From Ornithinimicrobium cryptoxanthini (GTDB lineage: Bacteria > Actinomycetota > Actinomycetes > Actinomycetales > Dermatophilaceae), in NCBI RefSeq assembly GCF_023923205.1, contig NZ_CP099490.1:3472001-3536000 (forward strand): 64,000 bases of DNA. Direction: 5' to 3'. The position numbers and the translations under genes were made by a program. Positions 1-64,000 of this stretch are shown piece by piece. Numbering within the stretch: position 1 is the stretch's first letter; each line of letters begins with the position of its first letter. The notes beneath the pieces were generated by a model. The model was not told the origin of the DNA, did no database searches, and saw only the letters and a program-made list of their open reading frames with translations.

Positions 1-51
1 AGCAGCGCTCAACAACCGCTCCAACCGGTCGGCCAACACTTCGGTCGACAT
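1..51 (-). CDS. N-terminus of an unidentified protein (partial, runs off window)
   Basis: Reading leftward, an ATG at 51 follows a purine-rich GAGGGGG stretch about 5 bases upstream and opens MSTEVLADRLERLL, which continues past the window edge. Only 17 residues are visible, so the family cannot be named. A convincing ribosome binding site and a divergent position relative to the next gene are the only support. Confidence 0.4.
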   Translation of the reverse strand, partial: MSTEVLADRLERLLSAA

Positions 52-222
52 CACTGCCCCCTCTCCCAGACGAACCAGGTTCTCCAACTACAACCACATT
101 AGAACAAAGGTCTGACAGTGCGACCGCAGCGCGCTGACCAGCGGCGATGCGGCATACAGACAGCAGATGACGGGACCGAAAAGCCTCTAGACAGAGACCC
201 CGACCAGGAGGACTCTTCAAAG

Positions 223-1275
223 ATGGAAGAGACTCCGCGATCAGCGCCAGGGCCGGCGAGCGGGTTCGTCGCACTCCCTGCAGCTGACTTCGCCAACCTG
301 CGCCTGACCTACGACCATCTGCGGTGGACCCTGATCGGTCTGCCCATCCTGCTGTTCTGCGTGACCCTCACCATCGGACTGTGGAAGGCGCTGACCACCG
401 GCCCCTGGAAGGACTCGTTCCCCAGCTCGATCAGCGCCTACTACAGCGGCTCCTCCCGTGACGTCTTCGTCGGCGTCATGATCGCCATTGCCGCCTGCCT
501 CATCGCCTACCGAGGCACGACCGCGCTCGAGGAGTTCAGCCTCAACATGGCCGGTTTCTTCGCCGTGTTCGTCGCCCTCATCCCCACCACCCTGGAAAGC
601 GTCATGAAGCAGCTCCGCGACCTGGGCGAACGTCCGGTGGGCGGCTTCAGTGCCGCCGACTACGGGTGGTCACTGCGGATCACCGTGTTCTGGGTGGTCA
701 TCATCTGTGCCGTCCTGGCCTTCCTGACACTGCGCAGGTCCCACCGGACCGCAGAGATGTTTGCCAGGGGAGGTTGGGGCCGCAGGTTCATGGTCGCGGC
801 CGTCCTGCTGACCGCCGTGTTCCTTGCCCTGCTCGTCTGGCAACTGTATTTCGCGGGGTCAGCCGCCTACGTCGAGCTCGACGGTCTCGGCGGCCCGGCC
901 AAGCTCCACAACTACGCGGCGATTGTGATGATCCTCCTGCTGGCCGTAGCCGTCTGGAGCCATGCCTATCCTGACCGCGCCGCCAAGGGCGACCCGACGG
1001 CCGAACCACACGATCCTGACCTCCTCTACCTCTACAAGTGGATCTTCCTGGCGATGACCGTCGGCGTGGTCCTGGTCGGCGTGCTCGTCAGACTCTTGAC
1101 GCCGGACCACTGGGTGCTGGCCATCGAGTGGTGGGAGATCGGCTGTTTCGCCTTCTTCTGGTTCGTGGAGACCCGCCGCGCGGCCCGACGCCGCCGCAAG
1201 CTGGGACAGGCGAGCGCTGCGCCAGCCATCGAGGGCTCACCGACGGTCCAGGCCGCGCCGATGGTGACTCTCTAG
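223..1275 (+). CDS. Polytopic membrane protein of unknown function (DUF998-like)
   Basis: A 350-residue protein with about eight hydrophobic segments, for example LIGLPILLFCVTLTIGLW near the start and TVGVVLVGVLVRLL near the end, so an inner-membrane protein. The stretch SISAYYSGSSRDVFVG followed by an acidic EEFSLN loop resembles DUF998-type proteins, which have no assigned reaction. The ATG at 223 is chosen over an upstream GTG at 118 because AGGAGGA lies about 10 bases before it. The C-terminus is basic (ARRRRKLG). A degraded second copy of this gene's 3' end lies at 5215-5352. The gene ends just before a strong hairpin. Confidence 0.75.
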   Translation: MEETPRSAPGPASGFVALPAADFANLRLTYDHLRWTLIGLPILLFCVTLTIGLWKALTTGPWKDSFPSSISAYYSGSSRDVFVGVMIAIAACLIAYRGTTALEEFSLNMAGFFAVFVALIPTTLESVMKQLRDLGERPVGGFSAADYGWSLRITVFWVVIICAVLAFLTLRRSHRTAEMFARGGWGRRFMVAAVLLTAVFLALLVWQLYFAGSAAYVELDGLGGPAKLHNYAAIVMILLLAVAVWSHAYPDRAAKGDPTAEPHDPDLLYLYKWIFLAMTVGVVLVGVLVRLLTPDHWVLAIEWWEIGCFAFFWFVETRRAARRRRKLGQASAAPAIEGSPTVQAAPMVTL

Positions 1276-1285
1276 GACAAGCATC

Positions 1286-1323
1286 GGGGGTATGCCGTGA
1301 GCTGGGAGCACGGCATACCTCCC
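1286..1323. terminator. Bidirectional hairpin terminator between convergent genes
   Basis: GGGGGTATGCCGTG is followed after a 9-base loop by its near-perfect complement, giving a 14-bp stem. It lies 10 bases after the stop of the rightward membrane-protein gene and about 30 bases beyond the stop of the leftward secreted-protein gene, where it could end both transcripts. There is no long T run, which is usual for high-GC actinobacterial terminators. Confidence 0.6.
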
Positions 1324-1352
1324 TTGCCTGGGAGCACCAAGGCACCAGCCCG

Positions 1353-1709
1353 CTATCTGCGCGTGCCCCAGAACTCGACCTCGAGGCCGATGGGATCCAC
1401 ATACCAGCAGTGGACCGCATGCTTGTTGCTCGCCTTGAACCCCGGGACGTCGAGGGTCACGTAGGGGCCCTCACCCGTCGGAAGAACGACCTCGACATAC
1501 TTCGGGATGATCACGTCGTTCGTGCCCACGACGTGGAACGGTGTGCCGAAGCCGGCCGGGGTCAGGTAGGTGTGCACAGTTCCTTCGTCACACTCCAGGA
1601 CCCGCTCCTGAGTCCAGGATGGTGGTGGGGCGCCCGCGACGGCGGCGGTGGCTGCCCACAGGCTGATGCTGCCCATCAGGACGAGGGGTGAGATGAGCCG
1701 GATGATCAT
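1353..1709 (-). CDS. Small secreted protein of unknown function
   Basis: A 118-residue protein with a clear Sec signal peptide: short positive start, hydrophobic core LISPLVLMGSISLWAATAA, probable cleavage after AVAG. The mature part is about 93 residues with two cysteines (VLECDEG and AVHCWYVDP) that could form one disulfide, and many beta-prone stretches. A purine-rich GGAGAAG lies before the ATG. It is the last of three leftward genes behind the SARP-type regulator, so it may be co-transcribed with it. No family recognised. Confidence 0.65.
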   Translation of the reverse strand: MIIRLISPLVLMGSISLWAATAAVAGAPPPSWTQERVLECDEGTVHTYLTPAGFGTPFHVVGTNDVIIPKYVEVVLPTGEGPYVTLDVPGFKASNKHAVHCWYVDPIGLEVEFWGTRR

Positions 1710-1748
1710 GATTTCTTCTCCTTTGTCTCGTGCCGCGCTAGGCGAGCG

Positions 1749-2150
1749 CTAGGCGACCTGTTGCAGGAAGGTCGAGACCAGCAGGTAGACAGAGGCTTCC
1801 TGCACGTAGCCGTCGGCGATCCGGTAGCTCACGACCAGTGGGATGCGCACCTCGCGTCCCGTGGCCGGGACACCCGCGAACTCCCCGATGTGGGTGCCTA
1901 CGATGACCGCCTCGAGGACCGCGGCACCGTCTCCGATGGTGGACCGCACCTCCTCGGCTCCCGCCTGGAACGCGACGTGGTAGACGTAGTGCAGCATTCC
2001 CGCGATGGCCTCGCGCCCGATGTAGTCCTGTCCGGACGCGATGTCGTGAAAGATCGCGTCCGGCGCGATCAGCGACGTGTCGTGTTCCGCCGCGTAGGCC
2101 TCCATCACCTGCCTGGTCTCCTCGACGGACTGTGTCTCCTGGATGCTCAT
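1749..2150 (-). CDS. SnoaL-like / NTF2-fold protein
   Basis: A 133-residue protein starting at the ATG at 2150, which has a strong AAGGAGGAG site. An upstream extension of the frame lacks an RBS and overlaps the regulator. The pattern AAEHDTSLIAPDAIFHDIASGQDYIG followed by beta-rich segments ending in a hydrophobic strand (YVQEASVYLL) is typical of SnoaL-like polyketide-cyclase/ester-cyclase folds of the NTF2 superfamily, which bind small hydrophobic ligands or act as isomerases. The substrate cannot be inferred. It starts 47 bases after the SARP-type regulator and probably shares its transcript. Confidence 0.7.
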   Translation of the reverse strand: MSIQETQSVEETRQVMEAYAAEHDTSLIAPDAIFHDIASGQDYIGREAIAGMLHYVYHVAFQAGAEEVRSTIGDGAAVLEAVIVGTHIGEFAGVPATGREVRIPLVVSYRIADGYVQEASVYLLVSTFLQQVA

Positions 2151-2197
2151 CAGACTCCTCCTTCGGTTGTCCGGCGACCCGCCGGATACCTCGGACG

Positions 2198-5074
2198 TTA
2201 GGAGCCAGGTGTTCCCGCCGTGTTCCCGCGGTCGAGGAGGGCGGCTACGGCCTCGGCCACGTCGGCGTCGGCCGACTGCTCCACTGCGCCGCGGGCTGCG
2301 TGCGTCGCCCGGTCGGACTCCTGGGTGCGGCCTTGTCTGCGATAGAGGCTGGCCAGGTGTGCGTGCGCCATGGCGACGTGCCGGTGGTTGTGGGTCCCAC
2401 GCAGGAGTGTGAGCTCTTCCGTGCGGGCGCTCACCGCACCAGACAGGTCGCCCTCCGCCTCGTGGATGTCGGCGGCGATGCGGCACCCGACACTGAGCAC
2501 ATACCTGTCACGGGTGCGCCGCACGATCCGGATGCCTTCGTTGACGGCACCCAGCGCCTCCTCGAGCCGACCCAGCCGGCGGAGCACCCCACCCCTGTGG
2601 ATCAGGAGGACCCCGCGCCGGTAGTGGTCGGCGCTCACGCCGTCCCGGGCGAGCGCCCGGTCCAGGAGCGCCAACCCGTGGTCAACATCACCGAGCGCCA
2701 CGTGAGTCATCGCGAGGTAGTCCAGCGACCATGCCGCCAGGTCCCAGCTGCCCCCGTCCTCGAACACCTGGGTGGCGCGTTGCAGGATCGGCAGCGCCTC
2801 GGATGCTCGGCCGCGTCGGTGGAGTGTCCAGCCCAGCTCGGTCTCGAGCAGCGCACGGGCCAACTCGTCGGCGGTGTCCATGAGGGCGACCTCGAGGACG
2901 CCCGCCGTCTCAGCCATCCGTCCAGTGCGGTAGTGCAGGGCGGCCAGCCGGCGGTAGCACCGGGCGCGGTCCAGCGGCTGCTCCGCGAGCTCCAGCCCCG
3001 CACGGAAAGCCCGCTCCGCACCCTCTGCGTCACCGAGCAGCAGGCGGCACCTGCCCAGGTCCAGCCAGCCGCCCACGGCAGCGGGCACCAGGCCCGCCTT
3101 GTCGTCGGCAGCGCTGTCGGCGAAGGCCGCAAGAGCCTCCTCGAGGATGTTCGCAGCTGCCTCTGGTGTGAAAGAGCGCAGCATCCGCCCGCCACTGGCC
3201 AGCCCGGCAGCAGCAGCGCCGGGCGCCCGCTCCGAGGTGGGGTATGCCGTGTAGGCCGAGAGCGCGTGGCCGGCGGCAGCATCCGCCAGGTCCCGCCGAT
3301 CGGACTCCTGCGCCAGCCCGGTGAGAGCACGCGCGAGCTGGTCGTGCACCTCGCAGGTCTGGACCGCCGTCAGGTCGGCGACCACCACCTCGCGCAGCAA
3401 CGGGTGGACAGGGCGCGGGGCTGAGGTGGTGCTCAGCAGGGAGTGCGACCGCAGCTCCCGCACCGATCGGTCCGCCTCCTGCTCCCCCAGGACCCGCGCG
3501 AGCAGCGGGACGGTGGCACGCTCACCGGCGAGTGCGGTCAGCGCCAGTGCGTGATGTGAGGCGGTGGTGATCAGGGACAGTCGCCGTCGCAGGAGTGCGT
3601 GGACCCGTTCGGGGAGATCCCCTCCGGTCAACGGAGCGCCTCCTGCGCCTCGCGCCAGCTCGGTGAGGAAGAACGGGTTGCCGCCGCTGCGTGTGACGAG
3701 GGCCTGCACGACGGACTCCGAGGCCACTGGATCGGTGGCGCGGTCGTGGCCGAGCAGTCGACGGGCCAGGACCGCGGTTTCCTGCGGCGTCAGAGCGGTG
3801 ACCCGCAAGCTCGCGGTCGACGAGGGGACGCTCGGGAGCGGGTGGTCGGCCTCGTCACTGCGGCCGGCCATCAGCAGGCTCCACCGTCGACCGCTCGCGA
3901 GTGCACAGAGCCGTGACAGCAGGGACTTCAACGCCGGGTCCGCCCAGTGCACGTCGTCGACGACCAGGACCAGCCGCTCGGCATACGCGTCGAGCACAGC
4001 CGCCACGTCGTCGGCGAGGCGGACGGCCGACCAGCCCTGCGAGCCGCCGGAGCCGCCACGTTCGAGGACGTCGACCACGGGATGTGAGCCGGTGTGAGCG
4101 AGCCGGAGCGCCGAGGACAGCGGGGCGAAGGGCCCTCCCGCGTCGGCGGCCACGCACGTGGCCCACTGGACGAGGCACGCCTGGTCGCGCAGGCTCGCGG
4201 TCGCCCGGCACAGCAGGTGCGTCTTGCCGATCCCGGCGGGGCCGTAGACCACCCAGCTGTCACCGCCCCGAGCCGTGACGCCCACCCGGTTCCCGATCCA
4301 TCGCAGCTCGGCCTCGTGGCCAACCGTGACGTCGGACTCGGCCGGGCTGCTCGGGACCTGGCGCAGACCCTCCGTCAGCCGGCGCAGAGCGGCTGGCGGT
4401 GGACCCTGCAGCCCCTGTGCGTGGACGAGCCGGCACTCGGCGTAGGCAGCGTCCAGCTCCGCCGGGCCGCGCCCCGCAGCAGCAGTCAGCACCGCCGACC
4501 ACGCCTCGACGTCGCAGGGGTCGTGAGTCAGCACCCGGCCCCAGTCGGTCCCGAGCCCGCTGCTGTGTGCCAGCGCGAGCGCTGCCTCCCTGGTCAACGC
4601 CTCGTGGTCGCGCCGCACGTCCTGCGCCCAGTCCTCATACAGGTCCTCGGACAGGAGCTGGTCGGCACGTGCGAGAAGGGCCCGCAGGTCTGCCCAACCC
4701 TCGGGTGGCGGTGGGCTGACCAGGGCGCGGTGCGCCTGCTCGGTGTCCTGCGCCAGATCGGTGCGCACCTCCACCGACTCGGCGATCCACAGGGTCGCCG
4801 AGTCGCCCAGGAAAATGCCCGGGCCGACAACACTCCGAGCCAGGCTCAGTGCCTTGGACACGTTGCGCAGGGCCCGGTCCGCAGGCAGGTGGCCGAACAG
4901 GCGGTCAGCCACCACCTCCCGCGGCGCCGAGCGCGTGGGGGAGAGGACCAGCAGGGCCACGAGACGCCGGGAAGCCGGGCGTGGCCACTCGTCGCGCCAC
5001 CCTGCCATGGTGCGCACGGCCACTCTGCCGATCAGTCGGACGTCGAGGGTCCCGTCAGCCTTCGCAGAGGCCAT
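2198..5074 (-). CDS. SARP/BTAD-type transcriptional regulator with AAA ATPase and TPR domains
   Basis: A 958-residue regulator. Residues 1-100 hold a winged-helix OmpR/SARP-like part (LVALLVLSPTRSAPREVVAD), residues 105-250 a bacterial transcriptional activation domain. An NTPase domain follows with Walker A GPAGIGKTH near residue 275 and Walker B LVLVVDDVHWAD near 366. TPR-like repeats (AGDAEGAERAFRAGLELA-type helices) fill residues 620-950. The family activates secondary metabolism or stress genes using ATP-dependent oligomerisation. Unlike many large ATPases of this type there is no C-terminal LuxR helix-turn-helix, so DNA binding should sit at the N-terminus. It is followed by a SnoaL-like gene and a small secreted protein, the likely local targets or operon partners. 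Confidence 0.85.
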   Translation of the reverse strand: MASAKADGTLDVRLIGRVAVRTMAGWRDEWPRPASRRLVALLVLSPTRSAPREVVADRLFGHLPADRALRNVSKALSLARSVVGPGIFLGDSATLWIAESVEVRTDLAQDTEQAHRALVSPPPPEGWADLRALLARADQLLSEDLYEDWAQDVRRDHEALTREAALALAHSSGLGTDWGRVLTHDPCDVEAWSAVLTAAAGRGPAELDAAYAECRLVHAQGLQGPPPAALRRLTEGLRQVPSSPAESDVTVGHEAELRWIGNRVGVTARGGDSWVVYGPAGIGKTHLLCRATASLRDQACLVQWATCVAADAGGPFAPLSSALRLAHTGSHPVVDVLERGGSGGSQGWSAVRLADDVAAVLDAYAERLVLVVDDVHWADPALKSLLSRLCALASGRRWSLLMAGRSDEADHPLPSVPSSTASLRVTALTPQETAVLARRLLGHDRATDPVASESVVQALVTRSGGNPFFLTELARGAGGAPLTGGDLPERVHALLRRRLSLITTASHHALALTALAGERATVPLLARVLGEQEADRSVRELRSHSLLSTTSAPRPVHPLLREVVVADLTAVQTCEVHDQLARALTGLAQESDRRDLADAAAGHALSAYTAYPTSERAPGAAAAGLASGGRMLRSFTPEAAANILEEALAAFADSAADDKAGLVPAAVGGWLDLGRCRLLLGDAEGAERAFRAGLELAEQPLDRARCYRRLAALHYRTGRMAETAGVLEVALMDTADELARALLETELGWTLHRRGRASEALPILQRATQVFEDGGSWDLAAWSLDYLAMTHVALGDVDHGLALLDRALARDGVSADHYRRGVLLIHRGGVLRRLGRLEEALGAVNEGIRIVRRTRDRYVLSVGCRIAADIHEAEGDLSGAVSARTEELTLLRGTHNHRHVAMAHAHLASLYRRQGRTQESDRATHAARGAVEQSADADVAEAVAALLDRGNTAGTPGS

Positions 5075-5214
5075 AGAGCGAGCGTAGTAGTGCCGGCCGC
5101 ACCGCGACAGTGGTTCAGTCCGAGGTGACCAGCAGGTTGATCTCGATCGTTGATCGCTCCTCCCTGGCCCTGATCACCGGCACCATGCCGATAGGAGCAA
5201 AGCTAGGTAGACCC

Positions 5215-5352
5215 CGTGGAGACCCCTCGCGCGGCCCGACGTCGCCGCAAGCTGGGACAGGCGAGCGCTGCCACGCCGGCCATCGAGGGCTCACCCACGG
5301 TCCAGGCCGCACCGACGGTGACTCTCTAGAACAAGCATCGGGGGTATGTCGT
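5215..5352 (+). pseudogene. Duplicated 3' end of the membrane-protein gene at 223-1275
   Basis: About 138 bases match 1165-1299 at roughly 90% or better, with one 3-base insertion. They cover the last 38 codons (ETPRAARRRRKLGQAS through the TVTL stop) and the start of the downstream hairpin arm. The second hairpin arm is not conserved. There is no matching gene body upstream, so this is a stranded tail of a paralogue, or one end of a direct repeat that brackets the regulator block 1300-5214. Bases 5075-5214 hold nothing else I recognise. Confidence 0.75.
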
Positions 5353-5625
5353 GCGGCGGGGGAGACGTGCGTCGCGCCCGGCGTGTCGACGCCGCGGGAG
5401 ATGAGCCAGCCCACAGCTTGGTTCAGGTACTTGCGTTAGGCGCGGAATGCCGGAGCACCTCCTTCTAAACGCGCCAGGGCCGCTTCGTATGACCGCCCCG
5501 TCTGTCCTCTCATCAGACCCAAAGTTCAGGGTAATAAGGGCATCACGGGGTGTCCCAGAGCCGGACGTTCTGGGACGGGTCGAACCCTCGGCGCCTGAGG
5601 CACGGGAGCGGCTAGAGTGGCGCTC

Positions 5626-5820
5626 ATGAAGGGCGCCATCGTCGACCGGCTGGGTTAAGGGCTGTTCGTCATCCGGGGGTTCGGCCTGGTCGCGCTCACC
5701 TGGCAGGCGCTCAGCAAAGGGCAGCATCTGGGACCCCACGCCCATCAACCCGTGGTGGGTCAGGATCGTGTGGGTGCCGTTCTTCTCCGGGCCGGTGATT
5801 TACGGGCTGGCCGAGGGCGT
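5626..5820 (+). pseudogene. Decayed membrane-protein gene fragment
   Basis: Opens with MKGAIVDRLG, then an in-frame stop. Coding-like text resumes as GLFVIRGFGLVALTWQALSKG and, after a one-base frame change, as SIWDPTPINPWWVRIVWV and PFFSGPVIYGLAEG. Together these look like two or three membrane segments of one protein broken by at least one stop and one frameshift. The tail overlaps the 3' end of the leftward Wzy-like gene. Family not recognised. The 5353-5625 stretch before it has no convincing gene. Confidence 0.5.
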
Positions 5821-7160
5821 GGGTCCGGACCGCTCGCCCGGGCGCGGCGTGCCCAGCCGGTAACAGGGGCGAGTGCGCACACCAGCACTGCGAAGCCAAA
5901 GCCGTGTGACAGGGCAGTGGTGAACACGCTGGAGCTGATAAGAGCGATGCCCTGGGAGAAGAAGACGATGCACGCGGCCGGCAACGGCAGGCCACGCGTC
6001 GCGGCGTTCGCCAGCCACAGCATGACGATGAGCACCAGCGACTCGACGACCATGCCGGGGTAGCCGTACTGCAGGAACCCGTGGCCGAACAGGTTGACGT
6101 TGGCTGCGGTGTCAGCGTTTCCTACGAACAGCAACCCGACGATGTGCACCGGGTGCATCGGCTCGCTCGCATAGGGGTCAGGGATGAGCGGGATGACCTC
6201 GGCGAAGTTCGCCTTCGGCAGCTGGGAGAACACGTCGACGTAGGCGGCGGTCAGAGCGCCGGGGACCACCATGACGCGGCGCACGATCAGGGACGACCAC
6301 ACGATGGAGTCGGTGACTTGGTCGAGGGCGAGCGCGAGCGTGCAGGCAGCAGTGACGGCAAGCAGGATCGTACGACCCAGGATGACCGTGCGGTAGCGGA
6401 ACAGAAGCGCCAGGGCGACGACGACGGGGATCACGAACAGGTCACCCTTGGAGCCGACGCTGGAGTAGATCAGCAGCTGGCCGCCGACCCCGAGCGTTAG
6501 GGTGCCCCACTTGCGGGCGAGGATGCCGCGTGCCATGAAAAGGGGGTTGATGACGTTGGACTGCCATGGGAGCAGGTAGGCCATGACGAAACTGCCGGAC
6601 GCGGCCAGGCTGAACTCGTCGCGCACCGAGTAGACGTCATCGAAACTGAGGAAGCGGACGTGCAGGCCGTTGGTGGCAACCAGCACCGCGTAGGTCAAGG
6701 CTGAGACGAGCGCGAGAAGCCCCCAGAAGTTGATGCCGGTGTCGATTCGGCGCACAGGGAGGGTCTTGACTGGGTCGAGCGCCGCGCCCCACCGGATCAG
6801 CAACATGCACGCGCCCATGACGACGCCCATGACCGTGGCCTGCGTTGGTTGCAAGGTCGGCATGTACTGGGCGAGCAGGACACTGGGGGCGACGGCCAGC
6901 GCGAACACCATCCACACGAGGAAGTCGGAAACGACCCGGATCCGCCGGGGCAGAAGCAGGGCAACGGTCAAGAGGACGAACAGTGCGGTGCCGTATTCCA
7001 GCGGTTCGGGCGCGCGGTAGCCGAGCCCTTGATAGTCGAAGAACGGGGCTACGCGGTGACGGTAGACCGCCCGGAGTGCCTCAGCGAGGATCAGGACGAT
7101 GCCTACGGTGAGGATCGCCTGACGAAGGCTGCGCGCACGTGCGTCCCCCGTCTCGGCCAT
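5760..7160 (-). CDS. Wzy-like O-antigen polymerase/ligase-type membrane protein
   Basis: About 466 residues from the ATG at 7160, with roughly twelve hydrophobic segments and a long soluble loop near the C-terminal third (SQLPKANFAEVIPLIPDPYAS and PMHPVHIVG). This arrangement fits oligosaccharide-repeat polymerases, which join lipid-linked repeat units on the outer face of the membrane. Sequence identity in this group is very low, so the assignment rests on topology and loop position. It sits alone between a decayed fragment and thiBPQ, about 4.5 kb from the polysaccharide operon, and could supply the polymerase that operon lacks. The RBS is weak. Confidence 0.6.
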   Translation of the reverse strand: MAETGDARARSLRQAILTVGIVLILAEALRAVYRHRVAPFFDYQGLGYRAPEPLEYGTALFVLLTVALLLPRRIRVVSDFLVWMVFALAVAPSVLLAQYMPTLQPTQATVMGVVMGACMLLIRWGAALDPVKTLPVRRIDTGINFWGLLALVSALTYAVLVATNGLHVRFLSFDDVYSVRDEFSLAASGSFVMAYLLPWQSNVINPLFMARGILARKWGTLTLGVGGQLLIYSSVGSKGDLFVIPVVVALALLFRYRTVILGRTILLAVTAACTLALALDQVTDSIVWSSLIVRRVMVVPGALTAAYVDVFSQLPKANFAEVIPLIPDPYASEPMHPVHIVGLLFVGNADTAANVNLFGHGFLQYGYPGMVVESLVLIVMLWLANAATRGLPLPAACIVFFSQGIALISSSVFTTALSHGFGFAVLVCALAPVTGWARRARASGPDPRPRPARKSPARRRTAPTRS

Positions 7161-7206
7161 GCGGCCAAGGCTACCTGGAGTCAGTGCGGTCCAGGGCCCT
7201 ACTTCG

Positions 7207-7557
7207 CTAACTAGTGGCCTTTCCAATGTCCCCGCGTTGTCGCGCAGGTAGATCCACACGACCTTGAGGAACGACGCGGCGCTCACCATCTTCGGGCGTG
7301 CGGCGGTCGATGACGGGGGCGAGCGCAGTCGCCGGGTCGATCGCGTCAGCCACGTTGCCGTCGGTGACTTCGGCATCGGAGCCGGCCGGGCCCTCGACGC
7401 TGCCGAGGTCCACCCAATCCGCGTCGGACCACACCCACAGGTGCAGGGTGTCCTCGGCGAGGTAGGCGTGACCGTTCTCGTCGGCGTACTCGGGCAGGTC
7501 GGCTGCGGTGGGCATCACCCAGGCGATGCGTGTCACAGAAGTGCCATTTTGAGACAC
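7207..7557 (-). pseudogene. Phage tail-protein-like fragment
   Basis: The segment AADLPEYADENGHAYLAEDT followed by LHLWVWSDADWVDLG and VEGPAGSD resembles the 'DLP...G.AY.v...LyvWdG..W.d.G...GP.G' linker seen in actinophage minor tail and fibre proteins. After VTDGNVADAIDP the reading becomes arginine-rich and loses coding character, so the reading frame is probably disrupted. No capsid or tail neighbours exist, so this is a stranded prophage scrap or a misread hypothetical gene. Bases 7558-7664, between it and thiQ, hold a short coding-like tail (GGTFDLEALADVDRA) with no start. Confidence 0.4.
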
Positions 7558-7664
7558 TCAGATCCTGCCCTCCCTGGTCAGCACATCTTTCCCTGAGCTC
7601 GCGCCCGGTCCACGTCCGCGAGCGCCTCGAGGTCGAAAGTGCCGCCGACCTCGCCCGCTGGCCT

Positions 7665-8660
7665 CTAGAACGCAGCCATGCCCGTCACATAGGGCAGCAC
7701 CCGCACGCGGTCGCCAGGCGCCAAGACGGCGTTCTGCGCGGCGAGCGCCTCGACCGGTCCCACGCCGTCAAGCTCGAGATCGACCCGCACTGCGTCGCTG
7801 ATGGCGGAGGCGGACACCACGGTGGCCGACAGCGGCCCAAACCCGGAGACCCACAGGGCTGAGCGCCGCAGCGCCAACGTCGCCCCGTCGAGGCTCGCCC
7901 CCTCAGAGGACACCGCACCTCGCAGCACGTCCGCCGCGGCGCCCTCGAGGAACGTGCCGAAGCCGATGAACTCCGCCACCTGCCGGTTCTTCGGGTGCGC
8001 CCACACCTGCTGGGTCGGGCCGTGCTGCACGATCCGCCCGTCAAACATCACGGCCATCTGGTCCGCCAGCGTGAAGGCCTCGTCGTGGTCGTGCGTCACC
8101 AGCAGGGCAGTGGTCCCGGTGCTGGTGAGTATGCCGCGCAGGTCACCCGCGAGCCGCTCCCGCAGGGCGCGGTCCAGGGCCGACAACGGCTCGTCGAGCA
8201 GCAGCAGGCGAGGTTGCGCCGCGAGGGCGCGGGCGAGGGCGACGCGCTGCTGCTCGCCACCAGAAAGGGTGGTGACCGAGCGCGAGCCATAGCCCGGTAG
8301 CCCGACCGTCTCCAGCAACTCCTCGACCCGCTGAGCAATCGCGTCCCGGGACGCGCCGCGCAGACGCAGCGGATAGCCCAGGTTGCCGGCGACGTCCAGG
8401 TGCCGGAAGAGCTGACCGTCCTGGAACATGAGGGCAAAGCCGCGCCGGTGGGTCGGCACGCCCACCAGGTCGCGGCCGTCGACGCTCACCGCCCCCGTGT
8501 CCAGCACCTCGAGCCCGGCGATGGCGCGCAGCAGCGTCGACTTGCCGCAACCGGACGGGCCGAGAACGGCAAGCACCTCACCCTCGGGCAGCTCGAGGGA
8601 CACGTCCGCGACAGCAACCTTCGCGCCAAACCGGACGCCAACATCACGCAAAGTGAGCAC
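7665..8660 (-). CDS. thiQ: Thiamine ABC transporter, ATP-binding subunit
   Basis: 331 residues. Walker A GPSGCGKST near residue 33, Q-loop LMFQDGQLF, signature LSGGEQQRV, Walker B LLLLDEPLSALD and switch histidine LLVTHDHDEA are all intact. An accessory C-terminal region of about 100 residues resembles the TOBE-like domain of importers. It energises uptake by the permease encoded just upstream. Its GTG start overlaps the permease stop (TAGTG), implying translational coupling. On sequence alone iron or spermidine importers are alternatives, but the TPP riboswitch ahead of the operon settles the substrate as thiamine or a derivative. Confidence 0.9.
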   Translation of the reverse strand: MLTLRDVGVRFGAKVAVADVSLELPEGEVLAVLGPSGCGKSTLLRAIAGLEVLDTGAVSVDGRDLVGVPTHRRGFALMFQDGQLFRHLDVAGNLGYPLRLRGASRDAIAQRVEELLETVGLPGYGSRSVTTLSGGEQQRVALARALAAQPRLLLLDEPLSALDRALRERLAGDLRGILTSTGTTALLVTHDHDEAFTLADQMAVMFDGRIVQHGPTQQVWAHPKNRQVAEFIGFGTFLEGAAADVLRGAVSSEGASLDGATLALRRSALWVSGFGPLSATVVSASAISDAVRVDLELDGVGPVEALAAQNAVLAPGDRVRVLPYVTGMAAF

Positions 8661-10315
8661 TAGAACGACCCCACACTTCCGACCCGGAGGCGTTCCACCA
8701 GGCCCATCACGGTCACGGTCAGCAGGCTGAGGAGCACCGAGGCGGCAAGCGCCATCCCCAGATTGTCAGCACCTGGCCGACTGATCAGCTGATAGATGAC
8801 GACCGGCACCGTCGGCCGGTCGGGTCGCGCCAGGAAGCTGGTCGCGCCGAACTCCCCCAGCGAGATCGCAAACGCAAAGCCGGTGGCGGCCAGCAGCGGC
8901 TTGCCGAGCACTGGCCCCTCGGCGGTCCACGCGGCCCGCAGCGGCCCCGCCCCCAGCGCCGCAGCAGCCTGTCGCAGTCGTGGGTCCACCGAGCGCAGCA
9001 CGGGCGTGATCGTGCGCACCACCAACGGCAGGGCGACGAGAGCCTGGGCGATCGGCACCAGCACCGCGGGGGTCCGCAGGTCCAGCGGCGGCCGGTCCAG
9101 CGTGATCAGGAAGCCGAACCCCACCGTCACCGCAGAGATCCCCAGCGGCAGCATGAACGCACCGTCCAGCGCAGAGACCAGACGCCGCGCCCCGACCCCC
9201 CGCGGCCGGCGCGACACCACGATCGAGACACACAACCCGAGCACCATCGCCAGCACCGTCGCATCCACTGCCGTGCGCAGCGAGTTCGACACCGCGTCCA
9301 GGATGCTCACCCGCAGCGCGGGGGAAGCGTCGGGATCGGCCAACAGCCGATAGTGGTCGAGCGTGAACCCGCCCCCGTCCCGCACCGACCGCCAGACCAG
9401 CGTCAGCACCGGCAGCAGCACAAAGGCCACGACTCCCCCGGCCGCCGCCAGCAGCGGCCAGTCCGAGCCTCGCGGTGCCCGAGCCACCCCGCGTGAGCGC
9501 GTCAGACTCTGCTCGGTCCGCGCCCGCCCTCGCGCCGCCACCGCCAACATCGCGACGACCGCGAGCAGCTGTATGACGGAGAGCACCGCGGCGCCGCGCA
9601 GGTCCAGGAACTCGGTGGTCAGCAGATAGATCTCGCTCTCGATCGTGCCGTAGCGCAACCCACCCAAGGTGAGCACGACCCCGAACGCGGTGGAGCAGAA
9701 CAGGAAGACCAGGGTGCCGGCCGAGATGATCGCTGGCGTCAGCGCCGGCAGCGTCACGGTCCGGAAGACCTGCGCCGGTCGCGCGCCCAGGGCCGCGGCC
9801 GCGTCCTCGGCCCGCCGGTCCAGCCCCTCCCACATCCCGCCGACGGTGCGCACCACCACGGCCAGGTTGAAGAAGACATAGGCCGCCAGGATGGGGATCC
9901 AGGACCGGTCCCACCCCAGGAAGCCCAGCGGGCCACCCGCCGAGAGCAGCGCCCGGAACATCACGCCGACCACGACGGTGGGCAGCACGAACGGCATGAC
10001 CACCACCGCCCGCAACAGCCCCCGACGGGGGAACTTGAGCCGATAGAGGACGAAGGCCAGCGGCAGGCCGAGCAGGAGGGTCAGCACGGTGCCGGCTGCC
10101 GCCATACTCACCGTGAAGAACAGGACCCGTCCGGTGCGGGGTCGGGTGAGCACCTCGGCCACGCCCGAGAAGTCCCAGGTCCCGTCGGGGGCGAACCCGC
10201 GCACCAGCATGCCGCCGACCGGCAGCACGAAGAAGACCGCCAGGAACGCCAGCGGGATCAGGGCCAGGAGCGTGAGCCCCACCCCGGGGATCAGCCGGTC
10301 GCGATGTCGGCCCAC
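8660..10315 (-). CDS. thiP: Thiamine ABC transporter, fused double permease
   Basis: 551 residues with about twelve membrane helices in two homologous halves, each carrying the EAA-type cytoplasmic loop that docks the ATPase: EDAAAALGARPAQVFRTVTL in the first half, RQAAAALGAGPLRAAW in the second. This duplicated layout is that of ThiP/FbpB permeases. The GTG start overlaps the end of the binding-protein gene by 25 bases. It moves the ligand delivered by the lipoprotein across the cytoplasmic membrane. No defects seen. Confidence 0.9.
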   Translation of the reverse strand: MGRHRDRLIPGVGLTLLALIPLAFLAVFFVLPVGGMLVRGFAPDGTWDFSGVAEVLTRPRTGRVLFFTVSMAAAGTVLTLLLGLPLAFVLYRLKFPRRGLLRAVVVMPFVLPTVVVGVMFRALLSAGGPLGFLGWDRSWIPILAAYVFFNLAVVVRTVGGMWEGLDRRAEDAAAALGARPAQVFRTVTLPALTPAIISAGTLVFLFCSTAFGVVLTLGGLRYGTIESEIYLLTTEFLDLRGAAVLSVIQLLAVVAMLAVAARGRARTEQSLTRSRGVARAPRGSDWPLLAAAGGVVAFVLLPVLTLVWRSVRDGGGFTLDHYRLLADPDASPALRVSILDAVSNSLRTAVDATVLAMVLGLCVSIVVSRRPRGVGARRLVSALDGAFMLPLGISAVTVGFGFLITLDRPPLDLRTPAVLVPIAQALVALPLVVRTITPVLRSVDPRLRQAAAALGAGPLRAAWTAEGPVLGKPLLAATGFAFAISLGEFGATSFLARPDRPTVPVVIYQLISRPGADNLGMALAASVLLSLLTVTVMGLVERLRVGSVGSF

Positions 10316-11379
10316 TGACGGACCCAGCCCTCACGGTGCTCCTCGATGAGCGCGGGGTCGACGTCGATCGGGTCGTCCGCGACCTGCGCCCACTGCGCCC
10401 ACAGCTCGGGGAGCTCGACGTCTGTGACCGGATAGACATACATCGAGTCCGGGATGGCCGCCTGCACCTGGTCGGACAGCAGGTAGTCGACCAGCGCCTG
10501 CGCGCCTGCTGGGTTCTCTGCGCCCTCGAGCACGCCGGCATACTCCACCTGGCGGAAGCAGGTGTCCAGCAGCGCACTGGTGGTCGGTTCGTCGCCGCCC
10601 TCGGGGATGGTGAACGGGGGGCTGGAGGCATAGGACAGCACGATGGGCCGGTCGCCGCCGCTGAAGGTGAAGTCGACGCCGTAGGCGTCCGACCAGCCGG
10701 AGGTCACCGTCGCGCCGTTGGCCATCAGGTCCTCCCAGTAGCCCTGCCAGCCGTCCTCACCGAACTCACCGATGGTGGCCAGCAGGAAGCCCAGCCCGGG
10801 GCTGGACGAGCTGGCGCCTGGGGTGACGAACAGGTCCTGGTAGGTCGGGTCGGTCAGGTCCTGCAGCGTCTGCGGGGGATCGATGCCCTCGGCTTCGAAC
10901 CAGGCGTCGTCGATGTTGACGCAGACGTCGCCGAAGTCGACGGGCGTCAGGTGTTCGGGCCCCTCGCCGGGCAAGGCATGCGCGCTCACCTCTGCGGGCA
11001 GGTCTGCCGGGGAGTATGCCGCGAGCACCCCCTCGTCGACCGCGCGGGAGGCAAACGTGTTGTCGATGCCGAAGACGGCGTCCCCGATCGGGCTGCCCTT
11101 GGTCAGCACCAGTTGGTTGGTCAGCGACCCGGCATCACCAGACGCGCGGACGACCAGGTCGTAGCCGGTCTCGTCGGTGAAGCCGTCGATGACCTCGTCC
11201 GGCAGTGTGAACGAGTCGTGCGTGACGAGCACCACCTCGCCCAAGGCTGTGCTGGTTGCCGTGCTTCTGTCAGTTTCAGCCTCGTGGGGCGGCTCGTCGT
11301 CGCTGTCACCCATCAGCGAGCAGCCGGTGAGTCCGAGCGTGAGGGCGGCCGTGCAGGCCAGGATATGTGTGGTGCGCAA
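10291..11379 (-). CDS. thiB: Thiamine ABC transporter, substrate-binding lipoprotein
   Basis: 362 residues with a lipoprotein signal peptide ending in lipobox LTGC, Cys20 being the lipidated residue. The mature protein has the TbpA/ThiB layout: VVLVTHDSFTLPDEVIDGF at the start, FGIDNTFASRAVDEGVL, then VCVNIDDAWFEAEGI and a DYLLSDQVQAAIPDSMYVYP C-terminal segment. The TTG start is chosen because GGAG lies 8 bases upstream and the only alternatives remove the signal peptide. First gene of thiBPQ, directly behind a TPP riboswitch, so expression should fall when thiamine pyrophosphate is plentiful. Confidence 0.92.
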   Translation of the reverse strand: MRTTHILACTAALTLGLTGCSLMGDSDDEPPHEAETDRSTATSTALGEVVLVTHDSFTLPDEVIDGFTDETGYDLVVRASGDAGSLTNQLVLTKGSPIGDAVFGIDNTFASRAVDEGVLAAYSPADLPAEVSAHALPGEGPEHLTPVDFGDVCVNIDDAWFEAEGIDPPQTLQDLTDPTYQDLFVTPGASSSSPGLGFLLATIGEFGEDGWQGYWEDLMANGATVTSGWSDAYGVDFTFSGGDRPIVLSYASSPPFTIPEGGDEPTTSALLDTCFRQVEYAGVLEGAENPAGAQALVDYLLSDQVQAAIPDSMYVYPVTDVELPELWAQWAQVADDPIDVDPALIEEHREGWVRQWADIATG

Positions 11380-11390
11380 GATGTCGTCTC

Positions 11391-11487
11391 CTTCGACTTC
11401 CTCCGCCGGTGCTAACCGGAATCAGGTTCGAGGGTCTGCGGCCCGGTGCCGCACTCTCAGCGCTCATGCGCTCCCCTGTCGTGTCCC
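11391..11487 (-). promoter_or_regulatory. TPP (THI-element) riboswitch
   Basis: On the minus strand the leader contains the hallmark CTGAGAG, then a GC stem, then ACCCTCGAACCTGATTC, a GGTTAGCACC segment and GGCGGAGGAAG. These are the conserved pyrimidine-sensor and pyrophosphate-sensor strands of the TPP aptamer. The end of the aptamer merges with the GGAG ribosome binding site of thiB, so TPP binding probably blocks translation initiation. Bases 11488-11715 carry no gene and should hold the diverging promoters of thiBPQ and of the polysaccharide operon, but I see no clear -10/-35 pair. Confidence 0.93.
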
Positions 11488-11715
11488 TCCACCATAGACG
11501 ACGTCACGGAGCGGTTCTCGACGTCGTGGACCCCAGGACTCACACGAGACGAGGGGGATTTCTCGCCGATTGGCCATCCAAGTTGTGATCAGCGCATACT
11601 TGGGTCAACATCAAGAGATCAAGCAGTCAACCGGCGGGAGGGGTCCCATGCGGGGAGAAAGCGTGCCTGCGCCCAGGAGGCACCGCGACCACTCGGCTCT
11701 AGGTGGGGCTAGAGC

Positions 11716-12855
11716 GTGACCGACCGCATCCACCTGTCTAAAGCAGACATAACAGAGGTCGAGGAAGAGTATGTCCTCCGAGCGTTACGGTCAGGCTGGG
11801 TGGCACCCCTCGGCCCGGACGTGGATGCCTTCGAGGCAGAGATCGCCGCTCGTGTCGGAGTCAAGCATGCGTTGGCGCTATCTTCGGGCACGGCTGCGCT
11901 CCATCTAGCCCTAATCCACCTTGGCGCACGCTCGGGCACCGTCGTCGTTCTCCCCACAATGACTTTCGCTGCGACGGCCAACGCCGTGGTCTACACGGGT
12001 GCAGAACCTGTGTTCGTCGACAGCCGACCTGACGACGGCAACGTGGATCCCAATCTGTTCATTGATGCTGTCGACCAGCTCCAACACGAGGGACGGCGAG
12101 TCGCCGCTGTGATGACAGTCGACCTGTTCGGCCGCGCTTGCGACTATGACGCCATCGAGCCGGCGCTCGCCGAGCGAGGCATCCCACTGATCGAGGACGC
12201 CGCCGAGGCACTCGGCGCCACCTACCAGGGTCGCGCTGCGGGTTCCTTCGGCCAAGCGGCCGCGCTGTCGTTCAACGGCAACAAAATCATGACCACATCG
12301 GGCGGGGGGATGCTCCTCAGCGACGACCAAGCACTCATCGCACACGCGCGGAAACTCTCGACGCAGGCAAGAGAGCCCTTTCCCTGGTATGAACACACTA
12401 CGGTCGGCTACAACTACCGACTGTCCAATATCCTCGCCGCACTGGGACGTGGCCAACTGTCACGCCTCGACGAGATGATCGGGCGTCGGCAGGCAATCCG
12501 GAACCGCTATGTGGACGGGCTCGCAGATCTGCCCGTTCGCTTCCTCGGCGGTGAATCCGTTCGGGGCCAGAGTCAAGACAACTGCTGGTTGACGACCGTG
12601 CTGGTCGAGGAGGCCGAAGATAATCTGACTCAGATTATGAGGGCCGCGGCAAAAGACGGGATCGAGCTGCGTCATCTCTGGAAGCCAATGCATCTGCAGC
12701 CAGTTTTCGGAAGCGCGCGCTCCTTTATCAAGGGCACCGCCGAGCACCTTTTCGCCAACGGATTGACACTCCCGAGTGGCGCCGGGCTTCTGGACGAAGA
12801 AATCGACCGGGTGATCAAGCATGTCCGCCAGTCACTGACAGGGGCGGGACGATGA
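11716..12855 (+). CDS. PLP-dependent sugar aminotransferase (DegT/DnrJ/EryC1; PglE-like)
   Basis: 379 residues. The family motifs are present: SSGTAALHLAL near residue 57, TFAATANAVVYTGAEPVFVD, EDAAEALGATY with the PLP-contacting Asp, and the Schiff-base Lys in FNGNKIMTTSGGG near residue 190. These enzymes transfer an amino group from glutamate to a 4-keto (or 3-keto) nucleotide sugar. Neighbouring PglC- and PglD-like genes make a UDP-4-keto-6-deoxy-GlcNAc substrate likely, giving UDP-4-amino sugar for acetylation. GTG start. First gene of a run with 4-8 base overlaps, so probably a single operon. A second family member lies at 29747-30865. Confidence 0.9.
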   Translation: MTDRIHLSKADITEVEEEYVLRALRSGWVAPLGPDVDAFEAEIAARVGVKHALALSSGTAALHLALIHLGARSGTVVVLPTMTFAATANAVVYTGAEPVFVDSRPDDGNVDPNLFIDAVDQLQHEGRRVAAVMTVDLFGRACDYDAIEPALAERGIPLIEDAAEALGATYQGRAAGSFGQAAALSFNGNKIMTTSGGGMLLSDDQALIAHARKLSTQAREPFPWYEHTTVGYNYRLSNILAALGRGQLSRLDEMIGRRQAIRNRYVDGLADLPVRFLGGESVRGQSQDNCWLTTVLVEEAEDNLTQIMRAAAKDGIELRHLWKPMHLQPVFGSARSFIKGTAEHLFANGLTLPSGAGLLDEEIDRVIKHVRQSLTGAGR

Positions 12856-13457
12856 GTTATCGTGCTAAGCGTGCAGTTGACCTCGCCCTCGCGATTCCCG
12901 CCCTGCTAGCGACCGCGCCGATCCAACTCGTAGCCGCTGCCGCCATCAGAGTGACGATGGGGCCGCCTGTCCTGTTCCGCCAGCGACGACCAGGGCTCGG
13001 TGGCACTCCCTTCACGATGCTCAAGTTGCGCACTATGCGATCGATAGACGTGCGCTCGGGGCGCGTTGATGACGCGTCACGACTCACAGGTCTCGGGCGT
13101 TTGCTCCGCGCAACCAGTATCGATGAGCTCCCTGCCTTCTTGAACGTCATTCGAGGCGACATGAGCCTTGTTGGTCCCCGTCCGCTACTTATGCACTATC
13201 TCGATCTTTACACGCCCGAACAGGCCCGCCGCCACGAGGTCCGACCGGGAGTCACTGGCTTAGCACAGGTGAGCGGCCGGAACGCGCTGACCTGGGAGGA
13301 CAAGTTCGCAAAGGACGTTGAGTACGTTGATAAACACTCTTTGCGCCTCGACCTAAGTATCCTGTTAATCACCCTGGGAAAAGTCCTCCAGCGTGACGGC
13401 ATTTCCGCTGATGGCGACGTAACCATGCCCGAATTCCTGGGGAGTCAGCGTGCCTGA
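12852..13457 (+). CDS. Undecaprenyl-phosphate sugar phosphotransferase (PglC-like)
   Basis: 201 residues, the length of minimal monotopic phosphoglycosyl transferases. An N-terminal reentrant hydrophobic helix (ALAIPALLATAPIQLVAAAA) precedes the catalytic core: FRQRRPGLGG, FTMLKLRTMR, then LLRATSIDELPAFLNV with the Asp-Glu catalytic dyad, and LVGPRPLL. It should transfer a sugar-1-phosphate from a UDP-sugar to undecaprenyl phosphate on the inner membrane face, starting repeat-unit synthesis. Its ATG overlaps the aminotransferase stop by 4 bases. A second priming enzyme of the same superfamily lies at 38621-39268. Confidence 0.9.
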   Translation: MSYRAKRAVDLALAIPALLATAPIQLVAAAAIRVTMGPPVLFRQRRPGLGGTPFTMLKLRTMRSIDVRSGRVDDASRLTGLGRLLRATSIDELPAFLNVIRGDMSLVGPRPLLMHYLDLYTPEQARRHEVRPGVTGLAQVSGRNALTWEDKFAKDVEYVDKHSLRLDLSILLITLGKVLQRDGISADGDVTMPEFLGSQRA

Positions 13458-14094
13458 GCCCCTAGTAATCATTGGCGCTGGTGGCTTCGGCCGCGAGGTG
13501 GCCGACGCCGTGGAAGCGATCAACCGGATAGAGGTGAAGCCGCGGTGGACCCTTGTTGGCGTGGCGGACGACTCTCCCTCCAAGCAAAACTTGGAACGGC
13601 TCGCTGCGCGAGGGATCGCCTACCTGGGTGTCACTCAAGAGTTGATCGCACGCCACGACCGTCCGCTCTACGCCATTGGCATTGGCTCTCCGTTGGTGCG
13701 GCGCATGCTTGCGGTCGGACTGGACGAGGCCGGTTTCACGGCCGCCACCCTTATCCACCCCTATGCGAGCATCGGATCTCAGTGCAATATCGGGGGGGGA
13801 ACTATCGTGTTGGCCGGGGCCAGACTCACCACCAACATCCGACTCGGTCGACACGTGCATATAAACCCCAACGTCACCGTGGGACACGATACGGTCCTTG
13901 AGGACTATGTCAGCTTGAACCCGGCCTCGGCCGTGTCCGGTGATTGCGTCGTGCAGAGTGGGGCCGTCATCGGCGTCGCCGCGGTCGTGTTGAACCAGTT
14001 GACCGTAGGCCCTGGTGCACTGGTCGGTGGTGGCGCCTGTGTGGTGAAGGATGTTCCCGCAGGAGCAACAGTAAAGGGCGTTCCGGCACGATGA
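13450..14094 (+). CDS. Sugar O/N-acetyltransferase (NeuD/PglD family)
   Basis: 214 residues in two parts. Residues 1-75 form a Rossmann-like sugar-binding domain (LVIIGAGGFGREVADAVEAI, then VGVADD). The remainder is a left-handed beta-helix of hexapeptide repeats (ASIGSQCNIGGGTIVLAGA, VHINPNVTVGHDTVLEDYVS) that includes the catalytic-type His in the VGHD segment. PglD enzymes acetylate the 4-amino group of UDP-4-amino-trideoxy sugar. Together with the two upstream genes this fits UDP-diacetamido-trideoxyhexose formation and transfer. The GTG start overlaps the PglC-like gene by 8 bases. Confidence 0.88.
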   Translation: MPEPLVIIGAGGFGREVADAVEAINRIEVKPRWTLVGVADDSPSKQNLERLAARGIAYLGVTQELIARHDRPLYAIGIGSPLVRRMLAVGLDEAGFTAATLIHPYASIGSQCNIGGGTIVLAGARLTTNIRLGRHVHINPNVTVGHDTVLEDYVSLNPASAVSGDCVVQSGAVIGVAAVVLNQLTVGPGALVGGGACVVKDVPAGATVKGVPAR

Positions 14095-14546
14095 AGTCAC
14101 GGCGGCAAAATGGGCACAACATCGACCCGACGGCCTGGGTACCGCAGGTCCAGCACACCATCGTCTCTGGGCACACGTTGCACAAGAGCGGCCGCGAGCA
14201 TGAGAACCTGATCTCAGTCACGGCCAAGACGGCCCCAGGCACTGTCATCAACCGCCTGGTCAATTGGCTCTCTCCAATCAAGGAACGCCTTAGCCTTGTG
14301 CCCGGCGAGGAGGGCACGTTCCTCGCCGAAACCCTGAACGCTGACCTCACCTTTCACGAAACTGGTCCCGCCGCGTCCGAGTTCGGCCAAGTGGCCCCGT
14401 TCCGCGGTGCGGCCGAGGGCTACAACACGCGCGCCGCGTTGATGTCGGTCGACTTCGCCGGCATCAAGGCAGTTTTGAACGGACGGGCGACGCTCCTGCT
14501 CGATTCAACATTCCAACAACACCAGGTAACCCCCGACCGCCCGTGA
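14091..14546 (+). pseudogene. Truncated Gfo/Idh/MocA sugar dehydrogenase fragment, fused tail
   Basis: 151 codons. From residue ~25, SGHTLHKSGREHENLISVTA and VINRLVNWLSPIKERLSL match the C-terminal domain of the intact oxidoreductase at 28662-29747 (SGREHEDMMVAS, IIVNHIVNWLSPLK). The NAD-binding Rossmann domain and catalytic EKP region are absent, so it cannot be an active dehydrogenase. The last 25 residues (DFAGIKAVLNGRATLLLD) look instead like the end of a UDP-sugar 6-dehydrogenase; compare DLPGLKLLLDGR at the end of the gene at 30940. The ATG still overlaps the upstream stop by 4 bases. Probably a deletion fusion of a former wbpB-wbpA-like pair. Confidence 0.7.
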
Positions 14547-15529
14547 GCACGACCTCACCGCAGCGTCACGCACCCGCGCCGCGCGCAGGATTCTTGCGCG
14601 CCGTACTTACTGTCGCATCTGGCAGCATGATTGGAAGTGCGATCAGTTTTGCCGTCACACCGGCACTGACCAGCCTCTTTACCCGCGGCGAATTCGGTGC
14701 GTTCTCGGTCACCACTGCGATCGTCTTGTCTCTGGCTAGTGGAGCCTTGGGGCGATTCGCGTCGGCCGCTCTGATCGCCAAGGCCCAGACTGAGTCCCAA
14801 GGCCTTCTGGCTCTGGGCGTTGCAATGACCATGGTCTGCCTCATCCTCATCACCGTGGTTGCCTTCGCGGGCCAAGTTTTCCTCCATGAGCACAGCCCAT
14901 GCCACCTTCATGGTCTGTATCCAGGTGTGACGCTCTTAATCACTCCAGTGGTGGCCTACCAACTTCTCAACGCGTGGGCGATCCGCCATTTTCCCTATCG
15001 CGCCATCGCGAATCGTCACGTCCCTCAATCTGATAGCACGGCAACAGCCCAATTGATCGCAAAGAGTCTCACCTCCCGCGCTTGGAGGCTCGTCGCCGGC
15101 TACTTCGTGGGCCAACTCATCGGCGCCGTCTCCCTGCGCTTCCGAGCTGACTTGTTTGAGAAACTTGAGGGTGCTCCAGTACGCAAGCAGTCTCTGGTTC
15201 GACGGTATCGTCAGTTCCCACTGGTGGTGGCTCGAACCGGCTTCGTCAACGCTCTGGGCGGCCAAGCCCCCCTCCTGATGGTGCTTGGCACTTATGGGGC
15301 AACGAGTAGTAGATTGTTAGCTTTGGTCACGCGAGTCCTAGCAGTCCCACCGATGTTGCTCGGACTGTCGACAGCGCCAGCCTACGTCAGCCAGTTGCCA
15401 CAGTGTAAACGGGACAGCGAAGTCGAACGCCTCCTGTCGCCTATTTCACTCTACAACGCGAATGCTGGCTCACCGCACTCTTCTGCGTTTCGCAACCCAT
15501 CACCAACGGAAAGAGCGACATTATGCTGA
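14543..15529 (+). CDS. Wzx-type flippase, C-terminally truncated
   Basis: 328 residues, against about 410-480 for the family. The N-terminal part is typical: SGSMIGSAISFAVTPALTSL, then TRGEFGAFSVTTAIVLSLAS, with alternating hydrophobic segments. After about residue 305 the sequence turns polar and non-membrane (NANAGSPHSSAFRNPSPT), so the last three or four helices are missing. The middle has an odd polar stretch (RHVPQSDSTATAQLIAKSL). Probably non-functional; the flippase at 26105-27334 could replace it. Overlaps genes on both sides by 4-7 bases. Confidence 0.7.
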   Translation: MSTTSPQRHAPAPRAGFLRAVLTVASGSMIGSAISFAVTPALTSLFTRGEFGAFSVTTAIVLSLASGALGRFASAALIAKAQTESQGLLALGVAMTMVCLILITVVAFAGQVFLHEHSPCHLHGLYPGVTLLITPVVAYQLLNAWAIRHFPYRAIANRHVPQSDSTATAQLIAKSLTSRAWRLVAGYFVGQLIGAVSLRFRADLFEKLEGAPVRKQSLVRRYRQFPLVVARTGFVNALGGQAPLLMVLGTYGATSSRLLALVTRVLAVPPMLLGLSTAPAYVSQLPQCKRDSEVERLLSPISLYNANAGSPHSSAFRNPSPTERATLC

Positions 15530-16485
15530 GGTTCCTGCTTTCACTACTACCGGGCCGACTCCATTCTGCGATCCTTCGAGCTCGAGGACACCAGATAGGC
15601 GCCGGCGCGCAGATCGGCTTTGGTTCGATTCTTCAGGTCGATCAAATCGAACTGGGCGCCGGCGCCAAGGTAGGACCCTTCGTTCATGTTCGCGCCGAAA
15701 GACTCGTGCTCGACTCAAAGGCGACTATCAAGCCTCTGACGACCCTGTCCGCGGGTCACATTCACTTAGGACACAGCGCTCGGATCGGGATGCTCAACAT
15801 CGCCTCGAGCGACGTTACTTTAAAAAGCAACCGACTGGTCCTCGGTGCGCATGCCCAAACATTTCCCTTTTGCTGGCTTGACCCTGGTCATGGCATCACC
15901 CTGGGTGAGCGCACGGGTCTCGGAGGCCATGGGCTCGTGTTCACGCACGGCAGTTGGTCAAACTATTTCCGTGGCGCTCCCGTTGCCTTCGGCCCCGTCA
16001 ACATCGGCGCTCGTGTCTGGATTCCTTGGCGGGTGTTCATCCTTCCTGGAGTCACGATCGGCGACGACGCCATAATTGCGGGGGGCAGTGTGATCACCAA
16101 GGATGTTCCTGCTGGCTCTCTCGCGGGCGGCAGCCCCGCCAAGGTCATACGCGAAAAGGCTAATGCGTTCATAGATGAAGATGAATTGCGCAAACGTCTT
16201 GACTTTGTCCTTTCCGCCATCATGACTCAGCCGTGGGCAACACGACGCCTAGTTCAAACCAGCCATACGGGCCCCTCATTGACGCAGGTGCCAGCGGACG
16301 TCTACTTCGGCGCCAACCTGTCCGCACACGAGAGAGCGACGTTGTCAGGTCGCGGAGCGACGGTGGTCGACGTCGTTAGTGAGAAGGCGTGGCTCGGAAC
16401 AGACAGCGCCGCTGGCCTACGAGTCATTTCTTGGCTGACTCGCTACGGAGTGCGCTGTGATGTCCAGGAAGGCAGTGCAGAATGA
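15523..16485 (+). CDS. Hexapeptide-repeat acyltransferase with C-terminal extension
   Basis: 320 residues. Residues 20-215 are a left-handed beta-helix with hexapeptide repeats (GAGAQIGFGSIL, VTIGDDAIIAGGSVITKDV) and an ending AGGSPAKVIREK, as in maltose- and sugar-O-acetyltransferases. The helix is interrupted by a loop with a His (LVFTHGSWSNYFRG), the probable catalytic region. About 90 C-terminal residues (LSAIMTQPWATRRLVQTS onward) have no recognised fold and may select the acceptor. It probably acetylates or acylates the polysaccharide or a precursor. Overlaps both neighbours by a few bases. Confidence 0.8.
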   Translation: MLRFLLSLLPGRLHSAILRARGHQIGAGAQIGFGSILQVDQIELGAGAKVGPFVHVRAERLVLDSKATIKPLTTLSAGHIHLGHSARIGMLNIASSDVTLKSNRLVLGAHAQTFPFCWLDPGHGITLGERTGLGGHGLVFTHGSWSNYFRGAPVAFGPVNIGARVWIPWRVFILPGVTIGDDAIIAGGSVITKDVPAGSLAGGSPAKVIREKANAFIDEDELRKRLDFVLSAIMTQPWATRRLVQTSHTGPSLTQVPADVYFGANLSAHERATLSGRGATVVDVVSEKAWLGTDSAAGLRVISWLTRYGVRCDVQEGSAE

Positions 16486-17738
16486 CCACCAGCACATGTG
16501 CCAGCAGCGTGGACATCTCACCCGCCTCGCCTTTCCCTCTATTTGGATATGCCGCAAGGCCTGCCCTCGCGAAAGGACTCGGGCGCCCAATCGAGGCCAA
16601 CGTTCTGACTTTTCGGTCCAACGTTGGCCTGATTTACCTGCTCAGCACCGACACGTTGTACGGTGGTGAGATAGCAGACCGGTTAGCTTCACGGCTCGCT
16701 GTCCCTCGCTCCCGCGTATTGGTGATGGGGTCGCACACCCACTTCGCCCCCGGTATAGATCACGGACTCTCTCGCCTTGGTCCAACCCATGAGGGGTACT
16801 TGGAATGGGTCGCTGACCGATGCGCAAAGGCAATATACGCCGCAGAAACAGCGGATAACATCACCGTTCGTTGGAGTACAGCCCGTGCGCCCAGACTGTT
16901 CTCCAACCGTCGTCGGCCCGTCCTGGGCGTGGGCCTTCGCCTGCCAAAGCTGGGCCAGGTCGTCACGGCACCCAATCCGAAGGGCCCAGTGGACGACCTC
17001 ATTCGAGTCATCACTATGTGGTCTGGGTCCAGGCCGGTAGCAGTTCTCTGGAGTGCGGCCTGCCACCCAGTCGCCGCTAGCGAACCCGGAGTGGTGTCGC
17101 CGAGTTTCCCGGGGTCTGTTCGCGAACACATCAGGAATTTCCTAGGCCAGCCCGACTTGCCAGTTCTCTTTCTCCAGGGTTTCTCAGGTGACGTACGGCC
17201 AAACTTTCTAAGCCGCCTGCCACCCAAGTCAGCGAAGGCCTTCCTGCGATACGTCGCCGCCGGATTCACCACTTACGTCGAGCCATCCCGAGAACAACTA
17301 CGTGACTGGGACCGTAGACTCTCGGAAATCGTGCTTGCCACTCTCAGGCGTGGGGCGGTCGGTCCAGCCCGCCCGTTGGCTCCGGGCTTCCAGCAAGCAA
17401 CCCGATCCCCCAAGGATTGGGAACGCACGATACGTATGGTTAAACTGAACCTCACGGAAGATATTGCGGTGCTCGCGACGAACGCGGAGGTCGTCTCGTC
17501 CCGAGTGAAGGAAGTGGCCGCCCGGGCGCCCAATGCGATTCCCGCTGGGTGCCTCGACGAAGTGATCGGCTATTGGCCGACAGACACCATGATCGAGGAG
17601 GGCGGTTACGAGGGATGTCTTTCACAGATTTATTTCCCCAGACTAGATTGGGGTGCGGCTGGCGGAGCTGATAACCTTTGGCGTTCACTTCTTGACGAGT
17701 TGTACACCCCACGAATCGGCCCTCACACGACGCACTGA
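16482..17738 (+). CDS. Neutral ceramidase-like metallohydrolase domain protein
   Basis: 418 residues. PLFGYAARPALAKGLGRPIE, then VGLIYLLSTD, VLVMGSHTHFAPG, and later LWSAACHPVA and FLQGFSGDVRPNFLSR match the motif order of the neutral/alkaline ceramidase N-terminal domain: a zinc-binding His-x-His, the GxxGD loop, then a further His region. Known ceramidases cleave amide bonds in N-acylsphingosines. Inside a polysaccharide operon the substrate is more likely an N-acyl amino sugar or glycan. No signal peptide is visible, so it seems cytoplasmic. The start overlaps the acyltransferase stop by 4 bases. Function is inference. Confidence 0.65.
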   Translation: MTTSTCASSVDISPASPFPLFGYAARPALAKGLGRPIEANVLTFRSNVGLIYLLSTDTLYGGEIADRLASRLAVPRSRVLVMGSHTHFAPGIDHGLSRLGPTHEGYLEWVADRCAKAIYAAETADNITVRWSTARAPRLFSNRRRPVLGVGLRLPKLGQVVTAPNPKGPVDDLIRVITMWSGSRPVAVLWSAACHPVAASEPGVVSPSFPGSVREHIRNFLGQPDLPVLFLQGFSGDVRPNFLSRLPPKSAKAFLRYVAAGFTTYVEPSREQLRDWDRRLSEIVLATLRRGAVGPARPLAPGFQQATRSPKDWERTIRMVKLNLTEDIAVLATNAEVVSSRVKEVAARAPNAIPAGCLDEVIGYWPTDTMIEEGGYEGCLSQIYFPRLDWGAAGGADNLWRSLLDELYTPRIGPHTTH

Positions 17739-17747
17739 AAGACGATA

Positions 17748-18863
17748 ATGTCCCGAGTTACACATGTCAGCTCCGCCCACCGAATCTCAGACCCGAGGAT
17801 ACATTTGCGTGAGGCAGCCTCAATGGCGCGCGTGGGGCACACCGTGGCGTTCGTAGGCAATGCTCACGACATTGATTTACCTTTCACCGGCGTAACCCTT
17901 CACACCATACAAAGGCGTGGCCGTTTGGGTCGTCTGACTTTGGGGTCCCTGGAGGCGGTTCGTCTCGCCCTGACCACCAATCCGGAGATAGTACACTTGC
18001 ACGATCCTGAATTGACGTGGAGCATAATCCCACTGCGCCTGAAAGGAATTAAGGTGGTATACGATGCGCATGAGGATCTTCCTCAACAGGTACTTAGTAA
18101 AGAGTACCTCAATCGATGGATGCGGCCATTAGGTTCTTGGGCGGCCCATGTCATCGTAAAGCTTGCCTCGGCCAGCGATATCATCGTGGCTGCTACGGAG
18201 ACCATTGCCACTCGGTTTCCGAGCGATAAAACGGTAGTAGTGCGAAATTTCCCCATACTCCGAGCGTCCGACGCAGAGACCTCTATGAAGTATCGGACGA
18301 ACGCAGTAGGGTACGTAGGCGTGATGGGTGCCACGCGAGGGACGAAGGAAATGGTAGAAGCTTTCGCCCACCCGGATTTTCCGTCGACTTGGAAAGCAAT
18401 TATTGCCGGCATCGGTTCCCCTGAGAATTTCCTTGGCACGCTTCGATTGAGCGATGGATGGAATAAGGTGGACTATCGTGGGTTCGTCTCCGCTGATGAT
18501 GCCCGCGATTTGCTCAAAGAATGCAAGGTGGGTATCGTCACGCTACGACGGACTCCTGCCTACTTGGACTCACTCCCAACCAAGATGTTCGAGTACTTCG
18601 CCGCAGGCATCCCCGCTGTAGCGTCGGATTTTCCGTTGTGGCGTTCCATCATTGAAGAGTACGATTGCGGTATTCTTGTGAACGAGGAATCCCCAGAAGA
18701 AATCGCTCGAGCGGTAGGCCGATATGCGGAGGACCCCGAACTGCTCACTCGCCACAGTCACAACGCACGCAAGGCGGCACTGGGTGATCTCAACTGGAAT
18801 CGCGAGGAAAAGGTCATGTTGGCGGCGTACGAGCGTCTTGCTCAGATACCCGAACCACGGTAG
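17748..18863 (+). CDS. GT4-family glycosyltransferase
   Basis: 371 residues in GT-B layout. N-terminal half: VTHVSSAHRISDPRIHLREA and VVYDAHEDLPQQ. C-terminal half: VGYVGVMGATRGTKEMVEA and SLPTKMFEYFAAGIPAVASD with the nucleotide-sugar-binding E (KMFEYFAAG). It should add a sugar to the growing lipid-linked oligosaccharide using a nucleotide-sugar donor; the sugar cannot be told. Base composition is visibly richer in A and T than flanking genes (many ata, tta and aaa codons), suggesting horizontal acquisition. Starts 9 bases after the ceramidase-like gene; last gene before the mobile-element zone. Confidence 0.88.
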   Translation: MSRVTHVSSAHRISDPRIHLREAASMARVGHTVAFVGNAHDIDLPFTGVTLHTIQRRGRLGRLTLGSLEAVRLALTTNPEIVHLHDPELTWSIIPLRLKGIKVVYDAHEDLPQQVLSKEYLNRWMRPLGSWAAHVIVKLASASDIIVAATETIATRFPSDKTVVVRNFPILRASDAETSMKYRTNAVGYVGVMGATRGTKEMVEAFAHPDFPSTWKAIIAGIGSPENFLGTLRLSDGWNKVDYRGFVSADDARDLLKECKVGIVTLRRTPAYLDSLPTKMFEYFAAGIPAVASDFPLWRSIIEEYDCGILVNEESPEEIARAVGRYAEDPELLTRHSHNARKAALGDLNWNREEKVMLAAYERLAQIPEPR

Positions 18864-18871
18864 AGCCAAGT

Positions 18872-18998
18872 GGCTCTTCACAAACGAGGGTGTAGTTGGG
18901 GTCTGAGGCCGCCGGCCTCGAGGAGAGTGCGGGCGACGTAGTGGGTGAGGTTGCGGGAGGCCGAAGGCCAGTCCGCGGAGGTGCTCATCCTGAGACCT
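18872..18998 (-). pseudogene. ISL3-family transposase 3' remnant with IS end
   Basis: Minus-strand text ending LLEAGGLRPQLHPRL then TGA is the C-terminus of an ISL3-type transposase; compare LLEAGGIRPQLHPGL at 25426 on the plus strand. An extra base in the preceding segment shifts the frame (STSADWPSASRNLTHY against HLRGLALGFRNIGHY). The stop sits inside GGCTCTTCA, the terminal inverted repeat. The rest of the element is gone. Only about 120 bases remain. Confidence 0.75.
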
Positions 18999-19019
18999 CC
19001 CGGGGTTTCAAGCTGAACG

Positions 19020-19250
19020 TCACGCCAAGCGGACCCGCCCCTACCGGCCCAAACCAACGGCAAGATCGAACGCTTCCACCGCACTCTGGCCGACGGCTGG
19101 GCCCACGCCCGGCAGTACAGCACCGAGGCCGAGCGTCGCACAGCGCTAGCCGCGTGGCTACACGCCTACAATCATCACCGGCCCCACACAGCCTGCGGGA
19201 ACCAGCCACCCATCACACGATTGACCAACGTCCCCGGGCACTACATCTAG
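19020..19250 (+). pseudogene. IS481-family transposase C-terminal fragment
   Basis: After a one-base frameshift the plus strand reads NGKIERFHRTLADGWAHARQ, then STEAERRTALAAWLHAYNHH and RPHTACGNQPPITRL with a stop at 19250. This is the end of the DDE catalytic domain of IS481-family transposases, with the third acidic residue in KIERFHRTL. The first two thirds of the gene are absent, so it is inactive. It lies immediately before the intact glycosyltransferase gene. Confidence 0.85.
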
Positions 19251-19267
19251 ACCCGAAAGCCAAGCCA

Positions 19268-20485
19268 ATGCCTCCATCAGCCCAGAACCATACCGCGGAA
19301 CCGATCCCGACACAGCCACGGATACTAGTCATCAACCAGTACGCACTCCCTCGAGATCAAGGAGGCGGGACACGACATGTGGAACTCTTCGATCGCCTCC
19401 CTGGGTACTCCTCTGTCATATACGCATCCGATCGCAACCACACCACCCAAGAAAAACTCACGACAGACGACCCCGCATTTCGCCTCATCAAAGGGCTCAA
19501 ATACGACGGGCCGAGCGGGAAGCGCGTTCTCGGCATGTTCCAATTCGCTTGGGACGCGGCGTACAGAGCACTGAGTAATTCTCAAGACTGGTCTGTTGTG
19601 TACGCCTCGACGCCGCAACCTCTCGCCCTCCTCAGCGGCATCGTCGTTTCCCGGATCAAAAATGTCCCTCTAATCATCGAAATACGTGACTTATGGCCAC
19701 AGTCTCTAGCAGCAGCCAAGATCATCAAGGCGGAGGGGCTCGTCTACAAGATTCTGGATTCAATCATGCGAATATTTTACCGGAAGGCAGATGCCATAGT
19801 CGTCGTTACGCCCAATTGGATACCGGGACTTTCGGATATCGGCATACCTAGGCGTAAGATCTGGTCAATTCCCAACGGTAGTGATCTGATGCGCATGAGT
19901 CCTTACGCTGGAGCTCTTCACGATCCGCCTCGCGCAGTCTTCGCTGGTTCACACGGCGCGAAAGATGGTCTCCACTACATCTTAGATGCGGCCGAGTCAC
20001 TGCCAGACGTATCCTTTACCTTGATCGGCGATGGACCTCAGAAAACATGGGCGATCGGCGAAGCAGCTCATAGGCAACTCGCGAACGTTCGGTTTCATCC
20101 GCCCGTGCCGAAGAACGACTTGGCCGCTGTTCTGGAACAGTATGATATTGGCATTCATGCTGTATCTAAACTACCGATATTCGCCCAAGGCATGAGCCCA
20201 AATAAGCTATTCGATTACCTAGCTGTCGGCCTGCCAGTGGTGAGTAACGCCAAACCAGGTTTGCTCGGGGTCATTGATGATGGTCAGTGCGGGCGTCTTG
20301 GTGGTTGGGATGACTTGGCCGCACTGCTCCACGACGTAGTTACCGCGCTTCCAGCCACCAGGAAGCAGTGGAGTTTGAACGCGGTCCGCGTCATAGAATC
20401 GAGGTACGCGCGGAGCAAGAGCCGGGAGGCCCTTCTAACTCTTCTCGATCACGTTACTCACAGCAAGGAGTCAACTGATGCCTGA
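19268..20485 (+). CDS. GT4-family glycosyltransferase (WbuB-like)
   Basis: 405 residues from the ATG at 19268. A long in-frame upstream extension only covers the IS481 fragment and is discarded. ILVINQYALPRDQGGGTRHV with its glycine-rich acceptor loop, LIIEIRDLWPQSLAAAK, VFAGSHGAKDGLHYILDAA and MSPNKLFDYLAVGLPVVS with the donor-binding D/E region are typical of WbuB-type GT4 enzymes, often fucosamine or N-acetyl-amino-sugar transferases. It is intact although enclosed by IS remnants on both sides, probably cargo left from the polysaccharide locus. Composition is less GC-rich than the core genes. Confidence 0.88.
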   Translation: MPPSAQNHTAEPIPTQPRILVINQYALPRDQGGGTRHVELFDRLPGYSSVIYASDRNHTTQEKLTTDDPAFRLIKGLKYDGPSGKRVLGMFQFAWDAAYRALSNSQDWSVVYASTPQPLALLSGIVVSRIKNVPLIIEIRDLWPQSLAAAKIIKAEGLVYKILDSIMRIFYRKADAIVVVTPNWIPGLSDIGIPRRKIWSIPNGSDLMRMSPYAGALHDPPRAVFAGSHGAKDGLHYILDAAESLPDVSFTLIGDGPQKTWAIGEAAHRQLANVRFHPPVPKNDLAAVLEQYDIGIHAVSKLPIFAQGMSPNKLFDYLAVGLPVVSNAKPGLLGVIDDGQCGRLGGWDDLAALLHDVVTALPATRKQWSLNAVRVIESRYARSKSREALLTLLDHVTHSKESTDA

Positions 20486-20596
20486 GAGCACACTTTGGCT
20501 GCTCTCGTTTCGCCCTTCGCTCCATCTACGACTTGACGGGCTACGCAGTTGCCGTAGATATCGAGCCTCGGAATTCACCAGTTGCGTCTTTGAGGT

Positions 20597-20908
20597 TGAC
20601 CCCGTTGGGTGGACATTCTGACCGTCAGGTTTCGGCCTGGCAGGAGAGGATGCCCTCATGGGTGCCAAGAGGAAGAGCTACACCCCGAAGTACCGGCAGG
20701 ATGCTGCTCATCTGGTGATCGATACTGGACGGACGATCGTGGAGGTCGCCAGCGAGATCGGTGTCGGGGCGCAGCTGCTGGGCCGGTGGGTGGCTGTCGA
20801 GCGGTCCCGGATGGACGATCCGCCCGAGGCGGTCGACGCGAACGAGCGGGCCGAACTTGAGCGGCTGCGCCGCGAGGTCGCCGAGTTGCGGATGGATCGG
20901 GAGTTTCC
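20597..20908 (+). pseudogene. IS3-family OrfA fragment with left IS end
   Basis: From the ATG at 20658: KRKSYTPKYRQDAAHLVID, then EVASEIGVGAQLLGRWV and ERAELERLRREVAELRMDRE. This is the helix-turn-helix and leucine-zipper N-terminus of IS3-type OrfA. It stops at codon ~84, where IS1634 sequence takes over. TGACCCCGTTGGGTGGACA at 20597 resembles the IS3 terminal inverted repeat. OrfB and the right end are missing. Bases 20486-20596 before it contain nothing recognisable. Confidence 0.8.
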
Positions 20909-20909
20909 T

Positions 20910-21344
20910 GGGACGGACAACTGGTGGACACCATCACCCCACGGGGCCGGCACGCCAGCGAGAACGACCGCAAGCACCGGGCCGAACCGACCTGGGACCA
21001 AGCCAAGCATCCGAAGTCGTGGCGGGCGGTGTGGGCCTACTCAGCCAAACGCGCTGCCCGCGACGCCAAGACCTTGACGTTGCAGGAGAACAAGGCCAAG
21101 GCTGTCATCGCTGGTGAGAAGGCCGCCCGCACCCCACGGTTCGTCAAGACCATCAACGGCACCAAGTCCCTAGACGAAGCCTCCCTGGCCAGAGCACGAC
21201 GCCTGGCCGGGCTGAAAGGCTACGTCAGCAACATCCCCGCCACCGTGATGCCCCCAGCGGAGGTCCTCAGTTCCTACCACGCACTGTGGCAGGTCGAGGC
21301 CTCCTTCCGCATGTCCAAGACCGACCTGCGCGCCCGGCCTCTCT
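20910..21344 (+). pseudogene. IS1634-family transposase, internal part (left of the RIT insertion)
   Basis: Reads GRHASENDRKHRAEPTWDQA, WRAVWAYSAKRAARDAKTLT, TINGTKSLDEASLARARRL and SYHALWQVEASFRMSKTDLR, the middle of an IS1634 DDE transposase. The N-terminal third is absent. The frame is interrupted after DLRARPL by the recombinase-trio element and resumes at 25024; removing the insertion restores RPLFARRRHAIEAH in frame. Confidence 0.88.
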
Positions 21345-21353
21345 CATGCCGAC

Positions 21354-21379
21354 GTCGGCATGAGAGAGGTTATGCCGAC
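21354..21379. other. Predicted recombination core site at the left end of the RIT element
   Basis: Arms GTCGGCAT and ATGCCGAC face each other around a spacer containing AGAGAGG, the complement of the 7-base host duplication CCTCTCT. Joining the right end to the left end of a circularised element would create exactly this site in the opposite orientation. It is nested in a 32-base perfect palindrome, 21338-21369. Inverted recombinase arms around a 7-base crossover is the standard tyrosine-recombinase site plan. Confidence 0.65.
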
Positions 21380-21450
21380 GTCTTAGTTATGCCGACCCCG
21401 GTGATGAGGGTGCTGGTCAGCGAACTGGGGGCGGTTGAAAGGTCGGCATA
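21363..21450 (+). repeat. Left terminal inverted repeat of the RIT element
   Basis: 88 bases identical to the reverse complement of 24943-25030. The repeat contains three copies of the ATGCCGAC arm (two direct, one inverted at its inner end), probably recombinase-binding sites. Its inner edge lies one base before the stop of the third recombinase gene. Confidence 0.95.
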
Positions 21451-21451
21451 A

Positions 21452-22441
21452 TCAGAGGCTGTCGAGGAAGGCCAGCACGTCGGCGGGTGGGGTGTACGTG
21501 CCGGGCGTGACTGATGGGTCGCGGGTGCGGTCGATCGCGGTCTGCTTGATGGTCATGTCGGCGTGGAGGTAGACGTCGGTGCTGGTGGTGTTTTGGTGGC
21601 CGAGCCAGAGCGCGATGATGGCGACGTCGACGCCGGACTGGAGCAGTCGCATCGCCGCGGTGTGGCGCAGCGTGTGCATGGTGACGTGCTTTCTGCCCAG
21701 GGAGGGGCACTGCTTGGTGGCCGTGATCAGGTGTTTGGCCAGGCGCCGCTCGAGCGCGTCGCGGGACAGGTGCTGCCCGCGGGGCCCGGGGAAGAGCGCG
21801 ACGCCGGGTCGGGTGGACCGCTCGTCCAGGTATGGGACGAGGATCGCGAGGGTGCCGGCGGTCAGCGGGGTCGCGCGGTACCGACGTCCCTTGCCGGTGC
21901 AGGTCACGTGCGGCCCGGTACCGGTGTGGACGTCACTGGTGGTCAGTGCGATGAGTTCGCTGATTCGCAGCCCTGTCTGAACAGCCAGGGTCAGCAGCGC
22001 CCTGTCCCGGTGCCCGGTCCATGTGCCGGCATCGGGAGCGGCGAGTAGCGCTTCGGTCTCGGCCTCCTCAAGGAACTGCACCACCCGCGGCGCGCGGCGT
22101 CGTGCCGGTAAGGCCAGGACCCGCGCGAGTGTGTCGGCGTGCTCGGGGTGGTCGGGCAGGGCCACGGCCAGCACGGCACGGATCGCGGTGAGCCTGGCGT
22201 TGCGGGTGGTCGGACTGTTGCCGCGGTCGGTTTCGAGGTGGTCCAGAAACGCGGTGATCGCCTCGACGTCGAGCATGCCCAGGACGAGCTTGTCCGCCGG
22301 GAGACCGGTGGTCGCGCTCAGGTGCTTGATGAGCAGCCGCCAGGTGTCGCGGTAGGAGGCGACCGTGTTCGGCGACAGCCCTTTCTGGGCGTGCGCGTGG
22401 TCGGTGAAGTAGGACTGCAGGGACGGGCCCAGGAGCGTCAT
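21452..22441 (-). CDS. RIT element tyrosine recombinase, third gene (RitC)
   Basis: 329 residues. An N-terminal SAM-like core-binding domain (FTDHAHAQKGLSPNTVASYR) is followed by the catalytic domain with Arg in TGLRISELIAL, HTLRHTAAM, the LGHQNT histidine and the Tyr nucleophile in STDVYLHADM. All catalytic residues are present. The ATG overlaps the second gene's stop as ATGA. It is the last of three coupled genes and ends inside the left terminal repeat region. Confidence 0.92.
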   Translation of the reverse strand: MTLLGPSLQSYFTDHAHAQKGLSPNTVASYRDTWRLLIKHLSATTGLPADKLVLGMLDVEAITAFLDHLETDRGNSPTTRNARLTAIRAVLAVALPDHPEHADTLARVLALPARRRAPRVVQFLEEAETEALLAAPDAGTWTGHRDRALLTLAVQTGLRISELIALTTSDVHTGTGPHVTCTGKGRRYRATPLTAGTLAILVPYLDERSTRPGVALFPGPRGQHLSRDALERRLAKHLITATKQCPSLGRKHVTMHTLRHTAAMRLLQSGVDVAIIALWLGHQNTTSTDVYLHADMTIKQTAIDRTRDPSVTPGTYTPPADVLAFLDSL

Positions 22442-23361
22442 GACGGCTCCTTCGGCTGGTTGAGACGGGTCGCGGCCAGGAACATTAGCTCCGGCGTCGC
22501 TGACAGGTACCAGTAGGTGTGCGTGGTGCTGGTGTGCCCTAACCAGGTCGCCAGCAGCGTCAGGGTCCGTTGCGGGTCACCGCCGTCGGCGTAGGCCGCG
22601 GCCATATGGCCGGTCGCGAACGTGTGCCGTAGATCGTGCAGTCGGGGGCGGGCCGCCCCGCGCGGGAGGAGACCGGCGGTGGTGACGACGCGGGCGAAGT
22701 AGGCCTCGATCGTGGACCGGTGGTAGCCGGTGCCGCGCGAGCTGACCAGGAGTGGGGCGTCGGTGGCGGGGCGGGTGGCGCTGCGGGCGGGCAGCCGCCC
22801 GTATGTCTTCAGCGCCTCCAGGGTCGTGGGGTGCACAGGGACCAGCCGGTCTTTGCGTTTGCTCGCCCGGATGGTCAGCACGCCCGTGGCGGTGTCGATG
22901 TCGGCTGGGGTCAGTCGCAGTGCTTCCCCGATCCGCATCCCGGTCGCGGCCAGCAGGGCGATGACGGTGCGCATCGTCGCGGCTTGCAGCTGACGGGTGA
23001 ACACCTGCGGGCAGGTGTCCAGGAGGGCGTCGAGGTCGGCCTGGGTGTAGATGAACGGTGCCGCACGGCGCGGGCCGGCGGGCAGGACGCCGCGGGGTGG
23101 GACCTGCACGTCGACGCCGATCGCGTCCAGGTACTTGGCGAAGGTGCGGACCGCGCCCAAGCGCATGCCCCACCAGCGCGGGTCCGCATCGGCGGGCAGC
23201 CGCGCCCAGGTGACGGCGTCGGCGGTGGTGAACGTCTCCTTGCCCTGAGCGGTGAGCCAGGACAGGAACTGACCGACGCGGTGTTCCAGCACGGACAGGT
23301 CGTAGCCCAGGGCGCGGCGCATCGCCAGGTATTCGGTCAGGTGCTCTTGCAGGGTGCTCAT
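22438..23361 (-). CDS. RIT element tyrosine recombinase, second gene (RitB)
   Basis: 307 residues from the ATG at 23361, which overlaps the first gene's stop (ATGA); a start 21 bases further up would deepen the overlap. N-terminal core-binding domain (EYLAMRRALGYDLSVLEHRV), catalytic Arg in ATGMRIGEALRLT, HDLRHTFATGHM, WLGHTST and Tyr in HTYWYLSATPE. Intact catalytic set. The 'LGYDLSVLEHRV...FLSWL' opening is typical of the second RIT protein. Confidence 0.92.
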   Translation of the reverse strand: MSTLQEHLTEYLAMRRALGYDLSVLEHRVGQFLSWLTAQGKETFTTADAVTWARLPADADPRWWGMRLGAVRTFAKYLDAIGVDVQVPPRGVLPAGPRRAAPFIYTQADLDALLDTCPQVFTRQLQAATMRTVIALLAATGMRIGEALRLTPADIDTATGVLTIRASKRKDRLVPVHPTTLEALKTYGRLPARSATRPATDAPLLVSSRGTGYHRSTIEAYFARVVTTAGLLPRGAARPRLHDLRHTFATGHMAAAYADGGDPQRTLTLLATWLGHTSTTHTYWYLSATPELMFLAATRLNQPKEPS

Positions 23362-24896
23362 GGTCCGGGCACCTTCCCCCATGTTGGGGCCAGGACGCGC
23401 AGCGCGGCCAGGTCCGTACGGGCGTAGATCATCGTGGTGTCGGTGCGGGCGTGGCCGAGCAGCTCACGTGCCTCGACCAACGAGCCGCCGCAGGCCAGGA
23501 CGGCGGTCGCGGCGGTGTGCCGTAACGCGTGGGCGTGCACCGTGCCCAGCCCGGCCACTGTGGCCAGGTGCGCGACGACGCCGGAGATGCCCTGTCGTCC
23601 CAGCCCGACCAGCGGCGGGCGGGACCGGGTGAAGACGGCTCGGTCGCTGGCGCCGACCGGGCGCCCGTCGCGAAGGTAGTCGACCAGCGCTTGCCCCACA
23701 TCGACCGGGACAGGCAGCCTCAGAACCCGTCCGCTCTTGCCATGGACCATTAGCGTCCCTGCGTGCCAGTCCACATCGTCCAACGTCAGCGTGGCGACCT
23801 CCCCGGCGCGCAGCCCTAGTCGGCTGATCAGGACTACGATCGCCCGGTCCCGCAGTCCGGTCGGTGTGCTCGTATCGGCAGCCGCGACCAAGGCGAGTAC
23901 CTGCCCCGGCGTCAACGCCCGGGGCAGGGCGGGGGCAGCCGGTGTGGCTGGGCGCAGGATGCCCGCCGAGATCGAGCGGCTCACCTGGCCGGTCAGGAAG
24001 GCCCAGTCGAGAAGGCCGCGCATCGCCGAGACCAGGTGGCGCCGTGAGGACAGCGAGTACCCCTGACCTCGTCGGGCCACGTACCGGTTGACCGCGGTCA
24101 CGTCGACTCCGTCCCAGACCAACTGTCCGTCCTCGATAGGAAGCTCGGTCACGAAGTCCTGCACCCAGCCGCGGCACTCGGCCGCCCATCCCTGGCTAAG
24201 ACCGCGCGGGGCGCGCAGGTGAGCGATCCAGTCCTCGAGAAGTTGCTCGGCCGGGGCGGTCGGCACTGGTGGCGGCTGTGACGGTGGCGTCAGGAGGCTG
24301 GTGGCCAGGAAGAAGTTGCGCACCGTCACGATCCGTCGCGCCGAGGACGGATGCCAGTCGCGTCCTCGGGACTGCGAAGCCACGAACCTGGTCAGAACGG
24401 TGTCGTCCAGATCCTGGACGTCCAGCCGCTGTCGGGACATCCAGCAGCTCAGCCGTGCCGCCGTGCATGCCACCGAGCTGGCCGTGCCAACCGCGTACCC
24501 CTGCTCCTTCAGCCAGGACACCAGGTCGAGCACGACCTCATCCAGCGGGCCTCCCTGCAGTCGTGGCCGACCATCCAGGCCACGGCTCGCCGGCGGCCGC
24601 AAAATCAGGACGCCGTGGTCCGACAGGAACCGCTTGACCAGCGGCAGGTACTGGGCAGCGGCAGTGACCTTACTACCGGATCGCTGCTCCTCCGCAGCGA
24701 CGTAGGCATCGACGAGGTCCTCGTCCACGTCCGCGGCGAACAGCCCACGGCTCCTCACCCAGACCGAGAACCGGCCGAACGCCAGCACCGCCCTCCGCGA
24801 CCGTTCCGACGAGATCTTCGAGACCGTCAGCCACGCCGCCAACGGCTCGGCCCACGCCTCCACAGGATCCACACGATTGACATCCATACCGGCCAT
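23358..24896 (-). CDS. RIT element tyrosine recombinase, first gene (RitA)
   Basis: 512 residues, longer than the other two because of an extra N-terminal region of about 180 residues (KISSERSRRAVLAFGRFSVW and KRFLSDHGVLILRPP). The catalytic domain has Arg in RLGLRAGEVATL, HALRHTAATA, LLGHARTDT and Tyr in MIYARTDLAAL. The ATG at 24896 has GAGGAGG 5 bases upstream. It starts 46 bases inside the right terminal repeat, so the repeat probably also carries the promoter and may link binding to autoregulation. Confidence 0.92.
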   Translation of the reverse strand: MAGMDVNRVDPVEAWAEPLAAWLTVSKISSERSRRAVLAFGRFSVWVRSRGLFAADVDEDLVDAYVAAEEQRSGSKVTAAAQYLPLVKRFLSDHGVLILRPPASRGLDGRPRLQGGPLDEVVLDLVSWLKEQGYAVGTASSVACTAARLSCWMSRQRLDVQDLDDTVLTRFVASQSRGRDWHPSSARRIVTVRNFFLATSLLTPPSQPPPVPTAPAEQLLEDWIAHLRAPRGLSQGWAAECRGWVQDFVTELPIEDGQLVWDGVDVTAVNRYVARRGQGYSLSSRRHLVSAMRGLLDWAFLTGQVSRSISAGILRPATPAAPALPRALTPGQVLALVAAADTSTPTGLRDRAIVVLISRLGLRAGEVATLTLDDVDWHAGTLMVHGKSGRVLRLPVPVDVGQALVDYLRDGRPVGASDRAVFTRSRPPLVGLGRQGISGVVAHLATVAGLGTVHAHALRHTAATAVLACGGSLVEARELLGHARTDTTMIYARTDLAALRVLAPTWGKVPGP

Positions 24897-24942
24897 AGCC
24901 GCCTCCTCGGGTTCGATACCCGAGCATCCCGCCGTCGAAGAC

Positions 24943-25030
24943 TATGCCGACCTTTCAACCGCCCCCAGTTCGCTGACCAGCACCCTCATCACCGGGGTCG
25001 GCATAACTAAGACGTCGGCATAACCTCTCT
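24943..25030 (-). repeat. Right terminal inverted repeat of the RIT element
   Basis: 88 bases, exact inverse of 21363-21450. It ends in CCTCTCT followed at once by IS1634 coding sequence (TCGCCAGACGC). Unlike the left end it lacks the outer 18-base palindrome CATGCCGACGTCGGCATG. Confidence 0.95.
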
Positions 25031-25257
25031 TCGCCAGACGCAGACACGCGATCGAGGCCCACCTGACCATCGTGTTCACCGCCCTAGCCGTCTCCCGCGA
25101 GGTCCAGAACCGCACCGGGCTAGCGATCCGCAACGTCATCCGCCAGCTGCGCCCGCTGCGCTCAGCGACCATCGCGATCAACGACGCCACCCAGACCTTC
25201 GGCCCCGCCGTCCCAGACACCGAGCAGGCCGTCCTCGACGCGATCCGCCGCCGCTGA
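25024..25257 (+). pseudogene. IS1634-family transposase C-terminal part (right of the RIT insertion)
   Basis: Continues the interrupted gene: RRRHAIEAHLTIVFTALAVS, then NRTGLAIRNVIRQLRPLRS and EQAVLDAIRRR with a stop at 25257. RHAIEAHLTIVF is the conserved end of the IS1634 DDE domain. Together with 20910-21344 it makes one transposase that lacks its N-terminus. Confidence 0.88.
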
Positions 25258-25269
25258 ACTCACACACTA

Positions 25270-25426
25270 AGCGAATGAACAAACTCAGGTCAGGACCGAG
25301 GCCGTGAACGGTCGCCTTGAGCACCTCCGCGGCCTGGCCCTCGGCTTCCGCAACATCGGCCACTACATCGCCAGAGCACTCCTGGAAGCTGGCGGAATCA
25401 GACCCCAACTACACCCTGGATTATGA
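25270..25426 (+). pseudogene. ISL3-family transposase 3' remnant with IS end
   Basis: Reads VRTEAVNGRLEHLRGLALGF, then RNIGHYIARALLEAGG and IRPQLHPGL with TGA at 25424. It ends in TGAAGAGCC, the inverse of the GGCTCTTCA at 18872. Only the last ~50 codons remain, preceded by a stop. With the copy at 18872 it brackets a 6.5-kb segment, both 3' ends facing outward. Bases 25433-25563 hold no recognisable gene. Confidence 0.8.
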
Positions 25427-25563
25427 AGAGCCCCTTATCGCCCCATCGACCCGACCTGATGAAAGACCGGGCCTGGTGCCGCAATTTCGCGGGCTCCTCT
25501 CACTGGGGCGCCCAACGAGGGGACTGAGATACGGTGACGCCCACGCTCAAAACTAGGATATTT

Positions 25564-26103
25564 TCAGGCCTTGTTCCAGTCTTGGATTATGAAACGACCA
25601 CATATCTGGAGCGCCCTTACCATACCAACCGGCTCAAATCCGGCGCCCACAATGCCGCGACGAGAAGCCATATTTGAGACTTCAGTGTCAATCAGGATCC
25701 ACCTCTCAGGCCATTCACTCGCGGCGGCCAGCGCCAACTGGACAAGGAGCGCCCGGTACACCCCCTGGCCCCGGCAGTCGAGAGATACATAGCAATTCCT
25801 AATGAGACAACTCGTCTCCGGGACCCGAATATGCTCCGGGCGCGTCCTACGTGGTCCTGGTATCTTCCGAACCCACCCGTGGCCGACCACCCTTCCTCCC
25901 TTCATAGCGAAAAGGCCTATATCTGCGGTGGACTTTACCGCAGCGGCGAACGCCGCGGTGGGGGGATCCGCGCGCGCTTCGCCGACGCGGAGTAGATTGG
26001 AACGGGTGATTCGTTCGAACTGAACGTCCGCGAGTGGGCGCCCTTGCGGAGCACCACCTGGCCAGCCGTAGATGGCCTGCTTCCGCACGGCAAACAGTCT
26101 CAT
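25564..26103 (-). CDS. GNAT-fold N-acetyltransferase
   Basis: 179 residues from the ATG at 26103, which has GGAGAA 6 bases upstream and follows the flippase stop by one base. SCLIRNCYVSLDCRGQGVYR then ALLVQLALAAA is the GNAT beta4-alpha3 acetyl-CoA pyrophosphate loop (R/QxxGxG/A type, here RGQGVYR). The C-terminal part (SNMASRRGIVGAGFEPVG) is the usual 'asR.iy...GF..vg' motif. It probably acetylates an amino group on a sugar or peptide of the local envelope pathway. The acceptor is unknown. Last gene of a leftward FemAB-like/flippase/GNAT operon. Confidence 0.78.
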   Translation of the reverse strand: MRLFAVRKQAIYGWPGGAPQGRPLADVQFERITRSNLLRVGEARADPPTAAFAAAVKSTADIGLFAMKGGRVVGHGWVRKIPGPRRTRPEHIRVPETSCLIRNCYVSLDCRGQGVYRALLVQLALAAASEWPERWILIDTEVSNMASRRGIVGAGFEPVGMVRALQICGRFIIQDWNKA

Positions 26104-26104
26104 G

Positions 26105-27334
26105 CTAGTTTCTCCTAACCAAGCGGTACGCCACGATCCAGGTCGCCACATAATTGGCGAGTTGCCCTATGGAGGCGCCTAACACAAGGCTCACGGGATC
26201 GCGTTCCATCGCGTAGAACCCGTAGGCAAAGGCGAGGACAAGCACTGGACGCGACAAATCAATAGCAATTGACGCCCGAGCCGCCTGATAGAGGGTAAAC
26301 ACACTGGACACCGGGGCGACAATCAGGCTCGCGATGGCACTCACGGCAAGGGCACGTATGTAGTTGGGGATGTCAGGCCAGTCCGGTGCCACCCATTGGC
26401 ACACGGTCAACAGGACAGGCGAGTAGACGAAAGTTGCAACGGCGGATGCCAGAACAAATAACATCCCCGTGGCCGCCCTAAACAACTGAAGGCTTGAACG
26501 CCCGGCACGCATCCTTGAAGCGATCTCGGCGGACACGACCTGCCCTACCCCCTGCGTTATCAGAGCGGCGGGTGCTTGAAGCAGTCGTTGGCCGACCGCG
26601 AGCGCGCCCGCGGCTACAGGACCGAACAGGCTAGCGGTAAGAAGTATTGGAATGTTTGACCCAAAAGAGTTTAAGAGTGCCGAGGGAGCAAAAACAACCG
26701 GAAATTTCCAATAGGTGACTGCCACCTCTCTGAGGGGCTCCGCCCGCGGCCTCACTGAGTATCGTGAAGCACCCTTAACTAGTGGAACAATCCCAATCCA
26801 CCGTCCCACCAACTGTCCAATCAGGAGTCCGTAGCCCAGTCCGATCCGCGCCAAACCGAGGCCAACCTGGATCGCTGCTGTTGCAACTCCTTGCACAACG
26901 TGACGCGTGGCTACACGTCGATAGTGACCATCGCGTAGTGCCAGTTGTGTCAGCAAAGCAAAGAGTCCGTTGGCTACTACTAGTCCGGCCGCCCATAGGC
27001 CATATGTCCAATCAGGCACTGCCCCGAACTTTGATAGGGTCGCACAGACAATCAGGGTCGCAACGCTCGTGAGCAGAAGACTGAGTAGGCCTAGCCACGC
27101 GAGCAGGCCGACTTCTCGAGTCGCTTCGGGCAGTAGTAAAGCCCTATCAAACTTGAGACATGCGGCCGGCGCGGCGACCGCAGCCAGTGCCAATATCGTC
27201 CCAAAGATGCCGAAGGCTTCTGCCCCATACGTTCGAGTTAAGAGTGGCAGCGAAAGCAAGGCTATACCCTGGGCTACAACGGCCCCAAGGGTGATCTGGG
27301 CCACTCCCGAATACAGATACCGAAAGCCACTCAT
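26105..27334 (-). CDS. Wzx-type polysaccharide flippase
   Basis: 409 residues with about twelve hydrophobic helices, full length for the MATE/Wzx superfamily. The start YLYSGVAQITLGAVVAQGIA followed by LPLLTRTYGAEAFGIFGTIL is diagnostic of Wzx proteins (the 'l.R.yg.e.fG.f' loop). It should flip undecaprenyl-linked repeat units across the cytoplasmic membrane. Its ATG overlaps the stop of the FemAB-like gene (ATGA). The GC content is moderate. It is a distant relative of the truncated flippase at 14543 and likely the working flippase of this locus. Confidence 0.88.
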   Translation of the reverse strand: MSGFRYLYSGVAQITLGAVVAQGIALLSLPLLTRTYGAEAFGIFGTILALAAVAAPAACLKFDRALLLPEATREVGLLAWLGLLSLLLTSVATLIVCATLSKFGAVPDWTYGLWAAGLVVANGLFALLTQLALRDGHYRRVATRHVVQGVATAAIQVGLGLARIGLGYGLLIGQLVGRWIGIVPLVKGASRYSVRPRAEPLREVAVTYWKFPVVFAPSALLNSFGSNIPILLTASLFGPVAAGALAVGQRLLQAPAALITQGVGQVVSAEIASRMRAGRSSLQLFRAATGMLFVLASAVATFVYSPVLLTVCQWVAPDWPDIPNYIRALAVSAIASLIVAPVSSVFTLYQAARASIAIDLSRPVLVLAFAYGFYAMERDPVSLVLGASIGQLANYVATWIVAYRLVRRN

Positions 27335-28329
27335 CCCGAGTCCACAGTACGAGTACTGTATCTATTTGTCCTGATTCGTGCTGCTTTTAACCAAGTGTAG
27401 GCCCGTGTTTTTACTTCGCGGATAGCGCGATCACTGGGGTGCTGAATAACGTAGTACGCGTGAAGGTTCATGCCCCATCGCTTCTTGCTAGCGTCAACGC
27501 TGGGGATGTTAGCCCCTATGTAATCGTAGGTGGTCGCCCCCGCGCTCGCGAGCTCTTCAAGCACTTCCTTCTGCATGAATTGAGCGGCGCCGAGACTTAA
27601 TCCCCGAGGAGTGGTCGCTTGCAGCCAGCCGAGCGCAGTTGCTCCGGGCGTTAGAAGTCTGATACCTGCGCTGAGCACTTCCCCGTCGCCACCACGGACA
27701 GCGCTCGTCCGCAAGGCCGCCGCGCCCAGTCCGGCCCTTAGAGAATACAAATCATCTAGAGTTATACCGAGTTTGTACCCCTTCCTGTCCGATGCGTCTC
27801 TCAGGAGTGGATAGATGTGTTGCGGGTGCTCGAGTTCCTGGTAAGTCAAGCCTTTCCGTGATACGTTTCGAATGCGTTTCTTAAGTCGGGCGTCTGCACT
27901 ATCGAGATCGTAGGGCAACTTGCATGTGTACGTATATTGTGGTTCGACAAGAAATCCTGCCCACTGGAATGCGCGGACATCTGAGATGATGGGCGGGAGG
28001 GCCAGGGCGCCACCGAACTTTCGGGCCTTAAGCGTTTTCGCGAACTGCTCTAGCAGGCCGCTGACAGCACTGCGATCAACTGCCGGACCCACTCGACGGA
28101 TACTCATAGGGACATAAGGTAGGTGGCGTGGCATGACGAATCGCCCTCTCTTGTCCGCAAAAAGGATGACCTCTAGTACCGCCTTATTGCTCTCATAGTA
28201 GAGCGCCTCCGGAACCAGGTCATACTTACTACTGAACCAATCCACTAATCCCGGATTCGTGAGTGATGCGTAGTCAAGGTCGGACGTCGTTCCCGCACAA
28301 GAGTGTTTACTGCTAGGAGTGGCGTTCAT
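27331..28329 (-). CDS. FemAB/GNAT-like acyltransferase
   Basis: 332 residues from the ATG at 28329, favoured over the in-frame ATG at 28344 because GGAGGG sits 7 bases before it. A Lys/Arg-rich segment (DARLKKRIRNVSRKGLTYQE) followed by YPLLRDASDRKGYKLGITLD, AGIRLLTPGATALGWLQA and LGAAQFMQKEVLEELASAG, TTYDYIGANIP matches the second GNAT domain of FemAB-like proteins. Such proteins add amino acids or acyl groups in peptidoglycan or capsule synthesis. The operon context with a flippase suggests modification of a lipid-linked glycan. Composition is poorer in GC than the core, with several ata and tta codons. Confidence 0.75.
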   Translation of the reverse strand: MNATPSSKHSCAGTTSDLDYASLTNPGLVDWFSSKYDLVPEALYYESNKAVLEVILFADKRGRFVMPRHLPYVPMSIRRVGPAVDRSAVSGLLEQFAKTLKARKFGGALALPPIISDVRAFQWAGFLVEPQYTYTCKLPYDLDSADARLKKRIRNVSRKGLTYQELEHPQHIYPLLRDASDRKGYKLGITLDDLYSLRAGLGAAALRTSAVRGGDGEVLSAGIRLLTPGATALGWLQATTPRGLSLGAAQFMQKEVLEELASAGATTYDYIGANIPSVDASKKRWGMNLHAYYVIQHPSDRAIREVKTRAYTWLKAARIRTNRYSTRTVDSG

Positions 28330-28661
28330 TCCAAGTCCCTCCATACTGCCGTACGGCGCCGACTACGAGTTATTCGGTGACGGTGGAACCTCACGTTCGC
28401 GGCGTTTAGGACCGCGACGCGATTCCACGGAAGGATGCTGCATGGCATCTCAGTTGCCGCCTTCGGCTGGAATGCAGTGCGAGCTTGACAGGCTCTCACT
28501 GGCACTCGGGCGTCATTGTGCGCTGCGGGGGCAGCGAGATATTTTGGCGACCCCATGTTAGGGCAGACACATCTAAAGCATTGTGCTTGTCGCCGTTCTG
28601 CACCGACACCATCGCGATTACGTCCCTTTCTGACATCCTCCGCAGAGAATTTTTTCTGTAC
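28330..28661. other. Intergenic region, boundary between two leftward polysaccharide operons
   Basis: I see no gene here on either strand. The right part (28630-28660) has an unusually T-rich run, ATTTTTTCTG, and low GC compared with surroundings. It lies downstream of the sugar oxidoreductase gene and upstream of the FemAB-like gene, so it may contain both a terminator and a promoter, but neither can be drawn convincingly. Confidence 0.4.
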
Positions 28662-29747
28662 CTAGGACAACTGACCTTTTCGCTGTTCCCTCTCGTACGC
28701 CGAGCGGCCTAGGAACTGCAGGGTCTGGGTCTCTGCCGACTGTAAGAGCGCTTGGGTGACGCGTAGCGCGTGCACGCCCTCGGACATACTCACCGACTCA
28801 GACTCCCTGCCCCACAAGCGATCCCGGAAGTTCTCCTGCTCCACCCGCAGGGGCTCCCGCTTGGCGATCGCATAGCGGATCGAGTCGCCCTCGGAGACAC
28901 CACGGAACACGGTGACCCGGTCCCAGTCCGACCGCACATCACCATTGGCCACAAACGTCAGGTCCCCCGAGAGGGTGTTGGCCACGAACGAGCCCTTCTC
29001 CCCCGTCGCGACCGTCTCACGCACCTTTAACGGCGAGAGCCAGTTCACGATGTGGTTGACGATGATTCCGTTGGCCAACCGCCCCGAGGCCACCATCATG
29101 TCCTCGTGCTCCCGCCCCGACCGGTGCGTGACCTGCGCGCTGACCATCGCATAGGGCGACTGCGCGATCCAGGACGTCAGATCCACATCATGAGTCGCCA
29201 GGTCCTTCACCACCCCCACATCCGCGATCCGCGCCGGGAACGGCCCCTGCCGCGAGGTGGTGATCTGATAGACATCCCCCAGCTCACCGGCCTCGATCCG
29301 GTGCCGCATCTCCAACAGCGCCGGGTTGCACCGCTCGACATAACCCACACACCCCACCAGGCCAGCGTCCGCAAACGCCGCCGCGACCGCCTCCCCCTCG
29401 GCCACGGTCGCCGCGATCGGCTTCTCGATCATCGCGTGCACCCCCGCGCCGGCCAGCTCCAACGCCACCTGCTCATGCAGATAGGTCGGCACCGCCACCA
29501 TCGCCGCGTCGATCCCCTCACCGATCAACGCCGCCACATCCGGCAACACCTCCAGCTCACGGGCCACCCCGTGCTTATCGCCCTGCGCATCAGCAACCGC
29601 GACCAGCTCCATCCCCTCCACCTCACGGATCACCCGCGCATGGTGGCGGCCCATCGCGCCCAACCCGATCAACCCCATCCGGATCGGCTGCCCCTCCGGG
29701 ACCACCGCACCCGACGGGCCACCATCGGTGCCACCCCACGCCCCCAT
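28662..29747 (-). CDS. Gfo/Idh/MocA-family sugar dehydrogenase (WbpB-like)
   Basis: 361 residues. The Rossmann motif GLIGLGAMGRHHARVI near residue 25, MIEKPIAATV with the catalytic-site Lys, and KDLATHDVDLTSW with the His-x-x-x-Asp pair are intact. In WbpB-type pathways the enzyme oxidises C3 of UDP-GlcNAcA before transamination. It is translationally coupled to the aminotransferase upstream (stop TGA and start ATG share a base). The C-terminal domain closely matches the fragment at 14091. The exact sugar is inferred from neighbours. Confidence 0.87.
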   Translation of the reverse strand: MGAWGGTDGGPSGAVVPEGQPIRMGLIGLGAMGRHHARVIREVEGMELVAVADAQGDKHGVARELEVLPDVAALIGEGIDAAMVAVPTYLHEQVALELAGAGVHAMIEKPIAATVAEGEAVAAAFADAGLVGCVGYVERCNPALLEMRHRIEAGELGDVYQITTSRQGPFPARIADVGVVKDLATHDVDLTSWIAQSPYAMVSAQVTHRSGREHEDMMVASGRLANGIIVNHIVNWLSPLKVRETVATGEKGSFVANTLSGDLTFVANGDVRSDWDRVTVFRGVSEGDSIRYAIAKREPLRVEQENFRDRLWGRESESVSMSEGVHALRVTQALLQSAETQTLQFLGRSAYEREQRKGQLS

Positions 29748-30865
29748 CAGGAACCCGCCCCCACAACCGTGGTGACGCCCGTCGCGATCCGCTCCAGGTC
29801 CTCCTGGCTCAACGACGGGTGCACCGGCAGGCTGATCACCTCAGCCGCCGCCCGCGCCGTCACCGGCAGCTCATGCTCCGGGGCAAACCGCGCCAACGAC
29901 ACCAGCTCATGGTTCGGGATCGGGTAATACACCCCACACCCCACCTTGTGCTCCTCACGCAACGCCGCCACCACACGGTCCCGCTCAGCCCCGCTCGCCC
30001 CCGCCAAACGCACCGTGTACTGGTGATACACGTGCGTGCACCCCTGCCGCACCGGCGGCACCACCACCCCAGACAGGTTCGCGTCCAACCACGCCGCGTT
30101 GGCCTGCCGCGCCGCCGTCCACGCCTCCACCTTGGTCAGCTGCACCCGCCCGATCGCCGCGTGGATATCAGTCATCCGGTTGTTCAACCCCACCAGCTCG
30201 TTCTCGTACTGCTTCTCCATCCCCTGGTTGCGCAACAACCGCACCCCCCGGGCGATCTCCTCATCCTCACACGCCACCATGCCCCCCTCACCCGAGGTCA
30301 TGTTCTTCGTCGGATACAAGCTGAACATTCCAAACGTGCCAAACGAACCCACCGGCGCACCGGCATACCGCGCCCCGTGCGCCTGCGCCGCGTCCTCAAA
30401 CAGCTGCAACCCCGCCTCGTCCGCGACCCCCTGCAGACCAGCCAGGTCCGCCGGGTGACCATACAGATGCACCGGCATAATCGCCGCCGTGGCATCCGTG
30501 ACCGCAGCCCGCACACTGACCGGGTCCAGGTTGAACGTGTCCGCCTCAATGTCCGCAAACACCGGCGTCGCCCCCGTCAACGCCACCGAGTTCGCCGTCG
30601 CCGCAAACGTGAACGACGGCACGATCACCTCATCCCCAAGACCGATCCCCGCCGCCAACAACCCCAGATGCAACCCCGACGTGCCCGAGTTCACCGCCAC
30701 ACACGTGCGCCCACCCACCAGCTGCGCCGCGAACTCCTCCTCAAACGCCGCCACCTCCGGACCCTGCGCCACCATCCCCGAACGCATCACCCGATCAACA
30801 GCCGCCCGCTCCTCATCACCAATAATCGGCCTCGCCGCCGGGATCATCGCCTGAGTTCCTAGCAT
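29747..30865 (-). CDS. PLP-dependent sugar aminotransferase (DegT/DnrJ/EryC1; WbpE-like)
   Basis: 372 residues from the ATG at 30865 (GAGAGG about 10 bases upstream; another ATG at 30847 is possible). Motifs: NSGTSGLHLGLLAAGIGLGD, PSFTFAATANSVALTGATPV, FEDAAQAHGARYAG, and the Schiff-base Lys in SLYPTKNMTSGEGG. WbpE-type enzymes aminate the 3-keto-sugar acid formed by WbpB. The coupled downstream oxidoreductase and the divergent UDP-sugar dehydrogenase fit that route. It is clearly different in sequence from the aminotransferase at 11716, which fits a 4-amino product. Confidence 0.9.
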   Translation of the reverse strand: MLGTQAMIPAARPIIGDEERAAVDRVMRSGMVAQGPEVAAFEEEFAAQLVGGRTCVAVNSGTSGLHLGLLAAGIGLGDEVIVPSFTFAATANSVALTGATPVFADIEADTFNLDPVSVRAAVTDATAAIMPVHLYGHPADLAGLQGVADEAGLQLFEDAAQAHGARYAGAPVGSFGTFGMFSLYPTKNMTSGEGGMVACEDEEIARGVRLLRNQGMEKQYENELVGLNNRMTDIHAAIGRVQLTKVEAWTAARQANAAWLDANLSGVVVPPVRQGCTHVYHQYTVRLAGASGAERDRVVAALREEHKVGCGVYYPIPNHELVSLARFAPEHELPVTARAAAEVISLPVHPSLSQEDLERIATGVTTVVGAGS

Positions 30866-30939
30866 GTGGACTAACCTCTCTGGTTCAAACTCAAAGAATA
30901 CGCAGGCCACCCTAACCCTCAGAACAGAAGGAGGCGAAA
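30866..30939. promoter_or_regulatory. Divergent promoter region between the two sugar operons
   Basis: 74 bases separate the starts of the leftward aminotransferase and the rightward UDP-sugar dehydrogenase. Both ribosome binding sites are clear: GAGAGG leftward and AAGGAGGCGAAA before ATG rightward. Two promoters must share the remaining ~40 relatively AT-rich bases, so the operons are probably expressed together. Confidence 0.6.
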
Positions 30940-32259
30940 ATGAAGATCGCCGTTGTCGCACTGGGCAAGATCGGCCTGCCGCTGGCAGTGCAGTTCGCCG
31001 ATGCGGACCCCAGCCACGAGGTCGTCGGGGTCGACGTCAACCAGGGCCTGGTCGACCTCGTCAACCAGGGCACCGAGCCGTTCCCGGGGGAGGCGCACCT
31101 GGCAGAGAAGCTCGCCGAGCTCGTGCCGGCCGGTCGACTGCGCGCCACCACGGAGTATGCCGACGCGATCCCGGGTGCGGACGCGATCGTCCTGGTCGTC
31201 CCCCTGTTTGTGGACGAGGCCACCGGTGCGCCCGACTTCGGCTGGATGGACGACGCGACCAGGAGCCTGGCCCAGCACCTGACCCCCGGGACGCTGATCT
31301 CTTATGAGACGACCCTGCCGGTCGGCACCACCCGCGACCGGTGGAAGCCGATGATCGAAGAGATCTCCGGGCTCACCGAGGGCAGCGACGAGGGTTTTCA
31401 CCTCGTCTTCAGCCCGGAGCGGGTCCTGACCGGGCGTGTCTTTGCGGACCTGCGGCGCTATCCCAAGCTGGTCGGCGGTCTGACCGAGGCCGGCACCGTC
31501 AAGGCCGTGGAGTTCTACAAGTCTGTCCTGTCCTTCGACGAGCGCGACGAGCTGCCGCGGCCCAACGGCGTGTGGGACATGGGCACTGCCGAGGCGGCCG
31601 AGATGGCCAAGCTCGCCGAGACGACCTATCGGGACGTCAACATCGGCCTGGCCAACCAGTTCGCCCGCTTTGCGGACACGGTCGGCATCGACGTCCAGCG
31701 TGTCATCGAGGCATGCAACTCCCAGCCGTTCAGCCACATCCACCAGCCCGGCATCGCCGTCGGCGGCCACTGCATCCCGGTCTATCCGCGGCTCTACCTG
31801 GCCACCGACCCCGACGCCACCGTCGTGCGCAACGCCCGCGAGGCCAACGCCGCGATGCCGGAGTATGCCGTGGCGCGCGCCGAGTCCCTGCTCGGGTCAC
31901 TGGCCGGCCTGAAGGTCGCCGTGCTGGGCGCGTCCTATCGCGGCAAGGTCAAGGAGACCGCCTTCTCCGGCGTCTTCGGCACGGTCGAGGCGCTGCGGCA
32001 ACGGGGGGCCGAGGTGGTGGTGCACGACCCGATGTTCTCCGCAGACGAGCTGGCCACCTACGGCTGGACCGCGCACGCCCTCGGCGAGCCCGTCGACGTC
32101 GCGATCGTCCAGGCCGACCACCCGGAGTATGCCGAGCTGACCCTGGCCGACCTGCCCGGACTCAAGCTGCTGCTGGACGGCCGCCGGATCACCGACCCTG
32201 CCGCGTTCACCGGGGTGCCCCGGCTGACCATCGGCGGGGGTGAACCGGTCAGCGGATGA
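30940..32259 (+). CDS. UDP-sugar 6-dehydrogenase (WbpA/WecC-like)
   Basis: 439 residues. The NAD domain begins KIAVVALGKIGLPLAVQFAD. The substrate loop reads FSPERVLTGRVFADLR, a helix AEAAEMAKLAETTYRDVNIG bridges the domains, and the catalytic Cys is in GIAVGGHCIPVYPRLY. The ending has the C-terminal Rossmann part VAVLGASYRGKVKETAFSG. The pattern with PVYP after the Cys is that of enzymes acting on UDP-N-acetylhexosamines rather than UDP-glucose. It should oxidise C6 to a uronic acid, the first step before the WbpB/WbpE-like enzymes. The RBS AAGGAGG is excellent. The variant VALGKIG replaces the usual GLGYVG. Confidence 0.88.
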   Translation: MKIAVVALGKIGLPLAVQFADADPSHEVVGVDVNQGLVDLVNQGTEPFPGEAHLAEKLAELVPAGRLRATTEYADAIPGADAIVLVVPLFVDEATGAPDFGWMDDATRSLAQHLTPGTLISYETTLPVGTTRDRWKPMIEEISGLTEGSDEGFHLVFSPERVLTGRVFADLRRYPKLVGGLTEAGTVKAVEFYKSVLSFDERDELPRPNGVWDMGTAEAAEMAKLAETTYRDVNIGLANQFARFADTVGIDVQRVIEACNSQPFSHIHQPGIAVGGHCIPVYPRLYLATDPDATVVRNAREANAAMPEYAVARAESLLGSLAGLKVAVLGASYRGKVKETAFSGVFGTVEALRQRGAEVVVHDPMFSADELATYGWTAHALGEPVDVAIVQADHPEYAELTLADLPGLKLLLDGRRITDPAAFTGVPRLTIGGGEPVSG

Positions 32260-32387
32260 GCTGTGAGACGTGGACTGCCTTTGCTCCTCCTCTGAAGCTG
32301 AATGAGCTCAACGATCCTGCGCTCCGATTCAGCGCTTCTAGGTGACCCAGGTGACGCAAGGACACAGGTCATGGCAGGCTAGGGCTT

Positions 32388-32672
32388 ATGGGCAACATCG
32401 TGGCTAAGATCCTGACCGCCGGTGCGGCCGTCGCCGCGAGTTTCATCGCACGCAAGGCGACGGACGGCACCTGGAAGTTCGTGACCGGCAGTGACTCCCC
32501 AGAGAACCCGGAGGACCCGGACATTGACATCAAGGAGGCCATCGCCTTCGCGGTCCTCTCCGGTGCGCTCGTCGGTCTGGCCAGGCTGCTGGCCAACCGG
32601 CAGACGAGCAAGGTCGTCGCCAAGGGCAGCCACAAATCCTCCGAGCAGGTGGCGGACGCCGCCAACGGGTGA
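32388..32672 (+). CDS. DUF4235 small membrane protein
   Basis: 94 residues. AKILTAGAAVAASFIARKAT and IAFAVLSGALVGLARLLANR are two hydrophobic helices joined by an acidic linker (NPEDPDIDIKEA); the basic tail ends in SEQVADAANG. This is the DUF4235 pattern widespread in actinobacteria, of unknown function. It stands alone between the sugar dehydrogenase and the dehydratase. A possible hairpin at about 32315-32350 (GAAGCTGAAT with ATTCAGCGCTTC) upstream may end the previous transcript. Confidence 0.85.
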   Translation: MGNIVAKILTAGAAVAASFIARKATDGTWKFVTGSDSPENPEDPDIDIKEAIAFAVLSGALVGLARLLANRQTSKVVAKGSHKSSEQVADAANG

Positions 32673-32780
32673 GTTGCGTCACCCTTGTTGCGGGACACAC
32701 GATGCTCAGGAGTCTGGGCCTCTTGCCGCGCGTGTACCTTGAAGCGATTGAATGTGAAAGCACTGCCGTGAAGGGGTCTG

Positions 32781-34610
32781 ATGGCAGACGTTCCTGCCTC
32801 CATGTTGTCTAGTCGTCGCGAGCACACCGTGCGAGCTCTCTGGATCGCGATAGACGGAGCCTGTTGGGTCATCGCCATCATGGCGACGCTGTGGACCCGA
32901 CTGGAGCTTGACGGCAACGTCTTGACGCACCTCAACACCTGGCTCGTCGCGCTGGGAGCCGCCAGCCTCCACGCCGTCGTCGGCACCGTCCTCGGGCCCT
33001 ACATGGTGCGCCACGTGCGCGGCAGCTTTGAGGAAGTCATCTCGGTGGTCCGCGCGGCTGCCATCACGGGCCTGGTCCTGCTGGTGGTCGCCTTCGCCTT
33101 CAACACCATCTTCCTGCCAAGGTCGGTCCCCTTCCTCGCGACAGCGCTGGCGATCGTGCTCATGCTCGCCGCCCGCTTCACCATCCGCACCTATCGCTCC
33201 CGACGTGCGGGGACGCGGGAAACAGCCGGTCGCGTCATCGTTTACGGCGCCGGGCTGGCCGGCCGCCGCCTCGCCTACAACATGCTGCACGACGACCGCA
33301 GCGAGCTCGTGCCCGTCGCCTACATCGACGATGACCGCCACAAGCGTCGCCTCAGGGTCGAGGGCGTGCCGGTCCTGGGCACCGGTGCTGACCTCGTCGC
33401 CGTGGCCGAGCGCACCAACGCCACCCACGTCGTGGTCGCCATCCCTCGTGTTGACTCAGAACTGCTGCGCGAGACGCGCGAGCTCGCCGAGGAGGCCGGC
33501 CTGAAAATCAAGGTCCTGCCCCCGCTCAACGAGTGGGTCCGGACGGCTGATCCCCAGGGGAGCGACCTGCGCGACCTCAACCTCGAGGACCTGCTCGGTC
33601 GGCATGCTGTCGCGCTCGACCAGGACGCGATCAGCGCCCACCTCACCGGTAGGGTCGTCCTGGTCACCGGCGCCGGCGGCTCAATCGGCTCAGAGTTGTG
33701 CCGCCAGATCGCGAAGTTCAACCCCGGACGCCTCGTCATGCTCGACCGCGACGAGTCGACTCTGCATGCCACCCAGCTCAGCATCACCGGTCGCGCGCTG
33801 CTCGACGCCGACGACCTGATCCTGGTCAACATCCGCGACGCCGACACGCTTCGAGCCCACTTCGCCGAGTTCAAACCCGAGATCGTCTTCCACGCAGCCG
33901 CCCTAAAGCACCTCAGCCTGCTCGAGCGCTACCCCACCGAGGCATGGCAGACCAACGTGTTGGGCACCCTCAACGTGCTGCAGGCCGCCACCGAGGCTGG
34001 CGTCGACACCTTCGTCAACATCTCCACCGACAAGGCGGCAAGTCCGACCTCCGTCCTGGGCTACTCCAAGCGGATCGCCGAGCGGCTCACCGCGCACTAC
34101 GCCCAGACCGCCCCCGGCCGTTATGTCTCCGTCCGCTTCGGCAACGTCCTGGGCTCCCGCGGCTCGGTCATCCCCGCCTTCACCGAGCAGATCCGTCGTG
34201 GCGGTCCCGTCACTGTCACCGACCCCGACGTCGAGCGTTACTTCATGCTCATCCCCGAGGCGTGCCAGCTCGTGATGCAGGCCGGCGCCATCGGCCACGA
34301 CGGCCAGGCGATGGTGCTCGACATGGGCACCCCCGTGAAGATCGTCGACGTCGCCCACGAGCTCATCGCGCTCTCCGGCAAGGACGTCGAGATCCAGTTC
34401 ACCGGCCTGCGGCCCGGGGAGAAGTTGACTGAGGTGCTCTTCATGACCGATGAGGCCCACCAGCCGACCTCCCATCCGATGATGGCGGCCGTGGACGTCC
34501 CCTCACTGGACCCGCACTTTCTAATGCGACTGCAGGTCCAGGACCCCGCATCCGTCCGCCGAGCCTTCGAGGCCTGCGGGAACAGCGACACCTCCGCAGC
34601 CGCGATGTGA
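32781..34610 (+). CDS. Membrane-bound nucleotide-sugar 4,6-dehydratase (PglF/WbpM/CapD family)
   Basis: 609 residues. Four N-terminal membrane helices (residues 15-120), then a first Rossmann domain (RVIVYGAGLAGRRLAY) and the SDR catalytic domain: VTGAGGSIGSELCRQI near residue 295, HAAALKHLSLLE, and NISTDKAASPTSVLGYSKR. At the position four residues before the catalytic Lys, normally Tyr in SDRs and Met in PglF/WbpM, this protein has Leu. It should convert UDP-GlcNAc to the 4-keto-6-deoxy sugar that the PglE-like enzyme at 11716 needs. AAGGGG precedes the ATG. Probably expressed with the downstream autokinase gene. Confidence 0.9.
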   Translation: MADVPASMLSSRREHTVRALWIAIDGACWVIAIMATLWTRLELDGNVLTHLNTWLVALGAASLHAVVGTVLGPYMVRHVRGSFEEVISVVRAAAITGLVLLVVAFAFNTIFLPRSVPFLATALAIVLMLAARFTIRTYRSRRAGTRETAGRVIVYGAGLAGRRLAYNMLHDDRSELVPVAYIDDDRHKRRLRVEGVPVLGTGADLVAVAERTNATHVVVAIPRVDSELLRETRELAEEAGLKIKVLPPLNEWVRTADPQGSDLRDLNLEDLLGRHAVALDQDAISAHLTGRVVLVTGAGGSIGSELCRQIAKFNPGRLVMLDRDESTLHATQLSITGRALLDADDLILVNIRDADTLRAHFAEFKPEIVFHAAALKHLSLLERYPTEAWQTNVLGTLNVLQAATEAGVDTFVNISTDKAASPTSVLGYSKRIAERLTAHYAQTAPGRYVSVRFGNVLGSRGSVIPAFTEQIRRGGPVTVTDPDVERYFMLIPEACQLVMQAGAIGHDGQAMVLDMGTPVKIVDVAHELIALSGKDVEIQFTGLRPGEKLTEVLFMTDEAHQPTSHPMMAAVDVPSLDPHFLMRLQVQDPASVRRAFEACGNSDTSAAAM

Positions 34611-34674
34611 AAGCTACGACCCCTTCGCGGGTAGGGTGACCCAGTCCGCAACCGTCTCAAGTACAGGATTATCG

Positions 34675-36105
34675 GTGGAGCTAACTGACTACGTGCGAAT
34701 CGCCAGACGCAGTTGGCGGCTCATCCTGGCAGCGGTGCTCACCGTGGTCGCCCTGGCCGCGCTGCTGACGGCTCTGACGCCGCGGGAGTATCGATCCACG
34801 GCTCAGCTGTTCGTGTCGACAGCCGGCGGTGACAGCGTCTCAGACCTGGCCCAGGGCGGGTCGTTCACGCAGCGTCAGGTCGCGACCTATGCCGACATCG
34901 CCACGACACCGATCGTCCTTGACAAGGTCGTGGCAGAGCTCGGACTGGATGAGTCCGCTGGGTCACTGGCGGGACGCGTGAGTGCCGTCGTGCCACCCAA
35001 CACCGTCCTCATCGACGTCGCGGTGGTCGATGACGACCCGGTGGAGGCAGCACAGGTCGCGAACTCTGTCGCCGCTGAGTTCGCCGAGACCCTGCAGGAG
35101 CTGGAGCGAGTCGACGCCTCAGGCGAGAGTCCTGTCAAGGCGACGGTCGTGAAGCCCGCGACCGCGCCGCAGTCGCCTGCGAGTCCCAGCCCCCTGCGCA
35201 ACCTTGCTCTGGCGACCGTCCTGGGTCTGCTGCTCGGGGCTGGGCTAGCTGTGCTTCGCGACCTGCTCGACACCAACGTCAGGGGGGAGTCCGACATCCA
35301 CCGCGTCACTGACGAGCCCGTGATCGGGGCCATCGCCTTCGACAAGGACGCCGAGGACCACCCCCTCGTGATCGAGATTGACCCGCACAGTCACCGCTCC
35401 GAAGCTTTCCGCTCGTTGCGGACCAACCTCTTCTATCTCAGTCCCGACGAGCCGGCGCGGACGCTGCTGATCACGTCCACGGTGCCGAACGAGGGCAAGA
35501 GCACCACCTCGGTGAACCTGGCGCTGACCATGGCCGAGACTGGCGCCAGGGTCTGCCTCATCGAAGGTGACCTGCGGCGCCCGCGGATGCTCGAGTACAT
35601 GGGGCTCGAGAGCGCTGCGGGCCTCACGGATGTGTTGGTCGGGCGGGTGGACGTCGAGGACGTGCTGCAGCCCCACGTGTCGAACCTGCACGTCCTCGGG
35701 TGCGGGCCCATCCCACCGAACCCGAGCGAACTGCTCGGGTCCGCTGCGATGGAGCGTCTCCTGGAACGACTCTCGAAAGACTACGACTACGTCGTCATCG
35801 ACGCACCACCCGTCCTGGCAGTGACGGACGCGGCCGTCCTCTCGACGTTGGCGGACGGGACGATCGTCGTCGTCGGGGTTGGGGTGGTCAAGCGTGACAC
35901 TCTGTCGCGAGCGATCGCCGCGCTCGAGCGGGTGGACGCCAACGTGCTGGGCGTCGTGCTCAACCGGCTCCCGGTCAAGGGGCCAGACGCCTACGCCTAC
36001 GACTATCAGAGCTATCGGCCCGGGGTGGAGATCGAGGGCCGGGGGCGACGCGCAAGGTCCAAGGCCTCGCGTCGGCGCTCTGAGCTCGCGCAAACACAGG
36101 AGTGA
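34675..36105 (+). CDS. Wzz/Wzc-type polysaccharide tyrosine autokinase
   Basis: 476 residues from the GTG at 34675, preferred to a GTG at 34636 because AGGA lies 6 bases upstream and the protein then opens like its paralogue. Two membrane helices near residues 20-40 and 175-195 flank an extracellular chain-length domain. The kinase part has Walker A PNEGKSTTS near 271, Walker A' IEGDLRRPRM near 296 and Walker B YVVIDAPPV near 371, and ends in a tyrosine-rich segment (DAYAYDYQSYRPG) that would be autophosphorylated. It controls polymer length and export. A paralogue is at 41636. Confidence 0.9.
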   Translation: MELTDYVRIARRSWRLILAAVLTVVALAALLTALTPREYRSTAQLFVSTAGGDSVSDLAQGGSFTQRQVATYADIATTPIVLDKVVAELGLDESAGSLAGRVSAVVPPNTVLIDVAVVDDDPVEAAQVANSVAAEFAETLQELERVDASGESPVKATVVKPATAPQSPASPSPLRNLALATVLGLLLGAGLAVLRDLLDTNVRGESDIHRVTDEPVIGAIAFDKDAEDHPLVIEIDPHSHRSEAFRSLRTNLFYLSPDEPARTLLITSTVPNEGKSTTSVNLALTMAETGARVCLIEGDLRRPRMLEYMGLESAAGLTDVLVGRVDVEDVLQPHVSNLHVLGCGPIPPNPSELLGSAAMERLLERLSKDYDYVVIDAPPVLAVTDAAVLSTLADGTIVVVGVGVVKRDTLSRAIAALERVDANVLGVVLNRLPVKGPDAYAYDYQSYRPGVEIEGRGRRARSKASRRRSELAQTQE

Positions 36106-36108
36106 GCG

Positions 36109-36963
36109 ATGGCGCCCAGCACCAGGACTCAGAACGTGATCGTCACGGTCCTTGCTGTGCTCGCCATAGGTCTGTCGGGCTTTGCGATGTGGAGTGTCGC
36201 TCAACCGCACTCGTCTCTCGTGGACGGCGCGACCGCGACGACGCGACCTGCGACTGGGTCTGACAACCAGGCGGCCGCAACCTCGACTGCTGCGCCAACC
36301 GGTGACGAGGACGAGACCACCGAGAGCGCCACGGGCGAGACCGAGACGGCCACGGCCTCCAACGCGAGTGTGGACAGCGAGTCCACCCCCAGTGTTGAGA
36401 GCTGGGTGGACGCCTGGTCTGGGGAGGCGGACCTGCTCGTCATCGGCGACGGCCTGAGCAACATGCCAAACCAGTGGGTGCAGCTGTGGGCGCGGCAGGT
36501 CGGCCAGGACCGTCCCGTCCAGCTCCACCACTGGGGCGAGCGCTCGAACGTCTCCTTCAACGACCCGCGGGTGCTCTCCGAGGCGGGCGGAGCTGCCCTG
36601 ACCGTCTGGAGCGCCAGCCGCGCCGGGTCGAGCGTCGCGGACGCCGCAGAGCACTACGAACGCTTCGTCGAGGCGTCGACCACGCCTGACGCGGTGCTCG
36701 TCACGCTCGGGCACAGCAGCGGGCGCGAGGACGTGGCAGCCGGCCTCGACGCACTCCTGGACCAGATAGACGAGACCATCCCCGTGCTCATTGCGATCGG
36801 GCCCGAGGGGCTCTATGCCGACGGCGTCGGTGATGCCTTCCTCGACTGGGCCCAGGACCACGATGACCGCGTCTCGATGCTCGACATCCGGCCAGTCGCA
36901 CCGGCCTATCCCACCGCCGAGCAGTGGGCTCTCGCCTTCCAGGAGGCGCTCGACTCACCCTGA
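36109..36963 (+). CDS. Membrane-anchored SGNH-hydrolase-like protein
   Basis: 284 residues. One N-terminal membrane anchor (VIVTVLAVLAIGLSGFAMW), a 60-residue Thr/Ala/Glu-rich linker, then an SGNH-like fold: LLVIGDGLSNMPNQW (block I, usually GDS), LVTLGHSSGRED where block III would be, and a C-terminal segment before AYPTAEQWALAF where the catalytic Asp-x-x-His would lie. The serine of GDS is Gly-Leu-Ser here and no clear DxxH is seen, so activity is uncertain. It begins 3 bases after the autokinase stop and probably acts outside the membrane on the same polymer. Confidence 0.65.
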   Translation: MAPSTRTQNVIVTVLAVLAIGLSGFAMWSVAQPHSSLVDGATATTRPATGSDNQAAATSTAAPTGDEDETTESATGETETATASNASVDSESTPSVESWVDAWSGEADLLVIGDGLSNMPNQWVQLWARQVGQDRPVQLHHWGERSNVSFNDPRVLSEAGGAALTVWSASRAGSSVADAAEHYERFVEASTTPDAVLVTLGHSSGREDVAAGLDALLDQIDETIPVLIAIGPEGLYADGVGDAFLDWAQDHDDRVSMLDIRPVAPAYPTAEQWALAFQEALDSP

Positions 36964-36975
36964 CCAGGGTCCGTA

Positions 36976-38430
36976 GTGCCTCATGTCAAGATGCCCGCGA
37001 AACGGGGCCCGTGCCTCAACTAGGAGCTGCCCGCGAAAGCGGGTGTGGCTCAGCTGGCCTGGACGCGGATGCCGCAGCGGACGTCGGGCAGGGCTGAGGG
37101 GAAGCTGGCGAGGTAGAGCTGCTCGGTTTTGTCCTTGGCCAGGACGAGTAGCCGCTCTTGTAGGTCGGCGATGCGGCGGGCGAGGTCGGCGGGGTTCAAG
37201 GAGTCGCGGTAGGTGGTCAGCTCGGCCTCCTGCTGGGGGGACAGGACCTGGGCGCTCAGGAGGCGGTCCAGCGGGGTGGCGGGCATGTCGTAGAGGCGGG
37301 TGCGGTGCCCGTGGCGGTCCTGCCCGTACCCGATCGGCTTCTTGGTCGGGGTGAGGTAGTTGAGGCGGTCGTTGACCAACGGCCAGAGCCGGCCCAGCAC
37401 CTTGCGCTCCTCGGCGGTGTCGTAGCGGTAGTAGAAGCCGTACCTGCGCACCAGGTGGTTGTTCTTGGACTCGATGGTGGCCTGGTCATTCTTCTTGTAC
37501 GGCCGGGACCTGGTGAAGAAGATCTGCCGGTCAGCGGCCCAGCTGATGACGGCGTGGTTGAGTAACTCGCTGCCGTTATCGAAGTCGAGGCCGGTGACGG
37601 CGAACGGGATAGTCTGCACCCCGGCCTGAAGCGCGCTCAGGATGTGGGTGTGGGCGTTGTTTGCGCACCGTGGTCGTGAACACCCACCCGGTGTGCATGC
37701 AGGTCAGGTTCACGGTACGAGCGAACTCGCCCTTCAGCGTCGGCCCGCAGTGCGCGACGGTGTCGCCCTCGAAGAACCCTGGTTCGGCCTCGACCTCATC
37801 ACCGGCCTTGCGGATCGCGATCGAGGACCGCAGCAACGGCGAGGGCTTGGTCGTGCAGACCCCGCGCAACTGGTCGGTGGCCTTGACCGGCTTCAGGTAC
37901 CGGTCGATCGTGGCGGCGCTCATCGACAGCAACTCGACGCGCACACCCGGGCTGTACCTGCCCTGCGGGTCCAGCCGGCCTGACCCGTCCAAGGCGAACT
38001 CGCCATGACGTTCCAGGGCATCGAGCTGGGTGGCCATCGAGGCGGCCAGGTACTTGCCGCACTGCCCTCCCGAGGCCGCCCACACCTTTTGCAGGATCTT
38101 GGTCGCGTCGTAGGAGTACTTCGGCGCCCGTGGCTTCCTGGGCCGTGCTGCGACCTGCCGGCCCGGCCCTGGCGGTGCTTTCGCCGCCGCCGTCAGGCGG
38201 CGTCGGGCGTTGTCCCGCGACCAGCCTGTCACCGAGACCACCTCGTCCAGGATCTGTCCCCTCTCCTTCTTCGCGGCCCTCACGTACGCCTTGGCGTACC
38301 TGGTTGTGACCTCGGCACGAGACCTCATCGACAGCCCACCGTCCATGTCCCAGGATGCACCCCCAGCCCCCATTTCGCGAGCATTCATAGGTGAGGCACC
38401 AGGCCCGTTTCGCGGGCGCTTTAGGTGAGT
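36976..38430. mobile_element. Insertion sequence with doubled terminal repeats
   Basis: Each end has two spaced copies of a motif 'tgcctca ... gcccgcgaaacggg' (36978-37035 on the left; 38363-38427 inverted on the right), making an imperfect ~60-bp terminal inverted repeat. The element holds a single transposase gene with a frameshift. It lies between the SGNH-like gene and the second polysaccharide locus, and may have separated the priming transferase from its original promoter. No target duplication was identified with certainty. Confidence 0.75.
37050..38346 (-). pseudogene. DDE (integrase-core) transposase, frameshifted
   Basis: The N-terminal half reads TRYAKAYVRAAKKERGQILD with an HTH (VTGWSRDNARRRL). 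The first catalytic Asp is in PGFFEGDTVAHCG. After a one-base slip at about 37660 (TTT run on the plus strand) the frame continues with the second Asp in LDFDNGSELLNH and the Glu in QATIESKNNHLVRRYG. The C-terminal region is YRDSLNPADLARRIADLQE. Domain order fits rve-type ISNCY-like transposases. The frame break falls at GCAAACAAC, not a classic slippery heptamer, so mutation or a sequencing error is likelier than programmed shifting. Confidence 0.8.
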
Positions 38431-38620
38431 CTCGTCGGGGTCTTGCCCTCCGGACCATTCCACGACAGACTCTGTGCCTGTGGTCGTGCGGCACGCGATG
38501 CGCGACTCCCCGAGGGAAAGTGGGCCCGACGTGGTGGTTTCGGGGTTCGGTCGTGCGCACCCGCAGCACAGCACCCGTCGACGCGTGGCCGCCGTGCCGT
38601 CGCCTACAGGGGGCGTTGCT

Positions 38621-39268
38621 GTGCCGGAACCGCGCAAGGTAGTGGCACTCGGGGGCGGGCAGCCGCACCACGCGAGTCGTTTTCCCACCTCGTCCGCGAA
38701 GCGGACCATCGACCTCGCCACCGGGGTGCTGCTCGCCACTCTCCTCGCCGTCCTGATCGTCCCCCTGGGTATCCTGATCAAGATCGGCTCTCCCGGGCCG
38801 GCGATCATCCGACAGCCACGCGTCGGTCAGCACGGCCGGGTATTCCAGATGTACAAGCTGCGGTCAATGCGCTCGGACGCCGAGGCGGACGGCGTCGCCC
38901 GCTGGGCGCAGATCGACGACCCCAGGATCACGCCCATCGGCCGGATCCTGCGGAAAACCCGACTCGACGAACTTCCGCAGGCCATCAACGTGCTCCGCGG
39001 CGACATGGCCGTCGTGGGTCCACGCCCAGAGCGACCGGAGTGGATCGACCTGCTCGGCAGCACCCACGAGAACTTCCACCTGCGTCACAACGTCAGGCCC
39101 GGAATCACCGGGATGGCCCAGGTCCACCACTGCTACACCTCGACCCTGACGGACTGGGAGCAGAAGCTTCTCTACGATCTGCACTACGTCCGTTCCGCGA
39201 CGCTGGGCCTGGAGCTGCTGATCCTGCTCAGGACCGTCGCCGTCGTGCTCAATCGCCGCGGTCTCTAG
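38621..39268 (+). CDS. Undecaprenyl-phosphate sugar phosphotransferase (priming enzyme)
   Basis: 215 residues from the GTG at 38621, which has CAGGGGG about 8 bases upstream; in-frame starts further up run toward the IS and add a low-complexity leader. RTIDLATGVLLATLLAVLIV is the reentrant membrane helix. The catalytic core reads RQPRVGQHGRVFQMYKLRSM, LRKTRLDELPQAINVLRGDM with Asp-Glu, and VVGPRPERPEW. It starts repeat-unit assembly on undecaprenyl phosphate for the second locus. Its stop overlaps the stop of the convergent glycosyltransferase gene. Confidence 0.88.
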   Translation: MPEPRKVVALGGGQPHHASRFPTSSAKRTIDLATGVLLATLLAVLIVPLGILIKIGSPGPAIIRQPRVGQHGRVFQMYKLRSMRSDAEADGVARWAQIDDPRITPIGRILRKTRLDELPQAINVLRGDMAVVGPRPERPEWIDLLGSTHENFHLRHNVRPGITGMAQVHHCYTSTLTDWEQKLLYDLHYVRSATLGLELLILLRTVAVVLNRRGL

Positions 39269-40356
39269 CCTGCGGGCGCGACGGCGGCCTCTGCCGTGTC
39301 AATCGCGTACTCCCAGGACAGGAGCGCCGCCGATCGGGTGGACAGGGCTCTCCGCTCGGAGTCACGCGACTGGCCGACGAGGTCTGCGACCGCGAGCGCC
39401 ACGTGCCTGGCCGTCTCCTCGACCGTGATCCCACCCTGCGCCAGAAGCACCGTATTCGTCTGCTGGCGCAGGGGAGAGACGACGGCCGGAACGCCCAGCA
39501 CCAGGCTGTCCAGCAACTTGAACGGGATCCCGTTGATCTGGTTGCGTTCGAGGTCCGAGGTGGGCAGGCACAGACTGACCGAACTGGCCGCCAGGACCTC
39601 CAACGCTCGGTCCCGAGGGAGCCGTCCGTGGTATCGAATGTGGGGCAACTTGCGTGCAGCGTGGCGCACAAGCCCCGCGTGCTGGCCGTCGCCGACGACC
39701 TGCAGCCCCACGCCCTGCGGCCAGTGCGGTGAGGCTGAAGCCGCAAGCAGGAGCTCGATCCCCTGCCAGCCGGCCAGCACGCCCACGAAGCACGCATACG
39801 CCGGCACGGCCGCCGACCGCCGCCGCCGCACAAGCTCGGGATCCGCCCCGTTCCTGGCCCAGCGGACGTCGGTGTGACCGCGGGCGGTCCGCCGGACCCA
39901 CGCCTGCAGACCAGGGCTGACGCAGATCACCGAGTGCGCGAGCCGGAACTCGGTCCGCGCCAGGAGCCGCAGGAGCGGGGCAAGGGTGCGCGCCCTCGGG
40001 TGGGCAATCGGGACGTCCCCGAGACCGCCGTTGACCTCGAGGACGAGCCGCTTGCCGTGAAGCCGCGCGAGAAGGCAGGTCGGGAGGTCCACAACATGCC
40101 AGCGACAGTAGACCGCGTCCACGTGCCGCACGCTGCGGAGCGTTCGCCACCAGTACCGGGACCAAGTGCTGAACCTCCCTCCCGGGCCAGAGGGGCTCGC
40201 CGCCGTGTTCCAGTTCCTGACGACTCTGAGACCCCGCCGGGTGAGGCCCCTGCAGATGACCTCACCGTGCACGCGCGCGGCCGACCCCTCGATCGCGGGC
40301 TCGAGGCACGTGTGCAGGACGGTGACGCGCTGCCGCATGTCCGTCAAGCCTGTCAT
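39265..40356 (-). CDS. GT4-family glycosyltransferase
   Basis: 363 residues. N-terminal acceptor domain with EGSAARVHGEVICRGLTRRG; donor domain with CFVGVLAGWQGIELLLAA, LQVVGDGQHAGLV and INGIPFKLLDSLVLGVPAVV, where the conserved Glu of the E-x7-E motif is replaced by the 'KLLDSLVLG' form. It transfers a sugar in the second polysaccharide pathway. The ATG overlaps the stop of the Wzy-like gene (ATGA). Last gene of a three-gene leftward operon with that membrane protein and the autokinase. Confidence 0.85.
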   Translation of the reverse strand: MTGLTDMRQRVTVLHTCLEPAIEGSAARVHGEVICRGLTRRGLRVVRNWNTAASPSGPGGRFSTWSRYWWRTLRSVRHVDAVYCRWHVVDLPTCLLARLHGKRLVLEVNGGLGDVPIAHPRARTLAPLLRLLARTEFRLAHSVICVSPGLQAWVRRTARGHTDVRWARNGADPELVRRRRSAAVPAYACFVGVLAGWQGIELLLAASASPHWPQGVGLQVVGDGQHAGLVRHAARKLPHIRYHGRLPRDRALEVLAASSVSLCLPTSDLERNQINGIPFKLLDSLVLGVPAVVSPLRQQTNTVLLAQGGITVEETARHVALAVADLVGQSRDSERRALSTRSAALLSWEYAIDTAEAAVAPAG

Positions 40357-41639
40357 GGTCGCAGAGCCAGCAGCGACCGGCCGTGGCCGGTCCGTGACCG
40401 CACGAAGTCTGTGCCGTCAGACGGGGCCGTGTCTCCGAGGAGCGTCAGCCCGGCGACGACCCAGACCAGGCAGGTCGCCTGGACCGTGAACATCGGGGCC
40501 AAGGTGAGCGACCCGAGCGCCACGACGGCGCACACGAAGGCCAGCGGCATCACCCGCGGTCCCCCCCGCAGGTGCAGCACGAGCGGGGACAGGAGAGCGA
40601 GCACGTAGGCACCGACCAGGAACAGTCCGCCCTGCAGGTAGAACGCCACGAACTGGTTGTCGATGAACCCCCCGAACTGCACCTGCGGCGGCCCCAGCGT
40701 CCCGAAGCTGAAGCGGGGGTCGGCGGGGCTGTAGTCCAGCGCGAGCCGCCAGGCCTCGACCCGCCCCATCAGGTTGGCATCCGTCCGGATCCCCTCGGTG
40801 AGGATGTCGGTCACGCTGCCCAGGCGGTTGGCCAGACCACCCTCGAGCAGCCGCTGCGGAAGTCCCCACGCATACAGAAGCAGCGTACCGGGCAGCACGA
40901 ACACTGCGGCGCCCACGACGATGCGGCCGAGCCGTGCCCAGTCGCGGACCGCGTGGACCGCCCAGACCAGGAGCAGCACTGCCAGGCAGAAGATCCCCGT
41001 GCGGGACTGGCTTGCCAGGATGCCGACGATCGCCAGGGCAGCTGCACTGTGACGACGCGCGCCGCTCAGGTAGCAGTAGGAGAGGACCAGCGCCGCGACC
41101 CCCCACATGGCAAAGGTGTTGGCATTGATGAACAGACCCGTGGACCGGCCGACGATGACGTAGGCCTCGCTCAGGGAGCGCTGGGACTCGATGTCCCACT
41201 GCTGAAGCGGCCCCCACACCGACGTCGGCAGCAGTCCCAGCCGGTAGAGCGCCTGGCCCAGCGCGTAGGCCCCGTGGATGACGATGGCTGCGTGGCAGAA
41301 CGGCAGGATTCGCGCACCCGCGGTCACGGTCAGGGCCAGCACGGCCAGCGGCACCAGGACGACCATCCACGAGTAGAGCGAGGTCACCCCGTAGGTGCCC
41401 AGCAACACACCTGCCGCGGGATACACCAGCAGCAAGAAGAACAGCGGGCCGACCGTCTCCACCCACCCGCTGCGGACGGCCGGCCATGGGCGGCCGGCGC
41501 CCACCCACGCGAGGACCGCCGCCGCGACGAACAGCACCTCGAGGACGGGAAGACCAGCGAAGTCGCCCGTCCGTCCGATATTCACCCTCATGCCTAGCGT
41601 CAGGTAGACCAGGAACAGCCAGAGGGCGACGGAGGTCAT
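40353..41639 (-). CDS. O-antigen ligase/polymerase (Wzy/WaaL-like) membrane protein
   Basis: 428 residues with about eleven hydrophobic helices. The Wzy_C-type hallmark is present: AALAIVGILASQSRTGIFCL followed by more helices and a large loop ending GTLGPPQVQFGGFIDNQFVA, with the Arg of SQSRTG typical of ligases and polymerases. It probably polymerises or attaches repeat units on the outer membrane face. The stop and start overlap neighbouring genes on both sides (ATGA), so it is coupled to the chain-length autokinase. Second such protein in the window (other at 5760). Confidence 0.85.
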   Translation of the reverse strand: MTSVALWLFLVYLTLGMRVNIGRTGDFAGLPVLEVLFVAAAVLAWVGAGRPWPAVRSGWVETVGPLFFLLLVYPAAGVLLGTYGVTSLYSWMVVLVPLAVLALTVTAGARILPFCHAAIVIHGAYALGQALYRLGLLPTSVWGPLQQWDIESQRSLSEAYVIVGRSTGLFINANTFAMWGVAALVLSYCYLSGARRHSAAALAIVGILASQSRTGIFCLAVLLLVWAVHAVRDWARLGRIVVGAAVFVLPGTLLLYAWGLPQRLLEGGLANRLGSVTDILTEGIRTDANLMGRVEAWRLALDYSPADPRFSFGTLGPPQVQFGGFIDNQFVAFYLQGGLFLVGAYVLALLSPLVLHLRGGPRVMPLAFVCAVVALGSLTLAPMFTVQATCLVWVVAGLTLLGDTAPSDGTDFVRSRTGHGRSLLALRP

Positions 41640-43090
41640 CGGAACCCGGCCCTGGCCCTGCGGTCGCGCCGGTCCCGACGCTCCTGCCGCTCGCGCCGGC
41701 CCCGACGCAGGCCCTTGTCGGTGGGCGACGGCCCGTAGCCCTCGTAGTAGTAGCCGTAAGTGTTCGCAGAGTTGACCGGCTGTCGGTTCATCAGCAGCCC
41801 GAGGATCTTGGCGTCCACACTGTCCAGGATCTCCAGGGCTCGCGTCAACTGATGGCGGCGCACGATGCCGCTCCCAACGACCATGATCGTGCCGTCGACC
41901 ACCTTGGACAGGACGGCGGCGTCGGTCACCGGCAGCAGCGGCGGGGCGTCGATGAGAAGATACTCGAACCGATCCCTCAGCTCGGTCAGGAGCGTGCGCA
42001 TCGCCGGGCTGCCCAGCAGCTCGCTGGGGTTGGGCGGGACGGCACCGGCGCCGAGAGTCGTCAAGTGGCGGCCGTAGGGCTGGAGCACGTCATCCAGCGA
42101 GGCCTGACCGATGAGCACCGAGGTCAGCCCTGCGGCACCCTCCAGCCCCATGTACTCCAGCAGCTTCGGCCGGCGCAGGTCTGCCTCGATCACGCAAACC
42201 TCGGACCCCGCGGCAGCGAGAGTCAGTGCCAGGTTGAGCAGGGTCGTGGACTTGCCCTCCCCCGGCAGCGAGGAGGTGATCAGGAGCGACCGCGGCTGCT
42301 CGGCCGCGTCGAAGAACTGCAGGTTGGTCCGGATTGCCCGGAACGCCTCCGCCCGCGGGCTGTAGTCGGCGGCGTCCACCACCAACGGGATGCGCGCAGC
42401 CTCCTTGTCGAAGGCGATCCCGCCGATGACCGGGAGGTCGGCGATGCGTTCCAGGTCCGAGACGCTCCGGACCCGGGTGTCCAGCACTTCCCTCAGGACC
42501 GCGGCGGCGATGCCCAGCATCAGCCCGAGGCTGACGCCGAGGGCGAGGTTGCGGGACGGGTTCGGCAGGTCCGGTGTGCTCGGTGCCTGAGCAGGACGCA
42601 CCAGCGACGCCTTCACGGGGCTGGCGCCCTGGGCATCGGACCGTTCCAACTGGTCGATGGTCCGGGTGAACTGATCGGCTACGGCGTTAGCGATCTCGGC
42701 CGCCTGCTGGCTGTCCTCCCCGGAGACCGAGACGTTGATGAGCACCGTGTCGTCTGGGACGGCGGTGCTGATCCGGGCGGCCAGGTCTGCCGGATCATCA
42801 TCCAGCTCCAGGGTCTCGATCACCGGGTCCAGCACGACGGGCGCCGTCACCAGGTCCGCATACGTGGTGACCTGGCGGAAGGTGAACGAGCTCCCCTGCG
42901 CCAGGTCGGAGACGTTGCTCTGGGAGGTCGTCGAGATGAACAGCTGCGCCGTCGCACGGTAGGTGGGGTTGGTCAGCGCCGTGGCGGCCAGGGCGCCGCC
43001 GACACACACCACCAGCAGCAGCGCGACCCAGGGCCAGCGCCGCGTCAGAAGTCGCAGGTAGTCACCCAGGTCCACCAGCAGATCACCCAT
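41636..43090 (-). CDS. Wzz/Wzc-type polysaccharide tyrosine autokinase
   Basis: 484 residues, first gene of the leftward operon. Membrane helices near residues 20-40 and 180-200 enclose a chain-length domain with NVSDLAQGSSFTFRQVTTYA. Kinase motifs: PGEGKSTTL (Walker A) near 272, IEADLRRPKL (Walker A'), YLLIDAPPLLPVTDA (Walker B), then a tyrosine cluster TYGYYYEGYG near residue 455 and an Arg-rich tail. It is collinear with and similar to the autokinase at 34675, and probably a paralogue dedicated to the second polymer. Confidence 0.9.
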   Translation of the reverse strand: MGDLLVDLGDYLRLLTRRWPWVALLLVVCVGGALAATALTNPTYRATAQLFISTTSQSNVSDLAQGSSFTFRQVTTYADLVTAPVVLDPVIETLELDDDPADLAARISTAVPDDTVLINVSVSGEDSQQAAEIANAVADQFTRTIDQLERSDAQGASPVKASLVRPAQAPSTPDLPNPSRNLALGVSLGLMLGIAAAVLREVLDTRVRSVSDLERIADLPVIGGIAFDKEAARIPLVVDAADYSPRAEAFRAIRTNLQFFDAAEQPRSLLITSSLPGEGKSTTLLNLALTLAAAGSEVCVIEADLRRPKLLEYMGLEGAAGLTSVLIGQASLDDVLQPYGRHLTTLGAGAVPPNPSELLGSPAMRTLLTELRDRFEYLLIDAPPLLPVTDAAVLSKVVDGTIMVVGSGIVRRHQLTRALEILDSVDAKILGLLMNRQPVNSANTYGYYYEGYGPSPTDKGLRRGRRERQERRDRRDRRARAGFR

Positions 43091-43138
43091 CTCGGTCGTC
43101 TCAGGCGAAGACTAGTAGAAGAGCACTCTCGATCAGGC

Positions 43139-44440
43139 ATGATGGCGGTCGTGTCCCCCAGCCGTCTCGACCGTGGGTTCGCCCGAAACGCCGGGGCCCT
43201 TCTCCTCGGGCAGGCCGTGCGGGTGCCGATCACGGCCGTCTACTTCGTCGTGGCGACCCGTGCACTCGGCGTGGAGTCGTTTGGCCGGCTCGCGGCCGTG
43301 ACCGCGCTCATCATGATCGCCGCACCGTTCTCCGCCCTCGGCTCGGGCGCGCTGATCGTCAAGTACGGCGCCATCCAGCCAGAGACCACCGGTCGGTGGC
43401 TCGGTGCCGGACTCACGATGAGCGTGATCGGCGCGACGGTCGTCGGCATGCTCCTGCTGGTCTTCTCCCCAGTGCTGATCCCGGTCGGCACCGAACTGGC
43501 GGTCGTGGGCGGGCTCGTGCTGGCCGAGTTCGTCTGCGCCCGGGCGGCGGACCTGGCCTCGTCCGTCTTCGTCGCCCGCGAGCAGATGCACATCACCGCG
43601 TTCTGCCAGGTCCTGCTTCCCGCCCTCCGGCTCCTCGCCGTCGGGCTGCTTCTGCTCTCTTCCTCGCCGGTCAGCCTCCGGGCCTGGGTCGCGGCACTTG
43701 TGCTTAGCTCCTCGCTCTCCGGCGCCATCTGCCTCGCCCTCGCGGTGCGGGCGGTCGGGCGGCCCAGGTTCGGGCTGGCGCCGTTCCGTGGCCGCTGGCG
43801 GGAGGCCGCGCTCTTCAGCGTGGGGATCGGCGTGCAGGTCGCTCACAACGACATCGACAAGGTCATGCTCGGCCGGCTCGACGATCCGGCGGGCGTCGGC
43901 GTCTACGCCGCCGCCTACCGAGTCGTCGACACGGCGTGGTTGCCGATGCGGGCGGTGCTCGGCGCCGCGTGGCCGCGCCTCTTCCGGCACGCCCGCGGAG
44001 GACCGGGAGAGCTCCTGCCCTTCGTGCGCAAGGTCGCCCGGCCCTCCCTCCTCTACAGCACGGCGGTCGTCATCGTGATGGTCACCGCCGCCGGCGTGCT
44101 GGTGCCGCTGCTCGGCCAGTCGTATGCGGCGTCGGTACCGCTTCTGCGCGTCCTGGCGGTGGTCGTGCTGCTGCGCTGCCTGCACTATCTGCCCGCCGAT
44201 GTGCTCACCGGCATGGGCCGTCAAGGGGTGCGCACCGTCATCCAGGTGGCGGTGCTCGCCGCGAACATCGGTCTCAACCTTTGGCTCATCCCGACCTACG
44301 GGGTATGGGGTGCCGCCTGGGCGACGCTCGTGTGCGAGGGCGCCCTGGCCGTAGCGCTGTGGACCGCTCTGATCGTCGTGCTGCGCCGACTGCGCGGGGA
44401 ACCGGTGACGCCGGGGGGCGCCACGGGGGCGGCGCCATGA
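43139..44440 (+). CDS. Wzx-type polysaccharide flippase
   Basis: 433 residues with twelve or more hydrophobic helices. The start NAGALLLGQAVRVPITAVYF followed by VVATRALGVESFGRLAAVTA is the Wzx signature, and a helix near the middle reads VGIGVQVAHNDIDKVMLGRL. A double ATG opens the gene (43139 and 43142), with only a modest RBS. The frame stays open far upstream into the autokinase region, but that part has no coding character on this strand. First of five rightward genes; its stop overlaps the next start (ATGA). Confidence 0.87.
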   Translation: MMAVVSPSRLDRGFARNAGALLLGQAVRVPITAVYFVVATRALGVESFGRLAAVTALIMIAAPFSALGSGALIVKYGAIQPETTGRWLGAGLTMSVIGATVVGMLLLVFSPVLIPVGTELAVVGGLVLAEFVCARAADLASSVFVAREQMHITAFCQVLLPALRLLAVGLLLLSSSPVSLRAWVAALVLSSSLSGAICLALAVRAVGRPRFGLAPFRGRWREAALFSVGIGVQVAHNDIDKVMLGRLDDPAGVGVYAAAYRVVDTAWLPMRAVLGAAWPRLFRHARGGPGELLPFVRKVARPSLLYSTAVVIVMVTAAGVLVPLLGQSYAASVPLLRVLAVVVLLRCLHYLPADVLTGMGRQGVRTVIQVAVLAANIGLNLWLIPTYGVWGAAWATLVCEGALAVALWTALIVVLRRLRGEPVTPGGATGAAP

Positions 44441-45537
44441 CCGGGGCGCGCGCCTCCCTGCGGGTGACTTTCCTGGCCACGGTTCTCACCCCACGGCACG
44501 GCATGGAGCATGCCCTGCTGCGGCTGGCCACAGCGCTCGCGGAGCACCATACGGTGGAGATCCTGGTCCTGCACGACCCCGGACCGGTCGACGCGCCCAC
44601 GGTCACGGTCACGTCGCTGGACCGCGGGACCGAAAGCCGCACAAGGAGGGCTCTGCGCCAGCGGCTCCGGGCCGCGCGGCAGCAGGAGGTCGTCGTCGTG
44701 ACCGGGGTTTGGGCGGGCGCCCAGCTGCTTCTAGCCACCCCGTGGGCCTTCCGCTCTGCGGTGGCCTGGGAGCACTCACTCACACCGCAGCGCCTCGCCA
44801 GCGGGCGCCGGTTCCGACTTCGGGCGGAGACGGTGGCCCGGTGCTACCGGCTGTGTGCCGGCACGGTCAGTGTCAGCCCGGTGGTGGCCACGCTCCTCGA
44901 TGAGCGGTGGCGGGTCGACTCGACCGTGATCCCCAACCTCCTCGACCTGCCGGAACGCTCTCCTGGCCACCGACGCCACGATCGGGAAGCCACGACGGTC
45001 GAGCAGAGCGATGACCGAGGACCGGTCCGCCTGCTCGCGCTCGGCGAGGCCAAGCCGGTCAAGAACTACGACGTGCTCATCCGCGCTCTGCCACTCCTCG
45101 ACGTCGACTGGCGGCTGACGCTCGCGGGAGGCGGGACGCAGCAGCTCGAGCTCCGGGCGCTCGCCGACTCTCTGGGCGTCGGCGACCGGATCGAGTGGCT
45201 CGGCTTCGTGGCCGATCCAACACCGCTGTTGATCGGCAGCGACCTGCTCGTCCATCCCTCCGCCTCCGAGACCTTCGGATACGTCCTGCTCGAGGCTGCC
45301 GAGCAGTGGCTGCCCGTCGTCGCCACCGATGCCCCGGTGATGAACAGACTGGTGCCGGCCGTGGTGCCCGGCACGCTCACCACGGCCGATCCTCCCTCGC
45401 TGGCCGAGGCGATCGTCTCGACGCTGGCCAGGTCACCGCAGGTAGCCTCGGACCTCGTCGCCGCCGATGAGACACGGCGTCGCGAGTTCGACCGGGCGAA
45501 GGTGCTCGCTGCCTGGGAAGGAGTGCTGCATGGCTGA
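44437..45537 (+). CDS. GT4-family glycosyltransferase
   Basis: 366 residues from the ATG overlapping the flippase stop. N-terminal domain with TVLTPRHGMEHALLRLATAL; C-terminal domain with LLALGEAKPVKNYDVLIRAL, WRLTLAGGGTQQLELRAL and LLVHPSASETFGYVLLEAAE, which holds the E-x7-E donor-site motif. A retaining GT-B enzyme that adds one sugar in the second locus. Overlaps the next gene by 8 bases. Confidence 0.87.
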   Translation: MTGARASLRVTFLATVLTPRHGMEHALLRLATALAEHHTVEILVLHDPGPVDAPTVTVTSLDRGTESRTRRALRQRLRAARQQEVVVVTGVWAGAQLLLATPWAFRSAVAWEHSLTPQRLASGRRFRLRAETVARCYRLCAGTVSVSPVVATLLDERWRVDSTVIPNLLDLPERSPGHRRHDREATTVEQSDDRGPVRLLALGEAKPVKNYDVLIRALPLLDVDWRLTLAGGGTQQLELRALADSLGVGDRIEWLGFVADPTPLLIGSDLLVHPSASETFGYVLLEAAEQWLPVVATDAPVMNRLVPAVVPGTLTTADPPSLAEAIVSTLARSPQVASDLVAADETRRREFDRAKVLAAWEGVLHG

Positions 45538-46588
45538 CGATCGGCCGGCCGCTAAGGTGCGGGTCAGCGCGATCCTGCCCGTCCGCGACCCAGGTCCCGG
45601 CCTGGGTCCTGCCCTCGAGGCCGTCCGGACCAGCCTGTCCGTCCAGGACGAGCTCATCGTTGTCGACGATGGCTCCACGGACGGCACCGACGTCGTGCTG
45701 CGGAACACGGACTTGCGCGGCCTCCCGACGACCGTGCTGACGGGCGTTGGCGCAGGGGTCGGGGCGGCCCGCAACCTGGGACTGGCCCAGGCCCGTGGCG
45801 AGATGGTGTGGTTCGTCGACTGGGACGACCGGTGGGACCCCAGCATCATCGGGCTCCTGTATGCCGCACGCGTGGCATCGGGCGCTCCTGTCGTGGGCTG
45901 CGGCGCCGATCTGGTCGACGCCCGGGGGCGCCGGCTCGAGATGCTCGGGACCGTCGACCGCCCCACGCTGCTCACCGGTGGCCAGATCGGCGTGGCGATC
46001 CTGGACGGACGGATCCGCGGCTATCTCTGGAACAAGCTGTTCGCGCGCGACATCCTCGGAGAGGCGCCCTTCCCGGCGTACCAGACCCGGTCTGACTTCG
46101 CGGGGTCGGCCGAGCTGATGGCACGCCTGCCCTCGGTCTACCTGCTGCCCAACATCCTGTTCCACCACGTCCAGCGCCCTGGTTCCGTGACTACCTCGCA
46201 GCATCCGACCCTGGATACCCTGAGGCGGTCGCTGCACATCGGGGAGCGGGTCGCCGAGGCGGCTCGGACCCACCCTGACGGGCGTGCGGACGAAGGGACC
46301 GTCCATGCGGCCCTGCGCGAGTTCCGGTATCGGGAGTGGCACCTGGCGGTCGCGGGCACGGCCATGCGAGCACCGCTCGACCCAGCCACCCGGTCGGAGT
46401 GGCTGCGGCTTGCCCTGGACGGCGCTCTGCTGCGACACGTTCCGCATCTCCTGCGTCGGGATCCTGTGCTCGCCGCGCGAGCGGCGGTGCTCGCGACGGC
46501 CGGTCGGCACTACCCGGCCGTGTATTGGTCCGTCGTCCGTCTCCGCGCGGGCATGCGACGGCTGACCGATCGGGGTGCGCCCGAGTGA
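45530..46588 (+). CDS. GT2-family glycosyltransferase
   Basis: 352 residues from the ATG at 45530 with AAGGAG 7 bases upstream. GT-A fold: VSAILPVRDPGPGLGPALEA, LIVVDDGSTDGTDVVL, ARNLGLAQARGEMVWFVDWD with the metal-binding D-W-D-D (usually DxD), then a helical C-terminal part. It is probably an inverting transferase and the only GT2 of the cluster. The stop overlaps the next GTG (GTGA). Confidence 0.87.
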   Translation: MADDRPAAKVRVSAILPVRDPGPGLGPALEAVRTSLSVQDELIVVDDGSTDGTDVVLRNTDLRGLPTTVLTGVGAGVGAARNLGLAQARGEMVWFVDWDDRWDPSIIGLLYAARVASGAPVVGCGADLVDARGRRLEMLGTVDRPTLLTGGQIGVAILDGRIRGYLWNKLFARDILGEAPFPAYQTRSDFAGSAELMARLPSVYLLPNILFHHVQRPGSVTTSQHPTLDTLRRSLHIGERVAEAARTHPDGRADEGTVHAALREFRYREWHLAVAGTAMRAPLDPATRSEWLRLALDGALLRHVPHLLRRDPVLAARAAVLATAGRHYPAVYWSVVRLRAGMRRLTDRGAPE

Positions 46589-47718
46589 GAGCCCTGCTGC
46601 TGACGAACATCTACCCCACCCGGGCCACGCCCACCGGAGCGACCTTCATCCGCTCCCGGCTCCGGGCGCTGGCCGACCTCGAGACTGAGATCGTGCCGAT
46701 GGCTGTGTGGCCGACGTGGACCACCGCCGCCACAGTGGTCCGAGCTCCGTTCCGGAGGGCGGAAGAGGGCCCTCCGGTCGAACCCTTCCTGCCCGTCACG
46801 GCGCCGCTTGGGCCGGGGCAGGCTCTGCGTCGTCGCCTGGAGAGCCGCGCCGGCCGGCGGTGGCTCGACGACATCACTGCCCAAGTCCTGGCGCACCGGG
46901 CGGGTCCGGTGGACGTCGTGCACGCGCACGGGATGTACGACCTACCGGCCGGACTGGTCGCCATGAGGGTGGCCGACCGGCTGGACGTTCCTTACGTCGT
47001 CTCCATGCACGGCACCGACGTCAACGAGGTGATGCCGCGGCGGCGGCAGTTCTACTCTCAGGTCCTGATGGGGGCGTCCGCCACGATCTATGTCAGTGCC
47101 GCCCTCCGGGACCGGTCGCACAGTCTGACCGTGACGCATCCGCAGGCGCACGTCATACCTAACGGGGTCGACCCGGCGACTTTCACTCCCGGGGCTCGGG
47201 CGACGGTGCCCACGGTCCTCTACGTCGGCAACCTCGAGCCAGTCAAGGGCGTCGACCGTCTGCCGACCGTCTGGACCCACGTCCGTGCCGAGATACCGTC
47301 CGCACGGCTCGTCGTGGTCGGCACCGGATCCCTCCTGGCGCGGATCCGGCGGGGGCTCGACGACCAGTCCGTGTCCTTTCTCGGCCGGCTGGACCCTGCC
47401 TGCGTCGCACGGGAGATGGCACGGGCCCACGTGCTTGTCCTCCCCAGCCGGGGCGAGGGATGGCCCACCGTGATCATGGAGGCCTACGCCACCGGCACGC
47501 CGGTCGTCGCGACTGCCGTGGGAGGCGTCGCGGAGGCAATCGTGGAGCCGGACCACCTGGTCCCCGACGGTCCGGGCCTCGAGGAGAGGCTGGCGCAGGC
47601 GGTCGTCCGGGTGCTGCGGGCCGCGGAGGGCAGCCGCCCAGAGCTGATCGAGGCGGCGCGGCCCCACACCTGGCCGCAGGTCGCCGCGCGCGAGCTCGAG
47701 GTCTACCGGTCCTGCTGA
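46585..47718 (+). CDS. GT4-family glycosyltransferase
   Basis: 377 residues from the GTG overlapping the previous stop. NIYPTRATPTGATFIRSRLR, VHAHGMYDLPAGLVAMRVA and VVSMHGTDVNEVMPRRRQFY in the N-terminal half; VLYVGNLEPVKGVDRLPTVW and VLVLPSRGEGWPTVIMEAYA with the E-x7-E motif in the C-terminal half. Typical retaining GT-B enzyme. Fourth gene of the rightward operon. Confidence 0.88.
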   Translation: MRALLLTNIYPTRATPTGATFIRSRLRALADLETEIVPMAVWPTWTTAATVVRAPFRRAEEGPPVEPFLPVTAPLGPGQALRRRLESRAGRRWLDDITAQVLAHRAGPVDVVHAHGMYDLPAGLVAMRVADRLDVPYVVSMHGTDVNEVMPRRRQFYSQVLMGASATIYVSAALRDRSHSLTVTHPQAHVIPNGVDPATFTPGARATVPTVLYVGNLEPVKGVDRLPTVWTHVRAEIPSARLVVVGTGSLLARIRRGLDDQSVSFLGRLDPACVAREMARAHVLVLPSRGEGWPTVIMEAYATGTPVVATAVGGVAEAIVEPDHLVPDGPGLEERLAQAVVRVLRAAEGSRPELIEAARPHTWPQVAARELEVYRSC

Positions 47719-47764
47719 GAGCCTGGACGACCGCCGCCCACCGGGGTCCACTAGTGTCACGCGT

Positions 47765-48883
47765 GTGGCCACTCACGCTGCTCCTCGACGGCGCAGAGCA
47801 CTGACGATCGCCACCGTTTCGCGGAGCCTGGCGCTGCAGAGCCCCGAGGGGTGGCAGATCCTGCGCGAGCGCGGCTACAACATCACCTTCGCCGCGGCCC
47901 GCGACGCCTGGACGGCGTCACTGCTCACCCCCGGAAGCGTCTACCACGAGATCCGTGCCGAGCGGAGCCTGCGCCCGCGCGTGGTGCTCGAACTCGCCGC
48001 CGGGCTACGCGCCCTGAGCCGTCAGGAGTGGGACCTGGTGCAGATCCAGTCGCCGATCATCTCGGTCCTCTGGCGGCTCGTCGCGACCGGCCGTTCCCGG
48101 CGGCGCACCGTCTACGTCGTGCACGGCTTCCACTTCCAGTCCGGGGAGCGGGGCCTCCGTGCCCAAGCCGTCCGACTCCTCGAGGCGGCTCTGGCGCACC
48201 GCACGCTGGCGCTGGCGACGGTGAGCGCGGCAGACCACCGCTTCGTCCGCAGCCTGCCACGACTGCTCCACCCGAAGCTGCTGGTCGCCCTGCCGGGGGC
48301 CGGGGTGCCGGTCGACACGTATGCCGCCCTCAACCTCCCCCGGGAGGGTTCCTCGCCCAGCGCCTACGCGCTCTTCGTCGGCGACCTGAACGCCAACAAG
48401 GACCCGATGTGCGCCGTCGCGGCCGTCGAGGAGTGCCGTCGCCGGGGCCGGCCCCTGGAGCTGACCGTGATCGGCGAGGGACATCTTGCGGACGACATTC
48501 GGACGGCGACCCGCACGCGCCCGTGGCTGCACCTCGTCGACCGGACGCGGGCTATCCCGTCGTGGATGGCCCACGCCCAGGTGTTGCTCGCCCCGAGCTA
48601 TCGAGAGGGCGTGCCGAGGGTCATCATCGAGGCCCTGGCCGCCGGCACACCCGTGGTCGCGAGGCGCAACCGTGGATCCGTCGAGCTCCTGGCCGGCGGC
48701 CTCGGCGAGATCCTGCCCACCGATGATCCGCAGGCCTGGGCCGACGCCGTCGAGCACGTCCTGGACGCACCTGCTGACACCGTAGCGATGCGGGAGAGGG
48801 CAGAGGCTTACGGACTCGACCGCTTCCGGTCCGCCTACTCGGATCTGGTGACGCAGATGGAGAGCAAGCGGTCCCTGCTCTAG
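47765..48883 (+). CDS. GT4-family glycosyltransferase
   Basis: 372 residues, GTG start. VARPRKP-like basic start, then VSRSLALQSPEGWQILRERG and VVHGFHFQSGERGLRAQAVR, as in the capsular GT4 enzymes that open with a long loop. C-terminal donor domain: LFVGDLNANKDPMCAVAAVE and LLAPSYREGVPRVIIEALAA with E-x7-E. The GFHF motif replaces the usual GxHG. Last gene of the second polysaccharide locus; its stop overlaps that of the convergent ATP-grasp gene by a few bases. Confidence 0.86.
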   Translation: MATHAAPRRRRALTIATVSRSLALQSPEGWQILRERGYNITFAAARDAWTASLLTPGSVYHEIRAERSLRPRVVLELAAGLRALSRQEWDLVQIQSPIISVLWRLVATGRSRRRTVYVVHGFHFQSGERGLRAQAVRLLEAALAHRTLALATVSAADHRFVRSLPRLLHPKLLVALPGAGVPVDTYAALNLPREGSSPSAYALFVGDLNANKDPMCAVAAVEECRRRGRPLELTVIGEGHLADDIRTATRTRPWLHLVDRTRAIPSWMAHAQVLLAPSYREGVPRVIIEALAAGTPVVARRNRGSVELLAGGLGEILPTDDPQAWADAVEHVLDAPADTVAMRERAEAYGLDRFRSAYSDLVTQMESKRSLL

Positions 48884-50133
48884 CCGGCGGACTGATGCAG
48901 GTTGTGCTGGTCCTTGACCCACAGCCCGACCAGACCGCGGAAGTGCGCGAGGAACTTCTCGTGCTCGTGGGCGGGATAGGTCGAGCGGACCGTGTCGAGC
49001 AGGATCTTGTCGAAGCCGTCGGAGTCAACCCACTCCAGCACCGCCTCGGGCAGGTGGGCCAGGTGCTTCTCGCAGAACTCCCAGTAGCGGTCGGTGTCGA
49101 AGTGCGCGTCAGCGAGCGTGCGGTAGCCCTCCATCTTGGCCTGGTAGTCCAACGACTCGTCGTCCGCGATCTCGTAGTAGCGCCGCGTCTCCAGGTCCAC
49201 CGTGGCCGGCCGGTTGGTGGCCAGCGCGAAGACCGACCACCGCACCAGCGCCGTGATCGCCCACGGGAAGTAGTAGTGCAACGAGGTGACCGCCACGTCC
49301 GGGCACGCGTTGGCATAGTCGATCGGGTGGACCTCGTTGCCCGCGACCAGCATCTCCGCGGAGTTGAACTCCCAGCCGAAGAACGCGTTGACCACCTTGG
49401 ACACCGTCTCAGCCTCCCACCCAGCCTGCTCGGACAGGAAGTCGTGCGTCACGGCATACCGGTTGTGCATCGGTTGTTCGGGACGGAAGTCCATCACCAT
49501 CGTCTCCGGACCGATCGACAGGGCGCGGGCGAACTTGTCATAGTCCACCGTCGCCTGCAGGTGCATCAGCATCTCGCCGGACTCGTCATACGACTTGTGC
49601 AGCCCCGCCTTGTCATCCACCCGCGAGACCCCACGCCACCCGCCACCGTCAAACGGCTTCATATACATCGGGTAGCCGACCTCTTCAGCGATCGCGTCCA
49701 GGTCGAACCGGTCGTTGTACTTCGCCGAGGTGTAGGCCCAGCGCACGTTGTCCACCGGGTTCTTGTAGGGCACCAGCACCGTCTTGGGGATCTTCATGCC
49801 GAGGCGCAACATCGCGCAGTAGGCACTGTGCTTCTCCATCGACTGGAACGTGAACGGGCTGTTGAGCAGATAGGTGTCGTTCATCAGCGCGGCCTTCTTG
49901 AGCCACTCGCGCGGGTGGTAGTACCAGTAGGCGAGGCGGTCGATCACCAGGCCAGGGTCCACCGGGTCGGTCAGGTCGAACGGTGAGATCCGCAGCCGCT
50001 CGGAGGTGATCTCGACCGACTCACCGCCGACCTTCAGCGGTCCGACGAGGCCGAGGATCGACTCGAACGCACGGGGCCAGTCCTCCTCGGCACCGAGGAG
50101 CAGACCGATCAGCGGGGGGCGCTTGGCAACCAT
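48880..50133 (-). CDS. ATP-grasp family protein (RimK-like ligase, substrate unknown)
   Basis: 417 residues. LMNDTYLLNSPFTFQSMEKH (pre-ATP-grasp/linker), LRLGMKIPKTVLVPYKNP, AEEVGYPMYMKPFDGGGWRG with the ATP-binding Lys and glycine-rich loop, LMHLQATVDYDKFARALSIG with a YDKF signature, and GWEFNSAEMLVAGNEVHPID, YANACPD with the metal-binding Asn. ATP-grasp enzymes join a carboxylate, through acyl phosphate, to an amine or thiol. The N-terminal and C-terminal parts (residues 300-417) are unlike the well-known ligases. It follows the esterase gene by 18 bases. Confidence 0.82.
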   Translation of the reverse strand: MVAKRPPLIGLLLGAEEDWPRAFESILGLVGPLKVGGESVEITSERLRISPFDLTDPVDPGLVIDRLAYWYYHPREWLKKAALMNDTYLLNSPFTFQSMEKHSAYCAMLRLGMKIPKTVLVPYKNPVDNVRWAYTSAKYNDRFDLDAIAEEVGYPMYMKPFDGGGWRGVSRVDDKAGLHKSYDESGEMLMHLQATVDYDKFARALSIGPETMVMDFRPEQPMHNRYAVTHDFLSEQAGWEAETVSKVVNAFFGWEFNSAEMLVAGNEVHPIDYANACPDVAVTSLHYYFPWAITALVRWSVFALATNRPATVDLETRRYYEIADDESLDYQAKMEGYRTLADAHFDTDRYWEFCEKHLAHLPEAVLEWVDSDGFDKILLDTVRSTYPAHEHEKFLAHFRGLVGLWVKDQHNLHQSAG

Positions 50134-50151
50134 GCTGGCAACCTATCGCGA

Positions 50152-50898
50152 TCAGCAGAATCTCGGCAGGTGATAGGCGATTTGCTTGCGCCACCACGGC
50201 CAGTCGTGGGCCGAGTCGTGGCCCCAGATGTCGAGCTGGTGCGGGACCCCCTTGTCGGCGAGCACGTCGGCGAGCGCACGGGCGCCGGGCAGCGACTTGG
50301 TGGGGTGCACCTCGAAGGCCCCCTCACCCACGACGATCAGGACCTGGACCGCGCTGCGCAGCCACTGCAGGTGGTCTCCGGACGCACCGGCCACATAGGC
50401 CAGGGGATTGTTGAGGTATGTCGCCTCGCCGGTCTCCCCCCAGCCGCGCCAGGAGGTGGGGTCGAAGTTGCCGGACAACGAGATCGCGACCGGGAAGAGG
50501 TCGGCGCGCTTGAGGGCGAAGTTGACCGCGTGGTAGCCGCCCATGCTGCAGCCCGTCGTCACGATGCCCTGGTGGCCGGGTGAGTCGGCGTCGATCATCG
50601 GCACGACGTGGTTGAGGATCCAGTTCTCATAGATCCGGTGCCGGTGGGCGCGGTCCTCGGTGGGCAGCGAGTAGTTCGACCAGGACAGGTGGTCGAAGGA
50701 GTCGACGGCATAGAGCTTGATGCGGCCCTCCTCGACCAGGCTGCGCACCGCCTCGACCATGCCGCTGTTCTCGTAGTCCCACGCGCGCCCCGCCTCGGAG
50801 GGGAAGGCGATGACCGGGCGACCGAAGTGGCCGTAGCGGATCACCGTGCCCGGGTGGTCCAGGCCCTCCGCGTTGATCTCGACCTGCTCCCTGTCCAT
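50152..50898 (-). CDS. Alpha/beta-hydrolase esterase, partner of the ATP-grasp gene
   Basis: 248 residues from the ATG at 50898, with GGGAGG 6 bases upstream; longer in-frame starts lack an RBS. A Figueras-type esterase pattern: GTVIRYGHFGRPVIAFPSEA, the nucleophile in TTGCSMGGYHAVNFALKRAD, and the catalytic His in IWGHDSAHDWPWWRKQ. No signal peptide, so cytoplasmic. Genes for such esterases placed directly ahead of an ATP-grasp gene suggest a shared pathway in which one enzyme forms and the other cleaves an ester or amide. The substrate is unknown. Confidence 0.8.
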   Translation of the reverse strand: MDREQVEINAEGLDHPGTVIRYGHFGRPVIAFPSEAGRAWDYENSGMVEAVRSLVEEGRIKLYAVDSFDHLSWSNYSLPTEDRAHRHRIYENWILNHVVPMIDADSPGHQGIVTTGCSMGGYHAVNFALKRADLFPVAISLSGNFDPTSWRGWGETGEATYLNNPLAYVAGASGDHLQWLRSAVQVLIVVGEGAFEVHPTKSLPGARALADVLADKGVPHQLDIWGHDSAHDWPWWRKQIAYHLPRFC

Positions 50899-51027
50899 CG
50901 TTGCCTCCCGGCGGTAGGTTCCTGGCAAAGCCAACCACACCGGGGCGTGCGTCGGAAGGTCGCAGGGTGCGAAAGATACATCTGCAGGATGACGCGCGAG
51001 CCGGGGACCACGAGAGAAGGTATTGAC

Positions 51028-51471
51028 GTGCATCACAACAACGAAGTTCGCGTCTTCCTAGGCGGGCCCCAGGGCCGTGACGAGTCACCAGCGGGGGTTG
51101 GCTGGCTCGTCTCTCCGAGTGTTGTCGTGATGAGGCTGTCCGGGCGTGGGGCCAGGCCCGGACAGCCGTCGCACATCACTGTCCCTGCCGCTTCGGGGGG
51201 CGGCAGGGGCAAAAACGTCCCGGTCCTCGGCGTCTTCGAGTCCACCGAGCTGGATGGGTGGATCGCCCTCCAGCTCGACGAGGACGTGGACGCTCCCGAC
51301 ATCGGCATGGTGCCGGACAGCCTCGACCTGTCGCGTTCAAAGACCACCGAGGCCAGCGCGCTGGGTGGCGAGGCCAGCGTCCTGGGCGGCGGGGCCAGCG
51401 TCCTGGGCGGCGGCTCGACAGACGGTTGGATCTGCAGGTGTTTCCCCTCGCTCCCCGGTTGTCGACGCTGA
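51028..51471 (+). CDS. Small protein: degenerate trypsin-like domain with Gly-repeat and Cys-rich tail
   Basis: 147 residues from the GTG at 51028 (AGAAGG 7 bases upstream). Residues 1-95 look like the first half of a chymotrypsin-fold protease (AGVGWLVSPSVVV, later DGWIALQLDEDVDAP), but the catalytic His segment is replaced by MRLSGR and no Ser region follows. Residues 110-130 hold three near-identical repeats (ASALGGE, ASVLGGG, ASVLGGG), then the tail STDGWICRCFPSLPGCRR with three Cys. GC at third codon positions stays high to the end, supporting a real frame. Divergent from the esterase/ATP-grasp pair. Function unknown. Confidence 0.6.
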   Translation: MHHNNEVRVFLGGPQGRDESPAGVGWLVSPSVVVMRLSGRGARPGQPSHITVPAASGGGRGKNVPVLGVFESTELDGWIALQLDEDVDAPDIGMVPDSLDLSRSKTTEASALGGEASVLGGGASVLGGGSTDGWICRCFPSLPGCRR

Positions 51472-51641
51472 CGACCGCACGACCTGCCGCTCCCCCGCAC
51501 GGCGCCAGGACACCGACACTTCGGACACTGGCACTCGGCTCCAGAACCAGTGACAATGACCCCCATGCAGGTCCCTCTTCTGGCGTCGGCCGCCTCTCGT
51601 CCCTGGCCGGTTCCGTCTTTGCGTCGTCCGGCTCCGCGCCC

Positions 51642-52889
51642 GTGAGCTCAGCTGACGAGGTGGGGCGCGACTCCGGCCCACGACGCATCGACCTCCTGGT
51701 CGTGCCCGCGTGCGCCGCCGCCGATTTGTTCGTCAGCGGTCTGCTCACCGGCGACCCGATGACGACCACCCTTGGGCCCACGCTGCCCTCGTGGCCAGTC
51801 ATGGCGGTCATCGCGCTGGCCTATGGCGTCCTGGCCTGGCGCAGGAGCCACCCGTGGCTGACCTTCCTGGCGATCCTGGGCATCTCCCTCGCGTTCGGTC
51901 TGGTGCTGACCCAGTTCCAGCCCATCATCGGCGTCGCCCTCGCGCTGCTCAAGGTCGCTCGTCGTTCGCCGGCCCGGCAGGCCAACCCGGCCCTGGTGCT
52001 GGCGGCCTTCGCGGCGCTCAACAGCGGCTGGACCGCCACCAGGATCTCCGGCGACGACTCCGTCTTTGCGCTGATCAGCATCTCTGGCATCTTCATGTCG
52101 CTCTTCACCCTGATCTGGGTCATCGGTCGCCGGGAGCGCAGGTCGCGAGTGCGCACACAGCAGGAGAAGGAGCGCCTGCTGGCCACCGCCCAGGAGTCCC
52201 TCGGGCAGCAGCGGCAGCAGATCGCCCGCGACCTGCACGACATCCTGAGCCACTCGATGAGCGCGATGATCCTGCAGTCCGCGGGAGCCAAGGCCGTCTC
52301 GACCAAGTTGGATGGCACGACCGAGGCCAAACAGGTCACTGAGGCCCTCACCGCCATCGAGTCGACCGGGGCGGAGTCGATGCGCGAGCTGCACCGCCTG
52401 CTCGGCCTCCTACGCACCGCCGACGGCCAGGGCGAGTCCGGCGTCGCGCGGCTGCGGCTGGCCGACGTCGACACCCTGATCACCGCCACCCGACACGGAG
52501 GCCTCGTCGTGCAGCTGCACCGGGAGGGCGCCGTGCAGCCGCTCGACCCTAGCGTCGACCTGGCGGCCTATCACATGGTCCAGGAGTCACTCACCAATGC
52601 GATGAAGCACGCTGGCCGCGGCGCTGTCGTCGACATCTATGAGACGTGGGAGCCGGGCGAGCTGCAGCTGCAGGTGCGCAGCAGCCGTGGGCTTGCGCCC
52701 GAGGCTGGCGATGCCGCCGTGCCGGAGCCGGCGGGTTCGGGCACCGGCCTGTGGGGCCTGCGCGAGCGCGTCCAGCTGGCCGGCGGCTCTTTTGAGAGTG
52801 GTCCTGTCGACGGTGGCTTCGTCACCTCGGCAGTCCTGCCCGTCCGATCCGGGCGCGGCACCAACGTGGAGCCTGAGGGGGAGTCATGA
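51642..52889 (+). CDS. Two-component sensor histidine kinase (NarL/DesK type)
   Basis: About 416 residues if started at the GTG at 51642; a GTG at 51660 is also possible and neither has a strong RBS. Four or five membrane helices (residues 15-165, for example WPVMAVIALAYGVLAW), a dimerisation/phosphoacceptor helix of the HisKA_3 type (QIARDLHDILSHSMSAM, His-phosphorylated), and the ATPase with N box QESLTNAMKHAG and G box GSGTGLWGLRERVQL. No extracellular sensor domain, so it may sense membrane state. Its stop overlaps the response regulator start (ATGA). Confidence 0.87.
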   Translation: MSSADEVGRDSGPRRIDLLVVPACAAADLFVSGLLTGDPMTTTLGPTLPSWPVMAVIALAYGVLAWRRSHPWLTFLAILGISLAFGLVLTQFQPIIGVALALLKVARRSPARQANPALVLAAFAALNSGWTATRISGDDSVFALISISGIFMSLFTLIWVIGRRERRSRVRTQQEKERLLATAQESLGQQRQQIARDLHDILSHSMSAMILQSAGAKAVSTKLDGTTEAKQVTEALTAIESTGAESMRELHRLLGLLRTADGQGESGVARLRLADVDTLITATRHGGLVVQLHREGAVQPLDPSVDLAAYHMVQESLTNAMKHAGRGAVVDIYETWEPGELQLQVRSSRGLAPEAGDAAVPEPAGSGTGLWGLRERVQLAGGSFESGPVDGGFVTSAVLPVRSGRGTNVEPEGES

Positions 52890-53728
52890 GCACCAACATG
52901 AGCATGAGCACGGGCGGCGCGGAGGCGAGCCCTTCCACGACTTCAGCGGGCGCCCCCGCCACAACTCCAGCGGGCGCCCCCGCCACAGCTCCAGCGGACA
53001 CCACCCCCACAACTCCGGCGGGCGCCCCCTCCACCACGCCGGCGGACACCACCCCCGCCACCATGATCCGCGTCGTCATCGCGGACGACCAGCCGATGGT
53101 CCGCCAGGGCATCGCCATGCTGCTCGGGGCGGAGTCGGACATGGAGGTCGTCGGTGAGGCCGGTGACGGGGCCGAGGCGATCAGGATGGTCGACCGCCAC
53201 CGCCCCGACCTCGTCCTGATGGACGTGCGGATGCCCGGCATGGACGGCATCGAGGCCACCCGCCGGCTCATCCAGGAGCGCACCGACGACCCGGACCAGA
53301 TCACCAAGGTCCTGGTGCTGACGACCTTCGACGAGGACGCTGCCCTCTATGGCACGCTGCGGGCCGGCGCCTCGGGCTACATGCTCAAGCACGCGGCCCC
53401 GACCGAGCTGACCGACGCGATCCGGCGCGTAGCCGGCGGCGACGCCTGGATCGACCCCGTCGTCGCGCCCAAGGTGCTGGACACCCTGCGCGAGATGGCC
53501 TCGGCCAACCCGGAGGGAAGGCCCAGCCTGGACATGCTCACCCCGCGCGAGCTCGATGTGCTGAGCGAGCTCTCCGACGGCGCGACCAACAGCCAGCTGA
53601 GCAAGCGCATGGTGCTCAGCGAGGCCACGGTCAAGACACACATCTCGCGGATGCTGATGAAGACCGGCTGCCACGACCGCGCCCAGCTCGTCGCCCTCGC
53701 CTATCGCAGCGGCCACGTCCAGCCCTGA
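52886..53728 (+). CDS. NarL/LuxR-family response regulator with Ala/Pro/Thr-rich leader
   Basis: 280 residues. Residues 1-58 are a low-complexity leader of Ala-Pro-Thr repeats (AGAPATTPAGAPATAPADTT). The receiver starts at MIRVVIADDQPMVRQGIAML, with the phosphoacceptor Asp in LVLMDVRMPGMDG, and a LuxR-type HTH closes it: LTPRELDVLSELSDGATNSQ then LSEATVKTHISRMLMKTG. The ATG at 52886 is coupled to the kinase stop; an internal ATG at 53064 would give the standard 216-residue protein. The leader is odd for this family. It should activate promoters in answer to the partner kinase. Confidence 0.88.
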   Translation: MSTNMSMSTGGAEASPSTTSAGAPATTPAGAPATAPADTTPTTPAGAPSTTPADTTPATMIRVVIADDQPMVRQGIAMLLGAESDMEVVGEAGDGAEAIRMVDRHRPDLVLMDVRMPGMDGIEATRRLIQERTDDPDQITKVLVLTTFDEDAALYGTLRAGASGYMLKHAAPTELTDAIRRVAGGDAWIDPVVAPKVLDTLREMASANPEGRPSLDMLTPRELDVLSELSDGATNSQLSKRMVLSEATVKTHISRMLMKTGCHDRAQLVALAYRSGHVQP

Positions 53729-53768
53729 GCGACACCCGGCCGCCCCGCCGCCGCCACCGCCGCAGCAC

Positions 53769-53822
53769 TGACCTCCCGAATGTCTGCCATGGCATGCATC
53801 CGAGCGGTCGAAAGCCCGGCCG
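53769..53822. repeat. Hairpin repeat, copy A
   Basis: TGACCTCCCGAATG...GCCATGGCATGCATCC...GGTCGAAAGCCCGGCC. The left arm GACCTCCCG is partly complementary to the right side, and GCCATGGC in the loop is itself palindromic. It stands just after the response-regulator gene and could help end its transcript. Copy B follows 18 bases later in tandem. Confidence 0.6.
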
Positions 53823-53840
53823 CTCCCGCCACCGCAGAAC

Positions 53841-53887
53841 TGACCTCCCGATTGTCTGCCATGGCATGCATCCGGAAGGTCGAAATC
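53841..53887. repeat. Hairpin repeat, copy B
   Basis: Nearly identical to copy A (TGACCTCCCGATTG, GCCATGGCATGCATCC, GGAAGGTCGAAATCCCGGCC), including a preceding CGCAGAAC that matches CGCAGCAC before copy A. The unit of about 70 bases is thus tandemly duplicated. Confidence 0.6.
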
Positions 53888-53906
53888 CCGGCCGGCCGCA
53901 CACGCG

Positions 53907-54072
53907 CCCCGAGCACCCGTTGACCTGGACCTGACGCTGCTCGACAACTTCATCGCAACCGTGGGGACGCAGCCGATCCTGGACGCGGGGTGCGGGGCGG
54001 GGCGGATCAGCGGCTATGGCGCGCGCCCAGCTCGCCGCCCTCGCCTATCGCAGCGGCCAATTCAAGCCCTGA
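53907..54072 (+). pseudogene. Chimeric fragment: methyltransferase start joined to response-regulator end
   Basis: 53907-54015 copies 55103-55208 inside the methyltransferase gene at about 90% identity (includes PILDAGCGAGRIS). It then switches to 54021-54072, which copies the last ~17 codons of the response regulator at 53677-53728 (ALAYRSG then a near copy of the ending). The junction is at about 54016-54020. Frame changes within the first part show it is not a working gene. The rest of 54073-54151 holds nothing recognisable. Confidence 0.8.
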
Positions 54073-54151
54073 CCCCCGCTGCCACCTCGCCCCACCAGCA
54101 CACCACCCCAGATCGACGCCGACCTCACTGCCAAGGCGAGCAACGCAGCGG

Positions 54152-54619
54152 TCACCCGACGGATTGGCGCAGCAGGAAACTATTGGCGAGGGTCACGGCT
54201 TCCGCCTGTGGAGGCCGTGGGGTCTCATGGGGCAGCCGACCGTGCTCGATCGCCCACGCCACAACGTCACCCCAGAGCCAAACCCCACCGGAAACAGGGT
54301 TGAATGGCGCAGGGAATCCAGCACCGCGACGCCCTGCGGCCCAGTTCGCCGCAGCCTGCCTGGTGGCCCCAAGGCGACGGGCAATGTCTCCACGAGTAGC
54401 CAGGTCCAGATCGACCCGCTGGGCAACACATCCGCGCTCCTCGAGCCACCGGCTAAGACTTTCGACTGCGTCGAGGAAGGTCGGCGCCTCAATGAACCCG
54501 TTCACGAACGCGGAGCCCGTGTGATCATGGCCCGTCGTTCCCTCAAAGATGTCGATGAGCTCGTCCACGATGCCCTCAGGCACCTCGTCAACGATCAATT
54601 GGACGTCAAAGGCGTTCAC
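54152..54619 (-). CDS. Putative DNA-binding (HTH) protein
   Basis: 155 residues from the GTG at 54619 with GAGGAGAG 8 bases upstream; an ATG 60 bases further up would begin inside the palindromic operator. The N-terminal half (FDVQLIVDEVPEGIVDELID) is acidic. LATRGDIARRLGATRQAAAN followed by WAAGRRGAGFPAP is a helix-turn-helix of the MerR/Xre-like 'ArrlG.s..av..W' type, and VWLWGDVVAWAIEHG completes a winged fold. Similar small proteins are antitoxin-like or phage-type regulators. No toxin partner is adjacent. Function beyond DNA binding is unknown. Confidence 0.65.
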   Translation of the reverse strand: MNAFDVQLIVDEVPEGIVDELIDIFEGTTGHDHTGSAFVNGFIEAPTFLDAVESLSRWLEERGCVAQRVDLDLATRGDIARRLGATRQAAANWAAGRRGAGFPAPFNPVSGGVWLWGDVVAWAIEHGRLPHETPRPPQAEAVTLANSFLLRQSVG

Positions 54620-54655
54620 GGAATCTCTCCTCTCAGAGACGGGTGGGTTCAGCAT

Positions 54656-54687
54656 GTTCCACGCGACACATGTTGTCAAGTGGAAAC
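54656..54687. promoter_or_regulatory. Palindromic operator candidate upstream of the HTH gene
   Basis: Outer arms GTTCCAC and GTGGAAAC and an inner near-palindrome GACACATGTTGTC share one centre at about 54671. The site lies 37 bases before the GTG of the HTH gene, where binding by that protein could control its own promoter. The rest of the 54620-54999 gap shows no gene; it separates two divergent genes. Confidence 0.55.
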
Positions 54688-54999
54688 AGAATGGCGCTAC
54701 TCACCGGCCCGGCCCCTGGCGCTTGCGTGCCCGCGGGCCGTCTCCGGATACCCACGCCAGGGCTTCCGGGCGTCACCCTTCGACAACTCATCGCTTGTCA
54801 GAGGCATGACGCATCACCGGCGTGTCGTTCGCTTACCCCGACGTAGCTCTACCCCTCTGCATCCTCGCCCCATCCTGGCTACCGGACCCTACCGGGCCGA
54901 CCCTTGTGGGGTAGCGGAGTTTCCACAACTTTGTCCACCGGACCTGGGCGTCGACGGTCACCCGGCGGCGCGTCGGCCTCGCTGCGGCATCATGAGCAA

Positions 55000-55686
55000 A
55001 TGAGCGACACCCCTCGACCACCCCAGGCGCAGACGCAGGACACGGTGCGGACGGCATACGACACTGTGGCTGCGGACTATGCGCGGTCGATGCCGGACAC
55101 GAGCCCCGAGCACCCGTTAGACCTGACGCTGCTCGACACGTTCATCGCGGCCGTGGGGACGGAGCCGATCCTGGACGCCGGGTGCGGGGCGGGGCGGATC
55201 AGCCGCTACCTCGCCGACCGTGGTGGCCGCGTGGTGGGCGTCGACCTCTCGCCCCAGATGATCGCGCAGGGTCGAGCGCTGCATCCTGACCTCGACCTGT
55301 CGGTCGCCTCGATCACCGACCTGCCGCACGGCGGTGCGTCGTTTGGCGGGGTGCTGCTCTGGTATTCCACGATCCACCTGTCCGAGGCGGACCTGGGCCG
55401 CGCCCTCGACGAGGCTGTCCGCGTGGTGGCGCCGGACGGCTACGTGCTGGTCGCGTTCCAGTCTGGCGTTGGCACGCGGGACCTGTTTCGGCAATACAGC
55501 CAGCACGGTCACGATGTGACACTTGAGCGCTATCTGCGCACCCCCGACGAGATGGCCGAGCAACTTGCCGCTCGCGGCATGACCGAGGTGGTGCGACTCG
55601 TGCGCAGCGGCACCGAGATCGACCGGGACGGGCAGACGATGTTGCTGCACCGCAGGTCGGACAGCGGTCCTCACCGCAACCTATAG
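55000..55686 (+). CDS. Class I SAM-dependent methyltransferase
   Basis: 228 residues. SAM motif I EPILDAGCGAGRISRYL near residue 50, motif II VVGVDLSPQMIAQGRAL, then ITDLPHGGASFGGVLLWYST (motif IV region), the usual Rossmann plan of UbiE-like methyltransferases. The substrate is unknown. The ATG is at 55000; a longer frame upstream has no RBS. It ends at a hairpin. A partial copy of its 5' third is present at 53907. Confidence 0.88.
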   Translation: MSDTPRPPQAQTQDTVRTAYDTVAADYARSMPDTSPEHPLDLTLLDTFIAAVGTEPILDAGCGAGRISRYLADRGGRVVGVDLSPQMIAQGRALHPDLDLSVASITDLPHGGASFGGVLLWYSTIHLSEADLGRALDEAVRVVAPDGYVLVAFQSGVGTRDLFRQYSQHGHDVTLERYLRTPDEMAEQLAARGMTEVVRLVRSGTEIDRDGQTMLLHRRSDSGPHRNL

Positions 55687-55707
55687 AACTTCCGCGCGGA
55701 ACTATAG
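55681..55707. terminator. Hairpin terminator after the methyltransferase gene
   Basis: CTATAG and TTCCGC on the left pair with GCGGAA and CTATAG on the right, with a 3-base bulge. The left arm includes the methyltransferase stop codon TAG. Followed by a run of AG-rich sequence rather than T's. Confidence 0.5.
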
Positions 55708-55748
55708 GAAGGACCTGGAAGTTCCCGATCCTTGCCACGGCATGCAGC

Positions 55749-55790
55749 TGACCTCCCGATTGACTGCCATGGCACACATACGGGAGGTCA
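55749..55790. repeat. Hairpin repeat, copy C
   Basis: Same family as copies A and B 1.9 kb away (TGACCTCCCGATTG, GCCATGGCA) but with perfect arms: GACCTCCCG pairs with CGGGAGGTC. It lies between the convergent methyltransferase and AsnC-type regulator genes. Confidence 0.6.
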
Positions 55791-55851
55791 AAGTCTCAGC
55801 GGCGCGAACGCGCTAGAGTCCTGAGCTGGGGGCGGGCTCGGTGTTGCCGCC

Positions 55852-56322
55852 TCAGGCGTCTTCCTGAGCCAGGTCGCGCACGTCGGTCTCCTCGAAGATC
55901 AGCCAGGTCCTCGTCGCCTTCACACCGGGGATCGCCTGGATCTGCTCCAGCACGGTGTCGCGCAGCTCGTGGTTGTCGCGGCAGCGGACCGTGACGAGCG
56001 CGTCGAACTCCGCGCCGACGAGAGCGACCCGCTCCACGGCTGGCACCCGGCGCAGGGCAGCAGCGACCGGCTTCCAGGTGTTCTGCTCGATGGAGACCGA
56101 GACATAGGCCGACGTGCCCAGCCCCAGGTGCTCGGGTGCCACCTGCGCGCTGAACCCGGTGATCACGCCGGCCTCAAGCAGGCGCTCGAGGCGGGCATAG
56201 GCGTTGGCCCGGGAGATGTGCACCTGCTCGGCCAGGGCCCGCACCGACAGCCGCCCGTCCGCCCTCAACGCACGGATGAGCGCACGGTCCGTGTCGTCGA
56301 CAAGCGCGCGGCCAGGGCTCAT
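55852..56322 (-). CDS. Lrp/AsnC-family transcriptional regulator (BkdR-like)
   Basis: 156 residues from the ATG at 56322; a TTG further upstream is possible but less likely. N-terminal HTH: DDTDRALIRALRADGRLSVR, LAEQVHISRANAYARLERLL. C-terminal RAM ligand domain: TGFSAQVAPEHLGLGTSAYV and EQIQAIPGVKATRTWLIFEE. Such regulators sense amino acids. It is divergent from the 2-oxoacid dehydrogenase operon, as bkdR is in Streptomyces, so it probably controls that operon in response to a branched-chain amino acid. The shared gap of 193 bases should hold its binding sites. Confidence 0.9.
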   Translation of the reverse strand: MSPGRALVDDTDRALIRALRADGRLSVRALAEQVHISRANAYARLERLLEAGVITGFSAQVAPEHLGLGTSAYVSVSIEQNTWKPVAAALRRVPAVERVALVGAEFDALVTVRCRDNHELRDTVLEQIQAIPGVKATRTWLIFEETDVRDLAQEDA

Positions 56323-56515
56323 CGCCGCGCCCCGACCGGCGCCCCACTGCTCGCAATCCTCCAAATGTCCAGCCCGCCCCCGCGGACTGCACCGACAGGC
56401 AGACTTTGTGTCGTCATACGGAGCAGTTTAGAGCCGTTTGTCTTGCATCAGGGCCACAATCCACACGGTCGGTCCAGACTCAGCGACGATAGGAGGACCA
56501 CCACCGGAGGAGAAC

Positions 56516-57622
56516 ATGTCGATGACGACCGCCGACCTTTTGCCGTGCGCGGAGCCGGTGCGGTTCCTGGACGAGCATGGACAGCTCACCGACCCCGGGC
56601 CCGAGGCGACGGCGCGCGGCTATGCCATGCCCTCGGACGAGGACCTGCTCGCCGTGTGGCGCCAGATGGTCATCGGGCGCCGTTTCGACACCCAGGCCAC
56701 CGCGCTGACCAAGCAGGGACGCCTGGCGGTCTATCCCTCCTCGCGCGGCCAGGACGCCTGCCAGGTGGCGCCGGTGCTGGAGCTGCAGGAGCAGGACTGG
56801 TTCTTCCCGACCTATCGCGACTCGATGGCGCTGGTCAGCCGCGGGCTCGACCCCATCGAGGTGCTGACGTTGCTGCGGGGCTCGTGGCACTGCGGCTATG
56901 ACCCCGTGCAGACGCACACCGCCCCCCAGTGCACCCCGCTCGCGACCCAGGCGGTGCACGCGGCTGGCGCGGGTCACGGGCTGGCCAGGCGCGGCACCGA
57001 CGGCGTCGCGCTGTGCTTCATCGGCGACGGCGCGACGAGCGAGGGCGACTTCCACGAGGGCCTCAACTTCGCCGCCGTCTTCAACGCCCCCACCGTCTTC
57101 TTCGTGCAGAACAACAAGTTCGCGATCAGTGTCCCGCTGGCCAAGCAGACGAAGGCACCGAGCCTGGCCTACAAGGGAATTGGCTATGGCATCCGCTCCG
57201 AGCAGGTCGACGGCAACGACCCCGCAGCCGTGCTCGCGGTGACGCGCGCGGCCTACGCTCACGCCCGCGCCGGCCACGGACCGGTGCTGATCGAGGCGCA
57301 CACCTATCGCCTCGAGGCGCACACCAACGCCGACGACGCCACCCGCTATCGCCAGGCCGACGAGGTCACCCAGTGGTCCGAGCGCGACCCGATCGCCCGG
57401 CTGCGCACCTATCTGACCGGCACGGGTGCCCTCACCGCTGAGATCGAGGAGCAGGTCGCCGCCGAGGCAGAGGCGTATGCCGCGCGCGTGCGGGAGCGGA
57501 TGAACGAGGAGCCCGTGGTCGCTCCCCTCTCCCTGTTTGACCATGTCTATGCCCAACAGACACCGCAGCTGCGTGAGCAGGCGCAGCTGGTGGCCGCCGA
57601 GCTTGAGGAGGTGCAGGGATGA
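56516..57622 (+). CDS. bkdA: 2-oxoacid dehydrogenase E1 component, alpha subunit
   Basis: 368 residues with GGAGGAG 5 bases before the ATG. PSSRGQDACQVAPVLELQEQ, FFPTYRDSMALVSRGLD, the thiamine-pyrophosphate motif GDGATSEGDFHEGLNFAAVF then VQNNKFAIS, and HTYRLEAHTNADDATRY with the His of E1 alpha are all present. It decarboxylates branched-chain 2-oxoacids (or pyruvate) and passes the acyl group to the E2 lipoyl arm. The AsnC-type neighbour favours the branched-chain enzyme; pdhA is the alternative. Start overlaps of the next two genes show a tight operon. Confidence 0.88.
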   Translation: MSMTTADLLPCAEPVRFLDEHGQLTDPGPEATARGYAMPSDEDLLAVWRQMVIGRRFDTQATALTKQGRLAVYPSSRGQDACQVAPVLELQEQDWFFPTYRDSMALVSRGLDPIEVLTLLRGSWHCGYDPVQTHTAPQCTPLATQAVHAAGAGHGLARRGTDGVALCFIGDGATSEGDFHEGLNFAAVFNAPTVFFVQNNKFAISVPLAKQTKAPSLAYKGIGYGIRSEQVDGNDPAAVLAVTRAAYAHARAGHGPVLIEAHTYRLEAHTNADDATRYRQADEVTQWSERDPIARLRTYLTGTGALTAEIEEQVAAEAEAYAARVRERMNEEPVVAPLSLFDHVYAQQTPQLREQAQLVAAELEEVQG

Positions 57623-58632
57623 GCACGATGACGTTTGCCCAGGCCCTCAACCACGCGCTGCGCGACGCCCTGACCGAGGACGAGGACGTGCTGGTTTTTG
57701 GCGAGGATGTCGGCCAGCTCGGTGGCGTCTTCCGGATCACCGACGGGCTGACCGCGGACTTCGGTGAGGACCGCTGCTTCGACACGCCGCTCGCAGAGGC
57801 TGGCATTGCCGGCTTCGCGGTCGGTCTGGCGATGCAGGGCTTCCGCCCGGTGATCGAGATGCAGTTCGACGCGTTCGGCTATCCCGCCTTCGAGCAGGTC
57901 GTCTCGCACATCGCCAAGATGCGCAACCGCACCCAGAGCCTGCTGACGATGCCGATCGTGATCCGCATGCCCTATGCCGGTGGCATCGGCGGCGTCGAGC
58001 ACCACTGCGACTCCTCGGAGGGCTACTACGCCCACACACCCGGGCTGCACGTGGTCACTCCCGCGACGCCGGCCGACGCCTACTCGCTGCTGCGCGAGGC
58101 GATCTCGAGCCCCGACCCGGTCGTCTTCATGGAGCCCAAGGCGCTCTATTGGTCCAAGGCCGAGCTGGAGCTGCCGACGCGGACCGAGCCGTTCGGCACG
58201 GCGGCCGTGCGCCGTGAGGGCACCGACGTGACGCTGGTGGCCTATGGCCCGCAGGTGCCCAACGCGCTCAAGGCCGCCGAGGTCGCCGAGTCGGAGGAGG
58301 GCTGGAGCGTCGAGGTCGTCGACCTGCGCACGATCACGCCCTTCGATGACGAGACGGTCGCCGCCTCCGTGCGCAAGACCGGTCGCTGCCTAGTCGTCTC
58401 CGAGGCCCAGGGCTTCGGCGGTGTCGGTGGTGAGGTCGCGGCCCGCGTCGGCGAGCGCTGCTTCCACTCGCTGGCCGCGCCGGTGCTGAGGGTCAGCGGG
58501 CTGGACATCCCCTATCCCCCGCCGAAGCTCGAGCACACCCACCTGCCCAGCGTCGACCGGATCCTGGACACGATGGCCCGCCTGCAGTGGGACGACCAGC
58601 CGGACACCGCACACCTGGCGGCCAGCCGATGA
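57619..58632 (+). CDS. bkdB: 2-oxoacid dehydrogenase E1 component, beta subunit
   Basis: 337 residues, ATG overlapping the alpha stop (ATGA). Transketolase pyrimidine-binding domain: FGEDVGQLGGVFRITDGL with the catalytic Glu, FDTPLAEAGIAGFAVGLAMQ, and EMQFDAFGYPAFEQVVSHIA. C-terminal domain: DLRTITPFDDETVAASVRKT. Forms the alpha2beta2 E1 with the upstream subunit. No E3 lipoamide dehydrogenase is nearby, so that subunit must be encoded elsewhere. Confidence 0.9.
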   Translation: MSTMTFAQALNHALRDALTEDEDVLVFGEDVGQLGGVFRITDGLTADFGEDRCFDTPLAEAGIAGFAVGLAMQGFRPVIEMQFDAFGYPAFEQVVSHIAKMRNRTQSLLTMPIVIRMPYAGGIGGVEHHCDSSEGYYAHTPGLHVVTPATPADAYSLLREAISSPDPVVFMEPKALYWSKAELELPTRTEPFGTAAVRREGTDVTLVAYGPQVPNALKAAEVAESEEGWSVEVVDLRTITPFDDETVAASVRKTGRCLVVSEAQGFGGVGGEVAARVGERCFHSLAAPVLRVSGLDIPYPPPKLEHTHLPSVDRILDTMARLQWDDQPDTAHLAASR

Positions 58633-59936
58633 CGCAGGTCTTCCGCCTCCCCGACCTCGGCGAGGGCCTCACCGAGGCCACGATCATCGAGTGGCACGTC
58701 GCCGAGGGCGACCACGTCACGATCGACCAGGAGGTCGTCACCGTCGAGACGGCCAAGGCCGCCGTCGAGGTGCCCTGCCCGTATGCCGGGGTGGTCACCT
58801 CCCTGCACACCGCCGCCGGGGAGGAGCTCGCCGTCGGGGCGCCGCTGATCACGATCGCGGCGCTCGCGGACGGGGAGGCCTATCGCACCGAGGAGCAGGC
58901 TGGCTCCACATCGCCGGAGCGGCCACTCGTCGGTTATGGCGCCTCCGAGGCACCGCGGCGTGCCCGTCGACGCCGGGCTGCGGCGGCTGAGGAGGGCGCA
59001 ACTCCCGCGCCCGAGTCTGCTCCTGAGCCCGAGCCCGCGAGCCAGTCGGCCATCAAGGTGATCTCACCGCTCGTGCGCAAGCTCGTCGAGGACGCCCGGA
59101 TCGACCTGGCCAGCATCACCCCGACGGGAGAAGGCGGAGTCATCCGTCGTGCCGACGTGGAGGCCGCCGTCGCTGACCGCGGTCAGCCGTCGCCCACCGC
59201 ACCCGCCACCACTCCGGCCGCTCCCCGTGCCACATCCACAGACGCACCCGCCGACCAGCGGATCCCGCTGACCGGCGTCCGCCGGGCCATCGCCCAGAAG
59301 CTGTCGACCTCGCGACGGGAGATCCCGGATGCGACCACGTGGGTCGACGCCGACGCGACCGAGCTCCTGGCAACCAAGGACGCCCTGAAGGCGGCGCGGC
59401 CGCAGGACGCGATCGGCATACTCGCGCTGCTGGCTCGCATCACCGTGGCCGGACTGCGGGCCTTCCCCGAGCTCAACTCCTCCGTCGAGGGCCACGAGAT
59501 CGTCCAGCACGGCCGGATCAACCTGGGCTTTGCCGCGCAGTCCCCGCGCGGCCTGGTGGTGCCCGTCGTCCACGACGCGCACGCGATGACGACCGCGGAG
59601 CTGGCGGCTGCCCTGCGCAGCCTGACCGAGGCCGCCCGGGAGGGCACGGTCACGCCCGCGCAGCTGACGGGTGGGACGTTCACGCTCAACAACTACGGCG
59701 TCTTCGGCGTGGACGGTTCGACCCCGATCATCAACCATCCCGAGGCCGCGATGCTCGGCATCGGCCGGATCATCGACAAGCCGTGGGCGCACGAGGGAGC
59801 GGTGGCGCTGCGCAAGGTCACCCAGCTGTCGTTCACCTTTGACCACCGGGTCTGTGACGGCGGCACTGCCGGTGGGTTCCTGCGTTATGTCGCCGACTGC
59901 GTCGAGCAACCGGCGGTCCTGCTTGCGGGCCTGTAG
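58629..59936 (+). CDS. bkdC: 2-oxoacid dehydrogenase E2 component, dihydrolipoyl acyltransferase
   Basis: 435 residues, ATG overlapping the E1 beta stop. One lipoyl domain (residues 1-80) with the lipoylated Lys in VETAKAAVEV, an Ala/Pro/Glu-rich linker, a peripheral subunit-binding domain (SPLVRKLVEDARIDLASITP), a second linker and the catalytic acyltransferase domain with the His-x-x-x-Asp of TFDHRVCDGGTAGGFL. It transfers the acyl group from E1 to CoA. Confidence 0.92.
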   Translation: MTQVFRLPDLGEGLTEATIIEWHVAEGDHVTIDQEVVTVETAKAAVEVPCPYAGVVTSLHTAAGEELAVGAPLITIAALADGEAYRTEEQAGSTSPERPLVGYGASEAPRRARRRRAAAAEEGATPAPESAPEPEPASQSAIKVISPLVRKLVEDARIDLASITPTGEGGVIRRADVEAAVADRGQPSPTAPATTPAAPRATSTDAPADQRIPLTGVRRAIAQKLSTSRREIPDATTWVDADATELLATKDALKAARPQDAIGILALLARITVAGLRAFPELNSSVEGHEIVQHGRINLGFAAQSPRGLVVPVVHDAHAMTTAELAAALRSLTEAAREGTVTPAQLTGGTFTLNNYGVFGVDGSTPIINHPEAAMLGIGRIIDKPWAHEGAVALRKVTQLSFTFDHRVCDGGTAGGFLRYVADCVEQPAVLLAGL

Positions 59937-59970
59937 GCGCCGGCGCGCGATTGGATCGAATCACTCGTGG

Positions 59971-60221
59971 TCACTTGCCGACGACACGGTCCCGCCAGTA
60001 GCCCGGCTTTCGTTTCTGGTGCGCGATCGCGATGACCACGAGCTCATCCGGCGTGACGAGATAGATCAGGCGGGGGTCGGCCACTCCAGGATTCCGTCGA
60101 TGACAGCATCAACTGCGACCTCCAAACGGTCTCCCAGTCCCGTGCCGCGCTCCTCATACCAAGCAATGTCGGCGCGAAGTTCAGCAGTCGCCTCAGGGTG
60201 ATAGCTGACCGACAGGGTCAA
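59971..60221 (-). pseudogene. ParE/RelE-type toxin, inactivated by an internal deletion
   Basis: The start SVSYHPEATAELRADIAWYE, then VAVDAVIDGILEWP, is ParE-like. A frame change then skips about 20 residues (the strand carrying the conserved Arg-Arg/Pro loop) and the other frame resumes as RLIYLVTPDELVVIAIAHQK, RKPGYWRDRV with a stop at 59971. A deletion of roughly 55-65 bases explains both. The TTG start overlaps the antitoxin stop. Confidence 0.8.
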
Positions 60222-60463
60222 CGCTGCCTAGCGGTGCGGTCGGCCGCGAGCTGCTTCCTGACCTCGTCGCGAGGGATGGTCTGCACTCGGCCAGTGACGA
60301 TGTCGTCAACCCGAGAGTTGATCTCTGAGGTCCACGACCGATGCACCTCCGAGGGATCGGCCACGTCATCCAAACTCTCCAGCAACCGGCTTGCGACCTC
60401 GGCGCGCTCGCTCACCGAGAGCGTCAACGCCAACTGCGTGATCTCGTCGATTCCGGCTGCCAT
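60218..60463 (-). CDS. Addiction-module antitoxin (TIGR02574-like)
   Basis: 81 residues from the ATG at 60463. ITQLALTLSVSERAEVASRL, LESLDDVADPSEVHRSWTSE and INSRVDDIVTGRVQTIPRDE are the standard parts of the 'putative addiction module component' family, with a toxin-binding C-terminal helix. It neutralises a ParE-type toxin whose gene overlaps it by 4 bases. As the toxin here is broken, the antitoxin stands alone. Confidence 0.85.
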   Translation of the reverse strand: MAAGIDEITQLALTLSVSERAEVASRLLESLDDVADPSEVHRSWTSEINSRVDDIVTGRVQTIPRDEVRKQLAADRTARQR

Positions 60464-60513
60464 GACACCCAATCTACGCTCTTCGTCCCCCGAGCCATAG
60501 GCGTCATTGCTCG

Positions 60514-61080
60514 CTAGTCGCGCGGGAGGACGGTGAGCACCCGCTCGATGTGGTCGCGGAACTCCTGCATGAACGCAGTCAGGATGCCCTTCAGCTCCTC
60601 CTCCAGAACCTCACCGTTCTCGCCATACGCCTCGGGCTTGAAGGTGATGTAGGCCTCGGGTGCGGTCATCTGACGGGCGTTGCAGAAGCTCAGCACACCG
60701 CGCAGCGACTGCTGGGCGACGGCCGTGCCGATGCCACTGGGAGAGGTGCCGATCACGCCCGCCGGCATGTGGTCAAAAGCATTCTCACCATAGGGCCGGG
60801 ACGCCCAGTCGATCGCGTTCTTGAGGGCGCCGGGGATCGAGCGGTTGTATTCCGGAGTGACAAAGAGCACCGCGTCCGAGGCAGCGATCGCCTCCTTGAG
60901 CGCCTTGCCCTCCGGCGGATAGTTGCCGTCGAAGTCCGCGCTGTAGAGCGGCAGGTTGCCGATCGGGATCTCAGTGAACTCAAGATCCTGCGGCGCCACG
61001 CTGAGCAGCGCCTTGCTGAGCGTGCGGTTGATCGATGTCGATGACAGGCTCCCGACGAAATAGCCAACCTTGTAGGCCAC
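60514..61080 (-). CDS. NADPH-dependent FMN reductase
   Basis: 188 residues from the GTG at 61080 with GAGGAG 7 bases upstream. KVGYFVGSLSSTSINRTLSK is the flavodoxin-like phosphate-binding loop, LFVTPEYNRSIPGALKNAID is the FMN reductase signature (PEYN.S.pg.LKNaiDW), and GVIGTSPSGIGTAVAQQSLR follows. It reduces FMN or quinones using NAD(P)H. Divergent from the helicase-associated gene. Confidence 0.92.
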   Translation of the reverse strand: MAYKVGYFVGSLSSTSINRTLSKALLSVAPQDLEFTEIPIGNLPLYSADFDGNYPPEGKALKEAIAASDAVLFVTPEYNRSIPGALKNAIDWASRPYGENAFDHMPAGVIGTSPSGIGTAVAQQSLRGVLSFCNARQMTAPEAYITFKPEAYGENGEVLEEELKGILTAFMQEFRDHIERVLTVLPRD

Positions 61081-61209
61081 GGTGCACTCCTCGATGGATG
61101 GATGCGGTCGAATCCGGCCGCCTCCACCCAGAGTTCCAGAAAGTCCCGAGTTGCGAAACTTGAGAGACCTGTGGACGGGCGTCGACAACTTCGCTCACCG
61201 CCGGTGACA

Positions 61210-63696
61210 ATGGAAGACATGTCTGAGGACCGTTCTGCCCGCGCCTGGCTCGACTCCCGCTCCGACGACCAGCTCCAGGAGCTGCTCGCGATCCGCCCTG
61301 ACCTGCACCAGGGGGCGCCGGTGGTCGACCTGGACGATCTCGCGCGCCGCCTGGAGCACCCGATGTCGGTCTCCAGCGTGGTGATGAACCTGCCGCGCCC
61401 CGCGGTGGAGCTCCTCGAGGCGGTGACCGCACTCGATGTCGGAGCCACGTCGGAGCGGCTGCTCGAGCTGCTCGACACCGGTGGCCGCGACCGTGACGAG
61501 CAGAGCCAGCTGCTGCTGCACTGGATCGAGATCCTGGAGGTGGTCGGCCTGGCTTGGGAGGTGGCCGGGCGGCACGTCGTCAACCCGGGAGTGCACCGGA
61601 TCGTGGTCAACCCGCTCCTCATGGGGTCACCGGCACGGCTGCTCACCCAGGACCTGACCGTCGACGTCCTCAAGCAGTTGTATGCCGGGCTGGGAGTCCC
61701 CGCCCCGCCCCGCAAGGCGGAGCTCCTGGCGGGCATCGGTGCCTTGTATGCCGATGGGTCCCGGATTCGTCAGACGCTCGCCAAGGCACCCGAGGAGGTG
61801 ATGGAGACCCTCGCCGCGCACGCCGCGGACGTGGCTGCGGCCTCGAAGCGCGGCGACGAGGCGCTAGATGAGGACCACTACGCCTGGACCCCGTCCCGGC
61901 AGGGGCAGTACCAGCGGGACATCACCATGCGCCGCTGGGCCAGCCAGCACGGGCTGGCGGTGACCGACAGCTACTACAGCTATGCCTATGCACCGGCCCA
62001 GTTCCCGGCGGAGGTGCTGCTGGCGCTCGTGCCGCCGAGCTATCGCGCACCCTTCCACCCCCGGCCGCCACAGATCCCGACCACCGAGGTCTCCCCGGTC
62101 CAGACCGAGCGGGCCTCTGCTGCGGCGGTGACCGAGGCCGTCGCCGCGATGACCGCGGTCCTGGAGAGCACGCTGCGCACACCGGTCCAGCGGCTGAAGT
62201 CGGGCGGCGTGGGCGCCCGTGAGATCAAGCGGCTGTCCAAGGCCGTCGGCGTGGGGGTGGCCGAGGTGCGCCTGGCGCTGGAGCTCGGCGCACGCTGCGG
62301 GTTCTTTGACTGGACCGACGAGCTGCGCCCCAGTGGTGAGTTCGAGCAGTGGCGTCGGCAGTCGGCCGCCGAGCGCGCCGGTGACCTGCTGCGCGCCTGG
62401 TGGCCTCTGCGCTTCCCGCCCACCCGGGAGCGGGACGAGGACGGCATGGCGCTGCCGGCGCTGACCGGGAGCGACAATGCCTATGCACCCACCGCGCCGC
62501 AGCTGGCGGTGGTGCTGCAGACGCTGGACGGTGCGGCGACCAGTCTGGAGCCGGTCCTGGAGCTGCTCGGGTGGAACCGGCCGATGGACCAGCTCTCGGC
62601 GGACGACGCGCGACACACCTGGGACGAGGCTGCTCTCCTGGGTGTCATCCGCGACGGTCGTCTCACCGATCTGGGCCGCACGCTGCTCACCGGCGAGCAG
62701 GACCAGGTGGTCGAGCAGCTGCGCACGCTGCTGCCCGCCGAGAGTCAGGACGTGCTGTTCGGCTCGGACCTGACCATCGTGGTGCCGGGCAGCACAGGAG
62801 CGGCGGTGGTCGACCTGCTGGACGCGCTGGCCGTGCGGGAGTCCCACGGCGTCGGGGCCACCTGGCGGGTCAGCGAGGCCTCGGTGCGGGACGCTCTTGA
62901 CCACGGCTACACCGTCGACGCGCTGCTGAGTGAGCTCCGCGAGGTCGCCGGCAAGGCGCTGCCCCAGCCCCTGGAGTATCTGCTGCGTGACGTCGACCGC
63001 CGGCACGGCGTCATCGGGGTGCGCCCGGCCTCCTGCGTCGTGGTCTCGCAGGATGAGGGGCTGCTCGCCGAGGTGGCCGCGACCAAGGTGCTGCGCCCTC
63101 TCGGGCTCACGGCGGTCGCCCCCACCGTGCTGGTCGGCACCGCCGACCGGGCGACGACGCTCGCCGCGCTGCGCAAGGCCGGCTATCTGCCCGTCGAGCA
63201 GGACAGCGACGGCTCACGCACGGTGGAGCTGCGCTCGCGCGGGCCGGTCGGGGAGCGCGCCGCGGCACCTGACGACGTGGACGCCCTGTCCGACGAGGAG
63301 TTCAACGTCCTCATGGAGCGGGAGCTTGCCGCCCAGAGACAGCGCCTCAAAGGCCGGGCTCCGAGCGTGCCGCGCCTGCCGGAGGAGCCGGCTGAGCTCG
63401 TCAGCCGGCTGCGGTCCGGGGGCCGGCCCTCGCACGAGGTGGACCAGAGTGTCCTCTCGCTCGTGGAGCAGTTGGCACCTCGGCTGCGGCCGGACGAGCA
63501 GCGCCACCTGGTGTCGGCTGTGGCCAGCGACGGCAGCGTCGTGATCCGCTATCGCAACGAGAGCGGCAACGAGAGTGAGCGGAAGGTGTCCGACCTGGAC
63601 CTGTCCGGTGCCTACCTCACCGGCTACTGCCACCTGCGTCAGGACGTGCGGTTCTTCCGGCTCGACCGCATCACGATGGTCGCGCCGGTCACCTGA
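61210..63696 (+). CDS. Helicase-associated domain protein (XPB/Ssl2 N-terminal-like)
   Basis: 828 residues from the ATG at 61210 (an ATG at 61219 and a GTG at 61204 are also in frame; no clear RBS). Winged-helix-like N-terminal part (LEHPMSVSSVVMNLPRPAVE), a helicase-C_3 type domain near residues 500-640 (SDLTIVVPGSTGAAVVDLLD, RHGVIGVRPASCVVVSQDEG), and a C-terminal WYL-like beta segment (VVIRYRNESGNESERKVSDL). In related actinobacteria this gene precedes the XPB helicase gene. Here the next gene is a convergent PIN toxin, so that helicase is not within the window. Confidence 0.8.
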   Translation: MEDMSEDRSARAWLDSRSDDQLQELLAIRPDLHQGAPVVDLDDLARRLEHPMSVSSVVMNLPRPAVELLEAVTALDVGATSERLLELLDTGGRDRDEQSQLLLHWIEILEVVGLAWEVAGRHVVNPGVHRIVVNPLLMGSPARLLTQDLTVDVLKQLYAGLGVPAPPRKAELLAGIGALYADGSRIRQTLAKAPEEVMETLAAHAADVAAASKRGDEALDEDHYAWTPSRQGQYQRDITMRRWASQHGLAVTDSYYSYAYAPAQFPAEVLLALVPPSYRAPFHPRPPQIPTTEVSPVQTERASAAAVTEAVAAMTAVLESTLRTPVQRLKSGGVGAREIKRLSKAVGVGVAEVRLALELGARCGFFDWTDELRPSGEFEQWRRQSAAERAGDLLRAWWPLRFPPTRERDEDGMALPALTGSDNAYAPTAPQLAVVLQTLDGAATSLEPVLELLGWNRPMDQLSADDARHTWDEAALLGVIRDGRLTDLGRTLLTGEQDQVVEQLRTLLPAESQDVLFGSDLTIVVPGSTGAAVVDLLDALAVRESHGVGATWRVSEASVRDALDHGYTVDALLSELREVAGKALPQPLEYLLRDVDRRHGVIGVRPASCVVVSQDEGLLAEVAATKVLRPLGLTAVAPTVLVGTADRATTLAALRKAGYLPVEQDSDGSRTVELRSRGPVGERAAAPDDVDALSDEEFNVLMERELAAQRQRLKGRAPSVPRLPEEPAELVSRLRSGGRPSHEVDQSVLSLVEQLAPRLRPDEQRHLVSAVASDGSVVIRYRNESGNESERKVSDLDLSGAYLTGYCHLRQDVRFFRLDRITMVAPVT

Positions 63697-63722
63697 CGAG
63701 CCGATGGCGGTGGGACGGCCCC

Positions 63723-64000
63723 CTACTCGCCCGGGTCTGGCTTGCGGGCGTCGACGAGGTCCTCGATGATCCCGAAGTCACCGACGTTGTGGGTGAGGAG
63801 AGGCACGTTCTCGACGGTCGCGGTCGCCGCAATGGCGAGGTCAAGCTGCCGGCGGCGCGGCTTTCCTCCCCGTTGGCTGACGGCGGCGGCCAAGCGTCCC
63901 CAGGCCCGAGCAACTTCTGGGGTGACCGGCAGCGGGTCGAAGGTCGCTTCGACGGCAGCGAGACGGTCGGTGCGCCGGGCCCGTTCGTCGGGATCGGTGG
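63723..64000 (-). CDS. VapC-type PIN-domain toxin (partial, 5' end outside window)
   Basis: Reading leftward from the window edge: RTDRLAAVEATFDPLPVTPE, VARAWGRLAAAVSQRGGKP, LDLAIAATATVENVPLLTHN, VGDFGIIEDLVDARKPDPGE and stop at 63723. The order matches the PIN domain second half with acidic residues in 'DLAIAATA' and 'THNVGDF'. PIN toxins cleave RNA with Mg. The first half and the partner VapB should lie beyond 64000. Convergent with the helicase-associated gene. Confidence 0.8.
   Translation of the reverse strand, partial: TDPDERARRTDRLAAVEATFDPLPVTPEVARAWGRLAAAVSQRGGKPRRRQLDLAIAATATVENVPLLTHNVGDFGIIEDLVDARKPDPGE

What the first reader, a model, noticed from the sequence alone, without database searches (positions are those of the whole stretch)
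21338..25030. Intact recombinase-in-trio (RIT) element with perfect 88-bp ends, inside an IS1634 gene
Seen: three minus-strand tyrosine recombinases with full catalytic sets, coupled by ATGA overlaps, enclosed by 88-bp identical inverted repeats. The host IS1634 reading frame is restored exactly when the element is removed. Known: RIT elements follow this plan but few are so cleanly delimited. The first recombinase starts 46 bases inside the right repeat, so the ends may also be promoter and operator. The mosaic of intact genes and perfect ends suggests recent or current activity.
Basis: partly seen in the sequence, partly recalled or inferred. Interest (0 to 1): 0.8.

Follow-up and report, generated by a model that had tools for sequence, protein, structure and literature searches.

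The report
Three-recombinase transposon with two-headed end
This is an intact jumping gene that carries three DNA-cutting enzymes, and comparing it with dozens of relatives shows that one of its two ends carries a small mirror-image stretch, probably a spare landing site, which suggests how this poorly understood family may move.

Summary
Window 21338-25030 is an intact recombinase-in-trio (RIT) element with three overlapping tyrosine-recombinase genes and exact 88-bp inverted ends, inserted in an IS1634 transposase gene. That gene is a 5'-truncated remnant.

The left end carries an extra 25 bp: an 18-bp palindrome plus an inverted copy of the 7-bp sequence (CCTCTCT) that also flanks both ends. 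Such a cap occurs at exactly one end in 45 of 55 elements (window included), at both in 0, and in 7 of 2615 control windows.

The capped end faces the same half of the target gene in 35 of 35 same-site pairs at E<=1e-8, while the cap is on the ritA or ritC side equally often (22:23). Three unusual elements with no cap or two caps carry the same target half on both sides. This fits a circular intermediate with a palindromic junction holding two inverted 6-bp crossover sites. One is used to integrate; the other stays in the integrated copy.

[quoted passage not shown] I could not read Ricker 2013, so I cannot say that the cap is unpublished.

The parts
21338..21344 (+). outer core copy (CCTCTCT) on the capped side; the crossover core proper is taken as the 6 bp CCTCTC
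   Evidence: core boundaries inferred from 50 elements
21345..21362 (.). cap: 18-bp perfect palindrome CATGCCGAC/GTCGGCATG, present at this end only
   Evidence: same plan in 45 of 55 elements
21363..21369 (-). inner core copy, inverted (AGAGAGG); with the cap arm and the end repeat it makes a second complete site-like sequence that stays in the integrated element
   Evidence: function inferred
21363..21450 (+). left terminal inverted repeat, 88 bp, with half-site motifs ATGCCGA at 21372 and 21389 and TCGGCAT at 21443
21452..22441 (-). ritC: tyrosine recombinase, 329 aa
22438..23382 (-). ritB: tyrosine recombinase, 314 aa in the longest ORF (the start shared with relatives gives 307 aa)
23358..24896 (-). 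ritA: tyrosine recombinase, 512 aa; model shows three N-terminal four-helix bundles before the catalytic domain
24943..25030 (-). right terminal inverted repeat, 88 bp, identical to the left one
25024..25030 (+). core copy (CCTCTCT) on the uncapped side
20924..21337 (+). IS1634 transposase remnant, part before the insertion
   Evidence: NF033559 match
25031..25257 (+). IS1634 transposase remnant, part after the insertion, to its stop codon
   Evidence: NF033559 match; frame

Best explanation
The element is an intact RIT transposon without cargo. Shown by comparison: its ends consist of inverted repeats and a 6-bp core; at one end only there is a palindromic cap flanked by the core and the inverted core; the cap side is fixed by the target and the gene orientation is free. 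Inferred: the element moves as a circle whose joined ends read end-repeat, core, cap arm, cap arm, inverted core, end-repeat, which is a perfect palindrome holding two inverted recombination sites (TCGGCAT-N10-ATGCCGA). RitA/B/C recombine either site with a similar 6-bp core in a target gene, often a transposase gene. Strand exchange appears to need identity mainly at the two core bases beside the end repeat and to tolerate mismatches in the other four. The unused site and the cap stay inside the integrated copy. That leaves every copy with one complete attachment site, able to recombine with other copies or targets. The division of labour among the three recombinases and the choice between cut-and-paste and copy-out movement are not resolved.
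For: Joined ends form a perfect palindrome over 97 pairs from the centre. A one-sided cap was found in 45 of 55 elements (22 on the ritA side, 23 on the ritC side) and on both sides in 0; control flank windows reach that score in 7 of 2615. Of 18 plasmid loci chosen by hand, 9 show a one-sided cap at the same score and 1 a weaker one. In 50 capped elements the three core copies agree pairwise at core positions 3-8 of N10 in 31-46 of 50, against about 12-19 between different elements. Elements at the same point of homologous targets have the cap on the same target half in 35 of 35 pairs at E<=1e-8, with gene orientation 16 same and 19 opposite. The window, L019 and L035 share one IS1634 site with the same cap side; the window's genes run opposite to the other two. 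Of 69 elements tested, only L023 (no cap), L130 (two caps) and L081 (no cap) have similar flanks in the same direction on both sides (for L081 only E 7e-4), as exchange through either site predicts. In L130 the left end has outer core TCCGTT and inner TCCCTT, and the right end has them swapped, so each core has been the outer one. L086 and L089 are 100% identical over 3143 bp, yet all three cores differ, and the inner core of L086 equals both outer cores of L089.
Against: No circle junction or tandem junction was found: 0 in viral contigs, 0 of 203 loci held, 0 of 396 phylum genomes; the pattern was exact and would miss drifted half-sites. 10 of 55 elements fail the cap threshold. By eye five of these have weaker one-sided caps, L146 an odd-centred one and L037 palindromes at both ends, but L081, L102 and one of the two L138 elements show none. 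34 of 48 elements have at least one core mismatch, and in 12 the inner core is the odd one out, which simple integration from a symmetric circle does not give by itself. At E<=1e-6 without a position rule, 21 of 95 flank matches are crosswise; many come from different insertion points in one target family (listed). At E<=1e-4, 28 pairs have a crosswise hit at equal distance beside 65 same-role pairs; I take the crosswise ones, all with E above 2e-7, for composition noise. In L086 and L089 the cap is on the ritA side in both, so the role swap would also need an inversion. L023 and L130 entered the 69 because I had already noticed them. No experiment was possible.
Confidence: 0.7

Rival explanations
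1. Strand-biased copy-out: one strand of the element is copied out as in SEs, and the cap is a hairpin-templated by-product of that process rather than a second working site.
For: In 14 of 19 caps that depart from the consensus both arms carry the same change, and in 12 of these 14 it is unlike the element's own outermost half-site. That looks templated, but 45 of the 50 caps had been selected for being palindromes, so the count is biased. Copy-out with a 6-bp footprint is described for SEs (PMC10214605, passages).
Against: In L130 both cores occur as the outer core, and cap-less or double-capped copies sit between similar target halves, which is most easily explained by recombination at the sites themselves. 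The two ideas are not exclusive.
Confidence: 0.3
2. The cap is a regulatory or termination signal for the rit genes.
For: It is a strong palindrome next to the operon.
Against: It lies on the ritA side in 22 and the ritC side in 23 elements; its side follows the target, not the genes.
Confidence: 0.04
3. The cap palindrome belongs to the target, which is chosen for it.
For: It lies between the outer core and the element.
Against: 18 of 19 IS1634 copies compared show no palindrome at the site (the other holds its own RIT), and caps look alike in unrelated targets.
Confidence: 0.02
4. A decayed element that keeps identical ends, for example by gene conversion, and no longer moves.
For: Single copy in the genome; the host gene is itself a remnant.
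Against: Three intact genes with full catalytic sets and three identical cores.
Confidence: 0.25

Closest known systems
RIT (recombinase in trio) elements, e.g. ritA1B1C1 and ritA2B2C2 of Cupriavidus metallidurans CH34 and those of pHG1
   Same: Three overlapping tyrosine-recombinase genes, about 3.5 kb, ATGA overlaps, inverted repeats, insertion in transposase genes (PMC3414803 and PMC2864759, passages). The window RitC matches places in the pHG1 stretch at 43-44% identity.
   Different: RitA here is about 110 aa longer than most relatives', with three predicted N-terminal bundles instead of the two described for RitA (PMC8138268, passages). Perfect 88-bp repeats against '28-9 bp' (PMC3414803) and 34 bp (PMC10214605).
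[quoted passage not shown]
   Same: Several tyrosine recombinases, specific targets; a 6-bp spacer in SEs (PMC10214605, passages).
   Different: Four-gene sets (IntA/Tfp/IntB/Srap; GinA-D); no one-sided palindromic cap appears in the passages read.
Tn554
   Same: Multi-recombinase transposon with a 6-bp footprint and target preference (PMC10214605, passages).
   Different: TnpA/TnpB/TnpC, where TnpC is a counterpart of Srap/GinD; imperfect terminal repeats.
Tn916/Tn1549 and CTnDOT integrases
   Same: Short crossover region with tolerated heterology; CTnDOT is cited as needing 2 nt (PMC5871717, passages).
   Different: One integrase in Tn1549; conjugative elements; no second attachment site in the integrated form is mentioned in the passages read. 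A parallel in mechanism only.

Membership tests
RIT element | three adjacent tyrosine-recombinase genes with short overlaps | tested here: met
RIT element | catalytic residues present in all three | tested here: met
RIT element | the proteins are relatives of RitA/B/C of described elements | tested here: met
   RitC matches places in the pHG1 stretch (L185) at 43-44%; the trio recurs in order in many relatives (and the annotated records among). RitA and RitB were not compared with pHG1, and the CH34 archetype was not compared at all.
RIT element | length about 3.5 kb with terminal inverted repeats | tested here: met
   3.69 kb, 88-bp repeats; scored relatives with a repeat are mostly 3.3-3.4 kb
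RIT element | RitA with two sequential core-binding domains (PMC8138268, passages) | tested here: inconclusive
   two bundles in the expected place plus a third before them (pTM 0.42, so the domain arrangement is uncertain); bundle 1 resembles bundle 2 (E 3e-4)
RIT element | RitC with an extra C-terminal helix (PMC8138268, passages) | not tested
   no RitC model was made
RIT element | mobility | not testable with these tools
SE / GInt | four-gene set that includes a recombinase-like protein without the catalytic motif (SE Tfp, GinC) and a fourth protein | tested here: not met
   three genes between the ends, all with catalytic residues
Tn554 | tnpA/tnpB plus tnpC | tested here: not met
   the third protein here is a tyrosine recombinase with catalytic residues; Tn554 proteins were not aligned

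The most novel reading that the evidence does not exclude
RIT elements are double-headed site-specific transposons. Their circle junction is a palindrome with two inverted attachment sites, integration through either one leaves the other intact inside the chromosome, and the spare site keeps the core of an earlier target. Integrated copies would therefore stay reactive, can land in either orientation, and can exchange target halves with other copies, which would rearrange the host genome.
Probability: 0.5. Interest if true: 0.75.

Novelty: new member of a known kind. Interest (0 to 1): 0.58.

Why it matters
[quoted passage not shown] The end anatomy worked out here gives an exact predicted circle junction, a 6-bp core rule, and a rule that links caps to target halves, all of which can be tested with one plasmid assay. 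If it holds, it adds a recombination design with two attachment sites, one of them left behind in each insertion, and it would explain inverted target halves next to some RIT copies.

Tried and rejected
Chance palindrome: rejected by the control windows (7 of 2615 reach the score). Cap as regulator or as part of the target: disfavoured by side counts and by uninterrupted target copies. Circle junction in sequence collections: none found, so the intermediate stays inferred. A leader hairpin before ritA is not clearly stronger than shuffles (z -1.38). Promoter scan at the right end: nothing. Flank comparisons without a position rule or at a loose threshold gave crosswise matches too and were replaced by the strict one. 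Searches for earlier reports of the cap. PMC3414803 (passages) mentions a '28-9 bp inverted repeat and overlapping palindromic sequence flanking ritA and ritC', so a palindrome was seen before. Ricker 2013 and Nielsen 2017 are not held, and Van Houdt 2009 was not looked up, so I make no claim that the plan is unpublished.

Rows dropped before counts: 52 of 107 RitC hits (23 no repeat found, 19 contig ends, 5 short upstream, 4 length, 1 run of N); L033 and L093 from the core categories (half-site register differs between the two ends); L092 and L136 from the target fragments. Five weak caps (L024, L025, L042, L059, L074) were added by eye to make the 50-element set, and these plus ten plasmid elements (L171 among them, with a weak cap) make the 60. 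L173 has a palindrome of 9 of 10 pairs 22 bp outside its repeat; the rule would count it, but it is out of register by eye and I left it out of the 10 and the 60. The ends of L023 and L130 were set by hand.
Full report
What is there. Window 21338-25030 holds three minus-strand tyrosine-recombinase genes, ritA (23358-24896), ritB (22438-23382) and ritC (21452-22441), coupled by ATGA overlaps. All match Phage_integrase, with catalytic residues conserved against relatives. The end repeats are identical over exactly 88 bp, 21363-21450 and 24943-25030. The genome has one full copy. The target is an IS1634 transposase gene, in frame once the element is left out. It is a remnant whose match starts at profile position 257 of 483, with an IS3 fragment in front. 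In 18 of 19 IS1634 copies from relatives that I compared the site is uninterrupted; the nineteenth, L152, is interrupted by that genome's own RIT element.

The two ends are not alike. Outside the left repeat lies an 18-bp palindrome, and beyond it a direct copy of the 7 bp (CCTCTCT) that also ends the right side; the palindrome's inner side carries the same 7 bp inverted, as the start of the left repeat. The whole stretch 21338-21369 is a perfect palindrome. If the ends are joined as an excised circle, the junction is a perfect palindrome over 97 pairs from its centre.

How general it is. Of 107 RitC hits, 55 (window included) had a terminal repeat, a plausible length and both flanks. The cap, at least 9 of 10 pairs, is at exactly one end in 45 of 55: ritA side 22, ritC side 23, both 0, none 10. 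Control windows reach the score in 7 of 2615. If ends were independent at the same rate, about 9 double caps would be expected (own arithmetic). Of 18 plasmid loci picked by hand, 9 show a one-sided cap and 1 a weaker one; in the others no repeat was found, the repeat ran into repeated flanks, or no cap stood in register.

The core. Between the cap arm (TCGGCAT) and the end half-site (ATGCCGA) lie 10 bases, of which positions 3-8 are largely shared by all three copies: cap-outer against cap-inner 31, 42, 38, 36, 46 and 45 of 50; inner against other end 35, 41, 40, 39, 46 and 45; the control between different elements is about 12-19. In 48 elements (two dropped for register) all three cores are identical in 14, the outer one differs in 9, the far one in 5, the inner one in 12, and all differ in 8. 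Elements with a mismatch, by position from the cap side, are 23, 10, 15, 16, 4 and 6, so the two bases beside the end repeat are the most constrained. There are 46 distinct inner cores in 48, so the core is not a fixed part of the element. CTnDOT is cited as needing 2 nt (PMC5871717, passages).

Cap side follows the target. Among 60 capped elements I compared translated flanks. At E<=1e-8 and equal distance to the insertion point (3 aa or less), 35 pairs match cap flank with cap flank or other flank with other flank (23 on both flanks), and none match crosswise. Gene orientation is the same in 16 and opposite in 19; the pairs form 10 target groups. Without the position rule, at E<=1e-6, 21 of 95 matches were crosswise, many of them from different insertion points in one target family. 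A loose run gave 65 same-role and 28 crosswise pairs; all crosswise hits there had E above 2e-7 and I judge them noise. The window, L019 and L035 share one IS1634 site and the same cap side; the window's genes run opposite to the other two.

Exceptions that support the rule. L131 is a normal copy in what looks like an ISL3 transposase gene (one of the 58 fragments matches ISL3, member not named; motif recalled): its cap faces the downstream half. L130, in the same genome, has caps at both ends and downstream halves of two diverged copies on both sides. L023, in another genome, has no cap and upstream halves on both sides. Of 69 elements tested, only L023 (E 3e-93), L130 (E 7e-47) and L081 (E 7e-4) have flanks that resemble each other in the same direction, and none of the three is a one-cap element. 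For L081 I did not establish which half it is. In L130 the outer and inner cores are TCCGTT/TCCCTT at the left and TCCCTT/TCCGTT at the right, so each core has served as the outer one. L086 and L089, identical over 3143 bp in one genome, differ in all three cores, and the inner core of L086 is the outer core of L089.

Mechanism. The simplest reading is a circle with two inverted attachment sites. Integration through either site gives either gene orientation but always puts the cap on the same target side and leaves the second site intact inside. Exchange of that spare site, or of the end junctions, with another copy would give cap-less and double-capped elements between identical target halves. 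What is shown is the anatomy and its statistics; the circle, the order of strand exchange and the roles of RitA, RitB and RitC are inferred. No junction matching the exact consensus pattern was found in viral contigs, in 203 held loci or in 396 genomes of the phylum.

Cap arms. In 31 of 50 caps both arms are consensus, in 14 both arms carry the same change, and in 5 they differ. Joint change suggests templated correction of the palindrome, or selection for symmetry. Caution: 45 of the 50 had been selected for palindrome score, which favours matching arms.

Targets. Of 58 flank fragments scanned (one per element), the commonest matches among the 25 of 86 NCBIfam families listed are IS256 (6), IS1634 (5), ISH6 (3), and IS21 helper ATPase, IS3, IS66 and group II intron reverse transcriptase (2 each), with single IS701, ISL3, ISAs1 and IS481. 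Pfam adds the ArdC N-domain and a zincin-like metallopeptidase (3 each), DUF3489 (2) and a histidine-kinase domain (1). Families overlap, so these numbers do not add up to elements. Genes of other mobile elements are common but not the only targets.

RitA. The 512-aa RitA has about 110 more N-terminal residues than most relatives listed; L019, L020 and L035 share them. The model (18 sequences, mean pLDDT 79.7, pTM 0.42) shows three four-helix bundles at 12-93, 119-198 and 215-301 before the catalytic domain. Bundle 1 resembles bundle 2 (E 3e-4). Best structural matches are Xer recombinases (XerA, XerH, XerD), Tn1549 Int and lambda Int. RitA is described with two core-binding domains (PMC8138268, passages), so this is a three-domain variant if the model is right.

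Known and new. RIT elements are known (PMC2864759, PMC3414803, PMC8138268, PMC10214605; passages read). PMC3414803 noted an inverted repeat and an overlapping palindrome and found that they did not fit usual recombinase sites. I found no description of the one-sided cap in the passages read or the listings seen, but the main RIT paper (Ricker 2013, look-up) is not held. The window element is a new member of a known kind; the two-site reading concerns the whole family.

Noticed in passing
window 23358-24896: RitA carries an extra N-terminal four-helix bundle (three in all); also long in L019, L020 and L035.
   Followed up: partly
window 20658-20920: IS3 transposase fragment directly in front of the truncated IS1634 gene; two insertion sequences appear fused, before or after the RIT insertion.
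   Followed up: partly
window 18896-20485 and 25564-27334: The insertion-sequence debris lies between a WcaI-like glycosyltransferase gene and two minus-strand genes without an NCBIfam match, one of which looks like a polysaccharide flippase by eye only.
   Followed up: partly
window 24893-24960: GC-rich hairpin just before the ritA ribosome-binding site; similar-looking hairpins precede ritA in several relatives by eye, but the fold is not clearly stronger than shuffles.
   Followed up: partly
L184 2053-3192 and 6525-7664: A RIT-like trio on a Sagittula plasmid lies between two exact inverted copies of over 1.1 kb that include a toprim-domain gene; the element's ends were not identified.
   Followed up: partly
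L028, L029, L067, L068: Contigs that are exactly one RIT element long with the repeats at both contig ends, perhaps collapsed multi-copy elements.
   Followed up: no
L037: Element with a palindromic cap at both ends, one facing what looks like a DUF3489 gene and the other an apparently different gene (by eye).
   Followed up: partly
L174, L176, L177, L178: RIT elements on plasmids at one shared target site; ArdC-type antirestriction domains were matched among the flank fragments, and L176 and L178 carry such genes next to the trio.
   Followed up: partly
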